A stretch of DNA of 64,000 nucleotides, from NCBI GenBank assembly GCA_019637875.1, contig JAHBUW010000005.1:62001-126000 (forward strand), read 5' to 3'. Position numbers and translations under genes: made by a program. Under the pieces are notes generated by a model that saw only the letters and a list, made by a program, of their open reading frames with translations, ran no database searches and was not told the DNA's origin. Origin of the DNA: Pseudobdellovibrionaceae bacterium (GTDB lineage: Bacteria; Bdellovibrionota; Bdellovibrionia; Bdellovibrionales; Bdellovibrionaceae). Below, in pieces: positions 1 through 64,000 of this stretch (position 1 is its first letter; the number at the start of each line of letters is the position of its first letter).

Positions 1-270
1 AACTCCGAGCGCGTCCGTTGGACCCGGATGGAGGCTCTGCTGCTCGCGCGTCACTTCGTCGCACTGTTGAATGAGCTTGAACGCGCCGAAAGCCAGGCCG
101 CCGCGGATCCCGATCAGGTGTTCGCGATCATGTACCTGAAGGCCCTCGCGCTCTGGGGCCTGGGCCACCGCTTCGCGGCCGTCGAGATCATCGAGTCCAT
201 CGCGACCCACCGTCCGCACTACCGCTCGGCCATGACGCTCCTCAACCTCTGGAAGGGCGGCGGCACGTGA
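1..270 (+). CDS. C-terminal part of a TPR-like protein (partial, left edge)
   Basis: The reading frame is open from base 1, so this is the 3' end of a longer gene cut by the window. About 89 residues are visible. They are helical and Ala/Leu-rich, with a pattern resembling a tetratricopeptide repeat (a YLKALALWGLGH stretch followed by a second helix). The stop overlaps the GTG start of the tamB-like gene (GTGA), so the two are very probably co-transcribed and translationally coupled. A TPR protein upstream of tamB/bamA could be an envelope assembly partner, but the fragment is too short to name. Confidence 0.55.
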   Translation, partial: NSERVRWTRMEALLLARHFVALLNELERAESQAAADPDQVFAIMYLKALALWGLGHRFAAVEIIESIATHRPHYRSAMTLLNLWKGGGT

Positions 271-3200
271 AGAAGCGCTGGCTTTTGTGGGGGCTCCCGA
301 TCCTGGCCGCCGTCTCCATCGCGGTGACGCTGAAGTTCGTCGTACAAGAGGGGCTCGAGATCTGGGGACTGGCGCAAATCCAGCAGGCCGTGTCCGAGCA
401 CTCGCCCGTCGAGATGGCCAGCGGCGGACTCGACATCAGCTGGATTCCGCTGAAGGCCTCGCTGAAAAACGTGCGCCTGCGGGCGAAAACGCCCGACGAG
501 CTGGGTTTCAACATGGCGCGCGTGAATCTGCTGGAAGCCCGCGTGGACGCACTTCAACTTTTGACGGGCCGCTTGGCGCTTTCGGTGCTGCTGCTCGAGG
601 ACGTCGCGGCGGAAGTGAATTTGGATCCCCACCTGAAGGGCTCGGGCCCCACTCCCGAAATCCCCTGGGATCAGATTTTCAAGATCACCGAGCAAATCCC
701 CGTGCGCAGCTTGGCCGTCCGTAACGTGAATCTCAGTCTGCACTCCAAAAAAACCGATTTCGAAATCGGCATCAAGGATCTGGCCGCGCGGCTGACGTTG
801 CGCTCGAATCGCATCAACCTGGAGTTGCAAAGCGCGGAATCGAGCGCGCGTTTTCGCGATCTATCCTCGCCGTGGCAGTTGGGCGCGCAAGCGCTCATCA
901 CGCCCACGGAAATCGAAATCACGCAGTTCCGCCTGACCGCCGGCCGCCAAGGGCTCGACGCCTCGGGGATGCTGACGGACACGCGCGAGCTTCTGCGCGC
1001 GCCGCGCGGGCAAATGCAAATCGACACGAAGCTGAGCCTTCCCGAAATCCGCGCTGCGCTCCCCCCCGCGTGGGGCGTGCCCGACCTTCTGGGCGAAGTG
1101 GATCTGGGCGCGAGCCTCGAACTGCGCGGAAAGAAACTGCCCATCGGCAACTTCAAGCTCGCCACCCGCGGCGTCTTCATCCATGAATCCGAAGTCGGTA
1201 ACGTCGAGGCCCAGGGAAAATTCGACGGTCGCTCGCTGGATCTGCCGACCCTCTCCGTCACGCAGACCGCCGGGCGCGCGGATCTGACCGGGGGCCGCGC
1301 GGAGTTTTCCGAGCCCAACCCGTTCGACAACGTGGTGGTCAAAGGCAAAGTCTCAACCAAAAACTTGAGCCTGCACGCGCTGCTCAAAGGCATCGGCGTG
1401 GGCGATCTGCCGCTCGAGGTTTTGATCAGCGGCGAAGTCGACTGCGGCGGGCCCGCCTTGCCGAAGCCCCTGGTCGTTTGCGTCGGCCAAGCGAGCGGTC
1501 GCGATCTGCGCGTCGACATCGAGGAAAAAGGCAAACTGCAACCGCTCGTGGCGCTGAAGGAGTTTTCGGCGGACGGCGGCGTGCAGATCACCCACGAATC
1601 GGTCACCTACCAAGCCAAAGCGAAGGTCGGTCAAGACACCGGCACGAGTTCGGGGTTGATCTCGTACGAAAAAGGTTTCGTGATCCAGTACGACACCGCG
1701 GCCGTGCGTTTGGATCACGTGGGTTCGATCGCGGGGCTGAAGGTCGAAGGGCTGGCGGCGATTTCGGGATCCACGCGGGGCGATTCGGATGCCGCGACCT
1801 TCGAGATGAAAACCAAGGGCCGCGACATCTATTTCGAAGACTTCTTTCTGGGCGACGCCGAAACGCAAATCAAATACGCCAAGGGGAAGCTCAGCTTCTT
1901 GGACCTCACCGGCCGGATCATCGAGTCCCCCTACCGCGCCGACGTCGAGGCCGATCTGATGAAATCGCGGATCAAAGTGACCGGGAATTCGCCGCAACTT
2001 CGTATCGAGGATCTGTTCGCGGTTTTCCCGCGCATCTTCACGGTCCCCGTCGCGTTGACCGGCCATGCCTCGGCGCAGGTCGAACTCGAAGGGCCGTTCC
2101 AACTGGGCAAGCTCTCCTATCATCTGCAAGCGAAGGTCCCCCACTTCGCCGCGGCGGGCGAGATCTTTAAAGACGGCGACATCGAAATCCGCTCCATCGA
2201 CGGCGAAGTGAAAAGCGAGAGGGCTTCGTTCCGCAAAGGATCCCAGTCGATCACCGCCCGCGGCGAAGGCCACCCCAACGGACAGATCGACATCAGCCTG
2301 GTCGGCAATCAGCTCTTGATGGAGGAATCCGAGCTGATCACCGCGCTGGGCGCGAACATCTCGGGTTTCATGGATCTGGGCGTGCAGATCACCGGCTTCA
2401 TCCTCGATCCCGAAGTGAACATCCAGGCCCAGCTGGGACAGATGATCATCGAGGATCAGGAGTTCCCCCCGTCCGCGGCGTCGCTCCTCTTGAACCGGCG
2501 CAAACTCGAAGGCTCGGTGCGGCTCTTCGCGGGTCGGCTGTATGGGGACTTGGTGGTGCCGCTCGCCGACAACCAGCCCTTCCGCGTGAAGCTGCAGGCG
2601 TCGGATTGGAACTTCGCGACGCTCGCGACCCTGATCGGCGGGGGCTCGCTGCTGAGCGAATACGAAAGTTCACTCTCGGGGGATCTGTCCCTGGCTTCGG
2701 ATCGCGGCGGACTGTTCACGGCGACCGGTCAGGGCACGATCCAAAGCTTCTCGCTTCGGCGCGGCTCGCAGACCTTGGCGAATCGCCTGCCGATGCGCCT
2801 GAACATGCAAAACGGCGTCGCGAACTTCGAGAACTTCCGCGTCGAGGGCGGTCGCGAGTTCATCGCGGTCCAGGGCACGGGGATCTCGCGCGACAATCTG
2901 CGCATGAAGATCGACGGCGATCTGTCGCTCCGGATTTTGCAGATCTTCGTCCCCTTCCTGGAAGAGCTCGGCGGCAACGGCCGCATCAACGCGTCGGTTT
3001 CGGGAAGCCTGTTCAAGCCCGAGATCTTGGGTTCGGCCTTTTTGACGGACGGCTTCGCGCGAATCCGCGGTTTCCCGCACGCGCTCGAGCGCGCCTCGGC
3101 GGACGTGCAATTTTCGGCGTCGCGGATCTCGATCAACGACATCAAGGCCTCGATGGCCGGCGGCACCGTGCGCGGCGAGGGCAGTGTCTCGCTGCTCGGG

Positions 3201-4232
3201 CCGCGCAACATCCCCGTCAACATCCAGGCGCGCGCCGAAGGCATGACCCTGAACGTTCCGGACAAAATCCAGACGACCGGCGATGCCGAGCTCACCTTCG
3301 CGGGGAACTGGTTCCCCTACACCCTCGCCGGAACTTACCGCGTCTACGGCGGCCTGTTCGCGAAGGAGCTTGATGACTCGGGCACGTCGACCAGCGTGCA
3401 GCAAAGTTTCTATCTGCCGAAGCTGATCCGTCAGAACGCGTTCGAGCCCGTGCAGTTCGATCTGCAGGTGGATCTGATACGCCCGCTGCAGCTGAAGAAC
3501 ACATTGATCGAGGGACAAGCGACCGGCAACCTGCAGATTCGCGGCACCCCGCGCGTGCCCTTGATTCAAGGGGTCGTCAACGTGCCCAGCGGCGCGAAGG
3601 TCACCTTCCGCGACAAAATCTTCGATCTGAACTCGGCGACCTTGAAGTTCACCGACCCGAAAGAGATCAATCCCGAGCTTTTCGTCTCGGCGCGCGCGCG
3701 CGTGAACGAATTCGACATCAGCCTGCTCGTGCAAGGAACGGCGAAGGCGCCGCTGGTCCGGATGTCCTCGACCCCGCCGCTGCCTGAGTCCGACATCATC
3801 ACGCTGCTCGCGCTGGGCGTGACCTCGCAGAAACTCGAAAAGCAGATCCAAAGCCGCGAACAGGAGTCCTCGACGCAGAACGAGCTCATCGGGATCTTGT
3901 CCCAGGCGCTCCCGCCCGCCAAGACGCTGCAAAAACAGCTCGGCGTCAGCTTGCAGGTCAGCTCGCAGTACGACGACACCAAAAACATCGCGGTCCAGAA
4001 GATCACCCTCAGCCGCCAGATCAACGAACGTGTGAACGCGGCGGTCAGCCAGTCCCGCGGCGAGGCGAACTCCACCGAAGCGAAAGTCCAATATTACTTT
4101 AATCCGAATCTCTCGGCGGTGGGCACCTGGGAAGGCCGCGAACGTTACGAGGGGACCTCCATCAACGCGCAGGAAAGCCGGTCGGAATCGATCTTCGGGA
4201 TCGATCTTGAATTCAAAAAGGAGTTCAAGTGA
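267..4232 (+). CDS. tamB: TamB-like translocation and assembly module protein (DUF490)
   Basis: A 1321-residue protein with an N-terminal membrane anchor (about residues 5-25, after MKKRW). A very long beta-rich region of repeated amphipathic strands follows, typical of AsmA/TamB bridge proteins. The C-terminal ~350 residues carry the conserved TamB domain (for example RGTPRVPLIQGVVNVPSG and a PPLPESDIITLLALG segment). TamB proteins span the periplasm from inner to outer membrane and work with a BamA-family barrel or in phospholipid transport. The next gene is exactly such a barrel, and its start overlaps this stop by 4 bp. The start is GTG at 267, preceded by GGAAGGG. Length is close to E. 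coli TamB (about 1260). Confidence 0.9.
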   Translation: MKKRWLLWGLPILAAVSIAVTLKFVVQEGLEIWGLAQIQQAVSEHSPVEMASGGLDISWIPLKASLKNVRLRAKTPDELGFNMARVNLLEARVDALQLLTGRLALSVLLLEDVAAEVNLDPHLKGSGPTPEIPWDQIFKITEQIPVRSLAVRNVNLSLHSKKTDFEIGIKDLAARLTLRSNRINLELQSAESSARFRDLSSPWQLGAQALITPTEIEITQFRLTAGRQGLDASGMLTDTRELLRAPRGQMQIDTKLSLPEIRAALPPAWGVPDLLGEVDLGASLELRGKKLPIGNFKLATRGVFIHESEVGNVEAQGKFDGRSLDLPTLSVTQTAGRADLTGGRAEFSEPNPFDNVVVKGKVSTKNLSLHALLKGIGVGDLPLEVLISGEVDCGGPALPKPLVVCVGQASGRDLRVDIEEKGKLQPLVALKEFSADGGVQITHESVTYQAKAKVGQDTGTSSGLISYEKGFVIQYDTAAVRLDHVGSIAGLKVEGLAAISGSTRGDSDAATFEMKTKGRDIYFEDFFLGDAETQIKYAKGKLSFLDLTGRIIESPYRADVEADLMKSRIKVTGNSPQLRIEDLFAVFPRIFTVPVALTGHASAQVELEGPFQLGKLSYHLQAKVPHFAAAGEIFKDGDIEIRSIDGEVKSERASFRKGSQSITARGEGHPNGQIDISLVGNQLLMEESELITALGANISGFMDLGVQITGFILDPEVNIQAQLGQMIIEDQEFPPSAASLLLNRRKLEGSVRLFAGRLYGDLVVPLADNQPFRVKLQASDWNFATLATLIGGGSLLSEYESSLSGDLSLASDRGGLFTATGQGTIQSFSLRRGSQTLANRLPMRLNMQNGVANFENFRVEGGREFIAVQGTGISRDNLRMKIDGDLSLRILQIFVPFLEELGGNGRINASVSGSLFKPEILGSAFLTDGFARIRGFPHALERASADVQFSASRISINDIKASMAGGTVRGEGSVSLLGPRNIPVNIQARAEGMTLNVPDKIQTTGDAELTFAGNWFPYTLAGTYRVYGGLFAKELDDSGTSTSVQQSFYLPKLIRQNAFEPVQFDLQVDLIRPLQLKNTLIEGQATGNLQIRGTPRVPLIQGVVNVPSGAKVTFRDKIFDLNSATLKFTDPKEINPELFVSARARVNEFDISLLVQGTAKAPLVRMSSTPPLPESDIITLLALGVTSQKLEKQIQSREQESSTQNELIGILSQALPPAKTLQKQLGVSLQVSSQYDDTKNIAVQKITLSRQINERVNAAVSQSRGEANSTEAKVQYYFNPNLSAVGTWEGRERYEGTSINAQESRSESIFGIDLEFKKEFK

Positions 4233-7009
4233 TCCGGCTGCTGGTGGTTTTACTTTTGTGGCTCGCTCCCGCTTCGGCGCTCGCGCAAGCCCACCCGCTC
4301 GATCTTTCGAATTTGCCGAAAGAGATGCGGGACACCTTGCTGCGCCAAAATCCCGAGCTCGACGGCCGCCCGGTCACCTTCCCCGAAGCCAATCGCCTGC
4401 TGGCGGATTTGATCATCAACCAGCAGTACGACGCCGCCGAGCTGCGCCTGATTCCGACCGCCGAAGGTCCGCGCTACCAGCTTGTCCTGGGTCGCATCCA
4501 GCGGATCCTGAGTCTGGATTTCAGCGGACTTGATGCCCTCAGCGAGTACGAAGTTCGGCGCGAATTCGGGCTGACCGACAAGGCCTCGTTCGATTCGCAG
4601 CTTCTGATCGAGGCCGCCGAGCGCGTCCGCGCTTATTACGAGTCCCAAGGTTTTGACCAGACAAAAGTGGATCTGGAGTTCGAACGCGCGGCGAACCAGG
4701 GTGTGAAGGTCCGCATCAACGTTCGCGAAGGCCCCCGCACCGTCATCGGCGATATCGAAGTGCTGACCGCGAATACCGAACTCGCCAAGAAGCTGAAGCG
4801 CGAACTGCGCGGCTACCGCAAAGAGCCCATCAACGACAAAACGATGAGCGAGATGCGCGCCGACCTGCGGGCTTTCTTGAGCCGTGAGCGCTACTACCGC
4901 ACCGAGGTCGCCGATCCACAAATCGAAAGCCAGGACAACGGCACGCGCGCGCGTTTAGTCTACCAGTTCCGCAACGTGGATCGCTACTTCGTCGAGTTCG
5001 AAGGCAACGTGAAGATCACGAACGCGCAGCTACTGGGAATGCTGAATCTGCCCGAGTTCTCGTCCTCGAATCCGAACGTCGGCGCCGAGCTCGGCACCAA
5101 AGTGAAAACCCACTACGTCAACAACGGCTACGCCCGCGCCGACGTGAACGTGAAGGACGAGGTCGGCAAGCAGCCGTTCGAGCGCGTGATCCGGATGTCG
5201 ATCAACGAAGGCCCGCGCATCAAAATCCGTCGCATCGACTGGATCGGCCGCTACTCGCCGACGCCCGAACAACTGACCGGATTTCTGATGCAGCATTCGT
5301 CCGAAGTCATGGCCGACGGATTTTTCGTGAAGGAAGACCTCGATACGGCGCTCAAGAATCTGGTCACCGATCGCTGGAACCAAGGTTACCTGCGGGCGCG
5401 GATCGTCTCGACGCGCTCTTCGTACAATGCCGCGCGCGACGAGATCGCCATCCAGGTGAACTTCGACGAGGGGCCGCTCACGCAGATCCGCTCGGTCCGC
5501 TTCGAAGGGCTCGCCAAACTTCCGGAAGACGAGCTGCGGGCGCTGTTAAAATTCAAAGAGGGCGAAGCCTTGAAACTCGGCGATCTCGAGGCCGGCATCT
5601 TCGCTTTACGCCAGAAGTACCGCTCGCTGGGCTATCTGGAGATGAACCTGATCAACGAACGTCAGGATCTGGTCCGCTACAACGCCGACAACACGCTCGT
5701 CGACGTCGTCTTCCAAATTTACGAAGGACCCCAGGTTCAGGTCGGCTCCATCGCCGTGGAGGGCAACACCCTGACCCGCGACTACGTCGTCATGAAGGAA
5801 TTGGAATTCGGGATCGGCGACACGCTCACGCCCGAGAAGATGGAAGAGTCGATCTCGCGTCTGCAGCGCTTGGGACACTTCACGTCCGTCGAAATCCGCA
5901 CGCTCGAAGAGAAAACGCCGATTTCCGTGCGCACGGTGATCGTGCGCGTGCAGGATCGGGATCCGGGGCTCTTCAACTTGGGTTTCGGGGTGAACTCGGA
6001 TCGCGGTTTGACCGTGCGGGGTTATACCGGCATCGCGTACCGGAACATCTACGGCACGGGCCGCGGAATCTCGGCGCGCGCGGACGCGAACTACAACGTG
6101 AACGAGATCAAATATCTCGAGCGTAAAATCACGCTCGGTTACCTCGAACCCTACATCTTCGATTCGCGCGTGCGCGGTCGCGTGAACCTGACCCGCGCCG
6201 TTTCGGTTTCGGATTATTCCAAACGGATCGCGGCGGAAGTGAATCAGACGACTTACACTTTGGAGCAAGACATCACCTCGCATATTCTGCTCGCGTGGGA
6301 CGTTTGGTCCCTGGCGACGGTCCGCGATTTCGACATCAACAACGAGCAGGAGCTGTCGCTCCTGGATATCGCGACGACGGGCCTGACGCTTGATTTCGAC
6401 TACCGCGATCACCCGTTCAATCCCACGCGGGGCTTGTTCTCGCGTTTGAATATCGAGTACGGCGCGCCCTGGCTGGGATCGACCCGCACCATCGAGTACG
6501 GCCGCGGGACCGCTTCGGTCGCGCACTACTGGCCGATCCGCTCTTTCGTGTGGGCGAACTCCTTCCGCGTGGGTTATCTGAAAAATCTGTCGCGCGAACC
6601 CGACGGTGCCGTGCCATTCGATAAGAAGGGACTTTTGCTGGGCGGTCAGTCGACGATCCGCGGTTTCACGCCCGACGAGGCCTTCCCGAACCGCTACGAC
6701 TTCGGCGCGGCTTTCGACACCACCCGCGATCGCTACAACATGACCACCGAGGCGGACATGTATCTGTTCAAATCGGAATTGCGCTTCCCCGTGTGGGGCG
6801 CGATCGGCGGTGCCTTCTTCTACGATGGCGGCGCGGTCACCGTGCGCGGCGTGCAGATCGAAACGCCCTACCGCCACTCGGCCGGCATCGCCCTTCGCTA
6901 CGCCACTCCCGTCGGCGCCGTCAGCTTCGAGTACGGCGTCAAACTGAACCCGCAGCGCGACCGCGGCGAAGTCCCCGGCGTCTTCCACTTCAGCATCGGG
7001 ACGTTCTAG
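4229..7009 (+). CDS. BamA/TamA-family outer membrane assembly protein with about six POTRA domains
   Basis: A 926-residue protein with a clear signal peptide (MIRLLVVLLLWLAPASALAQ). By eye I can lay out six POTRA-like repeats at about residues 85-160, 165-235, 245-320, 325-405, 415-485 and 500-570. A 16-strand type barrel (Bac_surface_Ag) follows, with the conserved RGF motif (LGGQSTIRGF) and a terminal phenylalanine recognised by the BAM complex. BamA usually has five POTRAs and TamA three, so the count is unusual. The GTG start at 4229 overlaps the tamB stop and has AAGGAG at 4218-4223. The pairing with tamB argues for a TamA-like role, but assignment to BamA or TamA is not settled from sequence alone. 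Confidence 0.88.
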   Translation: MIRLLVVLLLWLAPASALAQAHPLDLSNLPKEMRDTLLRQNPELDGRPVTFPEANRLLADLIINQQYDAAELRLIPTAEGPRYQLVLGRIQRILSLDFSGLDALSEYEVRREFGLTDKASFDSQLLIEAAERVRAYYESQGFDQTKVDLEFERAANQGVKVRINVREGPRTVIGDIEVLTANTELAKKLKRELRGYRKEPINDKTMSEMRADLRAFLSRERYYRTEVADPQIESQDNGTRARLVYQFRNVDRYFVEFEGNVKITNAQLLGMLNLPEFSSSNPNVGAELGTKVKTHYVNNGYARADVNVKDEVGKQPFERVIRMSINEGPRIKIRRIDWIGRYSPTPEQLTGFLMQHSSEVMADGFFVKEDLDTALKNLVTDRWNQGYLRARIVSTRSSYNAARDEIAIQVNFDEGPLTQIRSVRFEGLAKLPEDELRALLKFKEGEALKLGDLEAGIFALRQKYRSLGYLEMNLINERQDLVRYNADNTLVDVVFQIYEGPQVQVGSIAVEGNTLTRDYVVMKELEFGIGDTLTPEKMEESISRLQRLGHFTSVEIRTLEEKTPISVRTVIVRVQDRDPGLFNLGFGVNSDRGLTVRGYTGIAYRNIYGTGRGISARADANYNVNEIKYLERKITLGYLEPYIFDSRVRGRVNLTRAVSVSDYSKRIAAEVNQTTYTLEQDITSHILLAWDVWSLATVRDFDINNEQELSLLDIATTGLTLDFDYRDHPFNPTRGLFSRLNIEYGAPWLGSTRTIEYGRGTASVAHYWPIRSFVWANSFRVGYLKNLSREPDGAVPFDKKGLLLGGQSTIRGFTPDEAFPNRYDFGAAFDTTRDRYNMTTEADMYLFKSELRFPVWGAIGGAFFYDGGAVTVRGVQIETPYRHSAGIALRYATPVGAVSFEYGVKLNPQRDRGEVPGVFHFSIGTF

Positions 7010-7086
7010 AGGTTCTGAGCAGAGCGTCAGAGCGCAAAAAGCGTGAAGCGCGACGCATCAGCGTCGGGGGCGGCGCCACTCCCCTT

Positions 7087-7115
7087 TTGCCAAAATACCC
7101 CCTTATGAATAGTGT
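7087..7115 (+). promoter_or_regulatory. Possible sigma70-type promoter of the prp operon
   Basis: TTGCCA (7087-7092), a 17-bp spacer and TAGTGT (7110-7115) lie 45 bp upstream of the prpD start. The -10 match is weak. A small hairpin (CGACGC/GCGTCG, 7051-7066) lies just upstream and lacks a T-run. Confidence 0.25.
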
Positions 7116-7159
7116 CTGGCCGTTTACATCGCCAACATCTCGAGAAAGGGTGCCTGTTC

Positions 7160-8668
7160 ATGCGTCAGATTCCTGTGCGTGTTTATCCGTCGAAAGAAAA
7201 ACTCAACCGCGAAGATCAACTCGCGTGGAAGATCGCGGAGATCGCGACCGATAACGCGCCGATTGGCGAGGCCGTCACCGACATGGTCATCAACCGCATC
7301 ATCGACAACGCGTCGGTTGCGGTCGCTTCGCTGAACCGTGGTCCCGTCGCTTCGGCTCGCGCCATGGCGGTGGCCCATCCCCGTCAAGGCGGCGCGACCG
7401 TCTTCGGTATGCCGAACTCGCAACGCTTCAGCGCCGAGTGGGCGGCATGGGCGAACGGCACGGCGGTTCGTGAGCTCGATTACCATGACACCTTCCTGGC
7501 CGCGGACTACTCGCACCCCGGCGACAACATTCCCCCGATCCTCGCGGTCGCTCAGCAAAAAGGGAAAAACGGCGCCGAGCTGCTGAAGGGCATCGTCACC
7601 GGTTACGAAGTCCACGTGAACCTCGTGAAGGCGATCTGCCTGCATATGCACAAAAAAGATCATATCGCGCACTTGTGCCCCGCTTCCGCGGCCGGCATCG
7701 GCACGCTCCTCGGCCTTTCGACCGAGACGGTTTTCCAGGCCGTGCAACAGGCCGTGCACGTGAGCTTCACCACCCGCCAATCGCGTAAAGGTGAAATCTC
7801 GTCGTGGAAGGCGTTCGCGCCGGCGCACTCTTCGAAGTTGGCCATTGAGGCCGTCGATCGCTGCATGCGCGGCGAAGGCGCACCCTCGCCCATCTACGAA
7901 GGCGAAGACTCGGTCATCGCTTATATGCTGGACGGCAAGAACGGGAAATACACCGTGCCCATGCCAGAAAAGGGCGAGCCCAAACTCGCGATCCTCGAGA
8001 CCTACACGAAAGAGCACTCGGCCGAGTATCAATCGCAAGCGCTCATCGATCTCGCGGCTCGTATGAAGTCGAAAATCAAAAACTTCGACGACATCAAAGA
8101 CATCGTGATCCACACCTCGCACCACACCCACTACGTCATCGGTACGGGCGCGGGCGATCCCCAGAAAATGGATCCCCAAGCTTCGCGCGAGACGCTCGAT
8201 CACTCGATCATGTACATCTTCGCGGTGGCCCTGGAAGACGGCGGCTGGCACCACGTGAAGTCCTACACCCGTGAGCGCGCGACGAAGCCCTCGACCGTTG
8301 CGCTCTGGCACAAGATCTCGACCGTGGAAGACAAGCAGTGGACCGCTTGGTACCACGAGCAAGATCCGAACAAAAAACGCTTCGGCGGCCGCGTGGAAAT
8401 CACCATGAAAGACGGCACGAAGTTGGTGGATGAGTTGGGCGTCGCGAACGCGCACCCGGCGGGCGCGAAACCCTTCGTGCGTGCGGACTACGTGAAGAAG
8501 TTCCAGATGCTGACCGAAGGCCTCATCACTCCCGAAGAGTCGAAGCGCTTCTTGGATCTGGTCCAGAACCTGCCGAACCTCACGGCGGCGCAAGTGCAAG
8601 AGCTGAACGTGCAGATGGATCTGACCAAACTCACTCACCACTCGCGCGACGAAAAGGGGATCTTCTAA
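7160..8668 (+). CDS. prpD: 2-methylcitrate dehydratase (MmgE/PrpD family)
   Basis: A 502-residue MmgE/PrpD-family protein, similar in length to E. coli PrpD (483). It converts 2-methylcitrate to 2-methyl-cis-aconitate in propionyl-CoA catabolism. Recognisable family segments include [20 protein letters not shown] and [17 protein letters not shown]. An in-frame GTG at 7112 exists, but the ATG at 7160 is preceded by GAGAAAGGG and begins the homologous part (MRQIPVRVY). The gene overlaps prpB by one base (TAATG) and lies in a prpD-prpB-prpC operon. No prpE or prpR is visible nearby, so propionate activation must be encoded elsewhere. Confidence 0.93.
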
Positions 8669-9564
8669 TGCTGTTTCCCACGACCACGGCCGCGGACAAA
8701 CGCAAGGCGCTCCGCGCGGGCTTGAAATCGGGAAAGCTTCTGCGCTTTCCCGGTGCGTTCGCGCCGATCGTGGCGATGCAGATCGAACGCCTGAAGTACG
8801 AGGGCGTTTACATTTCGGGGTCGGTTCTTTCGAACGACCTCGGCTATCCCGACATCGGCCTCACGACCTTGACCGAAGTGGGTCAGCGCGGGCGCCAGAT
8901 CGCGCGGGTCACGTCGCTCCCGACGATCATCGACGCTGACACCGGCTTCGGTGAGCCCATGAGCGCCGCGCGCACCATGCAGGAATTCATCGAGCTGGGG
9001 CTCGCGGGTTGCCACCTCGAGGATCAGGTCAATCCCAAGCGCTGCGGTCACCTGGACGGAAAGTCTTTGGTCGGCCGTGACGAGATGATCCGCAAAGTCC
9101 GTTCGGCCGCGCAGGCGCGCACGCTCGACCCAAACTTCGTCATCATCGCCCGCACCGACGCTCGTGCCTCGGAGGGACTGGACGCCGCGATCGACCGCGC
9201 GAAAGCCTACGTCGACGCCGGGGCCGACATGATCTTCCCCGAAGCTTTGGCGGATCTGGGTGAGTTCGAAAAATTCCGCAAGGCCGTGAACGCGCCCTTG
9301 CTCGCGAATATGACCGAGTTCGGAAAATCGAAGCTCTTCACGACGAAAGAACTCGAAGGCGTCGGCTTCAACATGGTGATCTACCCGGTGACCACCTTCC
9401 GCTTGGCGCTGGGCGCTTCGGAAAAAGGTCTCGCGCAGATCATGAAAGATGGAACGCAAGAGCCCTCGGTGCCGAATATGCAAACCCGCAAGGAATTGTA
9501 CGAACTCACCCGCTACGAAGAGTACAACTCGTGGGATCAAAACGTTTTCAATTTTAAAGTTTAA
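8668..9564 (+). CDS. prpB: Methylisocitrate lyase
   Basis: A 298-residue isocitrate lyase/PEP mutase-superfamily protein. It cleaves 2-methylisocitrate to succinate and pyruvate, the last step of the methylcitrate cycle. The catalytic segment K124-R-C126-G-H is present, as are the substrate and metal motif DADTGFGEP and HLEDQVNPKRCGH. Length matches E. coli PrpB (296). The start ATG shares a base with the prpD stop, and AAGGGGAT upstream serves as ribosome-binding site. Confidence 0.95.
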   Translation: MLFPTTTAADKRKALRAGLKSGKLLRFPGAFAPIVAMQIERLKYEGVYISGSVLSNDLGYPDIGLTTLTEVGQRGRQIARVTSLPTIIDADTGFGEPMSAARTMQEFIELGLAGCHLEDQVNPKRCGHLDGKSLVGRDEMIRKVRSAAQARTLDPNFVIIARTDARASEGLDAAIDRAKAYVDAGADMIFPEALADLGEFEKFRKAVNAPLLANMTEFGKSKLFTTKELEGVGFNMVIYPVTTFRLALGASEKGLAQIMKDGTQEPSVPNMQTRKELYELTRYEEYNSWDQNVFNFKV

Positions 9565-9578
9565 AAAGGAGTCACCAC

Positions 9579-10742
9579 ATGAGCGACAAAATTTTGAATC
9601 CGGATTACGTACCGGAACCCGATAAAATGAACACCAAAAAGGGCCTCGAGGGCGCGGTCATCGACACGACCTCGATTTCGAAAGTCACCGCGGAAACCAG
9701 TTCGCTCATCTACCGTGGTTATCCCGTGCAAGAACTCGCCGAACAGTGCCGCTTCGAGGAAACCGCTTACCTGCTGTGGAACGGTGAGCTTCCGAACAAG
9801 ACGCAGCTGGCGGAATTCGAAAAGCTCGAGCGTTCGTACCGCGAAATCTCGAAGGACAACCTTCAGGTCATTCGTTTGCTTCCGAAAAAGTGCCATCCCA
9901 TGGATTCCATCCGCACGGGCGTGAGCTTCCTGGGCACCGAAGATCAGCGCATCTGGGACAAGGCATCGAATCCCGATAAGGCGATGATGCTGCTCGCGAA
10001 AATCCCCACCATGGTGGCGGCGGATTACCGCTTCAAAAAGGGTCTGGATTTCATTCCCCCGAACCCCAATCTCTCCATCGCCGAAAATTTCTTCCAGATG
10101 TGTTTCGGCAAAGTCCCCTCGGCGGACGTGGTGAAGGCGTTCGACGCCTCGCTGACTCTGTACGCGGAGCACTCGTTCAACGCCTCAACCTTCACGACTC
10201 GCGTTGTGACTTCGACCGAATCCGACATCTACTCGGCGACGGTGGCGGGTATTGGCGCCTTGAAAGGCCCGCTCCACGGCGGCGCGAACGAAATGGTCAT
10301 GCATATGATGATCGAGATCGCGGATCCCACAAAAGCCGAGCAGTGGATGATCGACGCTCTGGCGCAGAAGAAAAAAGTCATGGGCTTCGGTCACCGCGTG
10401 TACAAATACGGCGACTCGCGCGTTCCCACCATGAAGAAGTACGCGCAGAAGATGGCCGACGTCACCGGCGAGCAAAAGTGGATGCAAATGTACGAGAAGC
10501 TCGAAAAAGTCATGGCCGAGAAGAAGAAGATCTACCCCAACCTGGATTTCCCGGCGGGTCCCGCCTACTACATGATGGGCTTCGAGATCGACTTCTTCAC
10601 CCCCATCTTCGTGATGGCCCGCACCACCGGCTGGTCGGCGCACATCATCGAGCAAGCGGCCAACAACCGTATCATCCGCCCCTTGTCGGAGTGGGTGGGC
10701 TCAGAAGAACGCCACGTAAAACCTTTGTCGGAACGCCAATAG
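9579..10742 (+). CDS. prpC: 2-methylcitrate synthase (citrate synthase family)
   Basis: A 387-residue citrate synthase-fold enzyme of the short type, the usual PrpC length (389 in E. coli). Active-site segments are visible: GPLHGGANEMV (His), GFGHRVYK (His) and a later ARTTGWSAHIIEQ. It condenses propionyl-CoA with oxaloacetate. The operon with prpD and prpB favours methylcitrate synthase, though a dual citrate activity cannot be excluded. A strong AAGGAG (9566-9571) precedes the ATG, and a rho-independent terminator follows at 10817. Confidence 0.92.
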   Translation: MSDKILNPDYVPEPDKMNTKKGLEGAVIDTTSISKVTAETSSLIYRGYPVQELAEQCRFEETAYLLWNGELPNKTQLAEFEKLERSYREISKDNLQVIRLLPKKCHPMDSIRTGVSFLGTEDQRIWDKASNPDKAMMLLAKIPTMVAADYRFKKGLDFIPPNPNLSIAENFFQMCFGKVPSADVVKAFDASLTLYAEHSFNASTFTTRVVTSTESDIYSATVAGIGALKGPLHGGANEMVMHMMIEIADPTKAEQWMIDALAQKKKVMGFGHRVYKYGDSRVPTMKKYAQKMADVTGEQKWMQMYEKLEKVMAEKKKIYPNLDFPAGPAYYMMGFEIDFFTPIFVMARTTGWSAHIIEQAANNRIIRPLSEWVGSEERHVKPLSERQ

Positions 10743-10816
10743 GTACCGGGGGCGCCGAGCCTTCTTCCCTGGTGTCGCTACCGCGTCACCAAAGGAGCGA
10801 GTCCCGAGTATCTAGC

Positions 10817-10848
10817 AAAACGCCCTCTCCGGAGGGCGTTTTCTTTTT
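10817..10848 (+). terminator. Rho-independent terminator of the prp operon
   Basis: Stem AAACGCCCTC/GAGGGCGTTT with a TCCG-type loop followed by TTTCTTTTT, 75 bp after the prpC stop. Confidence 0.88.
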
Positions 10849-10873
10849 CGCCTCATCGTCCGCGTCCCGGCCC

Positions 10874-10919
10874 GCCGAGAGGTACCACGTACCGCGTGCG
10901 GTACGTGGTACCTCTCGGC
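10874..10919. repeat. GGTACC palindrome, copy 1
   Basis: A perfect inverted repeat with 22-bp arms (GCCGAGAGGTACCACGTACC and GC, then its reverse complement) around a 2-bp centre. The core GGTACCACGTACCGC/GCGGTACGTGGTACC is shared with copy 2 at 11981-12033. It lies between the prpC terminator and the arginase-family gene and is not part of any gene. Confidence 0.9.
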
Positions 10920-11043
10920 CTCTCCGCGACCAAATCTTCTGTTTCATGAATCGAGTGCTTGCTCTTCATCCTGAAGAAATCCTTAAACTTCGCCGACCGT
11001 GACCTGACTTGTTGCTTCCCGCGGAGCCACTCATCATGGCGTC

Positions 11044-11976
11044 ATGGATATCGCATGGATTGGCGCCGCAAATGGTTCAGGATCGAATCACTGGGGATCG
11101 CGGGATGGGGCTCACTTTCTGAAGGAGCAGCTCAGCGGCTCGGATCTCATTCATTTGGCGCGGATGCCGATCATCGAAGAGGACCCGACCGGGTTCGCCA
11201 TGAAAGCGCTGCCCGCGCTTTTGGATTTCAATCATAGACTCGCACTGAAAACCGCCAACGCTCACCGGGCCGGAGACTTTCCGGTGATCGTTGGCGGGGA
11301 CCATAGCTGCGCCATCGGGACCTGGTCCGGGATCTTCGCGCGTCAGTCGCGGAAGCTCGGCATGCTCTGGATCGACGCCCATATGGACGCGCACACCTTC
11401 AACACCTCGGAAACCGGAAACATCCACGGCATGCCGCTCGCGACGCTTCTGGGACGCGGATTCGCGCCCTTCGTGAACCTCCTCGAAGAAGGCCCGAAGC
11501 TCGACCCGAAACGCACGGTGCTTTTCGGCGTACGGAGTTACGAGCGCGGCGAAGCGGAACTCCTGCAATCACTGAATGTGCGTGTCTATCTGATGGAAGA
11601 AATCTTCGATCGCGGTTTCGCGGTCTGCTTCCGCGAAGCGAGCGATCGCGTGCGTGGCGGAGGCGGACTCCCCTTCGGCATCTCGCTGGATCTCGACGCG
11701 CTCGATCCCGCCCAAGTCCCGTCCGTCGGCACCCCGGTCCGCGCAGGCCTCGACGCCGGCGAGCTGCTGCGCGCCTTCCCCCAAATCCTGGGCGACGAAG
11801 ACCTCCAAGCCTTCGAACTCGTCGAGTTCAACCCCCACGAGGACGTCGCCGACCGCGGCCTCAGCTTCGTCATCGAAGTCCTCAACCTCGTCCAAAACGC
11901 CCGCCTCGATCTCTCGGTCGCAGCCCTACGCCCCTACACCCAAAAACGCCGCCCGCCCGCCGGACTCCGCCCGTAG
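11044..11976 (+). CDS. Arginase/agmatinase (ureohydrolase) family protein
   Basis: A 310-residue ureohydrolase. The binuclear manganese motifs are intact: GGDHS (about residue 83), DAHMDAH (about 114) and SLDLDALDP (about 217). The length and the opening MDIAWIGAANG resemble arginases of the RocF type, which hydrolyse arginine to ornithine and urea. The family also contains agmatinase and formimidoylglutamase, so the substrate is not proven. The ATG at 11044 has only a weak GGAG upstream. The gene stands alone, bracketed by two related GGTACC palindromes, with prpC upstream and convergent oxyR downstream. Confidence 0.85.
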   Translation: MDIAWIGAANGSGSNHWGSRDGAHFLKEQLSGSDLIHLARMPIIEEDPTGFAMKALPALLDFNHRLALKTANAHRAGDFPVIVGGDHSCAIGTWSGIFARQSRKLGMLWIDAHMDAHTFNTSETGNIHGMPLATLLGRGFAPFVNLLEEGPKLDPKRTVLFGVRSYERGEAELLQSLNVRVYLMEEIFDRGFAVCFREASDRVRGGGGLPFGISLDLDALDPAQVPSVGTPVRAGLDAGELLRAFPQILGDEDLQAFELVEFNPHEDVADRGLSFVIEVLNLVQNARLDLSVAALRPYTQKRRPPAGLRP

Positions 11977-11980
11977 GATA

Positions 11981-12033
11981 GGGTACCACGTACCGCACGC
12001 GGTACATGGTACCGCGTGCGGTACGTGGTACCC
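11981..12033. repeat. GGTACC palindrome, copy 2 (extended)
   Basis: A perfect inverted repeat with 25-bp arms around ATG. The left arm starts GGGTACCACGTACCGCACGC (then GGTAC), and the right arm is its exact reverse complement. It fills nearly all the space between the convergent arginase-family gene and oxyR and touches the oxyR stop codon. It contains the same core as copy 1 plus an extra nested GGTACMTGGTACC centre. Confidence 0.9.
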
Positions 12034-13001
12034 TACGACTCCGTGATCGGGAGGACTTCGAGGTCTTTGGGGCGGATGCGGCGGACTTCGTCGGGGATGC
12101 TGGCCAGGATGGCGTCGCCCAGGACTTCGATGAGTTCGGAGCGGAAGTGTTCGCGGCGGTAGACGAGGCCGATTTCGCGGGCCGGGACCGGGCGTTCGAA
12201 GCCCACGAGTTTGGTGTCGGCGCGGAGGTTTTCGGTGGCGAGCGACGGGAGGAGCGTGTAGCCGCCGTACTGCTCGACCAGATTTTTCAGCGTTTCCAGA
12301 TTGCCGCTTTCGAACTGGTAGCGGCGTCTCCCGCCCCGCACTTTGCGGTTCGAGCACAGATCCAAAACCTGATTGCGCATGCAGTGCCCCTCTTCCAGAA
12401 GCCACACGTCGTCCATTTTCAAAGAGGTGTACTTCATCTTCTTCTGGGCCGCGTACTCGTGGTTTTTGCGGCAGAAGACCGAGAAAGGTTCGTAGTAGAG
12501 CGCGACCTCCTGAATTTTCGGGCGACCGAGCGGCGTCGCGAGAATCCCCACGTCGATCTCGTCGTTTTCGAGAGCGTCGATGATGTCGCTCGTGCGCAGC
12601 TCTTTGATCACGAGCTCGATCTCGGGATAATTCGATTCCAGATGCGGCAGGAGTTTCGGTAGCAAATAAGGAGCGATGGTCGGGATCACCCCGAGACGCA
12701 GTTCGCCCGCCTGCGCGCCCTTTTTCTCGTTTTGGATGAGACTCTCGATCCGGCGCGCCTCGTGCACCACCGCGGTCATCTGCTCGACCAGTTTGCGTCC
12801 CACGTCGGTCAGCAAAATCGGTTTTTTGGAGCGGTCGAAAATCACGACGCCGAGCTCTTCCTCTAACTTTTGGATCTGCATCGAGAGCGTCGGCTGAGTC
12901 ACGTTGCAGGCCTCCGCCGCCTTCGCGAACTGGCCCAGACGATTGACGGTCAAAACGTACTCAAGTTGAGTCAGCGAGAAATTGAGTTTTGATTTCGACA
13001 T
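12033..13001 (-). CDS. oxyR: OxyR, LysR-type peroxide sensor and activator
   Basis: A 322-residue LysR-type regulator: N-terminal winged helix-turn-helix (about 1-65) and a C-terminal regulatory domain. The OxyR-specific redox pair is present as EEGHCMRNQVLDLC, giving Cys207 and Cys216, equivalent to Cys199/Cys208 of E. coli. An in-frame upstream start exists at 13037, but ATG 13001 has GGAG 6-8 bp upstream and matches the family start. It is divergently transcribed from ahpC across a 223-bp region holding a candidate OxyR half-site, so it should activate ahpC (and ahpF) under H2O2. Confidence 0.95.
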   Translation of the reverse strand: MSKSKLNFSLTQLEYVLTVNRLGQFAKAAEACNVTQPTLSMQIQKLEEELGVVIFDRSKKPILLTDVGRKLVEQMTAVVHEARRIESLIQNEKKGAQAGELRLGVIPTIAPYLLPKLLPHLESNYPEIELVIKELRTSDIIDALENDEIDVGILATPLGRPKIQEVALYYEPFSVFCRKNHEYAAQKKMKYTSLKMDDVWLLEEGHCMRNQVLDLCSNRKVRGGRRRYQFESGNLETLKNLVEQYGGYTLLPSLATENLRADTKLVGFERPVPAREIGLVYRREHFRSELIEVLGDAILASIPDEVRRIRPKDLEVLPITES

Positions 13002-13095
13002 GAAGCTCCAACATCCCGGATCAGTCCTCGAAACCACGAGGAGGCCGCCCTATCGACAGAGTCCAAAGAACGACCTATAGACCCGTCGCATCAAT

Positions 13096-13110
13096 ATAGA
13101 GAAAATCTAT
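13096..13110. promoter_or_regulatory. Candidate OxyR binding element between oxyR and ahpC
   Basis: ATAG (13096-13099), seven bases, CTAT (13107-13110) match one ATAG-N7-CTAT half of the published OxyR consensus. A further CTAT (13123-13126) and ATAG (13149-13152) lie downstream, but not with the full canonical 7-base phasing, so only the first element is called. Confidence 0.5.
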
Positions 13111-13180
13111 CAACACCTAAAAACTATCAATTTCCCCTAATGGCGTCAATAGTCTACTCTGGCTTTGTACCCAATTGAGA

Positions 13181-13201
13181 GTTATGACAAAGACTCATAA
13201 C
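13181..13201. repeat. Inverted repeat in the ahpC leader (possible operator)
   Basis: GTTATGA-N7-TCATAAC, perfect 7-bp arms, 24 bp upstream of the ahpC start and just before its AAAGGAGA ribosome-binding site. It could be a second regulator's operator or a leader hairpin. It does not match the Fur or PerR consensus well. Confidence 0.4.
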
Positions 13202-13224
13202 CCGCCATCCCTAAAGGAGACCGA

Positions 13225-13794
13225 ATGGCAGCGACTCTGATCAATACGAAAGTGCCCGACTTCAAAGTTCAGGCTTACCACAATAACGACTTCCGCACCG
13301 TCACCAACAAAGACCTTGCGGGCAAATGGTCGATCTTCTTCTTCTACCCTGCGGACTTCACATTCGTCTGCCCGACCGAACTCGGCGACATGGCGGATAA
13401 ATACGCGGCTTTCCAAAAGCTGGGCGTCGAAGTGTACGGCGTTTCGACCGACACTCACTTCACGCACAAGGCATGGCATGACGCTTCGGACACGATCAAA
13501 AAGATCAAGTACCCGATGCTCGCGGATCCGACCGGCGCCCTCTCGCGCGCGTTCGGCGTCTACATCGAGGAAGACGGCATGGCTTACCGCGGAACTTTCG
13601 TGGTGAACCCCGAAGGCCAAATCAAATTGGCGGAAGTGCACGACAACGGCATCGGCCGCAACGCCGAAGAGCTGTTCCGTAAAGTGCAAGCGGCTCAGTA
13701 CACCGCGACTCACCCCGGAGAAGTTTGCCCCGCGAAATGGCAACCCGGCGACAAGACCCTGAAGCCCGGTTTGGACCTGGTCGGCAAGATCTAG
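13225..13794 (+). CDS. ahpC: Alkyl hydroperoxide reductase subunit C (2-Cys peroxiredoxin)
   Basis: A 189-residue typical 2-Cys peroxiredoxin, nearly the length of E. coli AhpC (187). The peroxidatic cysteine is C49 in FVCPTEL and the resolving cysteine is C168 in GEVCPAKW. It reduces H2O2 and organic peroxides and is recycled by AhpF, encoded next. The ATG is preceded by AAAGGAGA (13213-13220). Divergent oxyR and the ATAG-N7-CTAT element support peroxide induction. Confidence 0.97.
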   Translation: MAATLINTKVPDFKVQAYHNNDFRTVTNKDLAGKWSIFFFYPADFTFVCPTELGDMADKYAAFQKLGVEVYGVSTDTHFTHKAWHDASDTIKKIKYPMLADPTGALSRAFGVYIEEDGMAYRGTFVVNPEGQIKLAEVHDNGIGRNAEELFRKVQAAQYTATHPGEVCPAKWQPGDKTLKPGLDLVGKI

Positions 13795-13806
13795 TCCCGA
13801 TTTTGA

Positions 13807-13840
13807 AGCGCCGGTTTCGGCCGGCGCTCTTCCGAGTTTC
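13807..13840 (+). terminator. Weak hairpin between ahpC and ahpF (possible attenuator)
   Basis: AGCGCCGG (13807-13814), loop TTTCGG, CCGGCGCT (13821-13828), followed only by a mixed CTTCCGAGTTT rather than a T-run. It may lower read-through so that ahpF is expressed less than ahpC, or act as an mRNA 3' stabiliser. Confidence 0.4.
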
Positions 13841-14027
13841 CTCCGGGAACCTCGGTGACCCGCTCTCAAAACCCGAGCGTGTTTCCGAGTTTTCCGGCCG
13901 CCGCAGGCCCCACTTTCCCGCAACGACGATCCTCCTTCCGCGGGAAATCAGACCCGCAAGGTCGGCGTGCGACCGAAAGCAGGCGCCTGCCCGCACCGGC
14001 CCCCATTGAAGAGTGAAAGGACAAATC

Positions 14028-15608
14028 ATGCTCGACCCGCAAATGTTAGAACAACTCCGCAGCGTCTTTGAAAAACTCGAGAACGTCGTCGAGCTCCTTG
14101 TCGAGCCGTCGGAACATCCCGATCGCGCCGAGCTTGTCGAGATGCTGAGCGAAGTCGCGAGCACCTCGCCGAAAATCCGCGTCGTTGACTCCGAAAACTC
14201 CAAACCCGTGGCCGGGCCGCAGTTCCGCATCCGCACGACCGACGGCAAAGCCCCGCGCGAAACCGGCATCGTCTTCCGCGCGATCCCCGGCGGACACGAG
14301 TTCACAACTCTCATCATCGCGATTCTGAACGCCGACCTCAAAGGCAAGATGCCCGATCCCGCCATGGCCGCGCGGATCAAACGCCTGAATAAAAATATCC
14401 GCGTGCAGACCTTCATCTCGCTGACCTGCGAGAACTGCCCCGACGTCGTCCAGGCGCTGAACCAGATCGCCATCCTGCACGGCAGCTTCCACCACGAGAT
14501 CATCGACGGCGGCTACGCGCAGGACGAAGTGAACGCCATCGGCATCCAAGGCGTCCCGAGCCTCGTCGTGGATTCGAAACTCATCCACTCGGGCCGCAGC
14601 AATATGCTGGATCTTCTGAGCAAACTGGAAGCGCAGTTCGGCGTCGACCAGAGCGTCCAGGACGTCCCCGTCGACATGAACCTCGGCCACTTCGACGTCC
14701 TCGTCATCGGCGGCGGTCCCGCGGGCGCGAGCGCCGCGATCTACTCGGTCCGCAAAGGCCTTTCCACCGCGATCATCACCGAAAAAATCGGCGGCCAGGT
14801 CCAAGAGACGAAAGGGATCGAGAATCTGATCTCGGTCGTTTACACGGAAGGCCCGCAGCTCGCCGCGCAGCTGAGCCAGCACATCAGCCACTATCCGGTG
14901 AAGCTCTTGGAAAACCGCCGCGTGAAGAAAATCGAGAAAGGCTCAAAACCCAAACGCATCGAACTCGAAAGCGGTGAACACCTGACCGCCGAGTCGATCA
15001 TCGTCGCCACCGGCGCGAAGTGGCGCGAGCTCGGCGTCGAGGGTGAGAAGGAATACCTCGGCCGCGGCGTCGCCTTCTGTCCGCACTGTGACGGCCCCTT
15101 CTACAAAGGAAAACCCATCGCCGTCATCGGCGGCGGAAACTCCGGCGTGGAGGCCGCGATCGATCTGGCGGGCATCGTGAAACACGTGACCGTTTTCGAA
15201 TTCAATGCGGATCTCAAAGCCGACCGCATCCTGGTGGACAAGCTGAAGTCGCTGCCGAACGTGACGATCATCACGAACGCGAAAACCTCGAAGATCGTCG
15301 GCGACGGCGGCAAGGTGACCGCGATCGAATACGTCGATCGCCAAACCGAAAAGACCGAAAAGCTCACCCTCGACGGCATTTTCGTGCAGATCGGTTTGAT
15401 CCCGAACAGCGGCTTTCTGAAAGAGACCGTGGACCTTTCCAAGTTCGGCGAAATCAAAGTCGACGAGAAAGGCCGCACGTCCGAACCCGGCATCTACGCC
15501 GCGGGCGACGTGACGACCACGCCCTACAAACAGATCGTGATCGCCATGGGTGAAGGCGCGAAAGCGGCGCTCGCCGCGTTCGAAGACCGCATGTACCACG
15601 CGGGTTAA
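14028..15608 (+). CDS. ahpF: Alkyl hydroperoxide reductase subunit F (NADH:peroxiredoxin reductase)
   Basis: A 526-residue flavoprotein disulfide reductase (E. coli AhpF 521). The N-terminal tandem thioredoxin-fold domain carries C134-E-N-C137. The FAD site GGGPAGASAA is at about residue 228, the thioredoxin-reductase-type redox centre is C351-P-H-C354, and the NADH site GGGNSGVEAA follows. It transfers electrons from NADH to AhpC. An in-frame GTG at 14013 exists, but the GTGAAAGGA there acts as ribosome-binding site for ATG 14028. The gene ends at a strong terminator. Confidence 0.96.
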   Translation: MLDPQMLEQLRSVFEKLENVVELLVEPSEHPDRAELVEMLSEVASTSPKIRVVDSENSKPVAGPQFRIRTTDGKAPRETGIVFRAIPGGHEFTTLIIAILNADLKGKMPDPAMAARIKRLNKNIRVQTFISLTCENCPDVVQALNQIAILHGSFHHEIIDGGYAQDEVNAIGIQGVPSLVVDSKLIHSGRSNMLDLLSKLEAQFGVDQSVQDVPVDMNLGHFDVLVIGGGPAGASAAIYSVRKGLSTAIITEKIGGQVQETKGIENLISVVYTEGPQLAAQLSQHISHYPVKLLENRRVKKIEKGSKPKRIELESGEHLTAESIIVATGAKWRELGVEGEKEYLGRGVAFCPHCDGPFYKGKPIAVIGGGNSGVEAAIDLAGIVKHVTVFEFNADLKADRILVDKLKSLPNVTIITNAKTSKIVGDGGKVTAIEYVDRQTEKTEKLTLDGIFVQIGLIPNSGFLKETVDLSKFGEIKVDEKGRTSEPGIYAAGDVTTTPYKQIVIAMGEGAKAALAAFEDRMYHAG

Positions 15609-15611
15609 ATG

Positions 15612-15641
15612 AAAAGGGAGGCCCAAGCCTCCCTTTTTTTA
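15612..15641 (+). terminator. Rho-independent terminator of ahpF
   Basis: AGGGAGGC-CCAA-GCCTCCCT followed by seven T. It begins 3 bp after the ahpF stop and just overlaps the 3' end of the convergent VOC gene. Confidence 0.9.
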
Positions 15642-16022
15642 TTCCGAATCGTGATCCGCCGGGAAGGGCTCAAAAACCTCGATGGCGTGACCATCGGGAT
15701 CGAGCGCGATGAAGACGCGCCCCGTGGGCATGCTCTCCAGATCCATCATGATGTCCGCCCCCGGCAAAGCGCGGATGCGGTCAAAAATCTGCTGAATACC
15801 GACGAGTTCAAAACGAATGGAAACATTCGTCGTCCCCGCACCGTCGCCCGGCTTCGCGATCGAGTGCAGAACGAGCTCGATATTGGCCAGCACACCCCGG
15901 TGAACGGCGCCGCCCTTGTTCACGGTATCGGGATGCAGTTCCGCCCCCAGCGCACGGTAGAAGTCCACCATCCGCGCGGTTTGACGGGTGTTAAATGTGA
16001 TGGTCACGAGCTGCGCCGACAT
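15639..16022 (-). CDS. VOC (glyoxalase/dioxygenase) superfamily protein
   Basis: A 127-residue single-domain vicinal oxygen chelate protein with the beta-alpha-beta-beta-beta pattern. It opens with ITFNTRQTARMVDFYRALGA and ends with the classic GRVFIALDPDGHAIEVFEP. Members include glyoxalases, fosfomycin-type resistance proteins and dioxygenases, and the substrate cannot be told. It is convergent with ahpF and divergent from pepN, about 54 bp away. Confidence 0.8.
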   Translation of the reverse strand: MSAQLVTITFNTRQTARMVDFYRALGAELHPDTVNKGGAVHRGVLANIELVLHSIAKPGDGAGTTNVSIRFELVGIQQIFDRIRALPGADIMMDLESMPTGRVFIALDPDGHAIEVFEPFPADHDSE

Positions 16023-16076
16023 GACTCTATGCCATCGTCATTGACAGGTGATGTCAAGATGAACGAAGTGAGAGCC

Positions 16077-18719
16077 ATGACACAGACTGAGCGCCAGAAA
16101 ACTTACCTCAAAGATTATACCGCCCCGACCTTCCAGATCCCGTCGACGCATCTGGCGTTCGACTTCCGATCCGAGAACGGGAACGACTTTTGTCGAGTCA
16201 CCTCCACGCTGAAACTTCAACGCCGTCCCGGAACCGAGGGCGATCTATGGCTCGACGGCGAAGAGCTCGTCCTTGAAGACATCAAGCTGAACGGTGCCGC
16301 GCTCGCCGCCTCGGCCTACGTTCGCGAGGACAAGGGGCTGAAACTTCTGAATCCGCCGTCGGAGTTCACACTGCAAACCACGGTGAAACTCGAGCCCAAA
16401 AAGAATACGGCGCTCGAAGGTCTTTACGGCTCGGGCGCGGTCGCGCTCACGCAGTGCGAACCCCAAGGCTTTCGTCGGATCACCTACTACCTCGATCGTC
16501 CCGACGTGATGAGTTCGTTCGAAGTCACCATCGAAGCCGACAAGGCGACGATGCCGGTGCTGCTTTCGAACGGCGACTGCGTGGAAAGAAAAGATCTGGG
16601 CGGCGGCCGCCACTTCACGAAGTGGGTCGACCCCTTCAAGAAGCCCTGCTATCTGTTCGCGCTGGTGGCGGGACCTTTGGCGGTCCTGAAAGACACCTAC
16701 ACCACGGGCTCGGGCAAAAAAGTCGCCCTCGAGATTTACACCAACGAAGCGAACATCCCCCGCTGCGGTTTCGCCATGGAGTCGCTCAAACGCGCGATGA
16801 AGTGGGACGAAGAACGCTTCGGTCTGGAGTACGATCTGTCGACCTACATGATCGTCTCGACCGACGACTTCAACGCGGGCGCCATGGAGAACAAGGGCCT
16901 CAACATCTTCAACAGCCGCCTCGTGCTGGCCGATCCGAAATCGGCGACCGACTACAACTACCACATGATCGAAGCGGTCGTGGGCCACGAGTACTTCCAC
17001 AACTGGACCGGCAACCGCGTGACCTTGCGCGACTGGTTCCACCTTTCGCTGAAAGAAGGACTCACCGTCTTCCGCGACCAGGAATTCTCGATGGACATGG
17101 TCAGCCGCGATCTCGTGCGCATCGACTCGGTCATCGATCTGCGTGAATCGCAGTTCGCCGAGGACGACGGCCCCAACGCGCACCCGATCCGCCCCGAATC
17201 CTGCTATGCGGTCGACAACTTCTTCACCTCGACGATCTACGAAAAGGGCTCCGAGGTGATCCGCATGATGCAAACCATGGTGGGACGCCCCGGCTTCCGC
17301 CAAGGGATGGATCTGTACTTCAAACGCCACGACGGCCAAGCGGTCATCATCGAGGACTTCGCCGCCGCGATCTCGGATGCGAACAAGCAGGACTGGAGCC
17401 AGTTCAAGCGCTGGTACTCGCAGGCCGGAACCCCGCGCGTGAAGGTCACCGAAAATTTCCAAGGCGACACCTACACCCTCACGCTCGAGCAGTCGTGCCC
17501 GTCCACACCCGGCCAGACCGAGAAGCTCCCCTTCCACATCCCGCTCATCGTGGGACTCGTCACGCGCGACGGCAAAGATCTGGAGCTCACACACCCCTCG
17601 CTGAAGAAAAACACCGAAGGCAAAACCCTCATTCACCTCATGGAGCCGAAACAAACTTTCGAATTCAAAGGCCTGAAGGAAAAGCCGCTCTTGTCTTTGA
17701 ACCGCGAGTTCTCGGCGCCCATCGTGCTGGAGTGGAATCCCCCGGTGGAAGAGCTCTTCGCGCTTTACAAAATGGACAACGACGCCTTCAACCGCTTCGA
17801 AGCTGGACAAAAGCTACAGCAGCTCGAGATCGCGAAGTTCATCGACGCCGCAAAGTCGAAAAGCACGGCCGCGCTCGACCCGCGCCTGATCGAGGCGCAG
17901 ATCGCGATCCTGAACGACGCGCGTTTGGACAACGCCCTCAAAAAGAAGATGGTGGAACGCCCCTCGCTGGCGAGCCTGGCGCAGTCGTTGCCGGGTTTCG
18001 ACAGCGCCGCATGGAAAACGGGAATCGATGCCTTCCGCCGCGCCCAGGGTCAGGCCCTGGCCACGGTCGCCCGCGACATCTACACGAAGCTGCACGGAAA
18101 ATCCGACGGCGTGCTCACGCCCGAAGCGCGCGGCGAACGCGCCCTGAAAAACTGGGCGCTGGGACAACTCTGCAACGCGGGCGAAGGCCACGCGCTTGCG
18201 GAAAAACAATTCCGCGAGACCTCCATGATGGTCGACCAGGAAATCGCCTTCGCCCTGCTGATGGAAGCCCCCGAAGCCAAAGCCCGCGAGATCGCGTCGA
18301 ACTTCTACGATCAGTGGAACTCCGACTCGCTCGTCATGAACAAGTGGTGGTCTTTGCAAGCGCAGACCGAAGCGCCGTGGACCTTCGCGCGCGTGCAGGA
18401 GCTGCTGAAACATCCCGCGTTCAACATGAAGAACCCGAACTCGGTGTACGCCCTGCTCGGCCGCTTCAGCGACAACTTGATCGAGTTCCACGCCAAAGGC
18501 GGCGAAACCTACCGCTTCTTCGCGCAAGAGCTGAAAAAGATCGACGCCCTGAACCCGCAGGTGGCGGCACGTTTGTCGGGCGCCTTCGACTTCTGCCCGC
18601 GCGTCAGCCCCGCCTTGCAAGCCGAAGCGAAAAAAGCGCTCGACGGCTTGCTGGCCGATAAGCTGTCGCCGAACGCCTTCGAGATTCTGTCGAACGCACG
18701 CAAGGCCCTGGGCGCTTAA
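16077..18719 (+). CDS. pepN: Aminopeptidase N (M1 metallopeptidase)
   Basis: An 880-residue M1 aminopeptidase (E. coli PepN 870). The exopeptidase motif GAMEN is at residues 268-272. The zinc site is H304-E-Y-F-H308 with the third ligand E327, the exact HEXXH-X18-E spacing. It removes N-terminal residues from peptides in the cytosol. The frame is open far upstream, but that part lies antisense to the VOC gene. ATG 16077 gives MTQTERQKTYLKDYTAPTFQ, which aligns with the start of E. coli PepN. ATG 16059 is an alternative. The stop overlaps the convergent glycosylase stop. Confidence 0.95.
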   Translation: MTQTERQKTYLKDYTAPTFQIPSTHLAFDFRSENGNDFCRVTSTLKLQRRPGTEGDLWLDGEELVLEDIKLNGAALAASAYVREDKGLKLLNPPSEFTLQTTVKLEPKKNTALEGLYGSGAVALTQCEPQGFRRITYYLDRPDVMSSFEVTIEADKATMPVLLSNGDCVERKDLGGGRHFTKWVDPFKKPCYLFALVAGPLAVLKDTYTTGSGKKVALEIYTNEANIPRCGFAMESLKRAMKWDEERFGLEYDLSTYMIVSTDDFNAGAMENKGLNIFNSRLVLADPKSATDYNYHMIEAVVGHEYFHNWTGNRVTLRDWFHLSLKEGLTVFRDQEFSMDMVSRDLVRIDSVIDLRESQFAEDDGPNAHPIRPESCYAVDNFFTSTIYEKGSEVIRMMQTMVGRPGFRQGMDLYFKRHDGQAVIIEDFAAAISDANKQDWSQFKRWYSQAGTPRVKVTENFQGDTYTLTLEQSCPSTPGQTEKLPFHIPLIVGLVTRDGKDLELTHPSLKKNTEGKTLIHLMEPKQTFEFKGLKEKPLLSLNREFSAPIVLEWNPPVEELFALYKMDNDAFNRFEAGQKLQQLEIAKFIDAAKSKSTAALDPRLIEAQIAILNDARLDNALKKKMVERPSLASLAQSLPGFDSAAWKTGIDAFRRAQGQALATVARDIYTKLHGKSDGVLTPEARGERALKNWALGQLCNAGEGHALAEKQFRETSMMVDQEIAFALLMEAPEAKAREIASNFYDQWNSDSLVMNKWWSLQAQTEAPWTFARVQELLKHPAFNMKNPNSVYALLGRFSDNLIEFHAKGGETYRFFAQELKKIDALNPQVAARLSGAFDFCPRVSPALQAEAKKALDGLLADKLSPNAFEILSNARKALGA

Positions 18720-19306
18720 CGCGTTCGGCGTCGCCTCTTCGGTGAAGCGACGATGCGCGCTTTCTTGGTTTTGATGAATTCAGCGTTCTCAAACCGCAGC
18801 GGCCACGCGGCCGCTGCGCCCGCATAGTCCACACCGATACGCGCGCTCACGTGCAGCCTTGGTCGCGCTCCCGATCCCTCTTCGATCCATAAGCCATCCG
18901 CACGCGTCCACAGGCGCACGCCGTCGTCTTTGCGGTCGATCGACATGACCTTGCAGAGTTTCGCGGGACCGTCCGTCGGCGGAAAGCCCTCATCCAGCAT
19001 GCGGACCCCGCGCAAGAGCGCGGCCTCGGGACAGCCTTCGTGCTGGGCCACCACGTTCATGCAGAAGTGCATTCCGTAAACGAAGTAGACGTAGGCGTGA
19101 CCGCCCGCCTTGTACATGGAGCGCACGCGGTCCGTCCGGCGACCACCGAAGGTGTGCGCGGCGGCGTCTTTCACGCCCAGATAGGCTTCGGTTTCGGTGA
19201 TCTCCCCGCGCAGAACGCGTCCGTCGGGAAGACGTCGGCACAGGACTTTGCCGATCAGCTCGCGCGCGACGAGTTCGGTGTCGCGACGAAAAAAAGAAAC
19301 CGGCAA
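18716..19306 (-). CDS. 3-methyladenine DNA glycosylase (AAG/MPG family)
   Basis: About 196 residues of an alkyladenine DNA glycosylase: GEITETEAYLGVKDAAAH (catalytic Glu region) and GGHAYVYFVYGMHFCMNVV. These base-excision enzymes remove 3-methyladenine and related lesions. The frame stays open for 96 more codons upstream, but that part holds a 15-bp tandem repeat and low-complexity codons unlike the family. I therefore place the start at the TTG of LPVSFFRRDTEL, which matches B. subtilis-type starts. No good ribosome-binding site is visible, so the start is uncertain. It is convergent with pepN (stops overlap). Confidence 0.85.
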   Translation of the reverse strand: MPVSFFRRDTELVARELIGKVLCRRLPDGRVLRGEITETEAYLGVKDAAAHTFGGRRTDRVRSMYKAGGHAYVYFVYGMHFCMNVVAQHEGCPEAALLRGVRMLDEGFPPTDGPAKLCKVMSIDRKDDGVRLWTRADGLWIEEGSGARPRLHVSARIGVDYAGAAAAWPLRFENAEFIKTKKARIVASPKRRRRTR

Positions 19307-19325
19307 CAGCCGGCTTGAAGTAGAT

Positions 19326-19370
19326 GACCGCGTCTCAGCCGACCGCGTCTCAGCCGACCGCGTCTCAGCC
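19326..19370. repeat. Three tandem copies of a 15-bp unit
   Basis: GACCGCGTCTCAGCC occurs three times without change (19326-19340, 19341-19355, 19356-19370), followed by a partial fourth copy. It lies just upstream of the glycosylase start on the minus strand and keeps that reading frame open (RSAET repeats). Confidence 0.92.
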
Positions 19371-19455
19371 GACCGCACAGCCCGAGTTTCCGGGGCCGCA
19401 CGAATCGAAGATTTCTTCGGAAGCGGCCTTAGGCCGCTGGTCCGTTGAAGCGGCC

Positions 19456-19749
19456 TTAAGCCGCTTTGGTGCTCGCCGGAGTCAAGATCCCGCGTGCGTT
19501 GCACGTCGCGATCATGTCCTTCCAGAAGGCCTCTTTGATTTTGGTTTCGGCGGGGCCGAACTTCACTTTGGGAAAGCTTGCGTTTTTGGCGCATTCCACA
19601 AACTCCGCTTCACCGGTCTGCACGATCTTCCGCATGAGGCTGAAGTGCACGTCAGTGAAAGGCTTTTGATCCACCAGCATCTTGCGCAGACCTTGCTCGG
19701 GCGTCTGGGTCAGAAACTGATAGAGTCCGTTATAATCGTAGTCAGACAT
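19456..19749 (-). CDS. Uncharacterised 97-residue protein
   Basis: A small, probably cytosolic protein starting MSDYDYNGLYQFL. It is helical and rich in Lys and Phe, with no signal peptide and no motif I recognise. It has a strong ribosome-binding site (AGGAGGG, 7 bp before the ATG), which supports a real gene. The repeat-containing 5' region of the glycosylase gene lies downstream on the same strand, so the two could share a transcript. Function unknown. Confidence 0.7.
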   Translation of the reverse strand: MSDYDYNGLYQFLTQTPEQGLRKMLVDQKPFTDVHFSLMRKIVQTGEAEFVECAKNASFPKVKFGPAETKIKEAFWKDMIATCNARGILTPASTKAA

Positions 19750-19903
19750 GGGCTAAACCCTCCTGACTTCAATGATCGGCCGAAACCGGCCTGAGCCACA
19801 GTCTGGCCCGACCCGTTCCGGCCCCGTCAACAGACCAGAACCCCGCCCTCTTGATCAACTCTAAAGTGGAAACGGGACGAAATGCCCGGGTCCAGGAAGC
19901 ACC

Positions 19904-20626
19904 CTAGTTCCGCGTCAGGAATTCGGCGCGGGTTTCGGGACGCGTTTTGAAGTGGCCGCGCAGATCCGACGTGGAGGTCGAACTTTGGCAGTCCTGCACC
20001 CCGCGCGCGATCACGCAGTAGTGCTTCGCGCGGATCTGCACCGCCACGTGCTCGGTCTCGAGCACCGCTTGCAGACAGTCGGCGATCTGTTTGGTCAGAC
20101 GCTCTTGTACCTGCGGACGGCGCGCGAAGAACTGCACGATGCGGTTGATCTTCGAAAGACCGATGACCTTTTTGTTCGGGATGTAGGCCACCGTCGCCAG
20201 CCCGTCGATGGTTTGGAAGTGGTGTTCGCAGACGCTCATCACTTCGATGTCGCGCACGTGCACCATCTGATCGTAATTCATCTCGTTGTCGATGACCGTG
20301 ATCTTCGGGAAGTTCTCGGCGTTCAGGCCGCTGAAAATCTCCGAGACGTACATCTTCGCGATCCGGTTCGGCGTGTTCTTGATGGAGTCGTTTTTCAGAT
20401 CGAGTCCAAGCACCTTCAGGATTTCGGTGAAGTGCCCCGAGATCCTCTGAATCTTCTCGGCGTCGGAAAGGGAGTTCATCGTGACCGGCGTCGGACGCAC
20501 CTGACGCAAAATCTGGGCGACCGTCAGCTCGGTTTCGTGCGGACGCTCGAGCGCCGGCTTCGCCGACGATTTCGTGGGTGCTTTCTTGGATTTGGAAGAT
20601 TTAGCCTGAGCTCTTTTGGTAGTCAT
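19904..20626 (-). CDS. folE: GTP cyclohydrolase I
   Basis: A 240-residue FolE-type enzyme (E. coli 222) that converts GTP to 7,8-dihydroneopterin triphosphate, the first step of folate/pterin synthesis. The zinc-site motif [12 protein letters not shown] is intact, with the conserved [20 protein letters not shown] segment and a late [10 protein letters not shown] holding the second cysteine. The N-terminal ~45 residues are Lys/Ser-rich and disordered-looking. The internal ATG at [11 protein letters not shown] could be an alternative start. No other folate gene is adjacent. Confidence 0.94.
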
Positions 20627-20677
20627 ATTCGGGGCGGAAGCTAACGAAATTCCCCGCCCGGGTCGACGAAAAAGGCC

Positions 20678-22102
20678 CTACAGGGGAAAAAGTCGCTGCG
20701 GCCGGTTCTGAATCAGGTACTCGGCGGCCCGCACGCCCGAAACCAGCGCCCCTTGGAGCGTTCCCCGCTCCAAACCGACGGTGTGCTCTCCCGCCCAAAC
20801 CCAGTCTTCTGAGGTCTCTTGCCACTCGCTTCCCATCCCCGGTCGGGGGTAGCTCACCGAGCCCTTCGCGAAGGGTTGCAGCGACCAGTTCACCATGGCC
20901 TGTTCCATCAGCTCGCCCGTCGCTTTTTTCCGGAAAAGCGATTCGAGTTCGCGCTGAATCGCCAGCCGGTGTTGGGGGCCCGCGGCTTTCGCGGCCTCGC
21001 CACCCCAAAGGACCGACAAAACCCCTTGGCGGAATTGGAACAGCGGATTCAAACGGTAACTCGACTCCCACACCACTTGGCCTTCGCCGAAGTCGATGAG
21101 TTTCGATTGATCGAGCGCCGTGCCCCAGAAACGCTCCTGGTAACTGTAGATAAATTTAGAATGGGCGCCGACCTGAAAGGCGCTCGCGTTCGTCCACGGC
21201 CCCGAAAATTCGATCAAGCCGTCGACGTCTTTCAGCACCGCCAGCGGCAGCGCGCAGATCACGTGCCGCGCGAAAACGGACTTCTGCCCCGACGGCGTTT
21301 CGAAAACCAAATCCAGTCCCCGCGAACGACGACGAACCGCGATCAACTTGTGACGGAAAGAATAAGTGCGTTCGGGTTGAAAGCCCGCCGTGCGATCGAA
21401 CATCGCCTGCGCAAGCGCATTCGAGCCCGCGCGGAAACGGTAACGACTTTCGGTCCACAGCGAAACGGGATTTTTCGCGCGGTCGAAAGCCGGAGCGAAG
21501 ACCTCGGCGGCGATCAACTCGGGGGCCGCCCCGTAACGCTCCAGGCTCCATTCGGAAATCAAACTGGTGAAGGCCGCGTCGCGACTGCGCGCCTTCGCCC
21601 AATCGGCGAGCGACAAACCCGTGACGACCTCCGCACGGGCCGCGGATTTTTGCAGACGTTTGAGCTCCGCGTTCGCGCCCGCCAGCGGCAGGATCTGGTT
21701 CAAGCGACGACGGCGCGCGCGCGTTTCGATCTCTGCGACCTCGGTCGTTTCGATGCGCAGCTCTTTCGCCAGATCCAAGACGAATTTCTGCTCCCCGGTG
21801 AAGAATTCGGCCCCGAGTTCCGCCACCGTCTGGCCACGGAAAAAATCCGGGATCGTATAGATCCGCCCGCCGATACGGGCCGAGGCCTCGTAGACGTGGT
21901 AGGGCAAATTTTGTTTTTTCAGCTGGTAGGCGGCGGCCAGGCCCGCGGCCCCCGCGCCCAAAATCACGATGCGGTCGGCGTCCTCGCTTTGGTCCCCCAA
22001 AACGATGCGGTCAAGCGTCGAGCATCCCGCGAGTCCCAAACCCGCCGATGCGCCCACGCCCCATTTCAAAAAGTCCCGACGATTTCCACGTTGATCCGAC
22101 AC
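20678..22102 (-). CDS. Exported FAD-dependent amine oxidase family protein (Tat/lipoprotein signal)
   Basis: A 474-residue flavoprotein. The N-terminus MSDQRGNRRDFLKWG is a twin-arginine signal (RRDFLK), and the hydrophobic stretch ends in LGLAGC, a lipobox with Cys27, so it may be a Tat-exported lipoprotein. The FAD motif GAGAAGLAAAYQL follows, then ARIGGRIYT. The C-terminal amine-oxidase flavin segment WAGEHTVGLERGTLQGALVSG is present. The family includes monoamine oxidases, polyamine oxidases and desaturases, and the substrate cannot be inferred. It is divergent from the 2OG-Fe(II) gene. Confidence 0.85.
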   Translation of the reverse strand: MSDQRGNRRDFLKWGVGASAGLGLAGCSTLDRIVLGDQSEDADRIVILGAGAAGLAAAYQLKKQNLPYHVYEASARIGGRIYTIPDFFRGQTVAELGAEFFTGEQKFVLDLAKELRIETTEVAEIETRARRRRLNQILPLAGANAELKRLQKSAARAEVVTGLSLADWAKARSRDAAFTSLISEWSLERYGAAPELIAAEVFAPAFDRAKNPVSLWTESRYRFRAGSNALAQAMFDRTAGFQPERTYSFRHKLIAVRRRSRGLDLVFETPSGQKSVFARHVICALPLAVLKDVDGLIEFSGPWTNASAFQVGAHSKFIYSYQERFWGTALDQSKLIDFGEGQVVWESSYRLNPLFQFRQGVLSVLWGGEAAKAAGPQHRLAIQRELESLFRKKATGELMEQAMVNWSLQPFAKGSVSYPRPGMGSEWQETSEDWVWAGEHTVGLERGTLQGALVSGVRAAEYLIQNRPQRLFPL

Positions 22103-22166
22103 TTCGCCATTTTAGAACCACGCCCGTCCTTGCGCCAAGCCCGAATTCGGGCTTAGAAGATGGCGC

Positions 22167-22772
22167 ATGGCCCCCGACTTCGACCGACTCGCGACCGACG
22201 ACTGGACCCTGATCCGCGACTTTTTGTCGACCGAAGAGGTGCGCGCGCTGCAAACTTACTGGGAGAAAAGCGCCACCGCCGCGCGCCCCGCCCGCGTTTC
22301 GGCGAACGTTTCATTGAATACCGAGATCCGGGGGGACCAAATCCTCTGGCTCAACGAAAACGAAGATCCGGCGGTGGATGCGCTCTTCGTCCGTCTGCAT
22401 CAGTTGCGGCGCGAACTCAGCGAAGCCCTTTTTTTGAACCTGCACGATTTCGAGGCGCACCTCGCCTGTTATCGTCCCGGAGCCCGCTACCAAGCGCATA
22501 TCGATCAACCCCGCAAAAACGGTCAGGCCGAGGGGCGTCGGTTGATCTCGCTCGTGCTGTACCTCAACTCGAACTGGCGTCCCGAGGACGGCGGCGAGCT
22601 GATTCTGTGGGCGGAAGACGGTCAAAGTGAGCGCGCGCGCATCGCTCCCGTGGCGGGGACGGCGGCCCTTTTCCGCTCCGATACGGTTTTGCACGAAGTG
22701 AGCGAAGCCCATGCCCCCCGTTTGTCGATCGCGGTCTGGTTTCGACGCTCACCGACGACCGGGATTTTTTAG
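22167..22772 (+). CDS. 2OG-Fe(II) oxygenase (prolyl-4-hydroxylase-like)
   Basis: A 201-residue protein of the SM-20/P4H-type 2-oxoglutarate- and iron-dependent dioxygenases. The iron triad is visible as H-x-D in YQAHIDQP and a distal His in LHEVSEAHAPRLSIAVWFRR, where the Arg is the usual 2OG-binding residue. The core LVLYLNSNWRPEDGGEL is diagnostic. The substrate is unknown; relatives hydroxylate prolines in proteins. It sits 36 bp before the ABC exporter pair and may share its transcript. Confidence 0.85.
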   Translation: MAPDFDRLATDDWTLIRDFLSTEEVRALQTYWEKSATAARPARVSANVSLNTEIRGDQILWLNENEDPAVDALFVRLHQLRRELSEALFLNLHDFEAHLACYRPGARYQAHIDQPRKNGQAEGRRLISLVLYLNSNWRPEDGGELILWAEDGQSERARIAPVAGTAALFRSDTVLHEVSEAHAPRLSIAVWFRRSPTTGIF

Positions 22773-22808
22773 CCGCATTCAGCGCGCTTTTCCGTTAAAA
22801 CTTTCCCC

Positions 22809-24659
22809 ATGTCGTCGCCGCGACTTCTTGCCGAAATCCTATTCACGCGGCCTTGGTTCCGAGTGCTCCTGATCAGCCTGTCCGCCGGTTCGGCGGTCGC
22901 GGGCCTTTTTGCGGCTTTCGCGCAAAAAGAGTTCGTCGATCTGATGCTCGGAAAAGCGCTGCTCATCGAGGGGCTTGAGCTGCATCCCATCGCGTGGCTC
23001 GCCGCGAGCTTCGTCGGACTTCTGCTGAGTCTCGTCCTCTCCCAAGCGGTGAACTACGTCGGCGCGAAAGAGTCCCTGTGGATGCAGGGCCGTTTGGCGC
23101 AAAGGCTGTACGACCGCATTCTCAAATTGCAAAGCTCGGATCTGCGCGGGCGCTCGGTCGGGGAAATCGTCGCGATCTATACGACCGACATCCCCGGGGC
23201 GACGATTCTGGTCGAGCAGTCCATGCCCCAGTGCTTCAACATCCTTTTCCCGCTGATCCTGGCGCCCGCGGCGCTGGTTTATCTGTTCGAGCTGCCGCTC
23301 AGCTTCGTGATCGCGGTGCTGGCGGGCGTGATCGCGATCAATCTGGTCCTCGCCCTTCGCCAAAGCCGTTTCTTCTCGATCTTCAAACGCCTGGCCGCCG
23401 AACGCGTGGGCCTCGTGAACGAATGGGTGCAGAACATCCGCACGCTCCGCGTGCTCGGACTGATGGAGCCGTTCGAAACGAAATTACTCGAGGTTCGCGA
23501 AATCGAAACCATGAACCGGATCAAGATGGTGACCAACGGGCAAACGATGAACGCCGTCTCGAGCTCGATGACCTTCGTCATCAACGTCCTTTTCATTTTG
23601 GTCTTGGTGCGCCTGCACCCCGCGCAAGTGACGCCCGGAAGTTTACTGGCGCTGCTTTGGATCGTCGGGATCTTCATGACCCGACCTTTCCGCCAGATCC
23701 CGTGGTTCTTCACTTTCGTTTTCGACGGTTGGACCAGCTTGAAACGTCTGGCCGGTGCGCTGTCGCTGACCTCCGTTCCCCCGCAGATCGCGAAGTCCGC
23801 GACCGTCGCGAACGAGCCCGCCCTGACCGTACGTGATCTGAATCTGCGCATCTACGGACAACAACTTCTGAGCGGGATCGATCTGGATCTGCGCGAGGGT
23901 GAATTCGTCGCGGTCGTGGGCGAAGTCGGCTCGGGGAAAAGTTTGCTTTTCCAATGCCTGCTGGCCGAGGCGCCCGCCGAATTCAAAGCCTACCGCATTT
24001 TGGGCGAAGATATGTCCGGCCGCGGCTCCCCCGAGATCCGCCGCCACTTCGCGTTCGTCCCCCAAGAGGGCTTCACGATGAGCGCGACGCTGTTGGAAAA
24101 CGTCGCCTTCGATTACCACTCCAAAACCACCGAAGAGACTTTGCGCGAAGAGATCGAAGGCGCGCTCGCGCTCGCGGAGTTCCGCAGCTCGCAAGAACGA
24201 ATGAACGGGGGTTTGACCACGGAAATCGGCGAGCGCGGCGTGAATCTTTCGGGCGGACAGAAACAGCGGATCAGCCTGGCCCGCGCGGTCTACAGCAAAG
24301 CCCCGATCCTGCTTCTGGACGACACCTTCAGCGCGCTCGACACCGAAACCGAGACGAAACTGATCGACGGGCTGTTCGCGACGCGCTGGAAAAATCGCAC
24401 CTGCCTGCTGGCCACCCATCGTTTGAGCGTTCTGTCCAAAGTCAGTCGCATCTACTTCATGGGGGAAGGTCGAATTCTCGACGTCGGCACCTGGAGCGAA
24501 CTGCGCGGACGTTCGAAAGCCTTCAACGACTTCGTCCATAGCGTCGAGGCCCGCGAGGCCGCGCAGACCCCCGCGATCACGAAAAGCGCGCCGCGCCCCG
24601 CGCCGGCCGAGGAAATCCTGCCGCCCGAGAATCCGGCCGAGGTGATCAGTGAGGACTGA
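22809..24659 (+). CDS. ABC exporter half-transporter A (ABCC-like, non-canonical Walker B)
   Basis: A 616-residue type I exporter: six-helix transmembrane domain (about 1-320) and C-terminal ATPase domain. Walker A is G371-EVGSGKS, the signature is canonical L480-SGGQ, and the Walker B is ILLLDD with Asp505 where the catalytic Glu normally stands. That Asp is typical of the degenerate site in ABCC-type and heterodimeric exporters. The tail (570-616) is Pro/Glu-rich. It overlaps half-transporter B by 11 bp and must form a heterodimer with it. Cargo unknown. Confidence 0.92.
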   Translation: MSSPRLLAEILFTRPWFRVLLISLSAGSAVAGLFAAFAQKEFVDLMLGKALLIEGLELHPIAWLAASFVGLLLSLVLSQAVNYVGAKESLWMQGRLAQRLYDRILKLQSSDLRGRSVGEIVAIYTTDIPGATILVEQSMPQCFNILFPLILAPAALVYLFELPLSFVIAVLAGVIAINLVLALRQSRFFSIFKRLAAERVGLVNEWVQNIRTLRVLGLMEPFETKLLEVREIETMNRIKMVTNGQTMNAVSSSMTFVINVLFILVLVRLHPAQVTPGSLLALLWIVGIFMTRPFRQIPWFFTFVFDGWTSLKRLAGALSLTSVPPQIAKSATVANEPALTVRDLNLRIYGQQLLSGIDLDLREGEFVAVVGEVGSGKSLLFQCLLAEAPAEFKAYRILGEDMSGRGSPEIRRHFAFVPQEGFTMSATLLENVAFDYHSKTTEETLREEIEGALALAEFRSSQERMNGGLTTEIGERGVNLSGGQKQRISLARAVYSKAPILLLDDTFSALDTETETKLIDGLFATRWKNRTCLLATHRLSVLSKVSRIYFMGEGRILDVGTWSELRGRSKAFNDFVHSVEAREAAQTPAITKSAPRPAPAEEILPPENPAEVISED

Positions 24660-26583
24660 AAAAACTTTGGTGAACCTAGAGAACGAAGGCCGCATGGAGG
24701 GCGAATTCGGGCGCGACGTTTTGTCGGCGCTGAAGATGGCCTATGGCGCCTTCATCTCGCGCATCCTGCTCACGCTGATCGTCGGCTTTTTGGGCCGCGC
24801 CCTTCTGCTGGGCAATACGAATTTGATCGGTATCTGGGTGGACTCGCTTTGCGTGGGCACCGAGATCTGTAAACCCGTTCCCCCGCTCTTTCAGGGCTGG
24901 GGTTCGGACGACTTCTTGAATCTTTTGATCGTCTGCGTGGTCGCGGGCTTTTTTCTGACGTGGATCTACCGGGTCGCGTTCTCGCGCCTGTCCGCGCGCG
25001 CCGTTTCGCAGCTCTACGACGAGACCACCTTCCGCGCGTCGCGCTTTCCGATGCGCTTTTTCGACACGACCCCCGTGGGCCGGGTCGTCACCCGTTTCTC
25101 GAGCGACTACGGGAACGTCTTTCGTTTGTTCGGGGGACCGCTCGCGGAGTTCCTGTCGATCATGTTCGATCTCGCCTGCATGATCATCCTGGTCACGCTC
25201 GCCAGCCCCTACTATCTGCCGGTGATCTTGGTCTACATTCTGGCGAACTACGTCGTGTACCTGAGAAACCGCGAAGAAATGCGCCGCCAGCGCCGCGACA
25301 TGTCCGCCAGCCGCTCGCCCAGCGTTTCGCATTTCGCCGAAACCGCGCAGGGCGCGCCGACGATCCGCTCCTTCAACCGCGAGTCGATCTTCCAGCAGCG
25401 CTTCGCGCGCCTGGACGGCTATTACCTCGATCAGAAAATCAAAACGGTGAAAACCGTGATGCTGTTCTCGTGGCAGATGAACAGCCTGACCGCGCTTCTT
25501 CTTTTCGTCACGGGACTGCTTTCGTGGTGGCTCTTGTCTACGGGGCATCTGTCCCTGGGCGCGATCGGCGTCGCTTTCGGCCTGATCACGCTTTCGGGGA
25601 ATACGGTTTTGATGTTCTTCGAATGGCTCGCCCAAGTCGAAGAGGCGCTCATCGGCGTGGAACGTTTGAATCAATACTTGCGCGCGCCCATCGAACCCGG
25701 CGCGGCCCTTCCCCACGCGGCGCACTTTCCGACGGGCCATCCCCGTGAACCCGCGGCCCGCGCGCTCGCCCAAGAGAACGCGGTCGCCGACGGGCTCCTC
25801 GCCGAGCGCGCCTTGTCCGTCGAATTCGATCACGTCCGTTTCCGTTACGATTCGTCTTTACCTTGGGTTTTGAACGATCTGAGTTTCCACATCCGCCCCG
25901 GCGAAAAGATCGGCGTCATCGGACGTACGGGCGGCGGGAAATCGAGTTTGATCCAAGCGCTTCTCCAGCTCTATGCGGTCGAGGGCGGCGAAGTCCGCGT
26001 GGGTGGCATCCCCATGGCCCGCGTGCACGGTGGCCCCGGGCTTCCGCTGGCGGCCGCGCGCCGCTTGTTCGCGTACATCCCCCAGGATCCGACGCTGTTC
26101 CGCGGACGGCTGCGGGACAATTTGGATTTCGAGCGACTCCTGCCTGACGACGAGATCTTCCAGACACTCAAGCAGGTCGGCTTGAGCGAGTGGGCAACGC
26201 CTGCGGGCCTGAACCTGATCATCGAAGAGCGCGGCCGCAATCTTTCGCTCGGCGAAAAACAGCTTCTGTGTTTGGCCCGCGCGGTTTTGCAAAAAGCGCC
26301 GATTCTGATCATGGATGAAGCGACCAGCTCCATCGATCCGCAAAGCGAAGAAAAGCTCACCGCCGCGACCGATAAGCTCTTCCGTGAACGGACCCAGATT
26401 TTGATCGCGCATCGTCTGACGACGCTCGAAAGCTGCGATCGGATCTTCTGGCTGAAGGACGGACGCCTTTTCGCCGAAGGAACGCCTGCGGAAATTCTTC
26501 CGCGCTTTGAAAAAAGCGATTACCCCGCCCCGGGGCCCGTGTTAACTTCGGGCCATGGCGCGCAAGACCCCACCACCAACTAA
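24649..26583 (+). CDS. ABC exporter half-transporter B (ABCC-like, degenerate signature)
   Basis: A 644-residue type I exporter with a six-helix domain and ATPase domain. Walker A is G425-RTGGGKSS and Walker B is ILIMDE with catalytic Glu557. The signature is LSLGE (532-536) instead of LSGGQ. Paired with half A, the sites complement each other: Walker B Glu557 with A's LSGGQ gives one active site, while A's Asp505 with this LSLGE gives a degenerate site. The GTG start at 24649 has GAGGTGAT upstream; later starts at 24670 (GTG) and 24694 (ATG) are possible. The end overlaps mgtE by 29 bp. Confidence 0.92.
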   Translation: MRTEKTLVNLENEGRMEGEFGRDVLSALKMAYGAFISRILLTLIVGFLGRALLLGNTNLIGIWVDSLCVGTEICKPVPPLFQGWGSDDFLNLLIVCVVAGFFLTWIYRVAFSRLSARAVSQLYDETTFRASRFPMRFFDTTPVGRVVTRFSSDYGNVFRLFGGPLAEFLSIMFDLACMIILVTLASPYYLPVILVYILANYVVYLRNREEMRRQRRDMSASRSPSVSHFAETAQGAPTIRSFNRESIFQQRFARLDGYYLDQKIKTVKTVMLFSWQMNSLTALLLFVTGLLSWWLLSTGHLSLGAIGVAFGLITLSGNTVLMFFEWLAQVEEALIGVERLNQYLRAPIEPGAALPHAAHFPTGHPREPAARALAQENAVADGLLAERALSVEFDHVRFRYDSSLPWVLNDLSFHIRPGEKIGVIGRTGGGKSSLIQALLQLYAVEGGEVRVGGIPMARVHGGPGLPLAAARRLFAYIPQDPTLFRGRLRDNLDFERLLPDDEIFQTLKQVGLSEWATPAGLNLIIEERGRNLSLGEKQLLCLARAVLQKAPILIMDEATSSIDPQSEEKLTAATDKLFRERTQILIAHRLTTLESCDRIFWLKDGRLFAEGTPAEILPRFEKSDYPAPGPVLTSGHGAQDPTTN

Positions 26584-28297
26584 GAACGGACCCGAGGCGA
26601 ACGAAGAGAGCCTCCTCGAAGCGAACAAAGCTTCAAGCCCCCGTTCGTCGCAAACGAATGCGGATGGTTGGGAGGTCGGCGTACGCGCGCCCGTCAAAGC
26701 GCCGCCCCCCATCGCGGGCGCGACTCCGGCGGAAGAGATCGAAGGCGAAAGTCCCGACTCTTACGGCGCCTCCACGCCGACGAAGGCCGCGCCTGACGAC
26801 ACGGACAACACCGAAGTCTTCGACGCTGAACATGGAGGCGTCTTTGACGCGGTCACCGGCGAGCCCCTCGCGCACGAGGCGGAAGCTGAACCGGTCGAAG
26901 ACCTGGACACCGAACGCACCGAGCGCACGCCGGCTTCGGAAGAGCCCATGGAACTCAGCGAGCCCGAAAACGCGGAAGAGATCATCAATCCGCCCGACGA
27001 CTCGTTTCAATACCTGCTGGAGCACTGGCCCGCGTTCAGCGTTTACGAGCGCCGCGAACGTTTCTCGCGTCTGCAGCGGACCGATGCCGAAGAGCTTTTC
27101 CTGTCTTTGAAGGCCAACGACCAGGCGACGTTGATCGCCGAAATCTCGCCCCTCGAAAAACGCTCGTGGGTGCGGCTCCTCGCGCCCGACGACATCGCCG
27201 ATCTGATCCAGGAGTTGGGTTTCGAACATCGCGACTCGATTTTGGGTCTGCTGGATGCCCAGTCCCGCCGCGAAGTGACCGCCCTGCTCGCCTATTCCGA
27301 GGATAAAGCCGGGGGCTTGATGAGCTCGCGCTTCATCCGGCTGCGGCCGCAGATGAGCGTCGACGAGGCGATCAGCTACATGCGTATCCAATCGCGCACG
27401 CATGTCGAGACCATCTACTACGCTTACGTCATCGATCACGATCAGTCGCTGCTGGGTGTGGTCAGCTTCCGCGAACTTTTCGCCGCGGCCTCGGGAAAAC
27501 GTATCGCCGACATCATGAAGACGGACCTGGTGAAGGTCCCGGTCGGACTGGATCAAGAGCAGGTCGCCAAGCTCTTCCAACAGAAGAACTGGATGGCCCT
27601 TCCCGTTATCGACGAATGGAATCACATCAAAGGGATCGTCACGTTTGACGATATCGCGTCGGTCATCCAGGAAGAGGCCACCGAAGATATCCAAAAGATC
27701 GGGGGGGTCGAAGCCCTCGATGCGCCCTATATGGCGACGCCATTTTTCGAGCTCGTGCGTAAGCGCGTGGGTTGGCTGATCATTCTGTTCTTCTCGGAGA
27801 TGTTCACCGCGACCGCCATGGGCTTTTTCAAATACGAAATCGAACGCGCCGTCGTGCTGGCGCTTTTCATCCCGCTGATCATTTCGTCCGGCGGAAACTC
27901 GGGATCCCAGGCCTCGACGCTTTTGATCCGCGCGATCGCGCTGGGCGAAGTCCGTTTGCGCGACTGGCTGCGGGTGCTGTGGCGCGAGCTCGGCGTCGGT
28001 CTTTGCATGGGGGTGGTGCTGGGTCTGGTCGGCGCGCTGCGGATCTTGATCTGGCCCGGTGCCGAGGAAACCTACGGCCAACATTACGATGTGTTGGCGC
28101 TCACCATTTTCGTCAGCCTGATCGGCGTCGTGCTGTGGGGAACCATCACGGGCTCGATGCTGCCGTTCATTTTGCGCCGTCTGCGTCTTGACCCCGCCAC
28201 CGCTTCGGCGCCCTTCGTCGCGACCCTCGTCGACGTGACTGGGATCGTCATTTACTTCAGCGTGGCAAGCTTCCTCTTGGCGGGAAAACTCGTTTAG
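26555..28297 (+). CDS. mgtE: MgtE-type magnesium transporter with acidic N-terminal extension
   Basis: A 580-residue MgtE: MgtE_N superhelical domain (about 150-250), paired CBS domains (about 255-385) and a five-helix membrane domain with the pore motif PLIISSGGNSGSQ. It imports Mg2+ with gating by the cytosolic domains. The first ~131 residues are Glu/Pro/Ala-rich and not part of the family. ATG 26948 (residue 132, preceded by GGAAGAG) would give a normal 449-residue MgtE. The long form starts within the end of the ABC gene, but no stop interrupts the extension, so either start may be real. Confidence 0.92.
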   Translation: MARKTPPPTKNGPEANEESLLEANKASSPRSSQTNADGWEVGVRAPVKAPPPIAGATPAEEIEGESPDSYGASTPTKAAPDDTDNTEVFDAEHGGVFDAVTGEPLAHEAEAEPVEDLDTERTERTPASEEPMELSEPENAEEIINPPDDSFQYLLEHWPAFSVYERRERFSRLQRTDAEELFLSLKANDQATLIAEISPLEKRSWVRLLAPDDIADLIQELGFEHRDSILGLLDAQSRREVTALLAYSEDKAGGLMSSRFIRLRPQMSVDEAISYMRIQSRTHVETIYYAYVIDHDQSLLGVVSFRELFAAASGKRIADIMKTDLVKVPVGLDQEQVAKLFQQKNWMALPVIDEWNHIKGIVTFDDIASVIQEEATEDIQKIGGVEALDAPYMATPFFELVRKRVGWLIILFFSEMFTATAMGFFKYEIERAVVLALFIPLIISSGGNSGSQASTLLIRAIALGEVRLRDWLRVLWRELGVGLCMGVVLGLVGALRILIWPGAEETYGQHYDVLALTIFVSLIGVVLWGTITGSMLPFILRRLRLDPATASAPFVATLVDVTGIVIYFSVASFLLAGKLV

Positions 28298-28417
28298 TTC
28301 CCTCCCGTGAGGCTGTTCCGTAACGCCCTTTGACTTTCGTGATCCGCCCCCTTTCAATAGAGGGCGAAAGATATCCGGCCGTTCCCTCGGGGACGCGCCC
28401 CTCACGAAGGAGCACTC

Positions 28418-29005
28418 ATGTTTAAACGGATTTCGACACTCACGGCGATGACGCTGACGACTCTTGGTTTGATGGCGGCGCCCGCGCACGCGGGACTCAT
28501 GCTTGAACCCTATATCGGCTTGGAGCAAGGTCAGACCTATTCGGTGATCGCGAACTTGGCCGATGCCTCGTACAAAACTTCAGGCTCGGTTCTTGGCGCA
28601 CGTATCGGTTACTCGCTGCCGCTTCTGTTTTGGTTCGGTGTGGATTACAGCCTGGTTGCGGGCGGCAAAGCGAAGCCCGACTTCGGTGGTCCCGATAGCG
28701 ATCTGAAGCGTTCGGACCTGTACGCCGTGGCCGGTGTGGATCTGCCGATCCTACTGCGCGCATGGGCGGGCTATGGGATCATGAACGAAACCACGGTGTC
28801 GAACAACATCGCCGAAACCAAAATCACCGGTGGAACGAAAATGAAAGTGGGCGTGGGCCTGACCATGCTGCCCCTCGTTTCGGTCAACCTCGAGCTCTTC
28901 AACCACAAAGGCGCGAAGGTCGAAATCGCCGGCACCAATACCCCCATGAGCACGTTCGAAGACGCCGGCGGCGTCCTCAGCGTCTCGCTGCCCCTGGATC
29001 TGTAA
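28418..29005 (+). CDS. Small outer membrane beta-barrel protein
   Basis: A 195-residue protein with a signal peptide cleaved near APAHA-G and alternating hydrophobic strands. It starts GLMLEPYIGLEQG and ends in LSVSLPLDL, typical of eight-strand OmpA/OmpW-like barrels (OMP_b-brl type). It probably sits in the outer membrane with structural or adhesive function; ligand unknown. AAGGAG lies 8 bp before the ATG. It is transcribed alone, with a terminator at 29090. Confidence 0.8.
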   Translation: MFKRISTLTAMTLTTLGLMAAPAHAGLMLEPYIGLEQGQTYSVIANLADASYKTSGSVLGARIGYSLPLLFWFGVDYSLVAGGKAKPDFGGPDSDLKRSDLYAVAGVDLPILLRAWAGYGIMNETTVSNNIAETKITGGTKMKVGVGLTMLPLVSVNLELFNHKGAKVEIAGTNTPMSTFEDAGGVLSVSLPLDL

Positions 29006-29018
29006 CGCCGCCCCCCCC

Positions 29019-29053
29019 AAAAAAAAGAACCCGCGGTCTCTCGACCGCGGGTT
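29019..29053 (-). terminator. Terminator for the minus-strand subtilisin-PilZ gene
   Basis: AACCCGCGGTC (29028-29038), loop, GACCGCGGGTT (29043-29053). The A-run at 29019-29026 becomes a T-run only on the minus strand, so it stops transcription arriving from the right. Confidence 0.85.
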
Positions 29054-29089
29054 GTGCTTCCGCGGCCCTCGCCGCCGGAAGTCCCGATC

Positions 29090-29118
29090 AACGGCGCGAA
29101 CTTCGCGCCGTTTGTTTT
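29090..29118 (+). terminator. Terminator for the outer membrane protein gene
   Basis: AACGGCGCGAA/TTCGCGCCGTT with a one-base loop followed by TGTTTTT, 85 bp after the gene's stop on the plus strand. Confidence 0.8.
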
Positions 29119-29245
29119 TAGAGGCGGGGGCAACGACTCCCCTCACCTCCCACCACAGCCCCGGACCCGTTGGCCTTGCGGCACTCCCAAGCCCTGGGAT
29201 TAAATCAAGCGTCGACCGCGAAGCGGTGACGTGGAATAAACCACA

Positions 29246-31159
29246 TCAGCTCGCTCGATTGAGCCCAGCCGTCCAGCCCTGGATGCTGTTGAGGACGCCC
29301 TCTTTCGCATCTTGGAACTGCACTCCGTACGCCTGGTTCTGCTCGTTCCAGACGATGCGGCCTTCCACGCTGACCTGTTCGCCGCCGTCGGGGCTGGCGA
29401 TCTGGAGCGTGACGATCCCGCCGCGTTCGAGCAGCGCATCGGCCTTGAAGCTCGCACCACCCATCGAGATCGTGTTCATCTGACCGACCAGCTCGCGCTC
29501 GCCGATCTTCACCTTGATCTCGGAGTTCATCACGAAGCGTTCGTGCTGACGACGGTTGCGACCGGTCGCCTGCTCACGCGTCCGCAGAACCTGCCAGACC
29601 ATCAACGGCACCAGCGAGAACGCGATCAAGAACAGCACCGATTGCGGAGGCGGTCCCTGCGGCGGTTTGAACGCCCGCGCACCGACCAGGCCCACGCTGC
29701 CGCAACCCGCTTTCGGGGCGACCTCTTCCGACGCCAGCCCGCGGCCGACGCTCATCGGGACGTACTCCGGCTGCAAGGGATCGATGCCGACGTTCGCCTT
29801 CGCCACGATCAGCGATTGCAGGGTGTCGGCGCGATTTCCGGAATAGGTGTAGTCATTGAGTTGCGAAAGGTGCGAGCCCGAATTGATCACGAGGTTCGCC
29901 ACTTGGTAACCGGTCAGATCCGGAGCCTCGCGCAGCGCGAGCGCCGCGAGTCCCGCAACGAAAGGCGCGGCCATCGAGGTTCCCGACATGTAACGGGTTC
30001 CGTTCGGCACCGTACTCCAAATCGCGACCCCGGGAGCCGCCATGTGGACCGAGCTGCGACCGAAGTTCGAGAAGCTCGCCAGTGAATCGAAGTCGTTCGT
30101 CGCCGCGACCGAGATGTTCGAAGGCACCGGATAGCTCGCCGGGAACAAAGGCTTCCCGTCATTGTTGCTACCGTAGTTCCCCGCCGCCGAAACGATCGTG
30201 ACGTGGTGCTGGTAGGCGTAGGTCATCGCATCGTGCAGCGATTGCGAATAGGTCGAGCCGCCCCAACTGTTGTTGATGACGTTCGCGCCGTTATTAGTCG
30301 CGTAGTAGATCGCTTGAATTGCGTCCGAGGTCGAACCCGAACCGTCCGCGCCCAAAAACTTCAGCGGCATGATCCGGATTTTCGCCGCCTGAATGGGGTT
30401 CGCGAAAATATTCTGAGTCACGCCGAGGACGATTCCCGCGACGTGAGTTCCGTGATTGTCGTCATCGTAGGGCAGACCGTTGCGACCGTGGAAGTTCCAA
30501 CCGAAGACATCGTCGACGTAACCGTTACCGTCGTCGTCGATGCCGTTACCGGCGATCTCGCCGGGGTTCAGCCACAAGGCGCCCGAGTCACGGAACACGC
30601 GGTGATTGTAGTCGATCCCGGTATCAATGACCGCGACGACGGGAATGTCGGAAGCGCCGGTCGACATCTGCGTCCAAGCGGCACTGACTTTCGTGTTCGC
30701 GCCCGACTGCAGATAGCTGCCTTGCGCGGATTGGCCCGAGTTTTCCCCCTGCGCGGCCATCTTTTCGTTGATCATCGCCTCCGACTCGGCCAGCGAGAAG
30801 GTCCGGCTGTCGCCATCGCCGCCATCTTCCACTTTACGCAGAATGTAGTTCGGCTCGACGTAATCGACGTCGGGATCCTGACGGATCTCGTTCAAAAACG
30901 CCTCGGCGTCTTGGCCCGCCTTCATCGAAAGGTGGTGCAGATTGAGTTTCCCGAAGGTCGCCTTCAGATTTGCTTTCGACGAAATCTTACCGACGAACTG
31001 CGCGGACTTCTGCGACGACGCGCGCCCCTTCATCTTGACGAGGTATTCCCCCGGCACGACGTCTTGCGCCCACGCCCATGAGCCCATGAGCAACGAAAAC
31101 GCCAAAATGACGACGCGGATTGCCCTGAAGTTCGACAAAAACATTCCAACTAAGGCCAT
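29246..31159 (-). CDS. Subtilisin-family (S8) protease fused to a transmembrane helix and a PilZ domain
   Basis: A 637-residue protein. After a signal peptide (ends near AWAQ) comes an I9-like prodomain, then a full S8 catalytic domain with Asp179 (VIDTGIDYN), His236 (NHGTHVAG) and Ser395 (SGTSMAAP). A Gly/Pro linker with one Cys-Gly leads to a membrane helix (about 507-525) followed by Arg-rich residues. A C-terminal PilZ domain (about 535-620) has R537-QHE-R541 (RxxxR) and a TISMGG motif, in which Thr replaces the usual Asp/Asn. The topology predicts a periplasmic protease with a cytosolic c-di-GMP sensor. GTG 31174 is in frame, but ATG 31159 has AGGGA at the right distance. Confidence 0.9.
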   Translation of the reverse strand: MALVGMFLSNFRAIRVVILAFSLLMGSWAWAQDVVPGEYLVKMKGRASSQKSAQFVGKISSKANLKATFGKLNLHHLSMKAGQDAEAFLNEIRQDPDVDYVEPNYILRKVEDGGDGDSRTFSLAESEAMINEKMAAQGENSGQSAQGSYLQSGANTKVSAAWTQMSTGASDIPVVAVIDTGIDYNHRVFRDSGALWLNPGEIAGNGIDDDGNGYVDDVFGWNFHGRNGLPYDDDNHGTHVAGIVLGVTQNIFANPIQAAKIRIMPLKFLGADGSGSTSDAIQAIYYATNNGANVINNSWGGSTYSQSLHDAMTYAYQHHVTIVSAAGNYGSNNDGKPLFPASYPVPSNISVAATNDFDSLASFSNFGRSSVHMAAPGVAIWSTVPNGTRYMSGTSMAAPFVAGLAALALREAPDLTGYQVANLVINSGSHLSQLNDYTYSGNRADTLQSLIVAKANVGIDPLQPEYVPMSVGRGLASEEVAPKAGCGSVGLVGARAFKPPQGPPPQSVLFLIAFSLVPLMVWQVLRTREQATGRNRRQHERFVMNSEIKVKIGERELVGQMNTISMGGASFKADALLERGGIVTLQIASPDGGEQVSVEGRIVWNEQNQAYGVQFQDAKEGVLNSIQGWTAGLNRAS

Positions 31160-31329
31160 CGGATATTCCCTCACCCTTGGCCTATCGGATCAAAGTCGGG
31201 GAAATTTGAGCTTTTCGCGGCACTTTCTCAACCCGGGGCGCAAGGAAGGCGGCGGACGCTCCACGGCGGCACGCGAGACGTTTCACCGGATGTGACAAGT
31301 GTCTCAGATTGACATAACTTAAGCTTACG

Positions 31330-31932
31330 ATGAACTCCTTCAATCGCATCTTCTTCCGCGGCTTTTTTACCCTCCTCCCCATCGCGTTGACCGTCTACAT
31401 CATCTACTCGGCGATCCTGATCCTCGAGGGGCTGCTGGGCTGGCTGGTGCGTGCCGTTTTACCCGAGCATTTCTACGTGCCGGGCTTCGGATTCATCCTG
31501 ACCCTGATCGTGATTTTCCTGTTCGGGCTGCTGCTGAATAACTTTTTGGCCGAGCGGATCTACGTCGCGACGGAAACGCGCCTGCTGAAAGTTCCCTTCT
31601 TCCGCGCGATCTACTCGCCGCTGAAGGATTTAATGAATCTGTTCTCGCGCAAGGACACGCAAAGTCCGCAAAGCGTCGTGCTCGTGAATCTGCACGGAAT
31701 CAAAATGCTCGGCATCGTGACCCGTGAGTCTTTCACCGACCTGAATCTGGGGCCGGTCACGCAGGGACATCTCGCCGTGTACGTGCCCTTCAGCTACGGG
31801 ATGGGCGGCTACACTTTGCTCGTGCCCCGTGAACAAGTTTCGCCCGTCGACATTCCCATCGAAAAAGCGATGAGCCTGGCGATCACCGCCTGGGTTAAAG
31901 CCGACGCCGCCCGCGAGGTGAAAAGTGAGTAA
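31330..31932 (+). CDS. DUF502 family membrane protein
   Basis: A 200-residue protein with two N-terminal transmembrane helices (about 8-32 and 50-72) and a soluble C-terminal domain: VVLVNLHGIKMLGIVTRESF and VPFSYGMGGYTLLVPREQV. This is the DUF502 (COG2928) pattern, whose function is unknown. It overlaps the next gene by 8 bp, implying coupled translation and perhaps a joint role. No clear ribosome-binding site precedes the ATG. Confidence 0.8.
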   Translation: MNSFNRIFFRGFFTLLPIALTVYIIYSAILILEGLLGWLVRAVLPEHFYVPGFGFILTLIVIFLFGLLLNNFLAERIYVATETRLLKVPFFRAIYSPLKDLMNLFSRKDTQSPQSVVLVNLHGIKMLGIVTRESFTDLNLGPVTQGHLAVYVPFSYGMGGYTLLVPREQVSPVDIPIEKAMSLAITAWVKADAAREVKSE

Positions 31933-33325
31933 AGCCGCACAGGCCACGATGTCGCGCGCCCAACAGGTGAACCAGGACACGTCGATCTACGGCACCTTCG
32001 CCGAAATCGGCGCGGGCCAAGAGGTCGCCCGTCACTTCTTCCAGGCGGGGCAAGCCGCGCAAACGATCGCGAAAACGATGTCGGCTTACGACATGGTTTA
32101 TTCCGACGAGATTTACGGTAAAGAGGCGAACGGCCGTTACGTCTGCGAATCGCGTCTGGGTAAAATGCTCGATAAAGAATTTCAGCTTTTGATCCGCCGT
32201 TTGGCCACGGGCCGCGGCGAGCGCTCCCGCTTTTTCGCCTACGCGAACACCGTGACCACGGGCGATCAAACGAAGCGCAGCTGCCACGGCTGGATGGGCG
32301 TCCGTTTCCAAACCCATCCCGGCGGCGAAGCGAACGACGTCGTCCTGCACGTCCGCATGCTCGACAAATACCGTCTGCAACAGCAAGAGGCGCTGGGCAT
32401 CTTAGGCGCGAACCTGGTGTGGGCGGCTTACTTCGCCACGCAGGATCCGAAAGATCTGATCCCCGCGTTGACCGCGAATCTGAAATCCGGCCAGGTCGCC
32501 ATCGACCTGATCCGCTGCTCGGGACCGGACCTTGCGAAGTTTAACAATCATCTGCTGAATCTCGAGCTCGTGAAACGCGGACTTTCCGAGGCGATCCTCT
32601 TCGGACCGTCAGGGGACATTCTGAGCGCCTCGGACACGCTCTTCGGAAGATCCATCCTGATCGACCGTGGCGAGTTCCGTCCCGTCACGACCTCGCACCT
32701 GAATCTGATCGACAAGGGACTCGCGCAGTTCCCGAAGAACTTTCCCGAGGCCCCCGCGCCCACCGTTCTTTTCGAACTGACCATGAGTCAGCTGCGTGAT
32801 GAAAACGCCGGCGAGATCGACGAGCAGGATTTCCTGGACCGCGTGCAGACCTTGTGCGCGCTCGGGCACCATGTCCTCGTCTCGAACTTCTTCCTGTACT
32901 ACCGACTGAAACGTTATCTGCGGACCATGACGAAGCAGCCCATCGGCATTCTGCTGGCCGCACGCCATATGCAGCGCCTTTTCGACGAAAGCCACTACCG
33001 TGACCTGGAAGGGGGACTTCTCGAAGGACTCGGCAAACTTCTGGATTCACAAACGCGCGTTTACGTGTGCCCGCAGAAGCAGGGTGATCAGTGTCTGTTG
33101 GCAGAGAGCTTCGCGCCGCCGCCGCCGCTGAAATCCGCGTTCGACTACTTCCGCGCGCAGAACTGGCTGACCGATCTGGGCGGCTGCGACGATATGGCCG
33201 ACTACGTTTCCAGCGAAAAGGCCCACGAGCTTCTCGAAAAAGGCGGCGATTGGGAAAAAGTCGTCCCCCCCGCCGCCGCGAAAGTGATCAAATCCAAGGG
33301 CCTTTTCGGCCTGAAATCGAAATAA
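31925..33325 (+). CDS. Conserved cytosolic protein of unknown function
   Basis: A 466-residue soluble protein beginning with a well-conserved-looking block: SIYGTFAEIGAGQEVARHFF and AAQTIAKTMSAYDMVYSDEIYG. I recognise this N-terminal block from a widespread uncharacterised bacterial family that databases sometimes call TonB-dependent receptor. That label is wrong here, as there is no signal peptide or barrel. The C-terminus is Lys-rich. The GTG start has GAGGTGAAAA upstream and overlaps the DUF502 gene. Function unknown. Confidence 0.7.
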   Translation: MSKAAQATMSRAQQVNQDTSIYGTFAEIGAGQEVARHFFQAGQAAQTIAKTMSAYDMVYSDEIYGKEANGRYVCESRLGKMLDKEFQLLIRRLATGRGERSRFFAYANTVTTGDQTKRSCHGWMGVRFQTHPGGEANDVVLHVRMLDKYRLQQQEALGILGANLVWAAYFATQDPKDLIPALTANLKSGQVAIDLIRCSGPDLAKFNNHLLNLELVKRGLSEAILFGPSGDILSASDTLFGRSILIDRGEFRPVTTSHLNLIDKGLAQFPKNFPEAPAPTVLFELTMSQLRDENAGEIDEQDFLDRVQTLCALGHHVLVSNFFLYYRLKRYLRTMTKQPIGILLAARHMQRLFDESHYRDLEGGLLEGLGKLLDSQTRVYVCPQKQGDQCLLAESFAPPPPLKSAFDYFRAQNWLTDLGGCDDMADYVSSEKAHELLEKGGDWEKVVPPAAAKVIKSKGLFGLKSK

Positions 33326-33347
33326 CGCGGGCCGAAGCTCCCCCCCC

Positions 33348-33378
33348 TTGACCTTCCAACGGTTGGAAGGCTTAGGGT
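33348..33378 (+). promoter_or_regulatory. CueR-type (MerR family) promoter/operator of copA
   Basis: TTGACC (-35, 33348-33353) and TAGGGT (-10, 33373-33378) are separated by 19 bp, the overlong spacer that MerR-family activators need. The spacer holds a perfect dyad CCTTCCAAC-G-GTTGGAAGG, close to known copper-regulator operators. The copA start with AGGAGG follows within 20 bp. Confidence 0.9.
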
Positions 33379-33397
33379 AAAGCTTCAGGAGGCCCCC

Positions 33398-35539
33398 GTG
33401 TCCACCATCGACATCCCCATCCAAGGCATGAGTTGCGCGAGCTGCGCCGGTCGCGTGGAAAAAGCGCTGACCGCGGTCGAGGACGTGACGAGCGTGAACG
33501 TCAACCTCGTCGGCGAATCCGCGCACGTCGAATTCCGCGGAGCCGAATCCCCCCGCCTGCGCGAGAAATTCATCACGGCCATCGAAGCCGCGGGCTACCG
33601 CACCGATCTGCGCGTGGACCCCACGGCGACAAAACCCGCCGCCGCCTTCACGCTGGACGAGCGCGTGGGGTTGATCCTGACCGCACTGCTGACCCTGCCG
33701 CTACTGCTGCCCATGATTCCCGGCCTGCACGCGCTGATGCCCGGCTTCACGGTGCAGGCCGTCCTTGCGGGCCTAGTGCAATTTATTTTCGGCGCGCGCT
33801 TTTACCGGGGCGCCTGGGGCGCGCTGCGCGCACGCACGGGCAACATGGATCTGCTTGTCGCTTTGGGCACCACGGCCGCTTACGGCTTCAGTTTGTACGC
33901 GGGACTGACTCCGGGACATGGCGCGCACGATCTTTATTTCGAGTCGAGCGCCGCGGTCATCCTGTTCGTCCGCTTCGGAAAATTCCTGGAAAACCGCGCG
34001 AAGGCCCGGACCCGCGCGGCCCTGCAGAATCTGCGCTCGCTTCTGCCCGAAACCGTCGCGATCGAACGCGCAGGCCAAAAGCTCGAGGTCAAAACCGAGG
34101 ACCTGAAACCCGGCGACCGTCTGCAAGTGCGCGCGGGGGAACGTATCCCCGCCGACGCGCGGATCCGGCAGGGCGCGGGTGACGTCGACGAAAGCGTGTT
34201 GACCGGCGAAAGCCTGCCGATCGCGAAACACGTTGGCGACTCACTCTACGCGGGAAGTTTGAATCTCGATGGCGTGCTGCAGCTCGAAGTCACCACCGCG
34301 AACGCCGAGTCGCTCATCACCCGCATCGCGCGTGCGCTCGAAGAGGCTCAGGGGAAGAAGGCCCCCATCCAGCGCAAAGTCGATCAGGTGAGCGCGATCT
34401 TCGTGCCCGCCGTGATCGCCGTGGCCGCCCTCACCTTCCTCGGCTGGTGGTTCGCGGGCGCGGGGCTCGAGGCCGCGTTACTGCACGCGGTGGCGGTGCT
34501 CGTGATCGCCTGCCCCTGCGCGCTGGGACTCGCGACCCCGACCGCGATCATGGTGGGAACGGGGCTCGCCGCCCGTCGCGGAATTCTTTTCCGCGACGCC
34601 GAGGCTCTTGAAAAACTGCATCTAGCGAAGACCGTGGCCTTCGACAAAACGGGAACGCTGACGCGTGGTGAAGTCCGCGTGGATCTGGTTTGGACCGAAG
34701 GGCTGACGAAAGAAAAGCTGTGGCAGATCGCGCGTGCCCTCCAGCACGCGGGCGCGCACCCCTTCGCGGTGGCGATCCGTGCGGCCCGCGAGGCCGAAGC
34801 GTCCTCACCGGATGCGCGCAACATCGCGGGCTCCGGTGTGCGCGGCCACGTCGACGGGATCGAGTACGCACTCGGCAGCCCCCGCTGGCTGAAAGAGCTC
34901 GGCGTGACGTTCGCGAATATCCCTGACGATCAGGGCGTGGCGCTCTTGGCCTCGCTGGAGCCCCCACGCTATCTGGGCGGCTTCAGCTTCGCGGACACGG
35001 TGAAACCCGAGTCCGCCGCGGCGATCACGCGGTTGAAAGCGCGCGGTCTGAATCTGGCGCTCCTCAGCGGCGACCAAGTGGCCAGCGCGACCCGCATCGC
35101 GCAGGAGTTGGGAATCACGGACATCCGTGCGGCGCTGAGCCCCCTCCAGAAGGAACGCGAACTTTTGAAAATGAAAACCGCAGGCCCCGTGATCATGGTG
35201 GGCGACGGCGTGAACGACGCGCCGGCCCTCGCCCGCGCGGACGTGGGCGTCGCGATGGGGAGCGGCGCCGACCTCAGCATCCATCACGCGGGCGTGACGC
35301 TCCTCACGAACGATCCACGACGGCTGGTCGACGCCATCGAGCTGTCCGCGGCGACGTCGCGCAAGATCCGCCAGGGCTTGTTCTGGGCCTTCGGTTACAA
35401 TACGGTGGGGATCGCGTTCGCGGCGGCGGGCGTACTGAGTCCGATGATCGCGGGCCTAGCGATGGCGCTCTCGAGCGTCAGCGTGATCACGAACGTACTC
35501 GTGTGGCGCTGGTGGGACGGACGGGAAGGGAACCTATGA
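33398..35539 (+). CDS. copA: Copper-exporting P1B-type ATPase
   Basis: A 713-residue heavy-metal P-type ATPase that pumps Cu(I) out of the cytosol. It has one N-terminal HMA domain (GMSCASCAGRV, C13/C16), eight membrane helices and the ion-site motif C372-P-C374. The phosphorylated Asp416 lies in FDKTGTLT, and GDGVNDAPAL is in the hinge. One HMA domain is fewer than in E. coli CopA but common elsewhere. The GTG start is preceded by AGGAGG. The upstream CueR-type promoter and the overlapping cueR gene (ATGA) show copper induction. Confidence 0.96.
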   Translation: MSTIDIPIQGMSCASCAGRVEKALTAVEDVTSVNVNLVGESAHVEFRGAESPRLREKFITAIEAAGYRTDLRVDPTATKPAAAFTLDERVGLILTALLTLPLLLPMIPGLHALMPGFTVQAVLAGLVQFIFGARFYRGAWGALRARTGNMDLLVALGTTAAYGFSLYAGLTPGHGAHDLYFESSAAVILFVRFGKFLENRAKARTRAALQNLRSLLPETVAIERAGQKLEVKTEDLKPGDRLQVRAGERIPADARIRQGAGDVDESVLTGESLPIAKHVGDSLYAGSLNLDGVLQLEVTTANAESLITRIARALEEAQGKKAPIQRKVDQVSAIFVPAVIAVAALTFLGWWFAGAGLEAALLHAVAVLVIACPCALGLATPTAIMVGTGLAARRGILFRDAEALEKLHLAKTVAFDKTGTLTRGEVRVDLVWTEGLTKEKLWQIARALQHAGAHPFAVAIRAAREAEASSPDARNIAGSGVRGHVDGIEYALGSPRWLKELGVTFANIPDDQGVALLASLEPPRYLGGFSFADTVKPESAAAITRLKARGLNLALLSGDQVASATRIAQELGITDIRAALSPLQKERELLKMKTAGPVIMVGDGVNDAPALARADVGVAMGSGADLSIHHAGVTLLTNDPRRLVDAIELSAATSRKIRQGLFWAFGYNTVGIAFAAAGVLSPMIAGLAMALSSVSVITNVLVWRWWDGREGNL

Positions 35540-35937
35540 ACATCGGAAGTCTCGCGAAAGAATCCGGAGTCAGCGCGAAGCTGATCCGGCATTACGAAAG
35601 CATCGGGCTGATCCCGAAGGCCTCGCGCTCGGACGGTGGCTACCGCCAGTACGGCGAACAGGACGTGCAGTTTTTGCGTTTCGTGCGTCGCGCGCGTGGC
35701 CTTGGCTTTTCGATGAAAGAGATCAAGCAACTGCTAGGCCTTTGGAAAAACAAATCCCGCGCCAGCGCCGACGTTAAAAAACTCGCGCTCACTCACTTGA
35801 AAGAACTCGAAGTCAAAATCCAAGAGCTGCAGGACATGGCGACCCAGCTGCGGCATCTGGCGAAAACCTGTCACGGCGATCACCGCCCCGATTGCCCCAT
35901 CCTCAAAGAACTCGAAAACAACAAGGAGTTGTCATGA
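35536..35937 (+). CDS. cueR: CueR, MerR-family copper-responsive activator
   Basis: A 133-residue MerR-family regulator: N-terminal helix-turn-helix (IGSLAKESGVSAKLIRHYE), long dimerisation helix and a C-terminal metal loop with C112 and C120 (C-x7-C). Those positions are identical to the Cu(I)-binding pair of E. coli CueR. It should activate the 19-bp-spaced promoter at 33348, which drives copA and itself. An in-frame earlier ATG at 35503 lies inside copA; ATG 35536 overlaps the copA stop and matches the family start. Confidence 0.94.
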   Translation: MNIGSLAKESGVSAKLIRHYESIGLIPKASRSDGGYRQYGEQDVQFLRFVRRARGLGFSMKEIKQLLGLWKNKSRASADVKKLALTHLKELEVKIQELQDMATQLRHLAKTCHGDHRPDCPILKELENNKELS

Positions 35938-36371
35938 AGTCACTCATCGCCCTTTCCCTCCTGATCTCGCAATTCGCTTTCGCGCACGGCGAGGACAAAC
36001 CCGGCCCCCACGGCGGCTTCATCCGCATGCCCGGCGCCTACCACACCGAAGTCGTGCCGAAAGCCAACGGCGTGTTCGAAGTTTATTTGCTGGATATGGA
36101 TTGGAAAAATCCCGTCGTGAAGGACTCAAGCGTCGAAGCCGAAGTGCGCGGCGGCCCGGCCCCCGCGGCCAAGGCGAAGTGCCGTGCCGACAAGACGCTT
36201 TTCCGCTGCGAGTTTCCGAAAGGCGCGGTCACCAAGGGCGAGGGCCGCGAGATCTTGCTCACCACCACGCGCGCGAAACAAAAGGGCAACAAGGCCGTCT
36301 ACGCGCTGCCGTTCAAACTCGCCGCGCCCGTACATCCGGCCACTCACGACGATCCGCACGCGGGCCACTAG
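35934..36371 (+). CDS. His-rich secreted protein of the copper operon
   Basis: A 145-residue exported protein with a signal peptide (MKSLIALSLLISQFAFA) and His at both ends of the mature form (HGEDKPGPHGG and ATHDDPHAGH). Two cysteines (CRADKTLFRC) may form a disulfide. It overlaps cueR by 4 bp and has AAGGAG before its ATG, so it is the third gene of the copper-induced operon. The likely role is periplasmic copper binding or handover; this is inferred from context and composition. I recognise no named family. Confidence 0.75.
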   Translation: MKSLIALSLLISQFAFAHGEDKPGPHGGFIRMPGAYHTEVVPKANGVFEVYLLDMDWKNPVVKDSSVEAEVRGGPAPAAKAKCRADKTLFRCEFPKGAVTKGEGREILLTTTRAKQKGNKAVYALPFKLAAPVHPATHDDPHAGH

Positions 36372-36788
36372 GCCCCCGCGCAGCGGTACGGGCCGGTAGG
36401 GGCCAACGTCATTGCGAAGCGCATTGCTTTCCTGATTCCGCTTGACCGTGTTCTGCATGTCTTAGGAGCGCCATTCTCGGGTCTCTATTTTAGAGGTCCG
36501 ATCCTTCCCGCGCGTTCGGCAATCACTTCCGAATCGGCGCGGGCGCTGCTGAGCGGCGATCTTGATTCTGCTTGACGATATTTTTCGTGTTCTCTCGGGG
36601 CTGCTGCAAGCTTTGCCTTCTAAACTCGCGATCCTTCGCCAGCGGCGAAGCGGAATCTCTCCCGAAGCCAAAGAAGAGGTTTGAAGCGTATTTGCTGGCG
36701 GCCTCCGAACCGCATCTCCATTCGGAAAAAGATCCAAAATCCGGTTTTGAAAACCCATGATAAGGTCCTCGTCAGATGGAGGTCCGTC
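36372..36788. other. Intergenic region upstream of the HNH gene
   Basis: 417 bp without a convincing gene. It holds a 14-bp near-direct repeat (TGATTCYGCTTGAC at 36433-36446 and 36563-36576) and a perfect hairpin CTTCGCC-AGC-GGCGAAG (36634-36650). No terminator for the copper operon is evident. Confidence 0.6.
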
Positions 36789-37871
36789 ATGACGCTCGAA
36801 ACTCTCTCGAATGAAAACCTGCTCGCGCGCTTCGCGAAACTCGTTCGCACGGAGCGGAAGATCACGCATTTGGTTTTGGAGTGTATCGCTGAAGTGGACC
36901 GACGCCGGCTGTATTTGGAAAGAGCTTATCCGTCCCTTTTTGAGTACCTTACCCAGGTTCACGGTTATTCCGCCGGGGCGGCACAACGACGCATCAGTGC
37001 GGCGAGGCTCTTACGGGAAGTTCCCGAAGTCGCGGCGAAGATCGAGGAAGGAAAACTGAACCTCTCCCAGATCGCGCTCGTCACTCAAAACATCAAACTG
37101 GCGGAAAAAGAATTCGGCGCCAAGATGGAGGCCGAAGATAAGCTCCTGCTCCTCAAAAAGATCGAGTCGTGCAGCTTCGCGGAGACACAGCAGATTTTGG
37201 CCCAAGAGCTGAAAGTTGAAGTGCCTGCCACGGAACGTACTCAACACCATGGCGACGGTTCGGTGACACTCACCCTGACTCTGACCAAAGAGGAGTATGA
37301 AAGTTGGTGTCGTGTGGGAGAACTCGTCTCCCATGCCGTTCCGAATCGAAAGCACGCGGACTTGGCCATTTATCTTGCGCGCAAAGAGATCTCCCGCCGC
37401 ACCGAGATCAAACGCGCCTCGCCGCAACGCAAATACTCGAGCAATCCCCGCCAAATCGCGCCGAATCTGCGGAAGCGAATTCTCGTTGGATCCGGATTCG
37501 TCCCCGGACATCGGAAATACGCACTCCTTGAAAAAGGAAAGAACCGCGAAAATTGCGATTCAGATTCTACATCTGGGAAAGACGACTCGAAGTCCACTTC
37601 AGATCGTAAACCTGGGAAAGACTCCTTGAAGCCCATTTCAGGTTCGACCCCTCTGAAAAAAGCCTCGCTATCCACTTCCGATTCGGAAGTACGCCCGCGC
37701 GGTTGCGGCTATGTGGACCCCCTCACCGGCAAAGGCTGCGGTTCACGGCACTTCCTGCAGATCGATCACATCCACCCGCTTCACGCCGGCGGCGGGAACG
37801 CGCCCGAAAACCTGCGCGCCCTGTGTTCGGCGCACAACCGTGACCGAAATCGCATCAAAGAAAAGTCCTGA
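36789..37871 (+). CDS. HNH endonuclease domain protein with repeat linker
   Basis: A 360-residue protein. The N-terminal ~200 residues are helical, resembling the region that precedes HNH domains in DUF222-like proteins. A low-complexity linker (about 258-292) is built of ~13-residue degenerate repeats (GKDDSKS, GKDSLKP, LKKASLS). The C-terminal HNH nuclease has two Cys pairs and HFLQIDHIHPLHAGG, then ENLRALCSAHN. These genes are often multicopy and of unclear role (mobile or defensive nuclease). ATG 36789 with TGGAGG is preferred over the in-frame start at 36681. Confidence 0.85.
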   Translation: MTLETLSNENLLARFAKLVRTERKITHLVLECIAEVDRRRLYLERAYPSLFEYLTQVHGYSAGAAQRRISAARLLREVPEVAAKIEEGKLNLSQIALVTQNIKLAEKEFGAKMEAEDKLLLLKKIESCSFAETQQILAQELKVEVPATERTQHHGDGSVTLTLTLTKEEYESWCRVGELVSHAVPNRKHADLAIYLARKEISRRTEIKRASPQRKYSSNPRQIAPNLRKRILVGSGFVPGHRKYALLEKGKNRENCDSDSTSGKDDSKSTSDRKPGKDSLKPISGSTPLKKASLSTSDSEVRPRGCGYVDPLTGKGCGSRHFLQIDHIHPLHAGGGNAPENLRALCSAHNRDRNRIKEKS

Positions 37872-37925
37872 TCGGAGTGACGAATCGAATTCCACACGAG
37901 GGCGCACGAGCCGCCCCCGTGCATG

Positions 37926-37960
37926 CGTCGGCAGCGAAGCCGTGACTATATCTGCCGACG
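37926..37960. repeat. Hairpin between convergent HNH and aminopeptidase genes
   Basis: CGTCGGCAG (37926-37934), 17 bases, CTGCCGACG (37952-37960). No T-run on either side, so its terminator activity is uncertain. Confidence 0.5.
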
Positions 37961-37980
37961 ACGGAACCGCGCGCGTGCAC

Positions 37981-39576
37981 CTAACGGCGGTTCTCGAGGA
38001 AACTCACGATCGTCTGCACGCCCTGACCGTTCCCGCCCGCGAAGCCGAGCGCGCCCGTCGCTTTGTCGTTCCAACCGTAGATGTCCAGATGCGCCCAAGG
38101 TTTATTGCGCACGAAGCGCTCCAGGAAAAGCGCCGCCGTGATCGCGCCGCCGAAACCGTCCACCGCGTTCACCATGTCGGCGAAGGGCGAAGCGAAGGTC
38201 GCCGTATAACGCGACAGCATCGGCATCCGCCAGCTGAGTTCGCCCGCGTCGGTCCCCGCTTTTTCCAAGGCCGAGCTGAGGCGATCGTCGTTCGAGAAAA
38301 GACCCGCGATCTCGGCGCCGAGCGCCACTTTGATCGCGCCCGTCAAGGTCGCCAGATCGATCACGAGCTCGGGTTCGTCCGCGCCGGTCTTCGTGACCGC
38401 GACGTCCAAAACGTCCGCCAAAACCAAACGCCCTTCGGCGTCCGTATTGTGAATTTCGACCGACTTCCCGTTCCGCGAAACCAAGACGTCGGAGGGACGG
38501 AAGCTCGCGCCGTCGACCGAGTTTTCGGCGAGCGCGAGATAGAAATCGAGCGGCTGCGGGTGGCGCGTTTCGCTCGCCCACCACGCCAGCGCGAACACCG
38601 CGGCCGAGCCGCCCATGTCTTTTTTCATCAGGCGCATGCCTGCCGAGGGTTTGATGTCCACGCCGCCCGTATCGAAGGTCACGCCCTTCCCGACTAGCGC
38701 TACGGGACGCGCCGTCTTCTTGGCGCCCGTCGGACGGTATTTGATGTGCACCATCCGCGGCGGAGTCGGCGACCCTGCGCCCACGCCCAAATGCAGATTC
38801 ATGTTTTCGCTCGCCAGGCGTTTTTCATCCCAGACTTCGACCTTCACGCCGGGACGACCGGCGAAAATCTCGGTCGCCGCTTTCGCGAGCGTGACGGGAT
38901 TCGCCACGTTCGGCGGCAGGTTCACGAGGTGGCGCGCGAAATTCGTCGCGGTGCCGAGCGCGCGCGCACGCGCCAGAAGCGCCGCGAGCTTCGCGGGTTT
39001 CGCGCCCGCGCCTTGTGCCTGCACGCGGATTCGCGGCGACCAAGAACCCATCGACCAAACCTCATCGGTTTTCTTCGCGCCCTTTTTCGCACCCGCATTC
39101 GCGTTGCCGGAAAAGGCCTCGGCCTTGAATTGATAAGCGGCCATTTCCATACCCAGGAAAAGCCCGGTCCAAGCTTCATCGTCCAGCCCGTGCCCGATGA
39201 GTTCGATCTCGTCGTGGGTGGACGCTTTCAGTAGATTGAAAAGCGCACCGCCCTGCTCGCGGAACCAGGCCTTCGTGGAGTCCTCGAGTTTCCCGCCATG
39301 CGAGAAAGGGCCCTTCAGCGGAAGACGGCGCAGGAAAAAGCGCGGTCCGCGCGGCGTGCTCGAGGTCAGCAGATCTTTGTTCGCGACGACCGCGGTGGTG
39401 ACCTGCCAGCCTTCCAGTTCGACGGAGAGCGCCTCGGCCCACTGCTTGGGCGTGGGTTTATTCATGACGTAGACTTTCGCGGAGACGCCGCCCTCCTCTT
39501 TGCGCGAAGTGCGCGCACTGGCAGAGGACAATTGGACATTGGCGGCCAACAGCGAACGGGGGATCTGGATTTTCAT
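37981..39576 (-). CDS. Leucyl aminopeptidase (M17 family)
   Basis: A 531-residue M17 metallo-aminopeptidase. The C-terminal catalytic domain shows GKGVTFDTGGVDIKPS, KKDMGGSA and the signature NTDAEGRLVLAD, with conserved Lys, Asp and Glu zinc ligands. The N-terminal ~200 residues are the family's variable domain. It cleaves N-terminal Leu and other residues; relatives are PepA and PepB. An in-frame TTG at 39582 exists, but ATG 39576 is correctly spaced from AGAGG. It starts 13 bp after the preceding same-strand gene, so the two form an operon. Confidence 0.93.
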   Translation of the reverse strand: MKIQIPRSLLAANVQLSSASARTSRKEEGGVSAKVYVMNKPTPKQWAEALSVELEGWQVTTAVVANKDLLTSSTPRGPRFFLRRLPLKGPFSHGGKLEDSTKAWFREQGGALFNLLKASTHDEIELIGHGLDDEAWTGLFLGMEMAAYQFKAEAFSGNANAGAKKGAKKTDEVWSMGSWSPRIRVQAQGAGAKPAKLAALLARARALGTATNFARHLVNLPPNVANPVTLAKAATEIFAGRPGVKVEVWDEKRLASENMNLHLGVGAGSPTPPRMVHIKYRPTGAKKTARPVALVGKGVTFDTGGVDIKPSAGMRLMKKDMGGSAAVFALAWWASETRHPQPLDFYLALAENSVDGASFRPSDVLVSRNGKSVEIHNTDAEGRLVLADVLDVAVTKTGADEPELVIDLATLTGAIKVALGAEIAGLFSNDDRLSSALEKAGTDAGELSWRMPMLSRYTATFASPFADMVNAVDGFGGAITAALFLERFVRNKPWAHLDIYGWNDKATGALGFAGGNGQGVQTIVSFLENRR

Positions 39577-39588
39577 TTTCAAAAACCT

Positions 39589-40473
39589 CTAGTGACTGGA
39601 TTCCTGGGTGACTTCCTCGGCCTGCAGATTCTCGCCGTGGCGGTAACGATCCACCAACGTAAGATCCGAAGTCGGGAACGAAAACAAAAGGGAGTGAACT
39701 TTCGAGGACGGATCCTCTTGGGTCACGGCGATATAGTGCATGTCCCGGATTTCGTGATCCGGAAACTCGCGGATGAAAGTGACGATTTGATTGCCCGTCA
39801 GATCGGCGTTCTTCCAGATCTCGTCGGCGTTTTCGATCGTCTCCTCGCGCAGCTCTTCGCCGTACTTTTTGAAGTCGTCTTCGGCGATGTCCTTATCTGC
39901 GCGCACCTTCAGCATGGAAATGAAAAGCCCCATGGCGAGGGGATCGCCTTCGCTGAGGGCGTCGCCGTCCAAAGCGCCGAAGCCGACTTCCTCGAAAGCG
40001 CGGTCGTAGATCAGCTCGCCCCGGCGGTAGCGGTTAACCAGGTCCAGGTCGGCGGTGACGAAATGCAGAAAAAGGAAGGTGGGCTCATCTTCGCTCGACA
40101 CGTAGGTGACCGCGACCTGGTAAGCCTCGACCGACTCCAGCGGACGGATGAAGTGGAAAATGGGGAACTCTTTGAAGGTTTGCGGGTCGTGCCAAATCTC
40201 TTGGGGCTCTTCCAGCGTGAGGTCCAGTTCGTCCTCGGCATCGATGCCCAGCTCGGTGTCCGCGCTCTCGCCGAGCCACTTTTGGTGATCGGCTTCAATG
40301 CGTTCGACTTGAGGCCCGAAAAACTCCAGCATCTCTTTTTCGTTTTTGAAAACGTAGCCGGCCTGGCGGTCGATCACGATTTCCGTGGAGCGAGTTTTGC
40401 GGGGACGGATCTTTTTCTTTTTGCGGGCCCGGGATGTGGACGGTCGAGTCGATTTTGTCGCCATTGATTTCAC
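39589..40473 (-). CDS. Uncharacterised protein with an internal domain duplication
   Basis: A 294-residue protein with a basic N-terminal tail (KKKKIRPRK) and two copies of one module. Each has an E-I-W start, a central beta segment and an end of the form FxTxDLxLVxRYRxGE (TADLDLVNRYRRGE and TSDLTLVDRYRHGE). The pattern faintly resembles PBECR-type small nuclease folds, but I cannot confirm this. It is co-transcribed with the M17 aminopeptidase. The GTG at 40473 has GAGGTGAAG upstream; ATG 40464 is an alternative. Confidence 0.65.
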   Translation of the reverse strand: MKSMATKSTRPSTSRARKKKKIRPRKTRSTEIVIDRQAGYVFKNEKEMLEFFGPQVERIEADHQKWLGESADTELGIDAEDELDLTLEEPQEIWHDPQTFKEFPIFHFIRPLESVEAYQVAVTYVSSEDEPTFLFLHFVTADLDLVNRYRRGELIYDRAFEEVGFGALDGDALSEGDPLAMGLFISMLKVRADKDIAEDDFKKYGEELREETIENADEIWKNADLTGNQIVTFIREFPDHEIRDMHYIAVTQEDPSSKVHSLLFSFPTSDLTLVDRYRHGENLQAEEVTQESSH

Positions 40474-40645
40474 AATCGGTCTTCACCTCGACCACGGCAA
40501 CACTTTTCCTCGCGCGGGCGCGGGGCATGATGGGGTTCGTCAAGGACTCGGCCGTCCGCATTTAGCACTTGCAAATCTTAACGTGAAATCTCACCCTTGA
40601 ATTGTGGCGTTGGTCTCATTGGCATAATTCGCAAGGAGGCGATGC

Positions 40646-41035
40646 ATGTCGGAAGCGAACTCGAATTCCAATTCAAGTTCTAGTTCTGATTCGAGCTCCA
40701 GCTCCCCCACTTCTTTGAAGGACGTCAAAGAAAAGGGGCTGCAAAAAATGGAGGCTTTGCTGCGGCAAAGCGCCATGGGCATTCACATCCTCTTCGACAA
40801 CGAGACCATCTCGAAGTCGCTCAAACGTAAGCCCCGCGACGACCGCGAGCTTCTCGATTTCGAGAAGATGAAACGTATCCAAGAGATCATGACCGAGCTG
40901 ATCACCAAAGGGACCTACTACGAGAAGGTCGACTACCTTCAAGAGCTCGATCAAGACTCCTTCGACATGCTGGTGCGCACCTATATCCACATCGTCGAGA
41001 ATAACGTTCGCCAGGCGAGCGAACACACACACTAA
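40646..41035 (+). CDS. Small protein with Ser/Asn-rich head and helical body
   Basis: A 129-residue protein. Residues 3-22 are almost only Ser, Asn and Asp (NSNSSSSSDSSSSS), encoded by a simple-sequence stretch. The rest is helical and charged (LLDFEKMKRIQEIMTELITK). No signal peptide. AAGGAGG lies 8 bp before the ATG and a strong terminator follows, so it is a genuine single-gene unit. Function unknown. Confidence 0.7.
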   Translation: MSEANSNSNSSSSSDSSSSSPTSLKDVKEKGLQKMEALLRQSAMGIHILFDNETISKSLKRKPRDDRELLDFEKMKRIQEIMTELITKGTYYEKVDYLQELDQDSFDMLVRTYIHIVENNVRQASEHTH

Positions 41036-41057
41036 AATTTTTCTGAAATGAAGATCG

Positions 41058-41087
41058 AACGCCGGAGCCCCCTCCGGCGTTTTTTTA
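41058..41087 (+). terminator. Rho-independent terminator
   Basis: AACGCCGGAG-CCC-CTCCGGCGTT followed by seven T, 22 bp after the Ser-rich gene. It reaches the 3' end of the convergent gene at 41085. Confidence 0.9.
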
Positions 41088-42209
41088 TGGCCCGAGCAGT
41101 CCGGACAAGTCCGCCGCGACCGTCGACTCCGGAAGCTCTCGCAGCGCATTCGTTACGCGTAAGGCTTCGGTGGCCGACAGCCAACGGATCTCGGCGGGAT
41201 TCACCCGGGGATCGATAACGCCGACGCGCAGGCCGGGTTCCGCGTCATGCATCGCCAGCTCGCGGATGGCGGTGTGGTAAGCGGCGGGTTGAGAATCCGG
41301 AACGTTGTGTTCGGCACCACGAACCAGGATCAAACGCACCGGCACCCGTTTCGCCGCGGTCACCGCCGCTTCGACCTGCCCGCTGAGCGCCACCTTGGAC
41401 TCTTTTTCCGCAAGGACAAAATCCACCGGCCCTTCAGTCTTCGCCATCGCGTCGACCAAGTTGAAATCCTCGGTCGAGCGGCTCAGTCGCATGTAACTTT
41501 CGATGACGAGCTGCCGATCCGTGCCTTTCCCGTAAGCATCGGGGTTCGCACGTAGATTCGCGTTCACGATGCCCGACCAAAACGAGCGGTAGTTGGAGTC
41601 GCGATTGGAGCGGATCAGACTCGACCCCATGAAGGGATTCATCCCCATCAGCATTTCCCAATGGCGTAGCGCCGCCGCGGCGGCCGGATCGCTATCCGAG
41701 GCTTTCACCAACGGGGCGACAAAAATCCTTCGGCCCCCCATATTCGCCAGAACGACCGAACTGTAGCTCAGCGAAATCGCGACCGCCGGCTCCGCGCCAA
41801 GCTCATTCACCAATCGCTGCGTTTCGCGGGCGTAACCGGGCCCCAAGGGATCGACGCGCGTGGCACGCCCCTCGGCGCCTTCAAGCCCTTTGAGGGACTC
41901 CCAGTGATCGCTCGTGGTCGTGCGCAAAGAACCAAAACCCTCTTTCAAAAGGGCCTGCACGGCGGGATCTTTTTGCTCCATCCCACGGAAAATTCCCGGC
42001 AGAAAAACGAGCGTGGGGTGATCGGCTTTGACGGGCCGGACAAACTCAAACGAGACGGTCTTTTCCCCACTGAGCTTCAGGAAGCTTTCGCCCGCCTTCA
42101 CACGCACGTTTTCCAGACCCACCTGAAAGCAGGCCTTCTGGGCCCAGGCGCCCGAAGCGCCGACGAGCACCAAAAGACAGGTCGTCGAAAAAAGGACGTG
42201 GATCTTCAT
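41085..42209 (-). CDS. Secreted alpha/beta-hydrolase-like protein
   Basis: A 374-residue protein with a signal peptide (MKIHVLFSTTCLLVLVGASG, cleaved near AWAQ). The region LVFLPGIFRG resembles the first strand and oxyanion segment of alpha/beta hydrolases, AVAISLSYSSVVLANMG the nucleophile elbow, and RGAEHNVPDS the late catalytic His. The elbow reads S-L-S-Y-S instead of G-x-S-x-G, so activity is not certain. ATG 42221 is in frame; 42209 gives the better signal peptide. Substrate unknown. Confidence 0.65.
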   Translation of the reverse strand: MKIHVLFSTTCLLVLVGASGAWAQKACFQVGLENVRVKAGESFLKLSGEKTVSFEFVRPVKADHPTLVFLPGIFRGMEQKDPAVQALLKEGFGSLRTTTSDHWESLKGLEGAEGRATRVDPLGPGYARETQRLVNELGAEPAVAISLSYSSVVLANMGGRRIFVAPLVKASDSDPAAAAALRHWEMLMGMNPFMGSSLIRSNRDSNYRSFWSGIVNANLRANPDAYGKGTDRQLVIESYMRLSRSTEDFNLVDAMAKTEGPVDFVLAEKESKVALSGQVEAAVTAAKRVPVRLILVRGAEHNVPDSQPAAYHTAIRELAMHDAEPGLRVGVIDPRVNPAEIRWLSATEALRVTNALRELPESTVAADLSGLLGP

Positions 42210-42365
42210 ATCTCGAGTCATTGCAAGCCCGGGAGCAGGTGGCGACGAGCGTGGTGGATCCGGCGTGTTTCAAATTGAGACCGCGCCGCTTTCGGACACC
42301 GACCGTCGGCTTTCCAACGCCCGCGCCCCCTTCAGTCCCGACCAAGGTCGACCGATAGCTCCTCC

Positions 42366-42692
42366 ATGATCTTGCGGACTTTCGTTTTTCTGGTCGTCAG
42401 CTACTTCGCCTTTTCGGCCTTCGCCGAGTACCGGGCGTTCGAGCTGCGCATCGAAAAGACCGCGAATCCCGAAGAGTACCGCACGGTCATCTCGAACCTC
42501 GACCCGGTCCAGTACCGGGGCTACTACTTCGTGCAGAACGACGAGCGCGTCCTCTACACGAACACCTGGATGTGCCACGGCCGCACCGGCAATTACCGTA
42601 AGATCTGCGACCCGCCGCCCGCACGGGAACCCGCGACCGAAGCGGAAAATCCCGCGGACCCGACCTCCGTCGAAAAAACCCTGACTCCGTAA
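42366..42692 (+). CDS. Small secreted protein of unknown function
   Basis: A 108-residue protein with a signal peptide (MILRTFVFLVVSYFAFSAFA) and a compact mature domain with two cysteines (NTWMCHGRTGNYRKIC), probably one disulfide. The C-terminus is a Pro/Glu tail. Plausibly a small periplasmic protein. It lies 60 bp before the coiled-coil/Hsp20 gene on the same strand and might share its transcript. No family recognised. Confidence 0.6.
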   Translation: MILRTFVFLVVSYFAFSAFAEYRAFELRIEKTANPEEYRTVISNLDPVQYRGYYFVQNDERVLYTNTWMCHGRTGNYRKICDPPPAREPATEAENPADPTSVEKTLTP

Positions 42693-42752
42693 AGTCCCGG
42701 ACCCCTTCCCCGCCGCCACTCTTGGTAAACTGAGAGCTACTGGAGGCCATGG

Positions 42753-44219
42753 ATGGGCGACCGGCGCGTGGGTCTTCGCGAGCAGAACGCACAGGACATC
42801 AGCGATCTGCAAGCGCACTACAAAAAGAAAAAGCGCGATCTCGTCGAGCAAAAGGAGAAGGAAATCTCCGCGACGAAAGAGTACTACAATGAACGCGTCG
42901 ACAACGCCGAACGCCAAGGCTCCGCCGCGGTCAACCACATCAAAAAACAGAATCGCCATGAGCAGCAGGCCCTCAACGACCGCTTGGCCGACATCCGTGA
43001 AGAGGGCGACCGCAACATGCGCACGCTCGTCAAACAAGAGCAGCACAAACGCGAAAAAATCGCCGGCGACACCGACCGCGCCGCGCGTGAACTGAACGAA
43101 AACCGCAAGGAAGCCGAGCGCAAAGCGCAGGACGACATGATCGCCTTCAGCGAGAAGTCGCGCGACAAACGCACGAAGCTGATCGAAAAATCGCGCGTGG
43201 AACTGCAGGACATGCAGGATCGCTACAACAAAGAACTCAAACACCGCCAGGAAACGCGGACCTCCGCCATCGAACAAGAGAAAGCCCGCGGCACCCAAGA
43301 TCTGAACCGCGTGCGCAACGAATTCGACGCGGCCTACACGCGCGAAAAAGAGTCCGGCGAATCCCGCCTGCGCATGGTGCAAGACCGCTCACGCGAAGAA
43401 CTCGAACGCCAGAACATGATCCACGACAACAAGATCATGAAGGCCCGCGACGAAAACGACGTCCGCCTGGCCCGCGAACAAGAGCGCGGCGAATCCCAAC
43501 GCGCGAAAATCGCGAACGCGTACCAGCGCCAGGTCGAGCAGACCTCGAATTTGGGCGAACGGCGCGTGAAAGAAGTGGAAGACAAGCACGACCGCATCGA
43601 AAAACGCCAGATGAGTGAACACACCCGTGTTCTCGATAAGGATCAACAGCAGTTCGAAGCGCGCCGCGAGGACATGCATACCAGCTACCGCAACGAGCGC
43701 GAGCGCAGCACCGAAGCCTACCGCAAGGATCTGAAGCGCCAACGCGAACACTTCGATTCGTCCTACCTGAAAAACCAAGAGGCGAATCAAACCTCGCTGA
43801 CGAACCAGAAAGAAAACTACTTCAAACAGCTCGAAGGTCTGAAGAAAGACATCGCCGCGAAGGTCGAAAACTACGCGAACAAATCCGACGACCCCTTCTA
43901 CAAAGTGAAGGACCTGGGCACCCGTTTCGTGGAAACGCCCACCAGCTACATCCTGCGCACGCAAGTTCCCGAGCACGAGGTGCAGAACGTGAAAGTGCGC
44001 GTGAAGGACGACCAGGCCATCATCACGGGCATGCGGCAGTTCCAGGACCGAGTGGAAGAAGAGGGACGCATTCGCAGCGCCAGCTCGAGCGAAAGCTTCA
44101 AAGAGATTTATAAACTCGAGCAGCCCGTCGCCATCCGCGCCGTGAAGCAAGAGCGCGACGGCGACACCCTCACCGTCACCATCCCGAAGATCGGGATGGG
44201 TTTTAACATCAAAGGCTAA
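42753..44219 (+). CDS. Long coiled-coil protein fused to a C-terminal Hsp20/alpha-crystallin domain
   Basis: A 488-residue cytosolic protein. Residues ~10-380 are almost only charged helix (Glu, Arg, Lys, Gln, with regular Ala/Leu), predicting a very long coiled coil. Residues ~385-488 look like an alpha-crystallin domain: FVETPTSYILRTQVPEHEVQ, VKVRVKDDQAIITG, then a Ser-rich loop and FKEIYKLEQPVAI with DTLTVTIPK. Small heat-shock proteins are normally under 200 residues; this architecture is not one I know. TGGAGG precedes ATG 42753 by 6 bp. A bidirectional terminator follows. Confidence 0.85.
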   Translation: MGDRRVGLREQNAQDISDLQAHYKKKKRDLVEQKEKEISATKEYYNERVDNAERQGSAAVNHIKKQNRHEQQALNDRLADIREEGDRNMRTLVKQEQHKREKIAGDTDRAARELNENRKEAERKAQDDMIAFSEKSRDKRTKLIEKSRVELQDMQDRYNKELKHRQETRTSAIEQEKARGTQDLNRVRNEFDAAYTREKESGESRLRMVQDRSREELERQNMIHDNKIMKARDENDVRLAREQERGESQRAKIANAYQRQVEQTSNLGERRVKEVEDKHDRIEKRQMSEHTRVLDKDQQQFEARREDMHTSYRNERERSTEAYRKDLKRQREHFDSSYLKNQEANQTSLTNQKENYFKQLEGLKKDIAAKVENYANKSDDPFYKVKDLGTRFVETPTSYILRTQVPEHEVQNVKVRVKDDQAIITGMRQFQDRVEEEGRIRSASSSESFKEIYKLEQPVAIRAVKQERDGDTLTVTIPKIGMGFNIKG

Positions 44220-44229
44220 GTGAAAATAA

Positions 44230-44257
44230 AAAAGCCCGCGCACGGCGGGCTTTTTCT
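44230..44257. terminator. Bidirectional rho-independent terminator
   Basis: AAAAAAGCCCGC-GCAC-GGCGGGCTTTTT has an A-run on the left and a T-run on the right. It serves the Hsp20-fusion gene from the left and the small gene at 44287-44523 from the right. Confidence 0.88.
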
Positions 44258-44286
44258 TCGATCATGTCTTCGCGGATGAACGCGAA

Positions 44287-44523
44287 TTAGATCTTCATCA
44301 GATACTTCACTTCACGCACCATGAAACGCAGGCGCGCTTGAAGCTCTTCCAGGTGAGCGAGGTTCGCTTCCACCGACTCCAAAAGGTTCACTTCGCGTAC
44401 GGGAATATCGGCCAACTCATGATACGCCTGCGTGGAGGCCCAAGCGACGTCTCCCGCGCCCAGGCGCGAAGTCGAAGTGCTGTCCACCATCTGCAGGTTC
44501 GTCGTTCCGATGTCTTGCTTCAT
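44287..44523 (-). CDS. Uncharacterised 78-residue helical protein
   Basis: A small protein with an unstructured head (MKQDIGTTNLQMVDSTSTSR) and a C-terminal amphipathic helix (SVEANLAHLEELQARLRFMV). GGGAG lies 5 bp before ATG 44523; the in-frame start at 44538 is less likely. No signal peptide and no family recognised. It could be a small coiled-coil adaptor. It is convergent with the Hsp20 fusion gene. Confidence 0.6.
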   Translation of the reverse strand: MKQDIGTTNLQMVDSTSTSRLGAGDVAWASTQAYHELADIPVREVNLLESVEANLAHLEELQARLRFMVREVKYLMKI

Positions 44524-44990
44524 TCGTTCTCCCGTCATCCAACCAAGTTTTCGCCAAGCTCACTCAAGTTCCAGATCCGCGCATCCCGTCGGGTCCGTAC
44601 TTTCGTATTTCTTTCAATGTTCGGGCCACAATCTGTCAGCCCAAGGGTCCTCGAAAAGTCGAGGGTCCAGTTCCACTTTCCCTCTTAAAACGGCCTCATT
44701 TCCTCAGGATCCGCCGTTCGTCCCAGTGGACTTGGCACAAGCTTTCTCCCGAGCCCCGAATCGGCAATTTCCGTCGTTCGGTGCCGCATTTCGCGGGCTT
44801 CTTTCGATTCTCAATGTGGTTGCGTTCGCCACGACATCAAGTCTAGGTACGCTGCTTTTTCGATCACAACTGAAATTACCTGACATAGAAAAAACACACT
44901 GCGACTGGAGTTCGGCTTCAGCCACCGAGCTTTTGCTCTGGGATTTCAGAGTAGGTGAGTCTTTTCAAGGGAATGTCAGGGCTCGGTCGA
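44524..44990. other. Intergenic region
   Basis: 467 bp with no credible gene on either strand. A short hairpin CCTCGA-AAAG-TCGAGG lies near 44650. The region is somewhat AT-richer than the coding parts. I see no terminator for the matrixin gene with a proper T-run. Confidence 0.5.
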
Positions 44991-45635
44991 TCAATATTCG
45001 CAGCGAACGGCGGTCAGATCGGCTTCCGAGATGGAACTTCGCACGGTGTTACTCGACAGATAGGTCCCCATCACACTGGCGACTTGATCCTGATGTTTGA
45101 GTCCCAGAACGTGTCCGAACTCGTGGATCAGCAGGCTCGCCATGTGGACGCCACGACCGCTCTCGGACTCATTGACGTAGAAGCTGAAGTCTTTCGCGTT
45201 CAAGCGAATATCCGCTTCGCGGATCTGATCACCGACCCAGTAGACCGACGTGCGGGCCTGCTCCTGCGACTTTCCCTCTTCCCAGGTGCTCAGGTAGTAG
45301 ATCGTGTTCACGCCGTCCTGACGGGGCTGATTCGGGCCACGGGCGCCCCAGCTGACGACCTCGAACAGCTTCTTGCCGGTCGCCGACTCCCAACCGCGCA
45401 GGGTTTCTTCAATGGCGGGGTAGTATTCGGCGGGGACGCTTTCGTGGATTTGGAGCTGGATGGGGAGTTTGCCCTTCCACGAGATCCGCTCGCCATAGAC
45501 GTTCTGGACGAAGCCACAGGCCTCCTGGGCGCTGTACTGGGGCTGAAGGCCACCAAAGAACTTCTGCGGGGCGCAGGCGCTCAGCGCCAGCACACAGCCC
45601 GACAGGAATCCCAGCAGTGCCCATTTCAACTTCAT
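44991..45635 (-). CDS. Matrixin-like metalloprotease lipoprotein
   Basis: A 214-residue protein with a lipoprotein signal (ALLGFLSGCVLALSAC), placing it in a membrane facing the periplasm or outside. The zinc site is HEFGHVLGLKH (HExxHxxGxxH), followed by the Met-turn SVMGTYL, the metzincin signature of M10/matrixin proteases. The domain is small, with no C-terminal targeting repeats. ATG 45635 has AGAGG 9 bp upstream. Cell-envelope or prey/host protein degradation is plausible; the substrate is unknown. Confidence 0.88.
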   Translation of the reverse strand: MKLKWALLGFLSGCVLALSACAPQKFFGGLQPQYSAQEACGFVQNVYGERISWKGKLPIQLQIHESVPAEYYPAIEETLRGWESATGKKLFEVVSWGARGPNQPRQDGVNTIYYLSTWEEGKSQEQARTSVYWVGDQIREADIRLNAKDFSFYVNESESGRGVHMASLLIHEFGHVLGLKHQDQVASVMGTYLSSNTVRSSISEADLTAVRCEY

Positions 45636-45737
45636 GACCAACAACCTCTTGTCCCAATGACTGACAACGTCTTGTCTTTGGTCTTAGGCAAAAGGCTGTC
45701 CAGATTCGCGGATTTTTAACCCCCGGATTTTAGACGA

Positions 45738-45762
45738 GAATTCCCTTTATGCCCGGGAATTC
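45738..45762. repeat. Inverted repeat upstream of the matrixin gene
   Basis: GAATTCCC and GGGAATTC arms with a 9-bp centre. It is a candidate operator for the minus-strand matrixin gene. Confidence 0.45.
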
Positions 45763-46190
45763 TGCCCCAGGGCCACTGCCTAAATTCGAGACGTCAGATT
45801 TCGAGACAGCTTCCGACACAAGGCTAAATTATTAGAATATCTAGATTTTTTAGGTGTCATCGCTCAGAACATGGGCAAGGGCTGCCCCTGGACGTCATGG
45901 TGTCAAAGAGTTTGGCACGTCGGTTGCTCTAGTAGCTGTCAACGATCCGGGCTCACCCACAATCGTGGAATCCTCGAGCCTACTATCCTACCAAAACATC
46001 CTACCTAGCACTGGAGCGGAGACGGAGAACACCTCCCTCCCTCCAGCCTGCCTTTTTTCTGCGTGGATCTGGCGCAACTGAGGCTCACCCGAATTCCAGC
46101 TATTCGGGCTTCTGGTAGTCACTTTGTCTCTCGACTGGACCTAATACCTGCTATGCCGACACCACCCCTAAACAGGGGGTCGCCGCGGAA

Positions 46191-46219
46191 ATAAAAAAAG
46201 CCGGCATGACGCCGGCTTT
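46191..46219 (-). terminator. Terminator of the response regulator gene
   Basis: AAAGCCGGC-GTCAT-GCCGGCTTTTTTT read on the minus strand, 29 bp after the response-regulator stop. Confidence 0.88.
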
Positions 46220-46247
46220 CCAAATCTTGAAACTTCCTTGAGCCCAA

Positions 46248-46964
46248 TTACGGAGTCAGACGGTAGCCGACACCCCGAACGGTCTCGATGGCATCACCCA
46301 TCGCCTCGAGCTTCTTGCGAAGCGAAGCCATGTGAACGTCGATGGTCCGATCGGTGACGTTCAAGTTTCCAAGGGCGCGCTCGCGCAGGCGATCGCGGCT
46401 CAGCACTTGCCCCGCCTGCTTCAACAGCTCCACCAGGATTTTGAATTCGGTGAGCGTGAGCGGAACCTCTTTGCCGTTCATGACCACGCGATGAGCGATC
46501 AAATCGACTTGGAGATCTTTGACAACGATGTTGCGTTGCTGGCTGCGGTGAGTGGCGTGCGAGCGACGAACCAGCGCTTGGATGCGCGCGATCACTTCGC
46601 GGATGCTGAAAGGCTTCGTGACGTAGTCGTCGGCGCCCGCTCCGAAAGAGACGACTTTTTCGCCCTCGCTGTCGAGACCCGTCACCATCATCACGGGAAT
46701 TTCCGAGTAAGCGACGTTGGTGCGAAGATCTTGAATCAACTCGCGCCCCGAACGGCCGGGCATCATCTGGTCCATCAGGATCACGTCGGGTTTGAACTGT
46801 TCGATCGTTTCGAACATCGCATCCCCGGAAGAAATCCCTTCGACCTTCATGCCGTTGTCGACAAGTTGAGACAAAAGGAATTCGCGGATATCCGATTCGT
46901 CTTCAACGACTAAGACTCGAAGTGCGGGTGCGACTGGTACGCCGTATGACATTGCTAAATTCAT
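46248..46964 (-). CDS. OmpR/PhoB-family response regulator (orphan)
   Basis: A 238-residue two-domain regulator. The receiver domain has the acidic pair VVEDE, the phospho-acceptor Asp in VILMDQMMPG and the conserved Lys in YVTKPFS. The C-terminal winged helix shows PLTLTEFKILVELL and DRTIDVHMASLRKKL, typical of DNA-binding PhoB-type domains. No histidine kinase is adjacent, so the partner and target genes are unknown. ATG 46952 is an alternative start. It has its own terminator. Confidence 0.93.
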   Translation of the reverse strand: MNLAMSYGVPVAPALRVLVVEDESDIREFLLSQLVDNGMKVEGISSGDAMFETIEQFKPDVILMDQMMPGRSGRELIQDLRTNVAYSEIPVMMVTGLDSEGEKVVSFGAGADDYVTKPFSIREVIARIQALVRRSHATHRSQQRNIVVKDLQVDLIAHRVVMNGKEVPLTLTEFKILVELLKQAGQVLSRDRLRERALGNLNVTDRTIDVHMASLRKKLEAMGDAIETVRGVGYRLTP

Positions 46965-47164
46965 CCTACATCTCTTGGCTCAGGTTTGCGCTCAAACTTA
47001 ATGGGTCGCGTCCACTGAGCAAGTAAAGTTTCGGTTCAGGAATGGCACCACTCTCTGGCTTCAGAACTCTTAACTCAGTCGAGCTCAAAAGCCAGCGCTT
47101 TCATTCTAGCATTTCAGTTGAAAACTACTGAGTGTCGTCTCGGAATGGAACAGTCAACGCGGGC

Positions 47165-48067
47165 TTAGTGCATCGAATTCTTGCGGAGGTCGTCCCGAAT
47201 CTCTCTCAGATCATCCACGCTGATTTCATATCCGCGACCGCAGACCTGGCAGGTGATTTTACTGGAGTGATCCTCGTCGATCATCTGCTGTAGCTCCGAG
47301 GGGCCCAGCGTCGTGAGCGCGCGCCGGACGCGGTCGTACGTGCAGGGGCAGAAGTAACGCACCTCGTGCTCATGGGGGACTTCCGAGAACGGAATTCCGT
47401 CGAAGAACGGACGAATCAGATCCTGACAATTCGCACCGTCGAACAGGCGCTGCGACACCGCCGTAGCGGGCCCTTGGGCGTTCCGCTGCAGCTGATCCGC
47501 GACTTCATCTTCGACGCCGGGCATGACCTCAATGAGAATGCCGCCCGCCGATTTCACCAAGCCTTGCGCATCGAGATAAACCCCGACGCTCACGATCGAG
47601 CGAATCTGATGGGACTGATGCAGATAGTGAGCGATATCGTCGCCGATCTCACCCGTCACCATTTCGACCGTCCCCTGAAAGGGTTGCCGCTGAAACGGCT
47701 GATGGCGCGCGACCGTCAGCTGACCGAACCCCAAGGCCTTCCCCAGGTTCAGCACGTCGGCTTCGTTGTTCGCGAGGTAATCCGGATAGGGACAATAGCC
47801 GCGCACTTCGCCCTCGAAGGTGGCTTCCGCGTACAGACTTTTGAGCGGACCGTTCCCCTTGAACAGAAGCCCCACTTGCTGCTTTTCCTTCAGCTGACTC
47901 GCCATCAAAAGCGCGCCGACCATCGCCCGTCCGACACCCAAGGTGGCGAGGGGATGGGTGTTCTGAAGGCTTTGCATTTCACGAACGACCGCCGTCGCGT
48001 CGACGGCGGCGGCGCGGACCGTGAGGTCCTTTGACACAAAGCGATGGACGCGGGACTTTTCCGTCAT
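47165..48067 (-). CDS. hslO: Hsp33, redox-regulated chaperone
   Basis: A 300-residue Hsp33 (E. coli 292). The C-terminal redox switch has C240-P-C242 and C273-QV-C276, which bind zinc when reduced and form disulfides under oxidative stress to activate holdase activity. The N-terminal domain contains NTHPLATLGVGRAMVGALLM, typical of the family. No Shine-Dalgarno is visible before the ATG. A good promoter (48077-48105) places the transcript start only a few bases upstream, so the mRNA may be nearly leaderless. Confidence 0.95.
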   Translation of the reverse strand: MTEKSRVHRFVSKDLTVRAAAVDATAVVREMQSLQNTHPLATLGVGRAMVGALLMASQLKEKQQVGLLFKGNGPLKSLYAEATFEGEVRGYCPYPDYLANNEADVLNLGKALGFGQLTVARHQPFQRQPFQGTVEMVTGEIGDDIAHYLHQSHQIRSIVSVGVYLDAQGLVKSAGGILIEVMPGVEDEVADQLQRNAQGPATAVSQRLFDGANCQDLIRPFFDGIPFSEVPHEHEVRYFCPCTYDRVRRALTTLGPSELQQMIDEDHSSKITCQVCGRGYEISVDDLREIRDDLRKNSMH

Positions 48068-48076
48068 GAGGCGATG

Positions 48077-48105
48077 AAATTCTCAAGCCGAGCTTTTTTT
48101 GTCAA
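48077..48105 (-). promoter_or_regulatory. Putative hslO promoter
   Basis: On the minus strand: TTGACA (48105-48100), 17-bp spacer, GAATTT (48082-48077). Expected transcription start is near 48070, about 3 bp before the ATG at 48067. Confidence 0.55.
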
Positions 48106-48132
48106 GCGGACCTCGCTACCATGGGGACCACG

Positions 48133-48624
48133 ATGAGCGTCTACCTGTTTCGCCACGGCGACCGTACCTCCCGCACTCCCGACGCCGAACCGGAACTCTC
48201 GGGCACGGGCCTTTTACAGGCCGATCATCTGCGCGCCTGGGTGGCGCGCGGAACGCTCCCCGCCCCGACTCGCCTTTGGGTTTCCCCGCGTCACCGAGCG
48301 CAGCAGACCTTCACTCCGCTCGCCGAGAGTTTGGGCATTTCACTCGAGGTGCTCCCCGAACTCGATGAGCGCACGCCACGTGAAAGCGCGGTGCGTTTTC
48401 GTGAACGCGTCAACCATCTGCTGGATCGGGCGCGCGCGGTGAATGGGATGCTTTTTCTGTGCTCGCATTTCGACTGGCTCGAAGAGGCGATCACCCTGAT
48501 TCCGGCGGACGAGGACCTCGCCGCGAACGCGGGCCCCCTCTGGGCGCCGGGCTCTTTCGTGGGTTTCGATACCGAAGACGATCTCTGGCACGTGCGCCAG
48601 AAAGGACAACTGCAAACATGGTGA
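48133..48624 (+). CDS. SixA-like histidine phosphatase
   Basis: A 163-residue protein of the histidine phosphatase (phosphoglycerate mutase-like) superfamily. It opens with the catalytic YLFRHGDR (RHG) and contains WVSPRHRAQQT (second Arg) and LCSHFDWLEE (second His). The length fits SixA, which dephosphorylates phospho-His proteins. ATG 48121 is in frame, but ATG 48133 follows GGGGA at the right distance and starts the conserved strand. It overlaps the FAH gene by 7 bp. Confidence 0.82.
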   Translation: MSVYLFRHGDRTSRTPDAEPELSGTGLLQADHLRAWVARGTLPAPTRLWVSPRHRAQQTFTPLAESLGISLEVLPELDERTPRESAVRFRERVNHLLDRARAVNGMLFLCSHFDWLEEAITLIPADEDLAANAGPLWAPGSFVGFDTEDDLWHVRQKGQLQTW

Positions 48625-49250
48625 TCCGCAATATTTGGTGCGTCGGCCGCAACTACCGCGACCACGCCAAAGAGATGAACGCCGCCGTTCCCTCCACGCC
48701 CATGATCTTCCTGAAAGCGGGCAGCTCCGCGAGTGTGAACTCCACCGACATCATCCTCCCGTTTTGGGCCGAAGAGATTCACCACGAAGTCGAGATCGCG
48801 CTGAAGCTGAGCCCCTACTTGCACGTCGTCGAAGCGGCCGTCGCTTTGGATTTGACCGAGCGCAAAGCCCAGGCCGCGGCGAAGGCGAAAGGCGAACCCT
48901 GGACGCTGTCGAAATCCTTCGACGGGGCCTGCGCGGTTTCGGCGTTTTTCATGGTCAAAAAATTCGAGGACCTCGCCGACAAAAAGCTCCGCCTGTGGGT
49001 GAACGACGAACTCAAACAAGAGGGCACGACCGCGGACATGATCTTCGGCTTCGCCGAGATCGTCGAACACGTGAAGACCTACTTCCCCATCTGCGCCGGT
49101 GACCTGATCTTAACGGGAACCCCGGCCGGCGTCGGCCCGCTCAAGGACGGCGACACCGTGCGCGCCGAATTCGAGGGGGAAATCACGCACATTTGGAAAG
49201 TTCGACAGGACAAAAAACCCGAGGACAAGCAGACGCCCTACCAGCTTTAA
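48618..49250 (+). CDS. Fumarylacetoacetate hydrolase family protein
   Basis: A 210-residue single-domain FAH-family enzyme, the length of FahD-type acylpyruvases or oxaloacetate decarboxylases. Conserved stretches are CVGRNYRDHAKEMN, EEIHHEVEIAL (metal ligands) and GDLILTGTPAGVGPLKDGD. Substrates in this family are beta-diketo acids such as oxaloacetate or acylpyruvates; which one applies here is not decidable. AAAGGA lies 11 bp before the ATG. Translation is coupled with the SixA-like gene. Confidence 0.88.
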   Translation: MVIRNIWCVGRNYRDHAKEMNAAVPSTPMIFLKAGSSASVNSTDIILPFWAEEIHHEVEIALKLSPYLHVVEAAVALDLTERKAQAAAKAKGEPWTLSKSFDGACAVSAFFMVKKFEDLADKKLRLWVNDELKQEGTTADMIFGFAEIVEHVKTYFPICAGDLILTGTPAGVGPLKDGDTVRAEFEGEITHIWKVRQDKKPEDKQTPYQL

Positions 49251-49325
49251 CTCGACGCAGCATTCGCTTGAGTTTCGACTCCACCCGAGTGATGATCCGC
49301 CCGCTTCAAACCAGCGAGGTCATTT

Positions 49326-52304
49326 GTGTCGGTCGATCCGTCCCCGGTTCGTGCTAAAGGCGAAGAGATTCTGAAACGCATGGAGGCCCAGAGCAAGGTC
49401 TCCTACTTCTCGAAAGATTACTGGTACGGCTCGATCATGGATTGGTCCATGAAGAACGAGCAGTTCAAGACGCAGATGTTCCGCTTCGTGGACGTCCTGC
49501 CTTACTTGAACTCCGGCTCCGAGGTCGCGCGCCACTTGAAAGAGTACTTCGCGGACGCGGGCGAAAAACTTCCGCCCGTCTTCAACGTGGGACTCGGCAT
49601 GGGTTCGCTCGCTCCGGGACTCATGGCCGGCGCGATCCGCAAGAACGTCACCTCCATGGCGAAGATGTTCATCACCGGCGAAAATCCCGCCGAGGCTTTG
49701 ACGGTTTTGAAAAAGACCCGCAAGCAGCGCCTGGCCTTCACCGTGGATCTCTTGGGTGAGGCGACCCTCTCGGAAAAAGAAGCCCTCGAGTACCAAGCGA
49801 AGTATCTCGAGATGATCGACGGTCTCGCGAATGACGCCGCGAAGTGGGAAGAAGTTCCGCTCCTGGATCGCGATCACGAGGGCGCAATCCCCAAAGTGAA
49901 CGTCTCGGTGAAGATGACCGCGCTCTACTCGCAGATCAACGACATGGCCTGGGACGACACCAAGACGCGCCTGAAAGAACGCCTGCGCCCGATCTACCGC
50001 AAAGCCATGGAGCGCGGCGTGTTCCTGACTTTGGACATGGAACATTACGGCGTGAAGGACCTGACCCTCGAGGTCTTCCGCGACATCGTCATGGAGCCCG
50101 AGTTCCGCACCTACAAATTCTTCGGCTGCGTGATCCAGTGTTATCTGCGCGACTCGCTCGCGGATTGCCGCAAAGTCATCGCGTGGTCGCGCGAGCGCGG
50201 CGCACCCCTGAACATCCGTTTGGTCAAAGGCGCATACTGGGATTCCGAAACCATCGAGGCCGAGCAGAAGCGTTGGCCCATCCCCGTTTACCTCAACAAA
50301 GCCGAATCCGACGCGAACTACGAAGACTGCACGGAAGAGCTCTTGAAAGCGTTCCCCACCGTGCGCGTGGCCTTCGGCTCGCACAACGTGCGCTCGGTGG
50401 CGTTCGCATTGGTCACCGCCGAAAAGCTGGGCATCCCCCAAGCCCGGGTCGCGATCCAAATGCTGTACGGGATGGCCGACCCCGTGAAGAAGTCGCTGGC
50501 CGACATGGGTTACCGCGTGCGCGAATACGCACCCGTCGGTGAACTGATCCCCGGCATGGCGTACCTGGTCCGCCGTCTGCTCGAAAACACCTCGAACGAA
50601 TCCTGGCTGCGCGGAAAATTCGCGGACGGGATCTCCACCGAAAAACTCCTGCGCGATCCCAAAGACGGTCTTATCCGCACGTCGAGCGAGCTGAAGACCG
50701 GCGATCGTTTCGAAAACGAAGCGCTTTTGGATTTCGCGGTGAAAGAAAATCGCCTGGCGGTCGAGGGAGCGCTGAAAGAGCTGCGCCGTCAGCTGCCGCT
50801 CCAGTGCCCCATCGTCATCAACGGCCAAGAGATCCGCACCCAAGACGCGATCACGCGCGAAAACCCCGCGCACCCCGCGGAAGTCATCGGCCACGTGCAG
50901 ATGGCCTCGACCGCCGAGGCCGAGCTCGCGATGAAAGCCGCGAAAGAGGCCTTCCCCGCGTGGCGCAAAGTGCCCGCCGTCGAGCGCGCCGCCTTGGTCG
51001 ACAAACTCGCCGACCTGATGCTGCGTGACCGCATGGCGCTGATCGCGCGCCAGGTTCTGGAAGTGGGTAAGCCCTGGGCCGAAGCAGACGGCGATGTCTG
51101 CGAAGCCATCGACTTCTGCCGTTACTACGCGCGCGATATGCGTAAACTCGCCGGTGGCGACAGGGTGGCTGGGCTGGCCGGAGGCCAGCGTGTCGGACAC
51201 GCCTTGGGTGAAGTTTCGATCTATCACTACGAACCGCGCGGCGTTTCGCTGGTGATCGCGCCCTGGAACTTCCCGTTCGCGATCCTCGCGGGCATGGTCG
51301 CGGGCGCGCTCGTGACCGGGAACACCGTCGTCATGAAACCCGCCGAGCAGTCCTCGCTTGTCGCGCAGGATCTGATCCGTTTGTTGAAAGAAGCGGGCTT
51401 CCCCCCGGGCGTGGCGCACTTCCTGCCCGGCATCGGCGAAACCGTCGGCGAATACCTCGTGAATCACAAAGACGTTTCGACCATCGCGTTCACCGGCTCG
51501 AAGGCCGTGGGCCTGCACATCCTGCAGCGCGCGGCGGTCGTGCATCCCGGACAAGAGCACGTCAAACGTTGCATCATCGAGATGGGCGGCAAGAACGCGG
51601 TCATCGTGGACTCGGACGCGGATCTGGACGAAGCGGTCGACGCGATCTTGTATTCGGCGTTCGGCTTCGCGGGGCAGAAGTGCTCGGCGGCGTCGCGCGT
51701 GATCGTCCTGGAAGAGAACTACGACAAATTCGAATCGCGTCTGATCGAAGCGGCGAAATCGCTGCACGTCGGTCCCGCCGAAGATCCGAAAAGCTACTTC
51801 GGCCCCGTCGTCGACAGCGTCGCGCAGCTGCGCATCCTGCAGACCATCGAGAAAGCCAAAAAAGAACATACGCTTTTGTTCGAAGGCGAAGTGCAACCGG
51901 TGGGTTACTTCGTGCCCCCGACGATCTTCGGGAACGTCGCGCCCGATTCGGACCTCGCGCAGAAAGAAATCTTCGGCCCGGTCGTCGCGCTCATCCGCGC
52001 GAAGGATCTGGATCACGCGCTCGAGATCGCGAACGGCACCGAATACGGACTCACCGGTGGTCTTTATTCGCGTAGCCCCGCGAACATCGAACGCGTGCGC
52101 CGCGACTACCAGGTCGGCAACTTGTACATCAACCGCGGGATCACGGGCGCCATGGTCGACCGTCATCCCTTCGGTGGATTCAAGATGTCGGGCCTGGGTT
52201 CGAAAACCGGCGGTCCTGATTATCTGAAAGGTTTCATGGAGCCGCGCGTGGTGACCGAGAATACGGTCCGACGTGGTTTTGCGCCGGCCGAGGCTGGCGA
52301 ATAA
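49326..52304 (+). CDS. putA: Bifunctional proline dehydrogenase / L-glutamate-gamma-semialdehyde dehydrogenase
   Basis: A 992-residue PutA that oxidises proline to glutamate in two coupled steps. The FAD-binding proline dehydrogenase barrel covers about 60-450 (MRLVKG-type stretch RLVKGAYWDSE; RLLENTSNESWLR near its end). The aldehyde dehydrogenase covers about 500-980, with catalytic Glu752 (EMGGKNA) and Cys786 (GQKCSAASR), 34 residues apart as usual. There is no N-terminal ribbon-helix-helix, so it is not a self-regulating trifunctional PutA. The GTG start at 49326 has GAGG upstream. Confidence 0.96.
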   Translation: MSVDPSPVRAKGEEILKRMEAQSKVSYFSKDYWYGSIMDWSMKNEQFKTQMFRFVDVLPYLNSGSEVARHLKEYFADAGEKLPPVFNVGLGMGSLAPGLMAGAIRKNVTSMAKMFITGENPAEALTVLKKTRKQRLAFTVDLLGEATLSEKEALEYQAKYLEMIDGLANDAAKWEEVPLLDRDHEGAIPKVNVSVKMTALYSQINDMAWDDTKTRLKERLRPIYRKAMERGVFLTLDMEHYGVKDLTLEVFRDIVMEPEFRTYKFFGCVIQCYLRDSLADCRKVIAWSRERGAPLNIRLVKGAYWDSETIEAEQKRWPIPVYLNKAESDANYEDCTEELLKAFPTVRVAFGSHNVRSVAFALVTAEKLGIPQARVAIQMLYGMADPVKKSLADMGYRVREYAPVGELIPGMAYLVRRLLENTSNESWLRGKFADGISTEKLLRDPKDGLIRTSSELKTGDRFENEALLDFAVKENRLAVEGALKELRRQLPLQCPIVINGQEIRTQDAITRENPAHPAEVIGHVQMASTAEAELAMKAAKEAFPAWRKVPAVERAALVDKLADLMLRDRMALIARQVLEVGKPWAEADGDVCEAIDFCRYYARDMRKLAGGDRVAGLAGGQRVGHALGEVSIYHYEPRGVSLVIAPWNFPFAILAGMVAGALVTGNTVVMKPAEQSSLVAQDLIRLLKEAGFPPGVAHFLPGIGETVGEYLVNHKDVSTIAFTGSKAVGLHILQRAAVVHPGQEHVKRCIIEMGGKNAVIVDSDADLDEAVDAILYSAFGFAGQKCSAASRVIVLEENYDKFESRLIEAAKSLHVGPAEDPKSYFGPVVDSVAQLRILQTIEKAKKEHTLLFEGEVQPVGYFVPPTIFGNVAPDSDLAQKEIFGPVVALIRAKDLDHALEIANGTEYGLTGGLYSRSPANIERVRRDYQVGNLYINRGITGAMVDRHPFGGFKMSGLGSKTGGPDYLKGFMEPRVVTENTVRRGFAPAEAGE

Positions 52305-52318
52305 AATTTTGTTTTCTG

Positions 52319-52420
52319 ACAGGGGAGCTCCACGGAGCTGAGAGGCGGACTTCAAGTTCGCGACCCTTGGGTTCACCTGAACCCTTCACTTGATCCGGTT
52401 CGTACCGGCGGAAGGAGTCG
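52319..52420 (+). ncRNA. TPP (THI-box) riboswitch
   Basis: The leader contains the conserved GGGGAGC, CTGAGAGGCGG, GACCCTTG, then ACTTGATCCGGTTCGTACCG and GCGGAAGGAG. These are the pyrimidine- and pyrophosphate-sensing parts of thiamine pyrophosphate riboswitches. GGAAGGAG, the thiM ribosome-binding site, lies at its 3' edge, so TPP binding probably hides the site and blocks translation. The genes downstream, thiM and thiED, are thiamine genes. Confidence 0.93.
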
Positions 52421-52425
52421 ACTCG

Positions 52426-53289
52426 ATGTCTTGGACAGCATCTTCATTCACGGAGGACTTGGCCTCCCAAACTTCGGACGCGCTCGCGCGCGTTCGTGAA
52501 CGAAAACCCCTTATCCACTGCGTGACCAATCAGGTCGTGATGAACTTCACGGCGAACACGCTCTATGCTTTGGGGGCGTCGCCTTTGATGTCCCACGCCC
52601 CCGAAGAGGCGGAGGAGCTCGCCCGCCTGCGCGCGGGTCTCCTCATCAATATCGGAACGTTAACCGCGCCGTGGCTCGACGACGTTCGCCGCATCCTGGC
52701 CGCCGAGGTCGCGATGGGTTCACGGCGCGCCGTCCTTGATCCCGTCGGCGCGGGCGCGACGCATTTTCGCACCGAAGCCGCACTTGAACTTTTGGCGACG
52801 GGCGCTTTCCGTGTCCTGCGCGGGAACGCCTTCGAGATTCTGTCTCTCGGCGGTGAAAGCGCGCGCGGCCAAGGCGTCGAAAGTTTCGAAGAGTCCGACG
52901 CCGCACTTCACGCGGCCCGCACGCTCGCGCAAAAACACGCCCTCGTCGTCGCGGTCAGCGGCGCCGTGGATCTCGTCACCGACGGCGAGCGCGTCGTGGA
53001 ACTGCGTAATGGTCACCCCTACTTCACGAAAGTCACCGGCGCGGGCTGCGCGCTGAATGCGGTCATCGCCGCCATGACGAGCGTGACCGACGACCCCTTA
53101 CTGGCGACCGCCCAGGCTCTCGCCGCCTTCAACATCGCGGGGGAAATCGCGGCGCGGAATTCCGCGGGCCCCGGCTCGTTCGCGATGAGCTTCTTGGACG
53201 CGCTCGCGAATCTGAATCCAAGCGACATCACCTCCTGCCTGCGGGTCGAAATGACCTCCGGCAACGTCCAAAGCGAGGTCTTGCCATGA
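52426..53289 (+). CDS. thiM: Hydroxyethylthiazole kinase
   Basis: A 287-residue ThiM (E. coli 262), which phosphorylates the thiazole alcohol for thiamine salvage. Seen: CVTNQVVMNFTANTLYALGA, DPVGAGATHFR, RGNAFEIL and the ATP/catalytic VTGAGCALNAV. The frame is open upstream to 52390, but that lies inside the riboswitch; ATG 52426 follows GGAAGGAG. It overlaps the ThiE-ThiD gene by 4 bp (ATGA). Confidence 0.95.
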   Translation: MSWTASSFTEDLASQTSDALARVRERKPLIHCVTNQVVMNFTANTLYALGASPLMSHAPEEAEELARLRAGLLINIGTLTAPWLDDVRRILAAEVAMGSRRAVLDPVGAGATHFRTEAALELLATGAFRVLRGNAFEILSLGGESARGQGVESFEESDAALHAARTLAQKHALVVAVSGAVDLVTDGERVVELRNGHPYFTKVTGAGCALNAVIAAMTSVTDDPLLATAQALAAFNIAGEIAARNSAGPGSFAMSFLDALANLNPSDITSCLRVEMTSGNVQSEVLP

Positions 53290-54809
53290 ACCGCAGCTTC
53301 GATCCCCGCCTGTACTTCGTCCACGATCACGGCTTCAATCCCTCTCATGCGATCTTAGCGGCCGCCCTCCGTGGCGGCGTGCGGATGGTGCAGCTGCGCG
53401 CGAAGGCATTGCCCTCCGAGGAGTTTCGCGCCTGGGCGGCACCAGCGATCGCGCTCTGTCGCCAAGCGCGCGCGACCGTGCTCATCAATGACAATGTGGA
53501 GCTCGCGTTACTCCTGGGCGCGGATGGCGCCCACGTCGGGCAACGAGACCTCTCCGCACGCGAAGCGCGAGCACGCCTCGGAGACAAAGCGATCATCGGA
53601 CTGAGCCTCGAGTCGACGTCACAGATCGACCATCCAGACGTCGAGTGCGCGGACTATGTGGCGGCGAGCGGCGTTTTCCCGACGACCACGAAAACCGATC
53701 TGCCTTCGGATTTGGGTTTAGTGGGCGTACGCGAACTTCGCGCTCGGACCGCGAAGCCGCTCGTCGCGATCGGCGGCATCCATGCGGGAAATGCCCGCGC
53801 GGTGTTTTCGGCGGGCGCGGACGGCATCGCGATCATCAGCGCTATCGCGGGCGCCGACGATCCCCAACTCGCCGCCGCAGAGATCGCGGGCCTCGCGCGT
53901 AAAGCCGTGGTCGACTGCGCGCTTCTGAGTCGCTCACCCGTCACCGCGCGCGCGGGCCTCCGCTGGCAAGACCCGCGCGCTTTGACCATCGCAGGCTCGG
54001 ACTCGGGCGGCGGCGCGGGCATTCAGGCGGATCTCAAAACGATGACCAGCCTCGGCGTTTTCGGAATGTCGGCGTTGACCGCGCTCACCGCGCAGAACAC
54101 GACGGGCGTGCAGTCCGTCCACGACGTCGCGCCGGAATTTTTGCGTGCGCAGATCGCGTCAGTCCTCGGTGACTTGGGCGCCGACGCGGTGAAGATCGGT
54201 ATGCTCCACCGGCGCGAAGTGATTCGCGCGATCCGCGATGAGCTCGCGGAGTTCCCGCAAATCCCCGTGGTCCTCGATCCGGTGATGGTCGCCAAAGGGG
54301 GCCACCGTTTGATCGAGCCCGACGCCATCTCCGCGCTCATCGAAATTCTGTTCCCGCAGGTGGATCTGATCACGCCGAACCTCAGCGAGGCCGAAGCGCT
54401 GCTCGAGGTCGCGGGCAGCGGCGCTCAACCGACGGTTCGCGGGGGCGTGGATCTTTCGCGCGCCTCGCGCGAAGACCTGCGCGGGGCCGCCTTGCGACTT
54501 TTGGAGTTGGGGCCCGAAGCGGTGCTGCTGAAGGGCGGTCATCATGAGTCCCCGCTCGCCGCGGATCTTCTCGTCGCGCGGGACGGGACGGAACAGTGGT
54601 TCGAATCCGCGCGCGTCGAGACCCCGAACCTGCACGGCACGGGCTGCACGCTCTCGAGCGCCATCGCCTCGTTCACGGCGCGCGGCTATCCGCTGGTGAC
54701 GGCGGTCGCGAAGGCCAAGGATTATGTGACGGAGGGAATCAGATCAGGCTCTCGTTTTCGGTGGGGCCAAGGTCAGGGCCCGATCGATCATATTCACCTT
54801 CACCGATGA
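53286..54809 (+). CDS. thiED: Fused thiamine-phosphate synthase (ThiE) and HMP/HMP-P kinase (ThiD)
   Basis: A 507-residue fusion. Residues ~1-205 are a ThiE barrel (GGVRMVQLRAK, LINDNVELALLLGADGAHVGQ, AIGGIHAGNA). Residues ~230-507 are a ThiD ribokinase-like domain (TIAGSDSGGGAGIQADLKTM, LLKGGHH, HGTGCTLSSA). ThiD makes HMP-PP and ThiE joins it to the ThiM product, so with thiM this is a complete salvage unit for TMP. The last 71 bp overlap the convergent rhomboid gene. Confidence 0.95.
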   Translation: MNRSFDPRLYFVHDHGFNPSHAILAAALRGGVRMVQLRAKALPSEEFRAWAAPAIALCRQARATVLINDNVELALLLGADGAHVGQRDLSAREARARLGDKAIIGLSLESTSQIDHPDVECADYVAASGVFPTTTKTDLPSDLGLVGVRELRARTAKPLVAIGGIHAGNARAVFSAGADGIAIISAIAGADDPQLAAAEIAGLARKAVVDCALLSRSPVTARAGLRWQDPRALTIAGSDSGGGAGIQADLKTMTSLGVFGMSALTALTAQNTTGVQSVHDVAPEFLRAQIASVLGDLGADAVKIGMLHRREVIRAIRDELAEFPQIPVVLDPVMVAKGGHRLIEPDAISALIEILFPQVDLITPNLSEAEALLEVAGSGAQPTVRGGVDLSRASREDLRGAALRLLELGPEAVLLKGGHHESPLAADLLVARDGTEQWFESARVETPNLHGTGCTLSSAIASFTARGYPLVTAVAKAKDYVTEGIRSGSRFRWGQGQGPIDHIHLHR

Positions 54810-55701
54810 AACGACGGTGCGCGATGGCGACGGCGGCGCCGAAGAGGGCTCCGCCCACGTGCGCGGTCGTCGCGACCGTTTGACCGATGAGCTGCGCGGG
54901 CGACGGGATGAATTCGGTCACGAAGTTCACCAGATCCGGCAAAAGGCAAAGCGGTAAGATCCACCATTTCGACAGATAGATCTCGCCGTAGAAACCTTGA
55001 AACGGCGAGAAGAAGAAATAGTAGCGCACGTTCTTGCGCGGCTCGTACACGAGGTAGAACGCGATCAGCGCGGTCACCGCCGCGCTCGCCCCCACCATCG
55101 GGAGCGCCGAGGGTGCGTCGAGCTTCATCGAAAAATACGCGCCGAAAATTCCGCCCAGAAGGCTGACGAGCAGCACGGTCAGCGAGCCCGCGAGCCTTTC
55201 GATCGCGATTCCGAACAGCAGCAGGAAGACCATATTCGACAAAAGATGGATCGGCGTCGCGTGCATGAACTGGTACGTAATCCAGGTCAGCGGCTTTTGC
55301 ACGGCGACCGCGGGATCGCGCGGCAGACCGAACTTCGTGACGGCGCGGGCGCCCGTCTGATCGCGCAGCTTCGAGACCTCGGCGCGCCAGTTTTTGATTT
55401 CGTCGGCGTCACCGCGAAACGGGAACTCGGGCACCGCGGTCACGAAGCCCGGATCGCGCATGGCCTTCCCGCCCCAGAGCACCAGCTCGTGGGGTTCGGG
55501 CAGGTCCTTCATTCCCAGGTACTGACGGTAGTAAACGCCCGTGCGTTGCAGATTGCGCACCTCGAAGAAACTTTCCTTCGCGGTGGGCGCGGGACGCGGA
55601 TCCGAAGTGATGAAGTAAAACCCCATATTCAGAAAGATCAGCGTCCACGTGAGGGGCGCGACCGCGAAATCCCGAAGTCCCGCCAGGAAAGGAACGATCA
55701 T
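54739..55701 (-). CDS. Rhomboid-family intramembrane serine protease
   Basis: A 320-residue membrane protein with the rhomboid core: QFMHATPIHLLSNMVFLLLFG (conserved H and N in helix 2), the nucleophile in MVGAS206 and the catalytic His281 in TAHVGGALFG. The motif is G-A-S-A rather than the common G-x-S-G. A ~110-residue periplasmic insertion follows the first helix. It cleaves membrane-anchored proteins; the substrate is unknown. Its 3' end overlaps thiED by 71 bp antisense, and it overlaps the RDD gene by 4 bp, forming an operon. Confidence 0.88.
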   Translation of the reverse strand: MIVPFLAGLRDFAVAPLTWTLIFLNMGFYFITSDPRPAPTAKESFFEVRNLQRTGVYYRQYLGMKDLPEPHELVLWGGKAMRDPGFVTAVPEFPFRGDADEIKNWRAEVSKLRDQTGARAVTKFGLPRDPAVAVQKPLTWITYQFMHATPIHLLSNMVFLLLFGIAIERLAGSLTVLLVSLLGGIFGAYFSMKLDAPSALPMVGASAAVTALIAFYLVYEPRKNVRYYFFFSPFQGFYGEIYLSKWWILPLCLLPDLVNFVTEFIPSPAQLIGQTVATTAHVGGALFGAAVAIAHRRFIGEGEYDRSGPDLGPTENESLI

Positions 55702-57533
55702 TCTTCACGTCCCTCGGCGTTCGCGGGCACGTGATTTTTATCCGCGTGCGCGGGCGCACGGCTTTTGGGTTTGTCGTTGAGTTCTTCCACCGGCTTGAGT
55801 TGCGGACCGTCTTTGGCCAGACCGCGGGGCTCTTGCAAAGGCGAATCACTCGTGTGGTCGAACGCTTGGTACGCGAGCCACCAGTCCGGCGCGTTTCTTT
55901 GACCGCGCTGGAACTCCAGCGCCAACTCGTCGCCGGCGTTTTTCTTGTCGCGGCTCAGCCACCACAGAAGATAAGGACGCGCCCAATGGTCTTGCGCGAC
56001 CGACTTCAAAGTTTTGAGGCTGGCCTTCTTCGGTTCGAGGGCCCAGTGGGTTTCCTCGTCCGCCGCCAAACGCGCTTTCGCCTGGGTTTCCACGACGACG
56101 TCTTTGCGGTTGTGGCAACGGGACTCGAGCTGAAAGGTCATCGCGATGTCCGGAGTCCACGCCTCGCCGCCCGCCGTCTCAAGTTCGGTGCGCAGCGCGC
56201 GGCAGATCGTGGGGCTTTCACCGCCGATGCCGCAGGTTTTCGTGATCGCCGAAAAACACGCCCACGCCATGGTGCGGAAGCGGCGCGACTCGGTCCATGC
56301 GGGCGCAAGCAGGGTCATCCCCTCGCGGAACTCGCTGTCCGCGCCTTTCAGCGCGAGCGCTTTCAGGCTCATCTCTTGAACGTAGTCGGCCAGCTCCAGC
56401 GGCCAGGGGTTTTTCACCGCGACCTTGCCGATCTCGTCGAAGTCCCCGCGTTGGAAGGCTTGTTTCAATTGGATGATCTGACCGGTCCAGGTGCGATCAG
56501 TGATCTCGGTTTGCGCGTCACCTTGATAGTAGCGCGCAAGTTCGCAGCGGAGCTCTTCATCCGCAGTCTTCGCCGAGGCCAGACCGCGCCCCGCAGGCGC
56601 CGCCGTCTCGTCGGGGGCTTCCGTTAACGCCGGGCAGGCCTGCGCGAATTGGTTCGCGGTTTCTTCATCGGTCGTTTTCGAGTCCGGTTTCGCGGCCAAA
56701 GCGCCACGGATCAGGTGGGCCCAGGCTTGCGTCTCTTCGGCTTGCGTCCAGATGGCGAAGTCGGCTTCGTTCTCTAGGCATTCGCGCTCGGCTTTTCCGG
56801 CTTCGAACTGCGCGAGCATGAAGTCCAGGCGCGCCTGCGCCGTGGTCATGCCCGAGTGCGCGGGGATTTTGGTTTTCGTCTCGCAGAGGTAGGCGTTCTT
56901 TTCGAGTTCGCCGCGCTTGAGCGCGCCGAGTTTCACTTGGTGTCGGAGCTGCGTGAGTCCCGCGAAGGCGAAGACGAACAGCGACAGTCCGAAACCCCAG
57001 TACAGATTGCGGAAGAAACGCGACTCGAGCGCGTGGGGCGCTTCAAATTTCTGCTCTTTGCGGGTGATGACCCGGCTCTCGGCCAGACGGTCATGCCAAG
57101 GACGACGCTCGGGATGCGAAACGACTTCCAGGCAGGGAATCGCGAAACACAGAATTTCGAAGATTTGCGCGCAGGCGCGGGTGAAACTTTGGCCGAGCGT
57201 CAGGCGCCCGCCGTTCACGTGCACGACCTCCAAAAGGAAGACTTTCTTTCCGGGCGTCGCGCCCCACCGCCAAACGCAGAGAGTCTGCACGACGAGCACG
57301 AAAACGAGCGCCGTGAAAAGACCGAAACCGAAGAACATCAGGGCTTCGGTGGATCCGGGGCTCAGGCTTTGGTGATAGTGGAAGTCGCGCCAAAAGGGTT
57401 TGCCGATCAGGAGCGCGGCGGGCGACCACAAACAGAGGTCGAAGCCGAACGCGAGAAGGCGATCAACCAACGGAGCGCCACGCTCCGCGAGCGCGGCGGG
57501 ATTCTTGAAATCGGTGCGGGAATCAGTGCTCAT
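55698..57533 (-). CDS. RDD-family membrane protein with large soluble domain
   Basis: A 611-residue protein. The N-terminal RDD domain has LVDRLLAFGFDLCLW (start of helix 1), WGATPGKKVFLLEVV and RPWHDRLAESRVI. A further transmembrane helix (about 178-198) follows, then a ~400-residue soluble, Ala/Glu-rich domain with several Cys that I do not recognise. RDD proteins are poorly understood and some act in Na+/H+ exchange. The ATG at 57533 lies at the foot of a perfect hairpin; a TTG at 57536 is adjacent. Operon with the rhomboid gene. Confidence 0.75.
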   Translation of the reverse strand: MSTDSRTDFKNPAALAERGAPLVDRLLAFGFDLCLWSPAALLIGKPFWRDFHYHQSLSPGSTEALMFFGFGLFTALVFVLVVQTLCVWRWGATPGKKVFLLEVVHVNGGRLTLGQSFTRACAQIFEILCFAIPCLEVVSHPERRPWHDRLAESRVITRKEQKFEAPHALESRFFRNLYWGFGLSLFVFAFAGLTQLRHQVKLGALKRGELEKNAYLCETKTKIPAHSGMTTAQARLDFMLAQFEAGKAERECLENEADFAIWTQAEETQAWAHLIRGALAAKPDSKTTDEETANQFAQACPALTEAPDETAAPAGRGLASAKTADEELRCELARYYQGDAQTEITDRTWTGQIIQLKQAFQRGDFDEIGKVAVKNPWPLELADYVQEMSLKALALKGADSEFREGMTLLAPAWTESRRFRTMAWACFSAITKTCGIGGESPTICRALRTELETAGGEAWTPDIAMTFQLESRCHNRKDVVVETQAKARLAADEETHWALEPKKASLKTLKSVAQDHWARPYLLWWLSRDKKNAGDELALEFQRGQRNAPDWWLAYQAFDHTSDSPLQEPRGLAKDGPQLKPVEELNDKPKSRAPAHADKNHVPANAEGREE

Positions 57534-57558
57534 CAAGAGTCTTGTCGGACTCTTGATG
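57531..57558. repeat. Hairpin containing the start codon of the RDD gene
   Basis: CATCAAGAGTC (57531-57541), 6-bp loop, GACTCTTGATG (57548-57558), perfect 11-bp arms. On the minus-strand transcript the last three bases of the 3' arm are the ATG start codon, so the start would be paired. Confidence 0.75.
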
Positions 57559-57584
57559 TCTCGTTTGGAGTCGAGATTCGGGCT

Positions 57585-58250
57585 TTATTCGGCCGTCTGA
57601 ATCGCGAGGCCCAGGAAGTGGCCTTCGCTATCGTATTTCATCTCGGCGCGACCGACCAGCTGTTGGTCCTGGCCGATGAGCTGCCAGCTTTGTTTGCCGT
57701 CAGCTTGGTAAGCCAGTTTCGCTTGAGCGTAATCGACTTTCATCAGCGAGCGGTACTTCATCAAGAAGGCCTGCGCGTCGCTCAAGTGGATCGGCTGATC
57801 GGTGATTTCCGCCGAATCGATGTATTCGATCTCGGTCACTTTGGTGTCATCGACCGATTGGATCGAACGGATGCGGTATTTGCCCGCGAGCGGACCGTAA
57901 CGGAGGTCGTCCATCAAAGTCACTTTTTGCGAAACCGAAGCGGGCTGGCGATCGGTCTTCTCTTTACCCAGACGCTGCGCCAATTGATGTTCCCACTCGA
58001 GATCACGGAAGACATTCACGGGTTGCGCGCTCGCGATGGCGCGATTCAGGGCGTCCAAACGATCGGGACCCTGCATATTGGTCGTCACATAGTGAGGACG
58101 CTCTTGGCGCATCATCTGTTCGTTGGCGAACACCGCAACCAAGATCAACGAGAAGAGCGACAGCGAAAGGAACAGGCGTTGCCCTTCGAGCTTTTTAAGA
58201 GCCCAGGCACCTTTATTCTTTTCGACGTATGACGTTTTCTCAGTTTTCAT
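57585..58250 (-). CDS. Membrane-anchored protein of unknown function
   Basis: A 221-residue protein with a short cytosolic head, one transmembrane helix (LFLSLSLFSLILVAVFA, about 24-40) and a periplasmic domain of ~180 residues rich in charged residues, with YRIRSIQSVDDTKVTEIEYI. No cysteines and no family recognised. The start is chosen at ATG 58250, correctly spaced from GAGGA; ATG 58256 and an open frame to 58322 exist. It lies 51 bp before the RDD gene and probably belongs to that operon. Confidence 0.7.
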   Translation of the reverse strand: MKTEKTSYVEKNKGAWALKKLEGQRLFLSLSLFSLILVAVFANEQMMRQERPHYVTTNMQGPDRLDALNRAIASAQPVNVFRDLEWEHQLAQRLGKEKTDRQPASVSQKVTLMDDLRYGPLAGKYRIRSIQSVDDTKVTEIEYIDSAEITDQPIHLSDAQAFLMKYRSLMKVDYAQAKLAYQADGKQSWQLIGQDQQLVGRAEMKYDSEGHFLGLAIQTAE

Positions 58251-58545
58251 TTTCATATCCTCGCTGGCGTTTTCCTTTAACAGAGCGAAGCCTGTGCCAG
58301 CCCCAAACTCTCTAAAACGCATCGGCCAAACACCCGCGCCACTTTTGCGCCCGACACCCGTTCACGGGTTCGACAGTGCCTCGACAACGCCTCAGATTGA
58401 TTCACAATTCTTTCACCGCGCGCGGACGCTGTGCTACGAGATTCATTATCATCCTTCAGCACATTTTTTGATACGGGATCATTGTCGAGGTCGCCTATCT
58501 GGCTCAAACCCAATACGGATCAAGATCATTTAGACTTTTAGTGAT
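58251..58545. other. Transition region at the edge of the AT-rich cassette
   Basis: 295 bp without a credible gene. Composition shifts from the GC-rich background to AT-rich at about 58380-58540. No direct repeat, tRNA fragment or integrase site could be seen by eye. Confidence 0.5.
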
Positions 58546-59250
58546 CTAACTCAGATATTCCTGAAGCTTCGTAAAAAGGACATCTGCATCTTCAAATTTC
58601 TGGTGGAAGTTCAAATACATCTCAGCGTAGTCTAGGCGCTCCACTGTGTCTTCGACTTGGTTCTTACGCTTGCGGTAAGCTCGTCCCACTTTGGAATAGA
58701 CAATGTGGAGGCTATCCGCTGGCCCCGGAAGATTCCTTAAGTCAAAAGTCTTGGGATCTACACCCAAGGCACCTCGAACTACGTGGTCTGTAAGCCTAGA
58801 ATCTAACCTACCGAAGTGAGAGTGTTCAGCGATGAACCAAGCCTCAATTTCCATCACGCCTAAAATAAACACTGGTTCAACAGGCTTGGTTTTGATGCGA
58901 AACATCAAGCCTGTCCGAAGTTTAGGAATATCTACAAGAGAGAACTGCGGGAAAACATCTCTCACTCCAAAAATTAGTCCGTATCCCGATTTAACCAAGC
59001 TGTCGTAATTGTCACGAACGTCCGAGGCGACTCGATTATCAGCACCAGAGTCAAAAATGGAAACGAACACTTCCGCTTCAGAGTTTTCATACCGGCCGAC
59101 AAATGATCGAACTCTAGGGCTCGCATCAGAACCACCGCTAAGTTTATAATTATTAATTTGAATTCTATTTTTTCCGGCGATCTCTATAAGCAATCGATGA
59201 AAAAATATCTGCTCAGTTTGGCCTTCTACGAAGATTGCAATCTTCTTCAT
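58546..59250 (-). CDS. TOPRIM-like/DUF4276-type protein, partner of the OLD-like ATPase
   Basis: A 234-residue protein beginning MKKIAIFVEGQTEQIFFHRL. The EGxTE motif after the first strand, VFVSIFDSGAD further on, and GVMEIEAWFIAEH resemble the acidic motifs of TOPRIM-fold DUF4276-type proteins. These pair with ABC-type ATPases in defence systems. An in-frame TTG at 59280 exists; ATG 59250 is preferred, 8 bp after the ATPase stop. The gene is AT-richer than its neighbours, suggesting horizontal transfer. Nuclease activity is inferred only. Confidence 0.75.
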   Translation of the reverse strand: MKKIAIFVEGQTEQIFFHRLLIEIAGKNRIQINNYKLSGGSDASPRVRSFVGRYENSEAEVFVSIFDSGADNRVASDVRDNYDSLVKSGYGLIFGVRDVFPQFSLVDIPKLRTGLMFRIKTKPVEPVFILGVMEIEAWFIAEHSHFGRLDSRLTDHVVRGALGVDPKTFDLRNLPGPADSLHIVYSKVGRAYRKRKNQVEDTVERLDYAEMYLNFHQKFEDADVLFTKLQEYLS

Positions 59251-59258
59251 TTGAAGGC

Positions 59259-60407
59259 CTACTCTTTGGAGCTTTCCCAAATGAAATCACTAGCTAGAAA
59301 ATCGAAATTATTCAGGCCAGTAAATTTGAATTCGTCGAATTTCTCTTTGGAATTAGAGTAGTTGTACACATTGCAAATATGACCTTTACGATCAAGAACC
59401 GTCCATGACTCGAGGGGAACTTTGTTCATAACAAAACGATCATTCGATGCCATGATTAGCTGCATCGATGTGTTCGAGCATTTGGCTAGCAGCAGCTCGA
59501 TTAGTTTACAAGATCGATCGAAATCCAGCCCCTCTCCGATGTCGTCAATGATTACGCAACTAGGCTGATAAGCAAAGTCAGAATAAACAAGTTGAATGAC
59601 TAGTGAAAGCGCTCTGAACATACCGTTCGATATATGAGCTTGCTGTATCGGCTGCGGAAGATCTTTTTCTTTCACCCAGATCCAAGAAGGGCGGCCGCTT
59701 ACTTCAGGGAAGTTGATTCCAGCCGGTGCATCAATACTAACATTCTCAAGTTCATATCCAAGTGAGTTAAACTCAGAAATTACACGATTCTTAAATACGT
59801 CTCCAAACTGAGTGACACCTGCTTGGAAAATTCCGACTACGCGTCTGGTATCCTTTGGAGCATCGAACTTGGAAATTACGCTAGGAGAGTCTCCTTGGCT
59901 AATAGCCACCAAATCTTTTCCTAGGTTTCCACTGAACTCAAAATAATAAAGCGATGCGCCCCATTGATGAAGAATTTCGAAGAAGGGATGGTTGATCTGA
60001 TCACGTCTTCCAACGGCAGCTAATTGCGTTTCTGGCGCCTGGAAAGCAATCATCTTTCCTACGGTCTGCGAGAATACTTGACCGATACCGCCGGCGCCTC
60101 GGTCAAGAAGGACTGCCCCATTTTTAATGAACTTTTCAATGACGACAGCATTATTAACTATGCTCAAGATGTAACGATAGCTATCGCTGCCGTCTGAAAA
60201 TTCAGCGTCGTAGTGACCTGAACTCCATTGGAGCTCAAGTTGTGCGCCCAGTAGTTTACCGAGCCCAGTAATTACATTGAGTGTTCTAGTCTTACCTTTG
60301 GCATTCTTTCCGACGACTAAGTTTACTTGTCCAAGGCTTAACCCTTGAAGCTCCCAAGCATAACCAGTACCCTCAAGTTCCGAATAGGACAGCGACTTTA
60401 GAAACAT
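59259..60407 (-). CDS. OLD-like/AAA_21 ABC-type ATPase
   Basis: A 382-residue ATPase. Walker A is VVGKNAKGKTR near residue 32, an ABC-signature-like SNGMFRALSLVIQL lies around 260-275, the Walker B is SCVIIDDIGEGLDF and a switch-like segment is ASNDRFVMNKVPLESW. This is the SMC/Rad50/OLD branch of ABC ATPases, often called AAA_21 or AAA_15. With the TOPRIM-like gene directly downstream it forms a two-gene unit like split OLD systems or PARIS (AriA/AriB). Visibly lower GC than the flanks. Confidence 0.82.
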   Translation of the reverse strand: MFLKSLSYSELEGTGYAWELQGLSLGQVNLVVGKNAKGKTRTLNVITGLGKLLGAQLELQWSSGHYDAEFSDGSDSYRYILSIVNNAVVIEKFIKNGAVLLDRGAGGIGQVFSQTVGKMIAFQAPETQLAAVGRRDQINHPFFEILHQWGASLYYFEFSGNLGKDLVAISQGDSPSVISKFDAPKDTRRVVGIFQAGVTQFGDVFKNRVISEFNSLGYELENVSIDAPAGINFPEVSGRPSWIWVKEKDLPQPIQQAHISNGMFRALSLVIQLVYSDFAYQPSCVIIDDIGEGLDFDRSCKLIELLLAKCSNTSMQLIMASNDRFVMNKVPLESWTVLDRKGHICNVYNYSNSKEKFDEFKFTGLNNFDFLASDFIWESSKE

Positions 60408-60484
60408 GCCGCTTTTTCTCCTTACGACTTACTTCGGTCAAATGTTTAAGTATATGATTCACAACGATTTCCTTGGGAACAACA

Positions 60485-60519
60485 AATAAAAACGCCCGGG
60501 ATGTAAACCGGGCGTTTCC
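60485..60519 (-). terminator. Terminator of the Fis-type regulator gene
   Basis: AAACGCCCGG/CCGGGCGTTTTTATTTG read on the minus strand, about 50 bp after the regulator's stop and immediately before the AT-rich cassette. Confidence 0.85.
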
Positions 60520-60569
60520 ATACCCGAGCCGACTTTCGCCCGGGTTCTTAGTTTCAATAGAGGATCGGA

Positions 60570-61001
60570 TTAAGCAGCGCGCTTCTTCCGAGCGACCGAG
60601 GGGTCGATCTGGTACTGCTTCACTTTGCGGTACAGAGTCGCGCGGCCGATGCCGAGGGCCTTTGCCGCTTCGGTGAGGTTTCCGCGGAATTGGAGGATCG
60701 CGTTTTCGATCGCTTTCGACTCCAGCTCTTCCATGGTTGCCACTTTACCGCTGTCCGAAGTGTTGGTCGAAGCCACACCGGGGAAGGGCAAGACATTCGA
60801 ACGCTCGAGGGGATTCAGACCACCCGACAGCGAGGGAACGCCAGCGACCATTTGGTTGCGGAAAACGGGGTTTTCCAGACCTTCACGCCATTGGCCGGGC
60901 GAGTAGGTATAGCAAGTCATGCCTTGCGACGAGCAGAAAGTTTTAACGCGTTCGCCGCCATCCATCTCATCACTGATTACGTATACAATCGTACGGCCCA
61001 T
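60570..61001 (-). CDS. Fis-type helix-turn-helix regulator
   Basis: A 143-residue protein. The last ~45 residues form a Fis/HTH_8 DNA-binding domain: AIENAILQFRGNLTEAAKAL, then GIGRATLYRKVKQY. The N-terminal ~85 residues (GRTIVYVISDEMDGGERVK) look like a small alpha/beta module, without the sigma54-interaction ATPase found in NtrC-type proteins. It may be a free-standing regulator derived from an NtrC relative. ATG 61001 with AAGGGGG upstream is preferred over the frame start at 61037. It has its own terminator. Confidence 0.8.
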   Translation of the reverse strand: MGRTIVYVISDEMDGGERVKTFCSSQGMTCYTYSPGQWREGLENPVFRNQMVAGVPSLSGGLNPLERSNVLPFPGVASTNTSDSGKVATMEELESKAIENAILQFRGNLTEAAKALGIGRATLYRKVKQYQIDPSVARKKRAA

Positions 61002-61148
61002 TCGGATATTTCCCCCTTCGGAAATTTTGTGGTTCAAAACAATAAGCCCGTCGGCTCACACTGAACCTATCGGCGCACCATTGTGAGAATTGAGAGCAAG
61101 CAAAAAATAAATTTTCCCGAAGTGAGACGCGAACTCTTGGTCAGCCGT

Positions 61149-62015
61149 CTAGAATTCAGACAGCAGGTTCAATAAAAACGTCTCATTCCCGAAGCTTGGG
61201 ATGAGCTGAATGTGAGACGCCGAAGGGGGGAGAAGCCCCCCCTGAGACACCGAAACTGGACGATCGTTCGGTGAAATTTCGGTGAAAGCGGCGTACGCAT
61301 AACCCATCCAGACCCCGACTCCCGCCCCGGCGAGCGTATCGCTGAACCAGTGTTTGTCGTCGGCAAGACGAGACAGCGCCACGCCGGACGCCACTATATA
61401 AGAGGGAACGCCCACCTTCCACCCGTACGCGAAGTGCAGCGACGACGCCGTCGCGAACGCGGTGGAGGTATGACCCGAAGGCCACGACTGCCGGTTCTGA
61501 CTCGTGCCGGGACGTTTGCGCCCGGCGACCGTCTTCAGCGCGTAAGTCCACACGCCCGCCCCCGCCCAGGCTTTGAGGTGCGCCTCGCCGTTCGCGCGAT
61601 CGAATTGATACTGCGTGAGCCCGATCAGCAACCCCGGCACCCCGGTCCCCAGCAGATCCCCGACATGGGAGGTGTCCGGATGCATGCGCTGGTGATTCAC
61701 CCAAGCGTCGCGCACGCCCTCGTCGCCCTTGTAGGCAAGCCCGCTCACCGCGAACCCCGTCAGCACGATCTTCGCGGAGGTCGCATTGAAGCTGCGACCG
61801 AACCACTCCTCTTTCGTTTCGGGATATTTCGGAATGTAGTCGGTGTAAGCGGCGCCAGCCGGAAGCGCGATCGTCAGAGCGAGCGTCAGGACCGCGAGTC
61901 CCCGCCCCATTCGCGAAACGTCCGCGCCACGGACGAAGACGGACTTCCGAAGCGGAAGTAAATATCGGCGGCGGAGGAACTTCCGAAGGGGAAGAAAGAA
62001 GAGCGGGAGCGACAT
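61149..62015 (-). CDS. PAP2-family membrane or periplasmic phosphatase
   Basis: A 288-residue protein with the full phosphatidic-acid-phosphatase signature: KTVAGRKRP (KxxxxxxRP), PSGHTS and SRLADDKHWFSD (SRxxxxxHxxxD). Such enzymes remove phosphate from lipid or undecaprenyl diphosphate substrates. The N-terminus has an Arg-rich stretch and a hydrophobic segment (LAVLTLALTIALPAGAAY) that may be a signal peptide. ATG 62015 with GGAG is chosen; ATG 61910 would give a conventional signal peptide and remains possible. Confidence 0.83.
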   Translation of the reverse strand: MSLPLFFLPLRKFLRRRYLLPLRKSVFVRGADVSRMGRGLAVLTLALTIALPAGAAYTDYIPKYPETKEEWFGRSFNATSAKIVLTGFAVSGLAYKGDEGVRDAWVNHQRMHPDTSHVGDLLGTGVPGLLIGLTQYQFDRANGEAHLKAWAGAGVWTYALKTVAGRKRPGTSQNRQSWPSGHTSTAFATASSLHFAYGWKVGVPSYIVASGVALSRLADDKHWFSDTLAGAGVGVWMGYAYAAFTEISPNDRPVSVSQGGLLPPSASHIQLIPSFGNETFLLNLLSEF

Positions 62016-62099
62016 CTCCCCCACTCTCCAAATTTAGCGGGCCTGAGGCAAACAAAACTCGCAGACGCGGTGACCGATGGTCCCCCAAGACCCCGTAAA

Positions 62100-62131
62100 A
62101 ACAAAAACGCCCCCGTCTCCGGAGGCGTCCT
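62100..62131 (-). terminator. Terminator of the acidic unknown gene
   Basis: ACGCCTCCG-GAGA-CGGGGGCGT followed by TTTTGTTTTT on the minus strand, about 30 bp after the stop of the gene at 62163. Confidence 0.85.
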
Positions 62132-62162
62132 TTGCTTTCTCAAATCTCAGGCGGACCGCAAA

Positions 62163-62678
62163 TTAACGACGACCCGACTTAATCTTGAGTTGCAGCTTCG
62201 AGATGAGGTGCACGGCCATCTTCTCTTGCACTTTGCACATCTTCAGCTCGTCCTTGCGGTACGAACGTTGGCTGGGCGTGAGGGTGCCGGTCTCGAGTTC
62301 CATTTCGTAATCGAGTTTCGAAGAGCGGATGCCTTCGAGCTCTTTGGTCTGTTGCTTGAAGAGCTTCGAAACCTGGCTCAAGGGGCCGACTTCGATCCAC
62401 TCTTCTTTACCGCGGTACCAGCTGACCATACGGAGGAAGCGCGCTTTGTTTTTTGCCAGAGTGAACTTCGGATAACGGGCCTCTTCCAGATCGAGGATGT
62501 TCTCGATCTCGTCCAGGTTCACGTCGTCTTCGGTGTCTTCGAGCATCCCGCTGGCGGCGAGCTTCTCCATCTCCTCCAACGCGGCCTGCTCTTCGCGCAT
62601 GGCTGCGTCGCGAGCTTCTTTGTCCAAATCGTCAGAGTCGTTGTCGACATTATCGAAGTTTTCAACGTCGGTGATCAT
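62163..62678 (-). CDS. Uncharacterised acidic/basic helical protein
   Basis: A 171-residue cytosolic protein. The first ~75 residues are very acidic (DNVDNDSDDLDKEARD, EDTEDDVNLDEIENIL). The remainder is basic and helical (KFTLAKNKARFLRMVSWYRG and KLQLKIKSGRR at the end). The opposite charges suggest an intramolecular or nucleic-acid/ribosome-associated role, but no family is recognised. ATG 62678 is preceded by GGGAGG about 10 bp away. Own terminator. Confidence 0.65.
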   Translation of the reverse strand: MITDVENFDNVDNDSDDLDKEARDAAMREEQAALEEMEKLAASGMLEDTEDDVNLDEIENILDLEEARYPKFTLAKNKARFLRMVSWYRGKEEWIEVGPLSQVSKLFKQQTKELEGIRSSKLDYEMELETGTLTPSQRSYRKDELKMCKVQEKMAVHLISKLQLKIKSGRR

Positions 62679-62818
62679 GGTGGAACGGCCTCCCCGGCAT
62701 GCAAACAATCGAAAGGAATTATCCCTTGGAATGGTCTGCCCTTATACTTCACAACAGTGTCTTAACACAAGAGGTCAAAGAACAAATTTTGGCGGTTCTT
62801 CTGAAATAAGTTCAGGAC

Positions 62819-63715
62819 TTACGGGCTCCGGCGGCCCACCAATTCGAGATGATCGGCCGCCTTTTCGCTGCTGGCTTCAAAACAAAGGAAAAGCCCGGGA
62901 TAGCTGTCCTCGATCTCGCGGACCTCTTTGTCGCTCAGAGCCAAGACCGCGATGCCGCCCAGCACGACGGGAATTTCGACCCGCGCGAGGTTCGGCAGAT
63001 CACGGCGAAGATGCTCGAGATCCACGTAGCTGATGCCGAAAATCTGCGCCCCGGATTCTTGAAGCGCCTCGTTCAACGCCGTGAACGGCAGATCCACCCC
63101 GAAGTAGTGAACCGTGTAGCCGCGGTATTTCAGATGGCAGCCCACGAGCATCAGCCCGCCCTCGTGACGCTCCCCTTCGAGTGTCGCCAGCGCGAAGCTC
63201 GTCGCCTGCGTGGCGGGAAAATCGAGGGTCATGAATGCCCCAAGTTTCATGCGCAAAAACCCCGAAACGAAGTGCTCTTGCGCGACGGAAATCTGACCGC
63301 GCGACCAATCGTCGCCCAAACGGCGCAGCAGCTCTTCAAAGACCAGACTGAACATCTGTTGCGGAGCGAGCTTCGCCCCGAAAATCATCCAGTGCTGCGC
63401 GGTCGCCGCGATGTCGTAACGGAGGAGCGACTCGTAAACGAGGCGCACGCGGAACGTGACGTCGTCACTGGAGGTGACCGGCGCCGGCTCCTCGTCGACG
63501 TAGCCTTCGTACAGTTTCGTGAGATCTTGAAGTTGGCGCCCTTCGTTCTGCAGCCGCAGCGCGAGCTTCAAAAAGCTCACGTCTTTCTGCGCGTATAGCC
63601 GGTGCCCGCCCGCACTGCGCGCGGGCTGAGGGTATCCGTATCGTTTTTCCCAGTTTCGCAACGTCGCCGCCGGAAGGCCGGTCAACTTCGAAACGGTTTC
63701 GATCGAGAACTTCAT
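62819..63715 (-). CDS. CarH/LitR-like MerR regulator with B12-binding domain
   Basis: A 298-residue regulator. The N-terminal MerR helix-turn-helix (SIETVSKLTGLPAATLRNWE) is followed by a cobalamin-binding region. It carries both marks of light-sensing B12 regulators: W137-x9-E147-H148 and E182-x-H184-x-x-G187. In CarH, adenosylcobalamin binding and its photolysis control DNA binding. Targets such as carotenoid genes are not in this window. A related role as a B12-dependent dark repressor is inferred from the motifs. Confidence 0.88.
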   Translation of the reverse strand: MKFSIETVSKLTGLPAATLRNWEKRYGYPQPARSAGGHRLYAQKDVSFLKLALRLQNEGRQLQDLTKLYEGYVDEEPAPVTSSDDVTFRVRLVYESLLRYDIAATAQHWMIFGAKLAPQQMFSLVFEELLRRLGDDWSRGQISVAQEHFVSGFLRMKLGAFMTLDFPATQATSFALATLEGERHEGGLMLVGCHLKYRGYTVHYFGVDLPFTALNEALQESGAQIFGISYVDLEHLRRDLPNLARVEIPVVLGGIAVLALSDKEVREIEDSYPGLFLCFEASSEKAADHLELVGRRSP

Positions 63716-63768
63716 CGCGGCAACTGTGACATGAAAATGAGGTGGCGGCTAGTTTCCCCGAGGAAACC

Positions 63769-64000
63769 TCACGGAGCCGCGCACTCTCCTGCTTTTTGAC
63801 AGTCCATCATCGTGCGGCGCAGATCCATCAGATCTTCCAACCCCAGACGGAGTTCACGCTCGAAGCCGTGACGACGGCTGCCGCGCGGACCGATCAGAAC
63901 GAAGTCCCGCAGATCGCTGAAGCGCGACATCTTGAAGTAGCGATGGTCTTGACGGACCCAGAGTCCTTGCGTGCGTTGGATGTGATCCATGAAACGCAGG
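63769..64000 (-). CDS. Uncharacterised protein, C-terminal part (partial, right edge)
   Basis: The frame is open to the right edge of the window (codons for LRF precede the first visible ATG at 63990), so this may be the 3' end of a longer gene. About 76 residues are visible, Arg-rich, with LRLGLEDLMDLRRTMMDCQK near the end. No domain recognised. It lies 53 bp upstream of the CarH-like gene on the same strand and may be co-transcribed. Confidence 0.5.
   Translation of the reverse strand, partial: LRFMDHIQRTQGLWVRQDHRYFKMSRFSDLRDFVLIGPRGSRRHGFERELRLGLEDLMDLRRTMMDCQKAGECAAP

Follow-up and report, generated by a model that had tools for sequence, protein, structure and literature searches.

The gene pair and its insertion site

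The question raised by this locus is what two AT-rich genes do in a stretch of much higher GC content, where they lie alone among core genes with no other defence or mobility genes beside them. The window is the whole stretch of 64,000 nucleotides of Pseudobdellovibrionaceae DNA that was analysed. The original prediction described adjacent genes 8 bp apart, with ABC Walker A and B motifs in one protein and EGxTE plus acidic motifs in the other; both open reading frames were found on the minus strand at that distance, with the TOPRIM gene downstream of the ATPase gene, and all of these motifs were present. The features are listed below.

59259-60407, minus strand: gene 1, split OLD-like ABC ATPase, putative sensor/gate, ATG start, 382 aa (AlphaFold2 pLDDT 93.0; Foldseek; PADLOC AbiLi 5.6e-15, partial)
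58546-59250, minus strand: gene 2, DUF4276/OLD-like TOPRIM protein, putative nuclease effector, ATG start, 234 aa (AlphaFold2 pLDDT 93.4; invariant E9, D98, E134, E136 and K194)
60288-60311, minus strand: Walker A GKNAKGKT, with G38 and K39 invariant
59634-60287, minus strand: ATPase middle segment, aa 41-258, candidate specificity/sensor segment (exchange seen in relatives, inferred here)
59613-59633, minus strand: ABC signature ISNGMFR, right border of the exchanged segment
59523-59558, minus strand: Walker B/D-loop CVIIDDIGEGLD, Walker B IIDD and D-loop GLD, catalytic Glu changed to Asp289
59436-59456, minus strand: H-loop IMASNDR, switch His changed to Asn322
59212-59226, minus strand: TOPRIM motif I EGQTE (E9, E13)
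58957-58965, minus strand: VRD98, putative remaining first Asp of the DxD position, second Asp changed to Phe100
58843-58851, minus strand: ExE (E134, E136), metal-B-like motif
58669-58677, minus strand: YxK194, putative counterpart of the class 2 OLD catalytic Lys
60486-60521, minus strand: terminator-like hairpin at the end of the upstream Fis-type gene, 14-bp stem
60570-61037, minus strand: flanking core gene, Fis-family HTH regulator, insertion border
57585-58253, minus strand: flanking core gene, unnamed protein without Pfam match, insertion border

As the hairpin closes the Fis-type gene upstream, the cassette is probably transcribed from a promoter of its own; the sigma-70 search gave no convincing promoter for it (2 found versus 2.8 expected). 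The pair is not a chance arrangement, since its order and spacing were kept in dozens of relatives spanning phyla and dN/dS was well below 1 for both genes in all close pairs that could be estimated, except one near-identical pair. Elsewhere in the window, at 53286-54809, a single 507-aa gene encoded a fused thiamine-phosphate synthase and HMP-P kinase (ThiE-ThiD).

The GC content was 43.8% for the ATPase gene and 44.0% for the TOPRIM gene versus 59.7% for the window, and no other 1,862-bp stretch of the window was as low in GC as the cassette (-4.3 SD). The GC3 of the cassette genes was 0.42-0.44, compared with 0.66-0.68 in both flanking genes. Each of the two genes was present in one copy in the host genome, and a profile search found the ATPase in only one of 369 genomes of the host phylum, covering 182 genera. 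The two flanking genes, 2.3 kb apart in the window, adjoined each other with gaps of 156-390 bp in at least six related genera (G008, G018, G014, G011, G007, G013), so that the empty site is visible in the relatives. In at least one other related genus (G001), the same flanking genes enclosed an S41 peptidase gene with a PDZ domain (L098:2253-3530). With its low GC, its rarity in the phylum and the empty site in relatives, the cassette is horizontally acquired, as had been proposed. The GC content, which had been described as clearly below the surroundings, was 44% versus 60%, the lowest 1.9 kb of the window; the synteny comparison suggested at that time found relatives that do not carry the cassette at this locus. 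No integrase, transposase or other mobile gene was seen at the insertion, and the search for a target-site duplication gave only short imperfect repeats, such as one of 17 nt at 82% (58398 and 60455), which did not stand out from the other repeats listed.

The two proteins, their family and the named systems

The AlphaFold2 model of the ATPase (pLDDT 93.0) was an ABC head, and the closest structures in Foldseek were the heads of SMC/cohesin, Rad50 and PtuA. Two rows from plasmid records were left out of the structure-model alignments. The Walker A, ABC signature and D-loop were intact, and an ABC ATPase with Walker A, signature and Walker B is what marks the split OLD-like superfamily. Of 85 proteins, 83 had Asp in place of the Walker-B Glu (D289) and Asn in place of the switch His (N322); the other two belong to a sister family, whose ATPase carries LIDEFENSLG and TSHH (TSHHPY). 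The pattern of the collection scan, matched by 83 loci, itself contained DD.GEGLD, and the hits of a profile-only search were checked since the invariance of this motif could have been an artefact of the pattern. All 12 further complete core profile hits, a few of which were the same genes as pattern-found loci, carried IDDIGEGLD and [ST]ND, which argued against a search artefact. ABC ATPases with such changes are expected to bind ATP with little turnover. The two replacements therefore predict that ATP is bound and little hydrolysed, and the ATPase would gate the nuclease by its nucleotide-bound state rather than by turnover.

The TOPRIM protein was also modelled well (pLDDT 93.4). The residues E9 and E13 (EGxTE), D98, E134 and E136 (ExE), and K194 were invariant or nearly so in the family, and the second Asp of DxD was mostly Tyr or Phe. 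The metal/catalytic set of the class 2 OLD proteins consists of E400, E404, D455, D457, T506, E508 and K562, in which the second DxD Asp contacts the metal solely via water (PMC6755086). The conserved TOPRIM residues were of the same kind and in the same order as this set, with an E-to-E spacing of 4 in both and with the Lys 58 residues after the last Glu of the ExE/TxE motif, compared with 54 in class 2 OLD. D98 would occupy the DxD position according to the strand order of the model. In contrast to class 2 OLD, the second Asp of DxD was lost in this TOPRIM, hence nuclease activity is not assured, and a role as metal-dependent nuclease is a plausible prediction from the conserved residues. 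With the TOPRIM model, Foldseek retrieved Pyrococcus PH0156 (2p62) with a probability of 1.00 and a TM score of only about 0.5, retrieved no OLD structure, and gave nothing significant against BFVD.

The domain assignments are convincing only at the level of the family and not of the single protein. In the window proteins alone, the Pfam matches of AAA_21 (E=0.0036), DUF4276 (E=0.0049) and OLD-like_TOPRIM (E=0.031) were all below the gathering score, and the PDB profile searches gave only weak matches for the ATPase, mostly around Walker A, and one chance-looking match for the TOPRIM protein. Among 60 family members, DUF4276 was matched by 57 and OLD-like_TOPRIM by 22. At this level the proposed pairing of an OLD-like ATPase with a TOPRIM protein held, the TOPRIM similarity that was to be checked being found, and the Pfam match agreed with the suggestion of DUF4276 rather than DUF4435. 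DUF4276 was not mentioned in the text of the literature searched.

The genome scan revealed at least 80 loci of the pair with identities of 37-49%. Among the loci listed, the TOPRIM gene lay directly downstream of the ATPase gene in 78 of the 81 with room for it, and two of the three exceptions (L005, L006) belonged to the sister family, with its own TOPRIM gene at that place. In the set of 292 cyanobacterial genomes, all eight intact TOPRIM genes adjoined the ATPase gene and none stood alone; two further ATPases had broken TOPRIMs, and one genome had a TOPRIM remnant only. The ATPase and TOPRIM distances were correlated (Mantel r=0.74, 0 of 999 permutations). These results showed that the pairing is obligate, with the TOPRIM gene sometimes broken beside an intact ATPase. 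In one locus (L017:2888-5448), the TOPRIM gene was interrupted by a TnpB-like gene (Cas12f1-like TNB domain). Fourteen named phyla were represented in the tree, where the labels changed at least 20 times although they were clustered; the spread is horizontal plus vertical. In pattern-free profile searches, core members were found in 10 of 292 cyanobacterial and 3 of 398 pseudomonadotal genomes. They scored 375-510 bits and the next scores were at most 108 bits, with the exception of one short fragment (119 bits); by this gap from 375 to 108 bits, the family is sharply bounded. The nearest plasmid relatives consisted of an AAA ATPase with DUF4276 or a hypothetical protein (Paraburkholderia pSYMBR3459, Bacteroides finegoldii), and the Bacteroides finegoldii pair (L004:5974-7765) was located within a capsule-polysaccharide locus between a tyrosine kinase and a sugar transporter. 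Among viral contigs, one relative (L087) came up in the alignment scan and none in the single-protein scan.

The sister family (loci L140-L178, e.g. L142:1420-2601 and 731-1444) is a second two-gene ATPase/TOPRIM family of the same layout, which occurred in cyanobacteria and Pseudomonadota and had no dedicated PADLOC model. It kept the catalytic Glu and the switch His and, in the two examples aligned, a TOPRIM DxD, and it scored at most 108 bits, compared with at least 375 bits for core members.

Split OLD-type ATPase/TOPRIM pairs, e.g. PARIS AriA/AriB, reportedly act against phage. A split ATPase with a TOPRIM protein is the plan of PARIS, and the association of the two is also found in AbiL and MADS (PMC12409363). 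The module resembled PARIS (class 4 OLD) in its adjacent ATPase and TOPRIM genes and differed from it in several respects. The AriA model matched only aa 245-328 (E=1.3e-7, weaker than AbiLi), the AriB models did not match the TOPRIM protein up to E=1, the TOPRIM protein was DUF4276-like instead of DUF4435-like, and the Walker B Glu and switch His were replaced. The expectation of a type distinct from PARIS was thus borne out by the partial AriA match and the unmatched AriB. AbiL also consists of an ABC ATPase plus a TOPRIM protein, and AbiLi was the best PADLOC match of the ATPase (5.6e-15, 53 bits, over part of the profile) and matched 60 of 60 ATPase family members, although the match of AbiLii to the TOPRIM protein (E=0.0069, with 40 profile positions scattered across 186 residues) was not credible. 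In one locus (L031:6208-7829), a true AbiLi (3e-76), followed by a shortened frame in the AbiLii position, was located directly upstream of the module; it aligned with the module ATPase at 25% over 88 aa only and, unlike it, had the canonical Walker-B Glu and switch His, which implied that two distinct systems coexist there.

Among the other candidates, HEC-01 of PADLOC, for which no description was found in the literature searched, provided the best match of the TOPRIM protein (HEC-01B, 1.1e-5, also matched by 53 of 60 TOPRIM members) and a weak match of the ATPase (HEC-01A, 1.7e-8), the alignments in the window proteins being weak and partial (38 residues for HEC-01B, 105 for HEC-01A). The mad3/mad4 genes of MADS are also a pair of an ATPase and a short TOPRIM-like protein, within a larger system; their matches were weak (0.0011 and 0.00047), and no other MADS genes were recognised near the module, the flanks being core genes. 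Gabija GajA (class 2 OLD) has an ABC head with a regulatory role instead of strong hydrolysis, as is predicted for the module. In GajA, the ATPase and the TOPRIM domain are fused in one chain, which works with the GajB helicase; here there were two chains and no helicase among the flanking genes scanned. PtuA of Septu was among the nearest folds of the ATPase, and its partner is PtuB, an HNH protein and not a TOPRIM protein. For the retrons with an OLD effector (class 3), no reverse transcriptase was seen among the flanking genes scanned, and Rfam matched no ncRNA at 50000-64000. Membership in PARIS, AbiL, MADS, Gabija or a retron failed on the partner or the layout, and no model of the PADLOC 2023 library fitted both proteins. 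By profile matches and motifs the pair is clearly separated from AbiL, PARIS and MADS. The module would work like a split OLD system, and the tests used place it in none of the named ones, with HEC-01 left as a candidate; the split OLD-like ATPase/TOPRIM plan is known, and the variant is new.

Exchange of the middle segment of the ATPase among relatives

Comparison of close relatives showed that the ATPases were alike from residue 1 to Walker A (about residue 40) and from the ABC signature (about residue 260) to the end, and in most close pairs the whole TOPRIM protein was alike as well. The block between Walker A and the signature was either equally alike or much more different. The C-terminal part of the ATPase was at least 85% identical in 67 pairs; among these, the identity of the middle block was below 76% in 43 pairs, 76-80% in two, and at least 80% in 22. 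The mean identity of the discordant pairs fell at residue 41 and recovered at about residue 260, and outside the block the discordant and concordant pairs were nearly the same. One Nostoc pair (L080/L086) was unlike most pairs in its TOPRIM gene, which had 76% nucleotide identity compared with about 85-93% in the C-terminal part of the ATPase and the flanks.

The synonymous distances changed in both directions at the block. In Pseudanabaena, dS was 0.06 in the block versus 0.38 outside for L047/L058 and 1.65 versus 0.51 and 0.29 for L047/L076; in Planctomycetota, the block of L037/L050 was saturated versus 0.18 and 0.09 outside. In L134/L136 the block was the most similar part (dS 0.03 versus 0.24 and 0.35). 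AU tests in two cyanobacterial groups rejected the block tree for the C-terminus plus TOPRIM (p=5e-5 and 2e-91), and rejected the reverse as well (p=1e-68 and 0.04). The pattern recurred in Planctomycetota, Cyanobacteriota and Spirochaetota (L043/L063), in pairs that were not independent of each other. Fast evolution as the sole cause of the divergence was rejected, since the block was the most similar part in some pairs (L134/L136) and saturated in others (L037/L050) on constant backgrounds. In further pairs (L134/L080), dN was raised without raised dS, which implied that rapid change also contributes. At the level of sequence, these comparisons demonstrate that the segment from Walker A to the signature is exchanged as alleles by recombination among relatives, and this allele exchange is what is new here. 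In the sister family, the same block was the most divergent part. The counterpart in the window (59634-60287) had no close relative, and the exchange is known from the relatives alone.

The swapping of this segment points to the part of the ATPase that recognises the invader, and the middle segment would be the specificity part recognising the trigger. Change in the block is not accompanied by change in the TOPRIM protein, which makes the block an unlikely main contact with that protein.

Proposed mechanism and alternatives

The genomic context of the family bears on defence only indirectly. Some neighbours of the relatives matched the AbiL, Shango, DRT, BREX-helicase and type I RM (specificity) models or those of further candidate defence genes, and PADLOC family matches numbered 188 near the module versus 71 beyond 5 kb, these being names and not member counts, an excess near the module that is only suggestive. 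Only a minority of the relatives adjoined known defence genes, and many adjoined housekeeping genes. The cassette is probably an immunity module with a predicted anti-phage function. With reasonable rather than high confidence, we regard it as a horizontally acquired two-gene immunity module formed by an ABC/OLD-like ATPase as sensor/gate and a TOPRIM metal-dependent nuclease as effector. The ATPase would sense the invader or its effect and hold its TOPRIM partner in check, the middle segment would recognise the trigger, and the ATP-bound, slowly hydrolysing ATPase would gate the nuclease by its nucleotide state. Sensing would release the TOPRIM protein as a metal-dependent nuclease acting on probably tRNA, other RNA or DNA, and the cleavage of nucleic acid, likely accompanied by growth arrest, would give protection. 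More tentatively, the pair may belong to a class of its own within split OLD-like immunity, one that has not been described before. Its ABC ATPase, poor in hydrolysis, would hold the specificity in an exchangeable cassette, and populations would retarget the system by swapping the segment from Walker A to the signature through recombination, with the ends and the TOPRIM protein kept constant. Such retargeting is likened to that of type I restriction systems, which swap their target-recognition domains.

The replacement of Glu and His in every core member, including the 12 complete pattern-free ones, would also suit a nucleotide sensor of the GajA type, in which ATP on a hydrolysis-poor ATPase keeps the TOPRIM protein off and NTP depletion during infection activates it, with no phage protein being recognised. 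GajA, which is inhibited by physiological NTP via its ATPase-like domain, is a precedent (PMC8136825). The exchange of a discrete segment argues instead for the recognition of varying partners, as a pure nucleotide sensor needs no alleles, and we consider this explanation unlikely.

The same exchange bears on two non-immune roles. It is not expected of a toxin-antitoxin-like addiction or plasmid-maintenance module, with the TOPRIM protein as toxin and the ATPase as restraint, kept for its own spread and not for immunity. The small two-gene unit, its presence on plasmids, the TOPRIM genes broken beside intact ATPases in several loci and the lack of any intact TOPRIM gene alone would agree with such a module; however, the counts of broken TOPRIMs are inflated by the ATPase-based ascertainment, and an ATPase gene preceding the effector gene and an ABC protein of 382 aa are unusual for it, which makes this reading improbable. 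A cellular housekeeping or DNA-repair role would accord with the many copies standing single among housekeeping genes and has a precedent in archaeal Cran1, an OLD-family protein with a non-defence role in the cell cycle (PMC12796447). It seems slightly less probable again, given the rare and patchy occurrence (1 of 369, 10 of 292 and 3 of 398 genomes), the foreign composition, the spread across phyla and the allele exchange.

The recognition of infection by split ATPase/TOPRIM systems is known for few cases. In the family described here, which spans many phyla, is sharply bounded and is not covered by a model of its own in the PADLOC 2023 library, the fixed change of Glu to Asp and His to Asn predicts ATP gating rather than turnover. 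The allele exchange marks, within about ten residues, the part of the ATPase that is pressed to vary while the nuclease is not, and the location of the sensor thus becomes a domain-swap question for which the natural alleles are ready-made.
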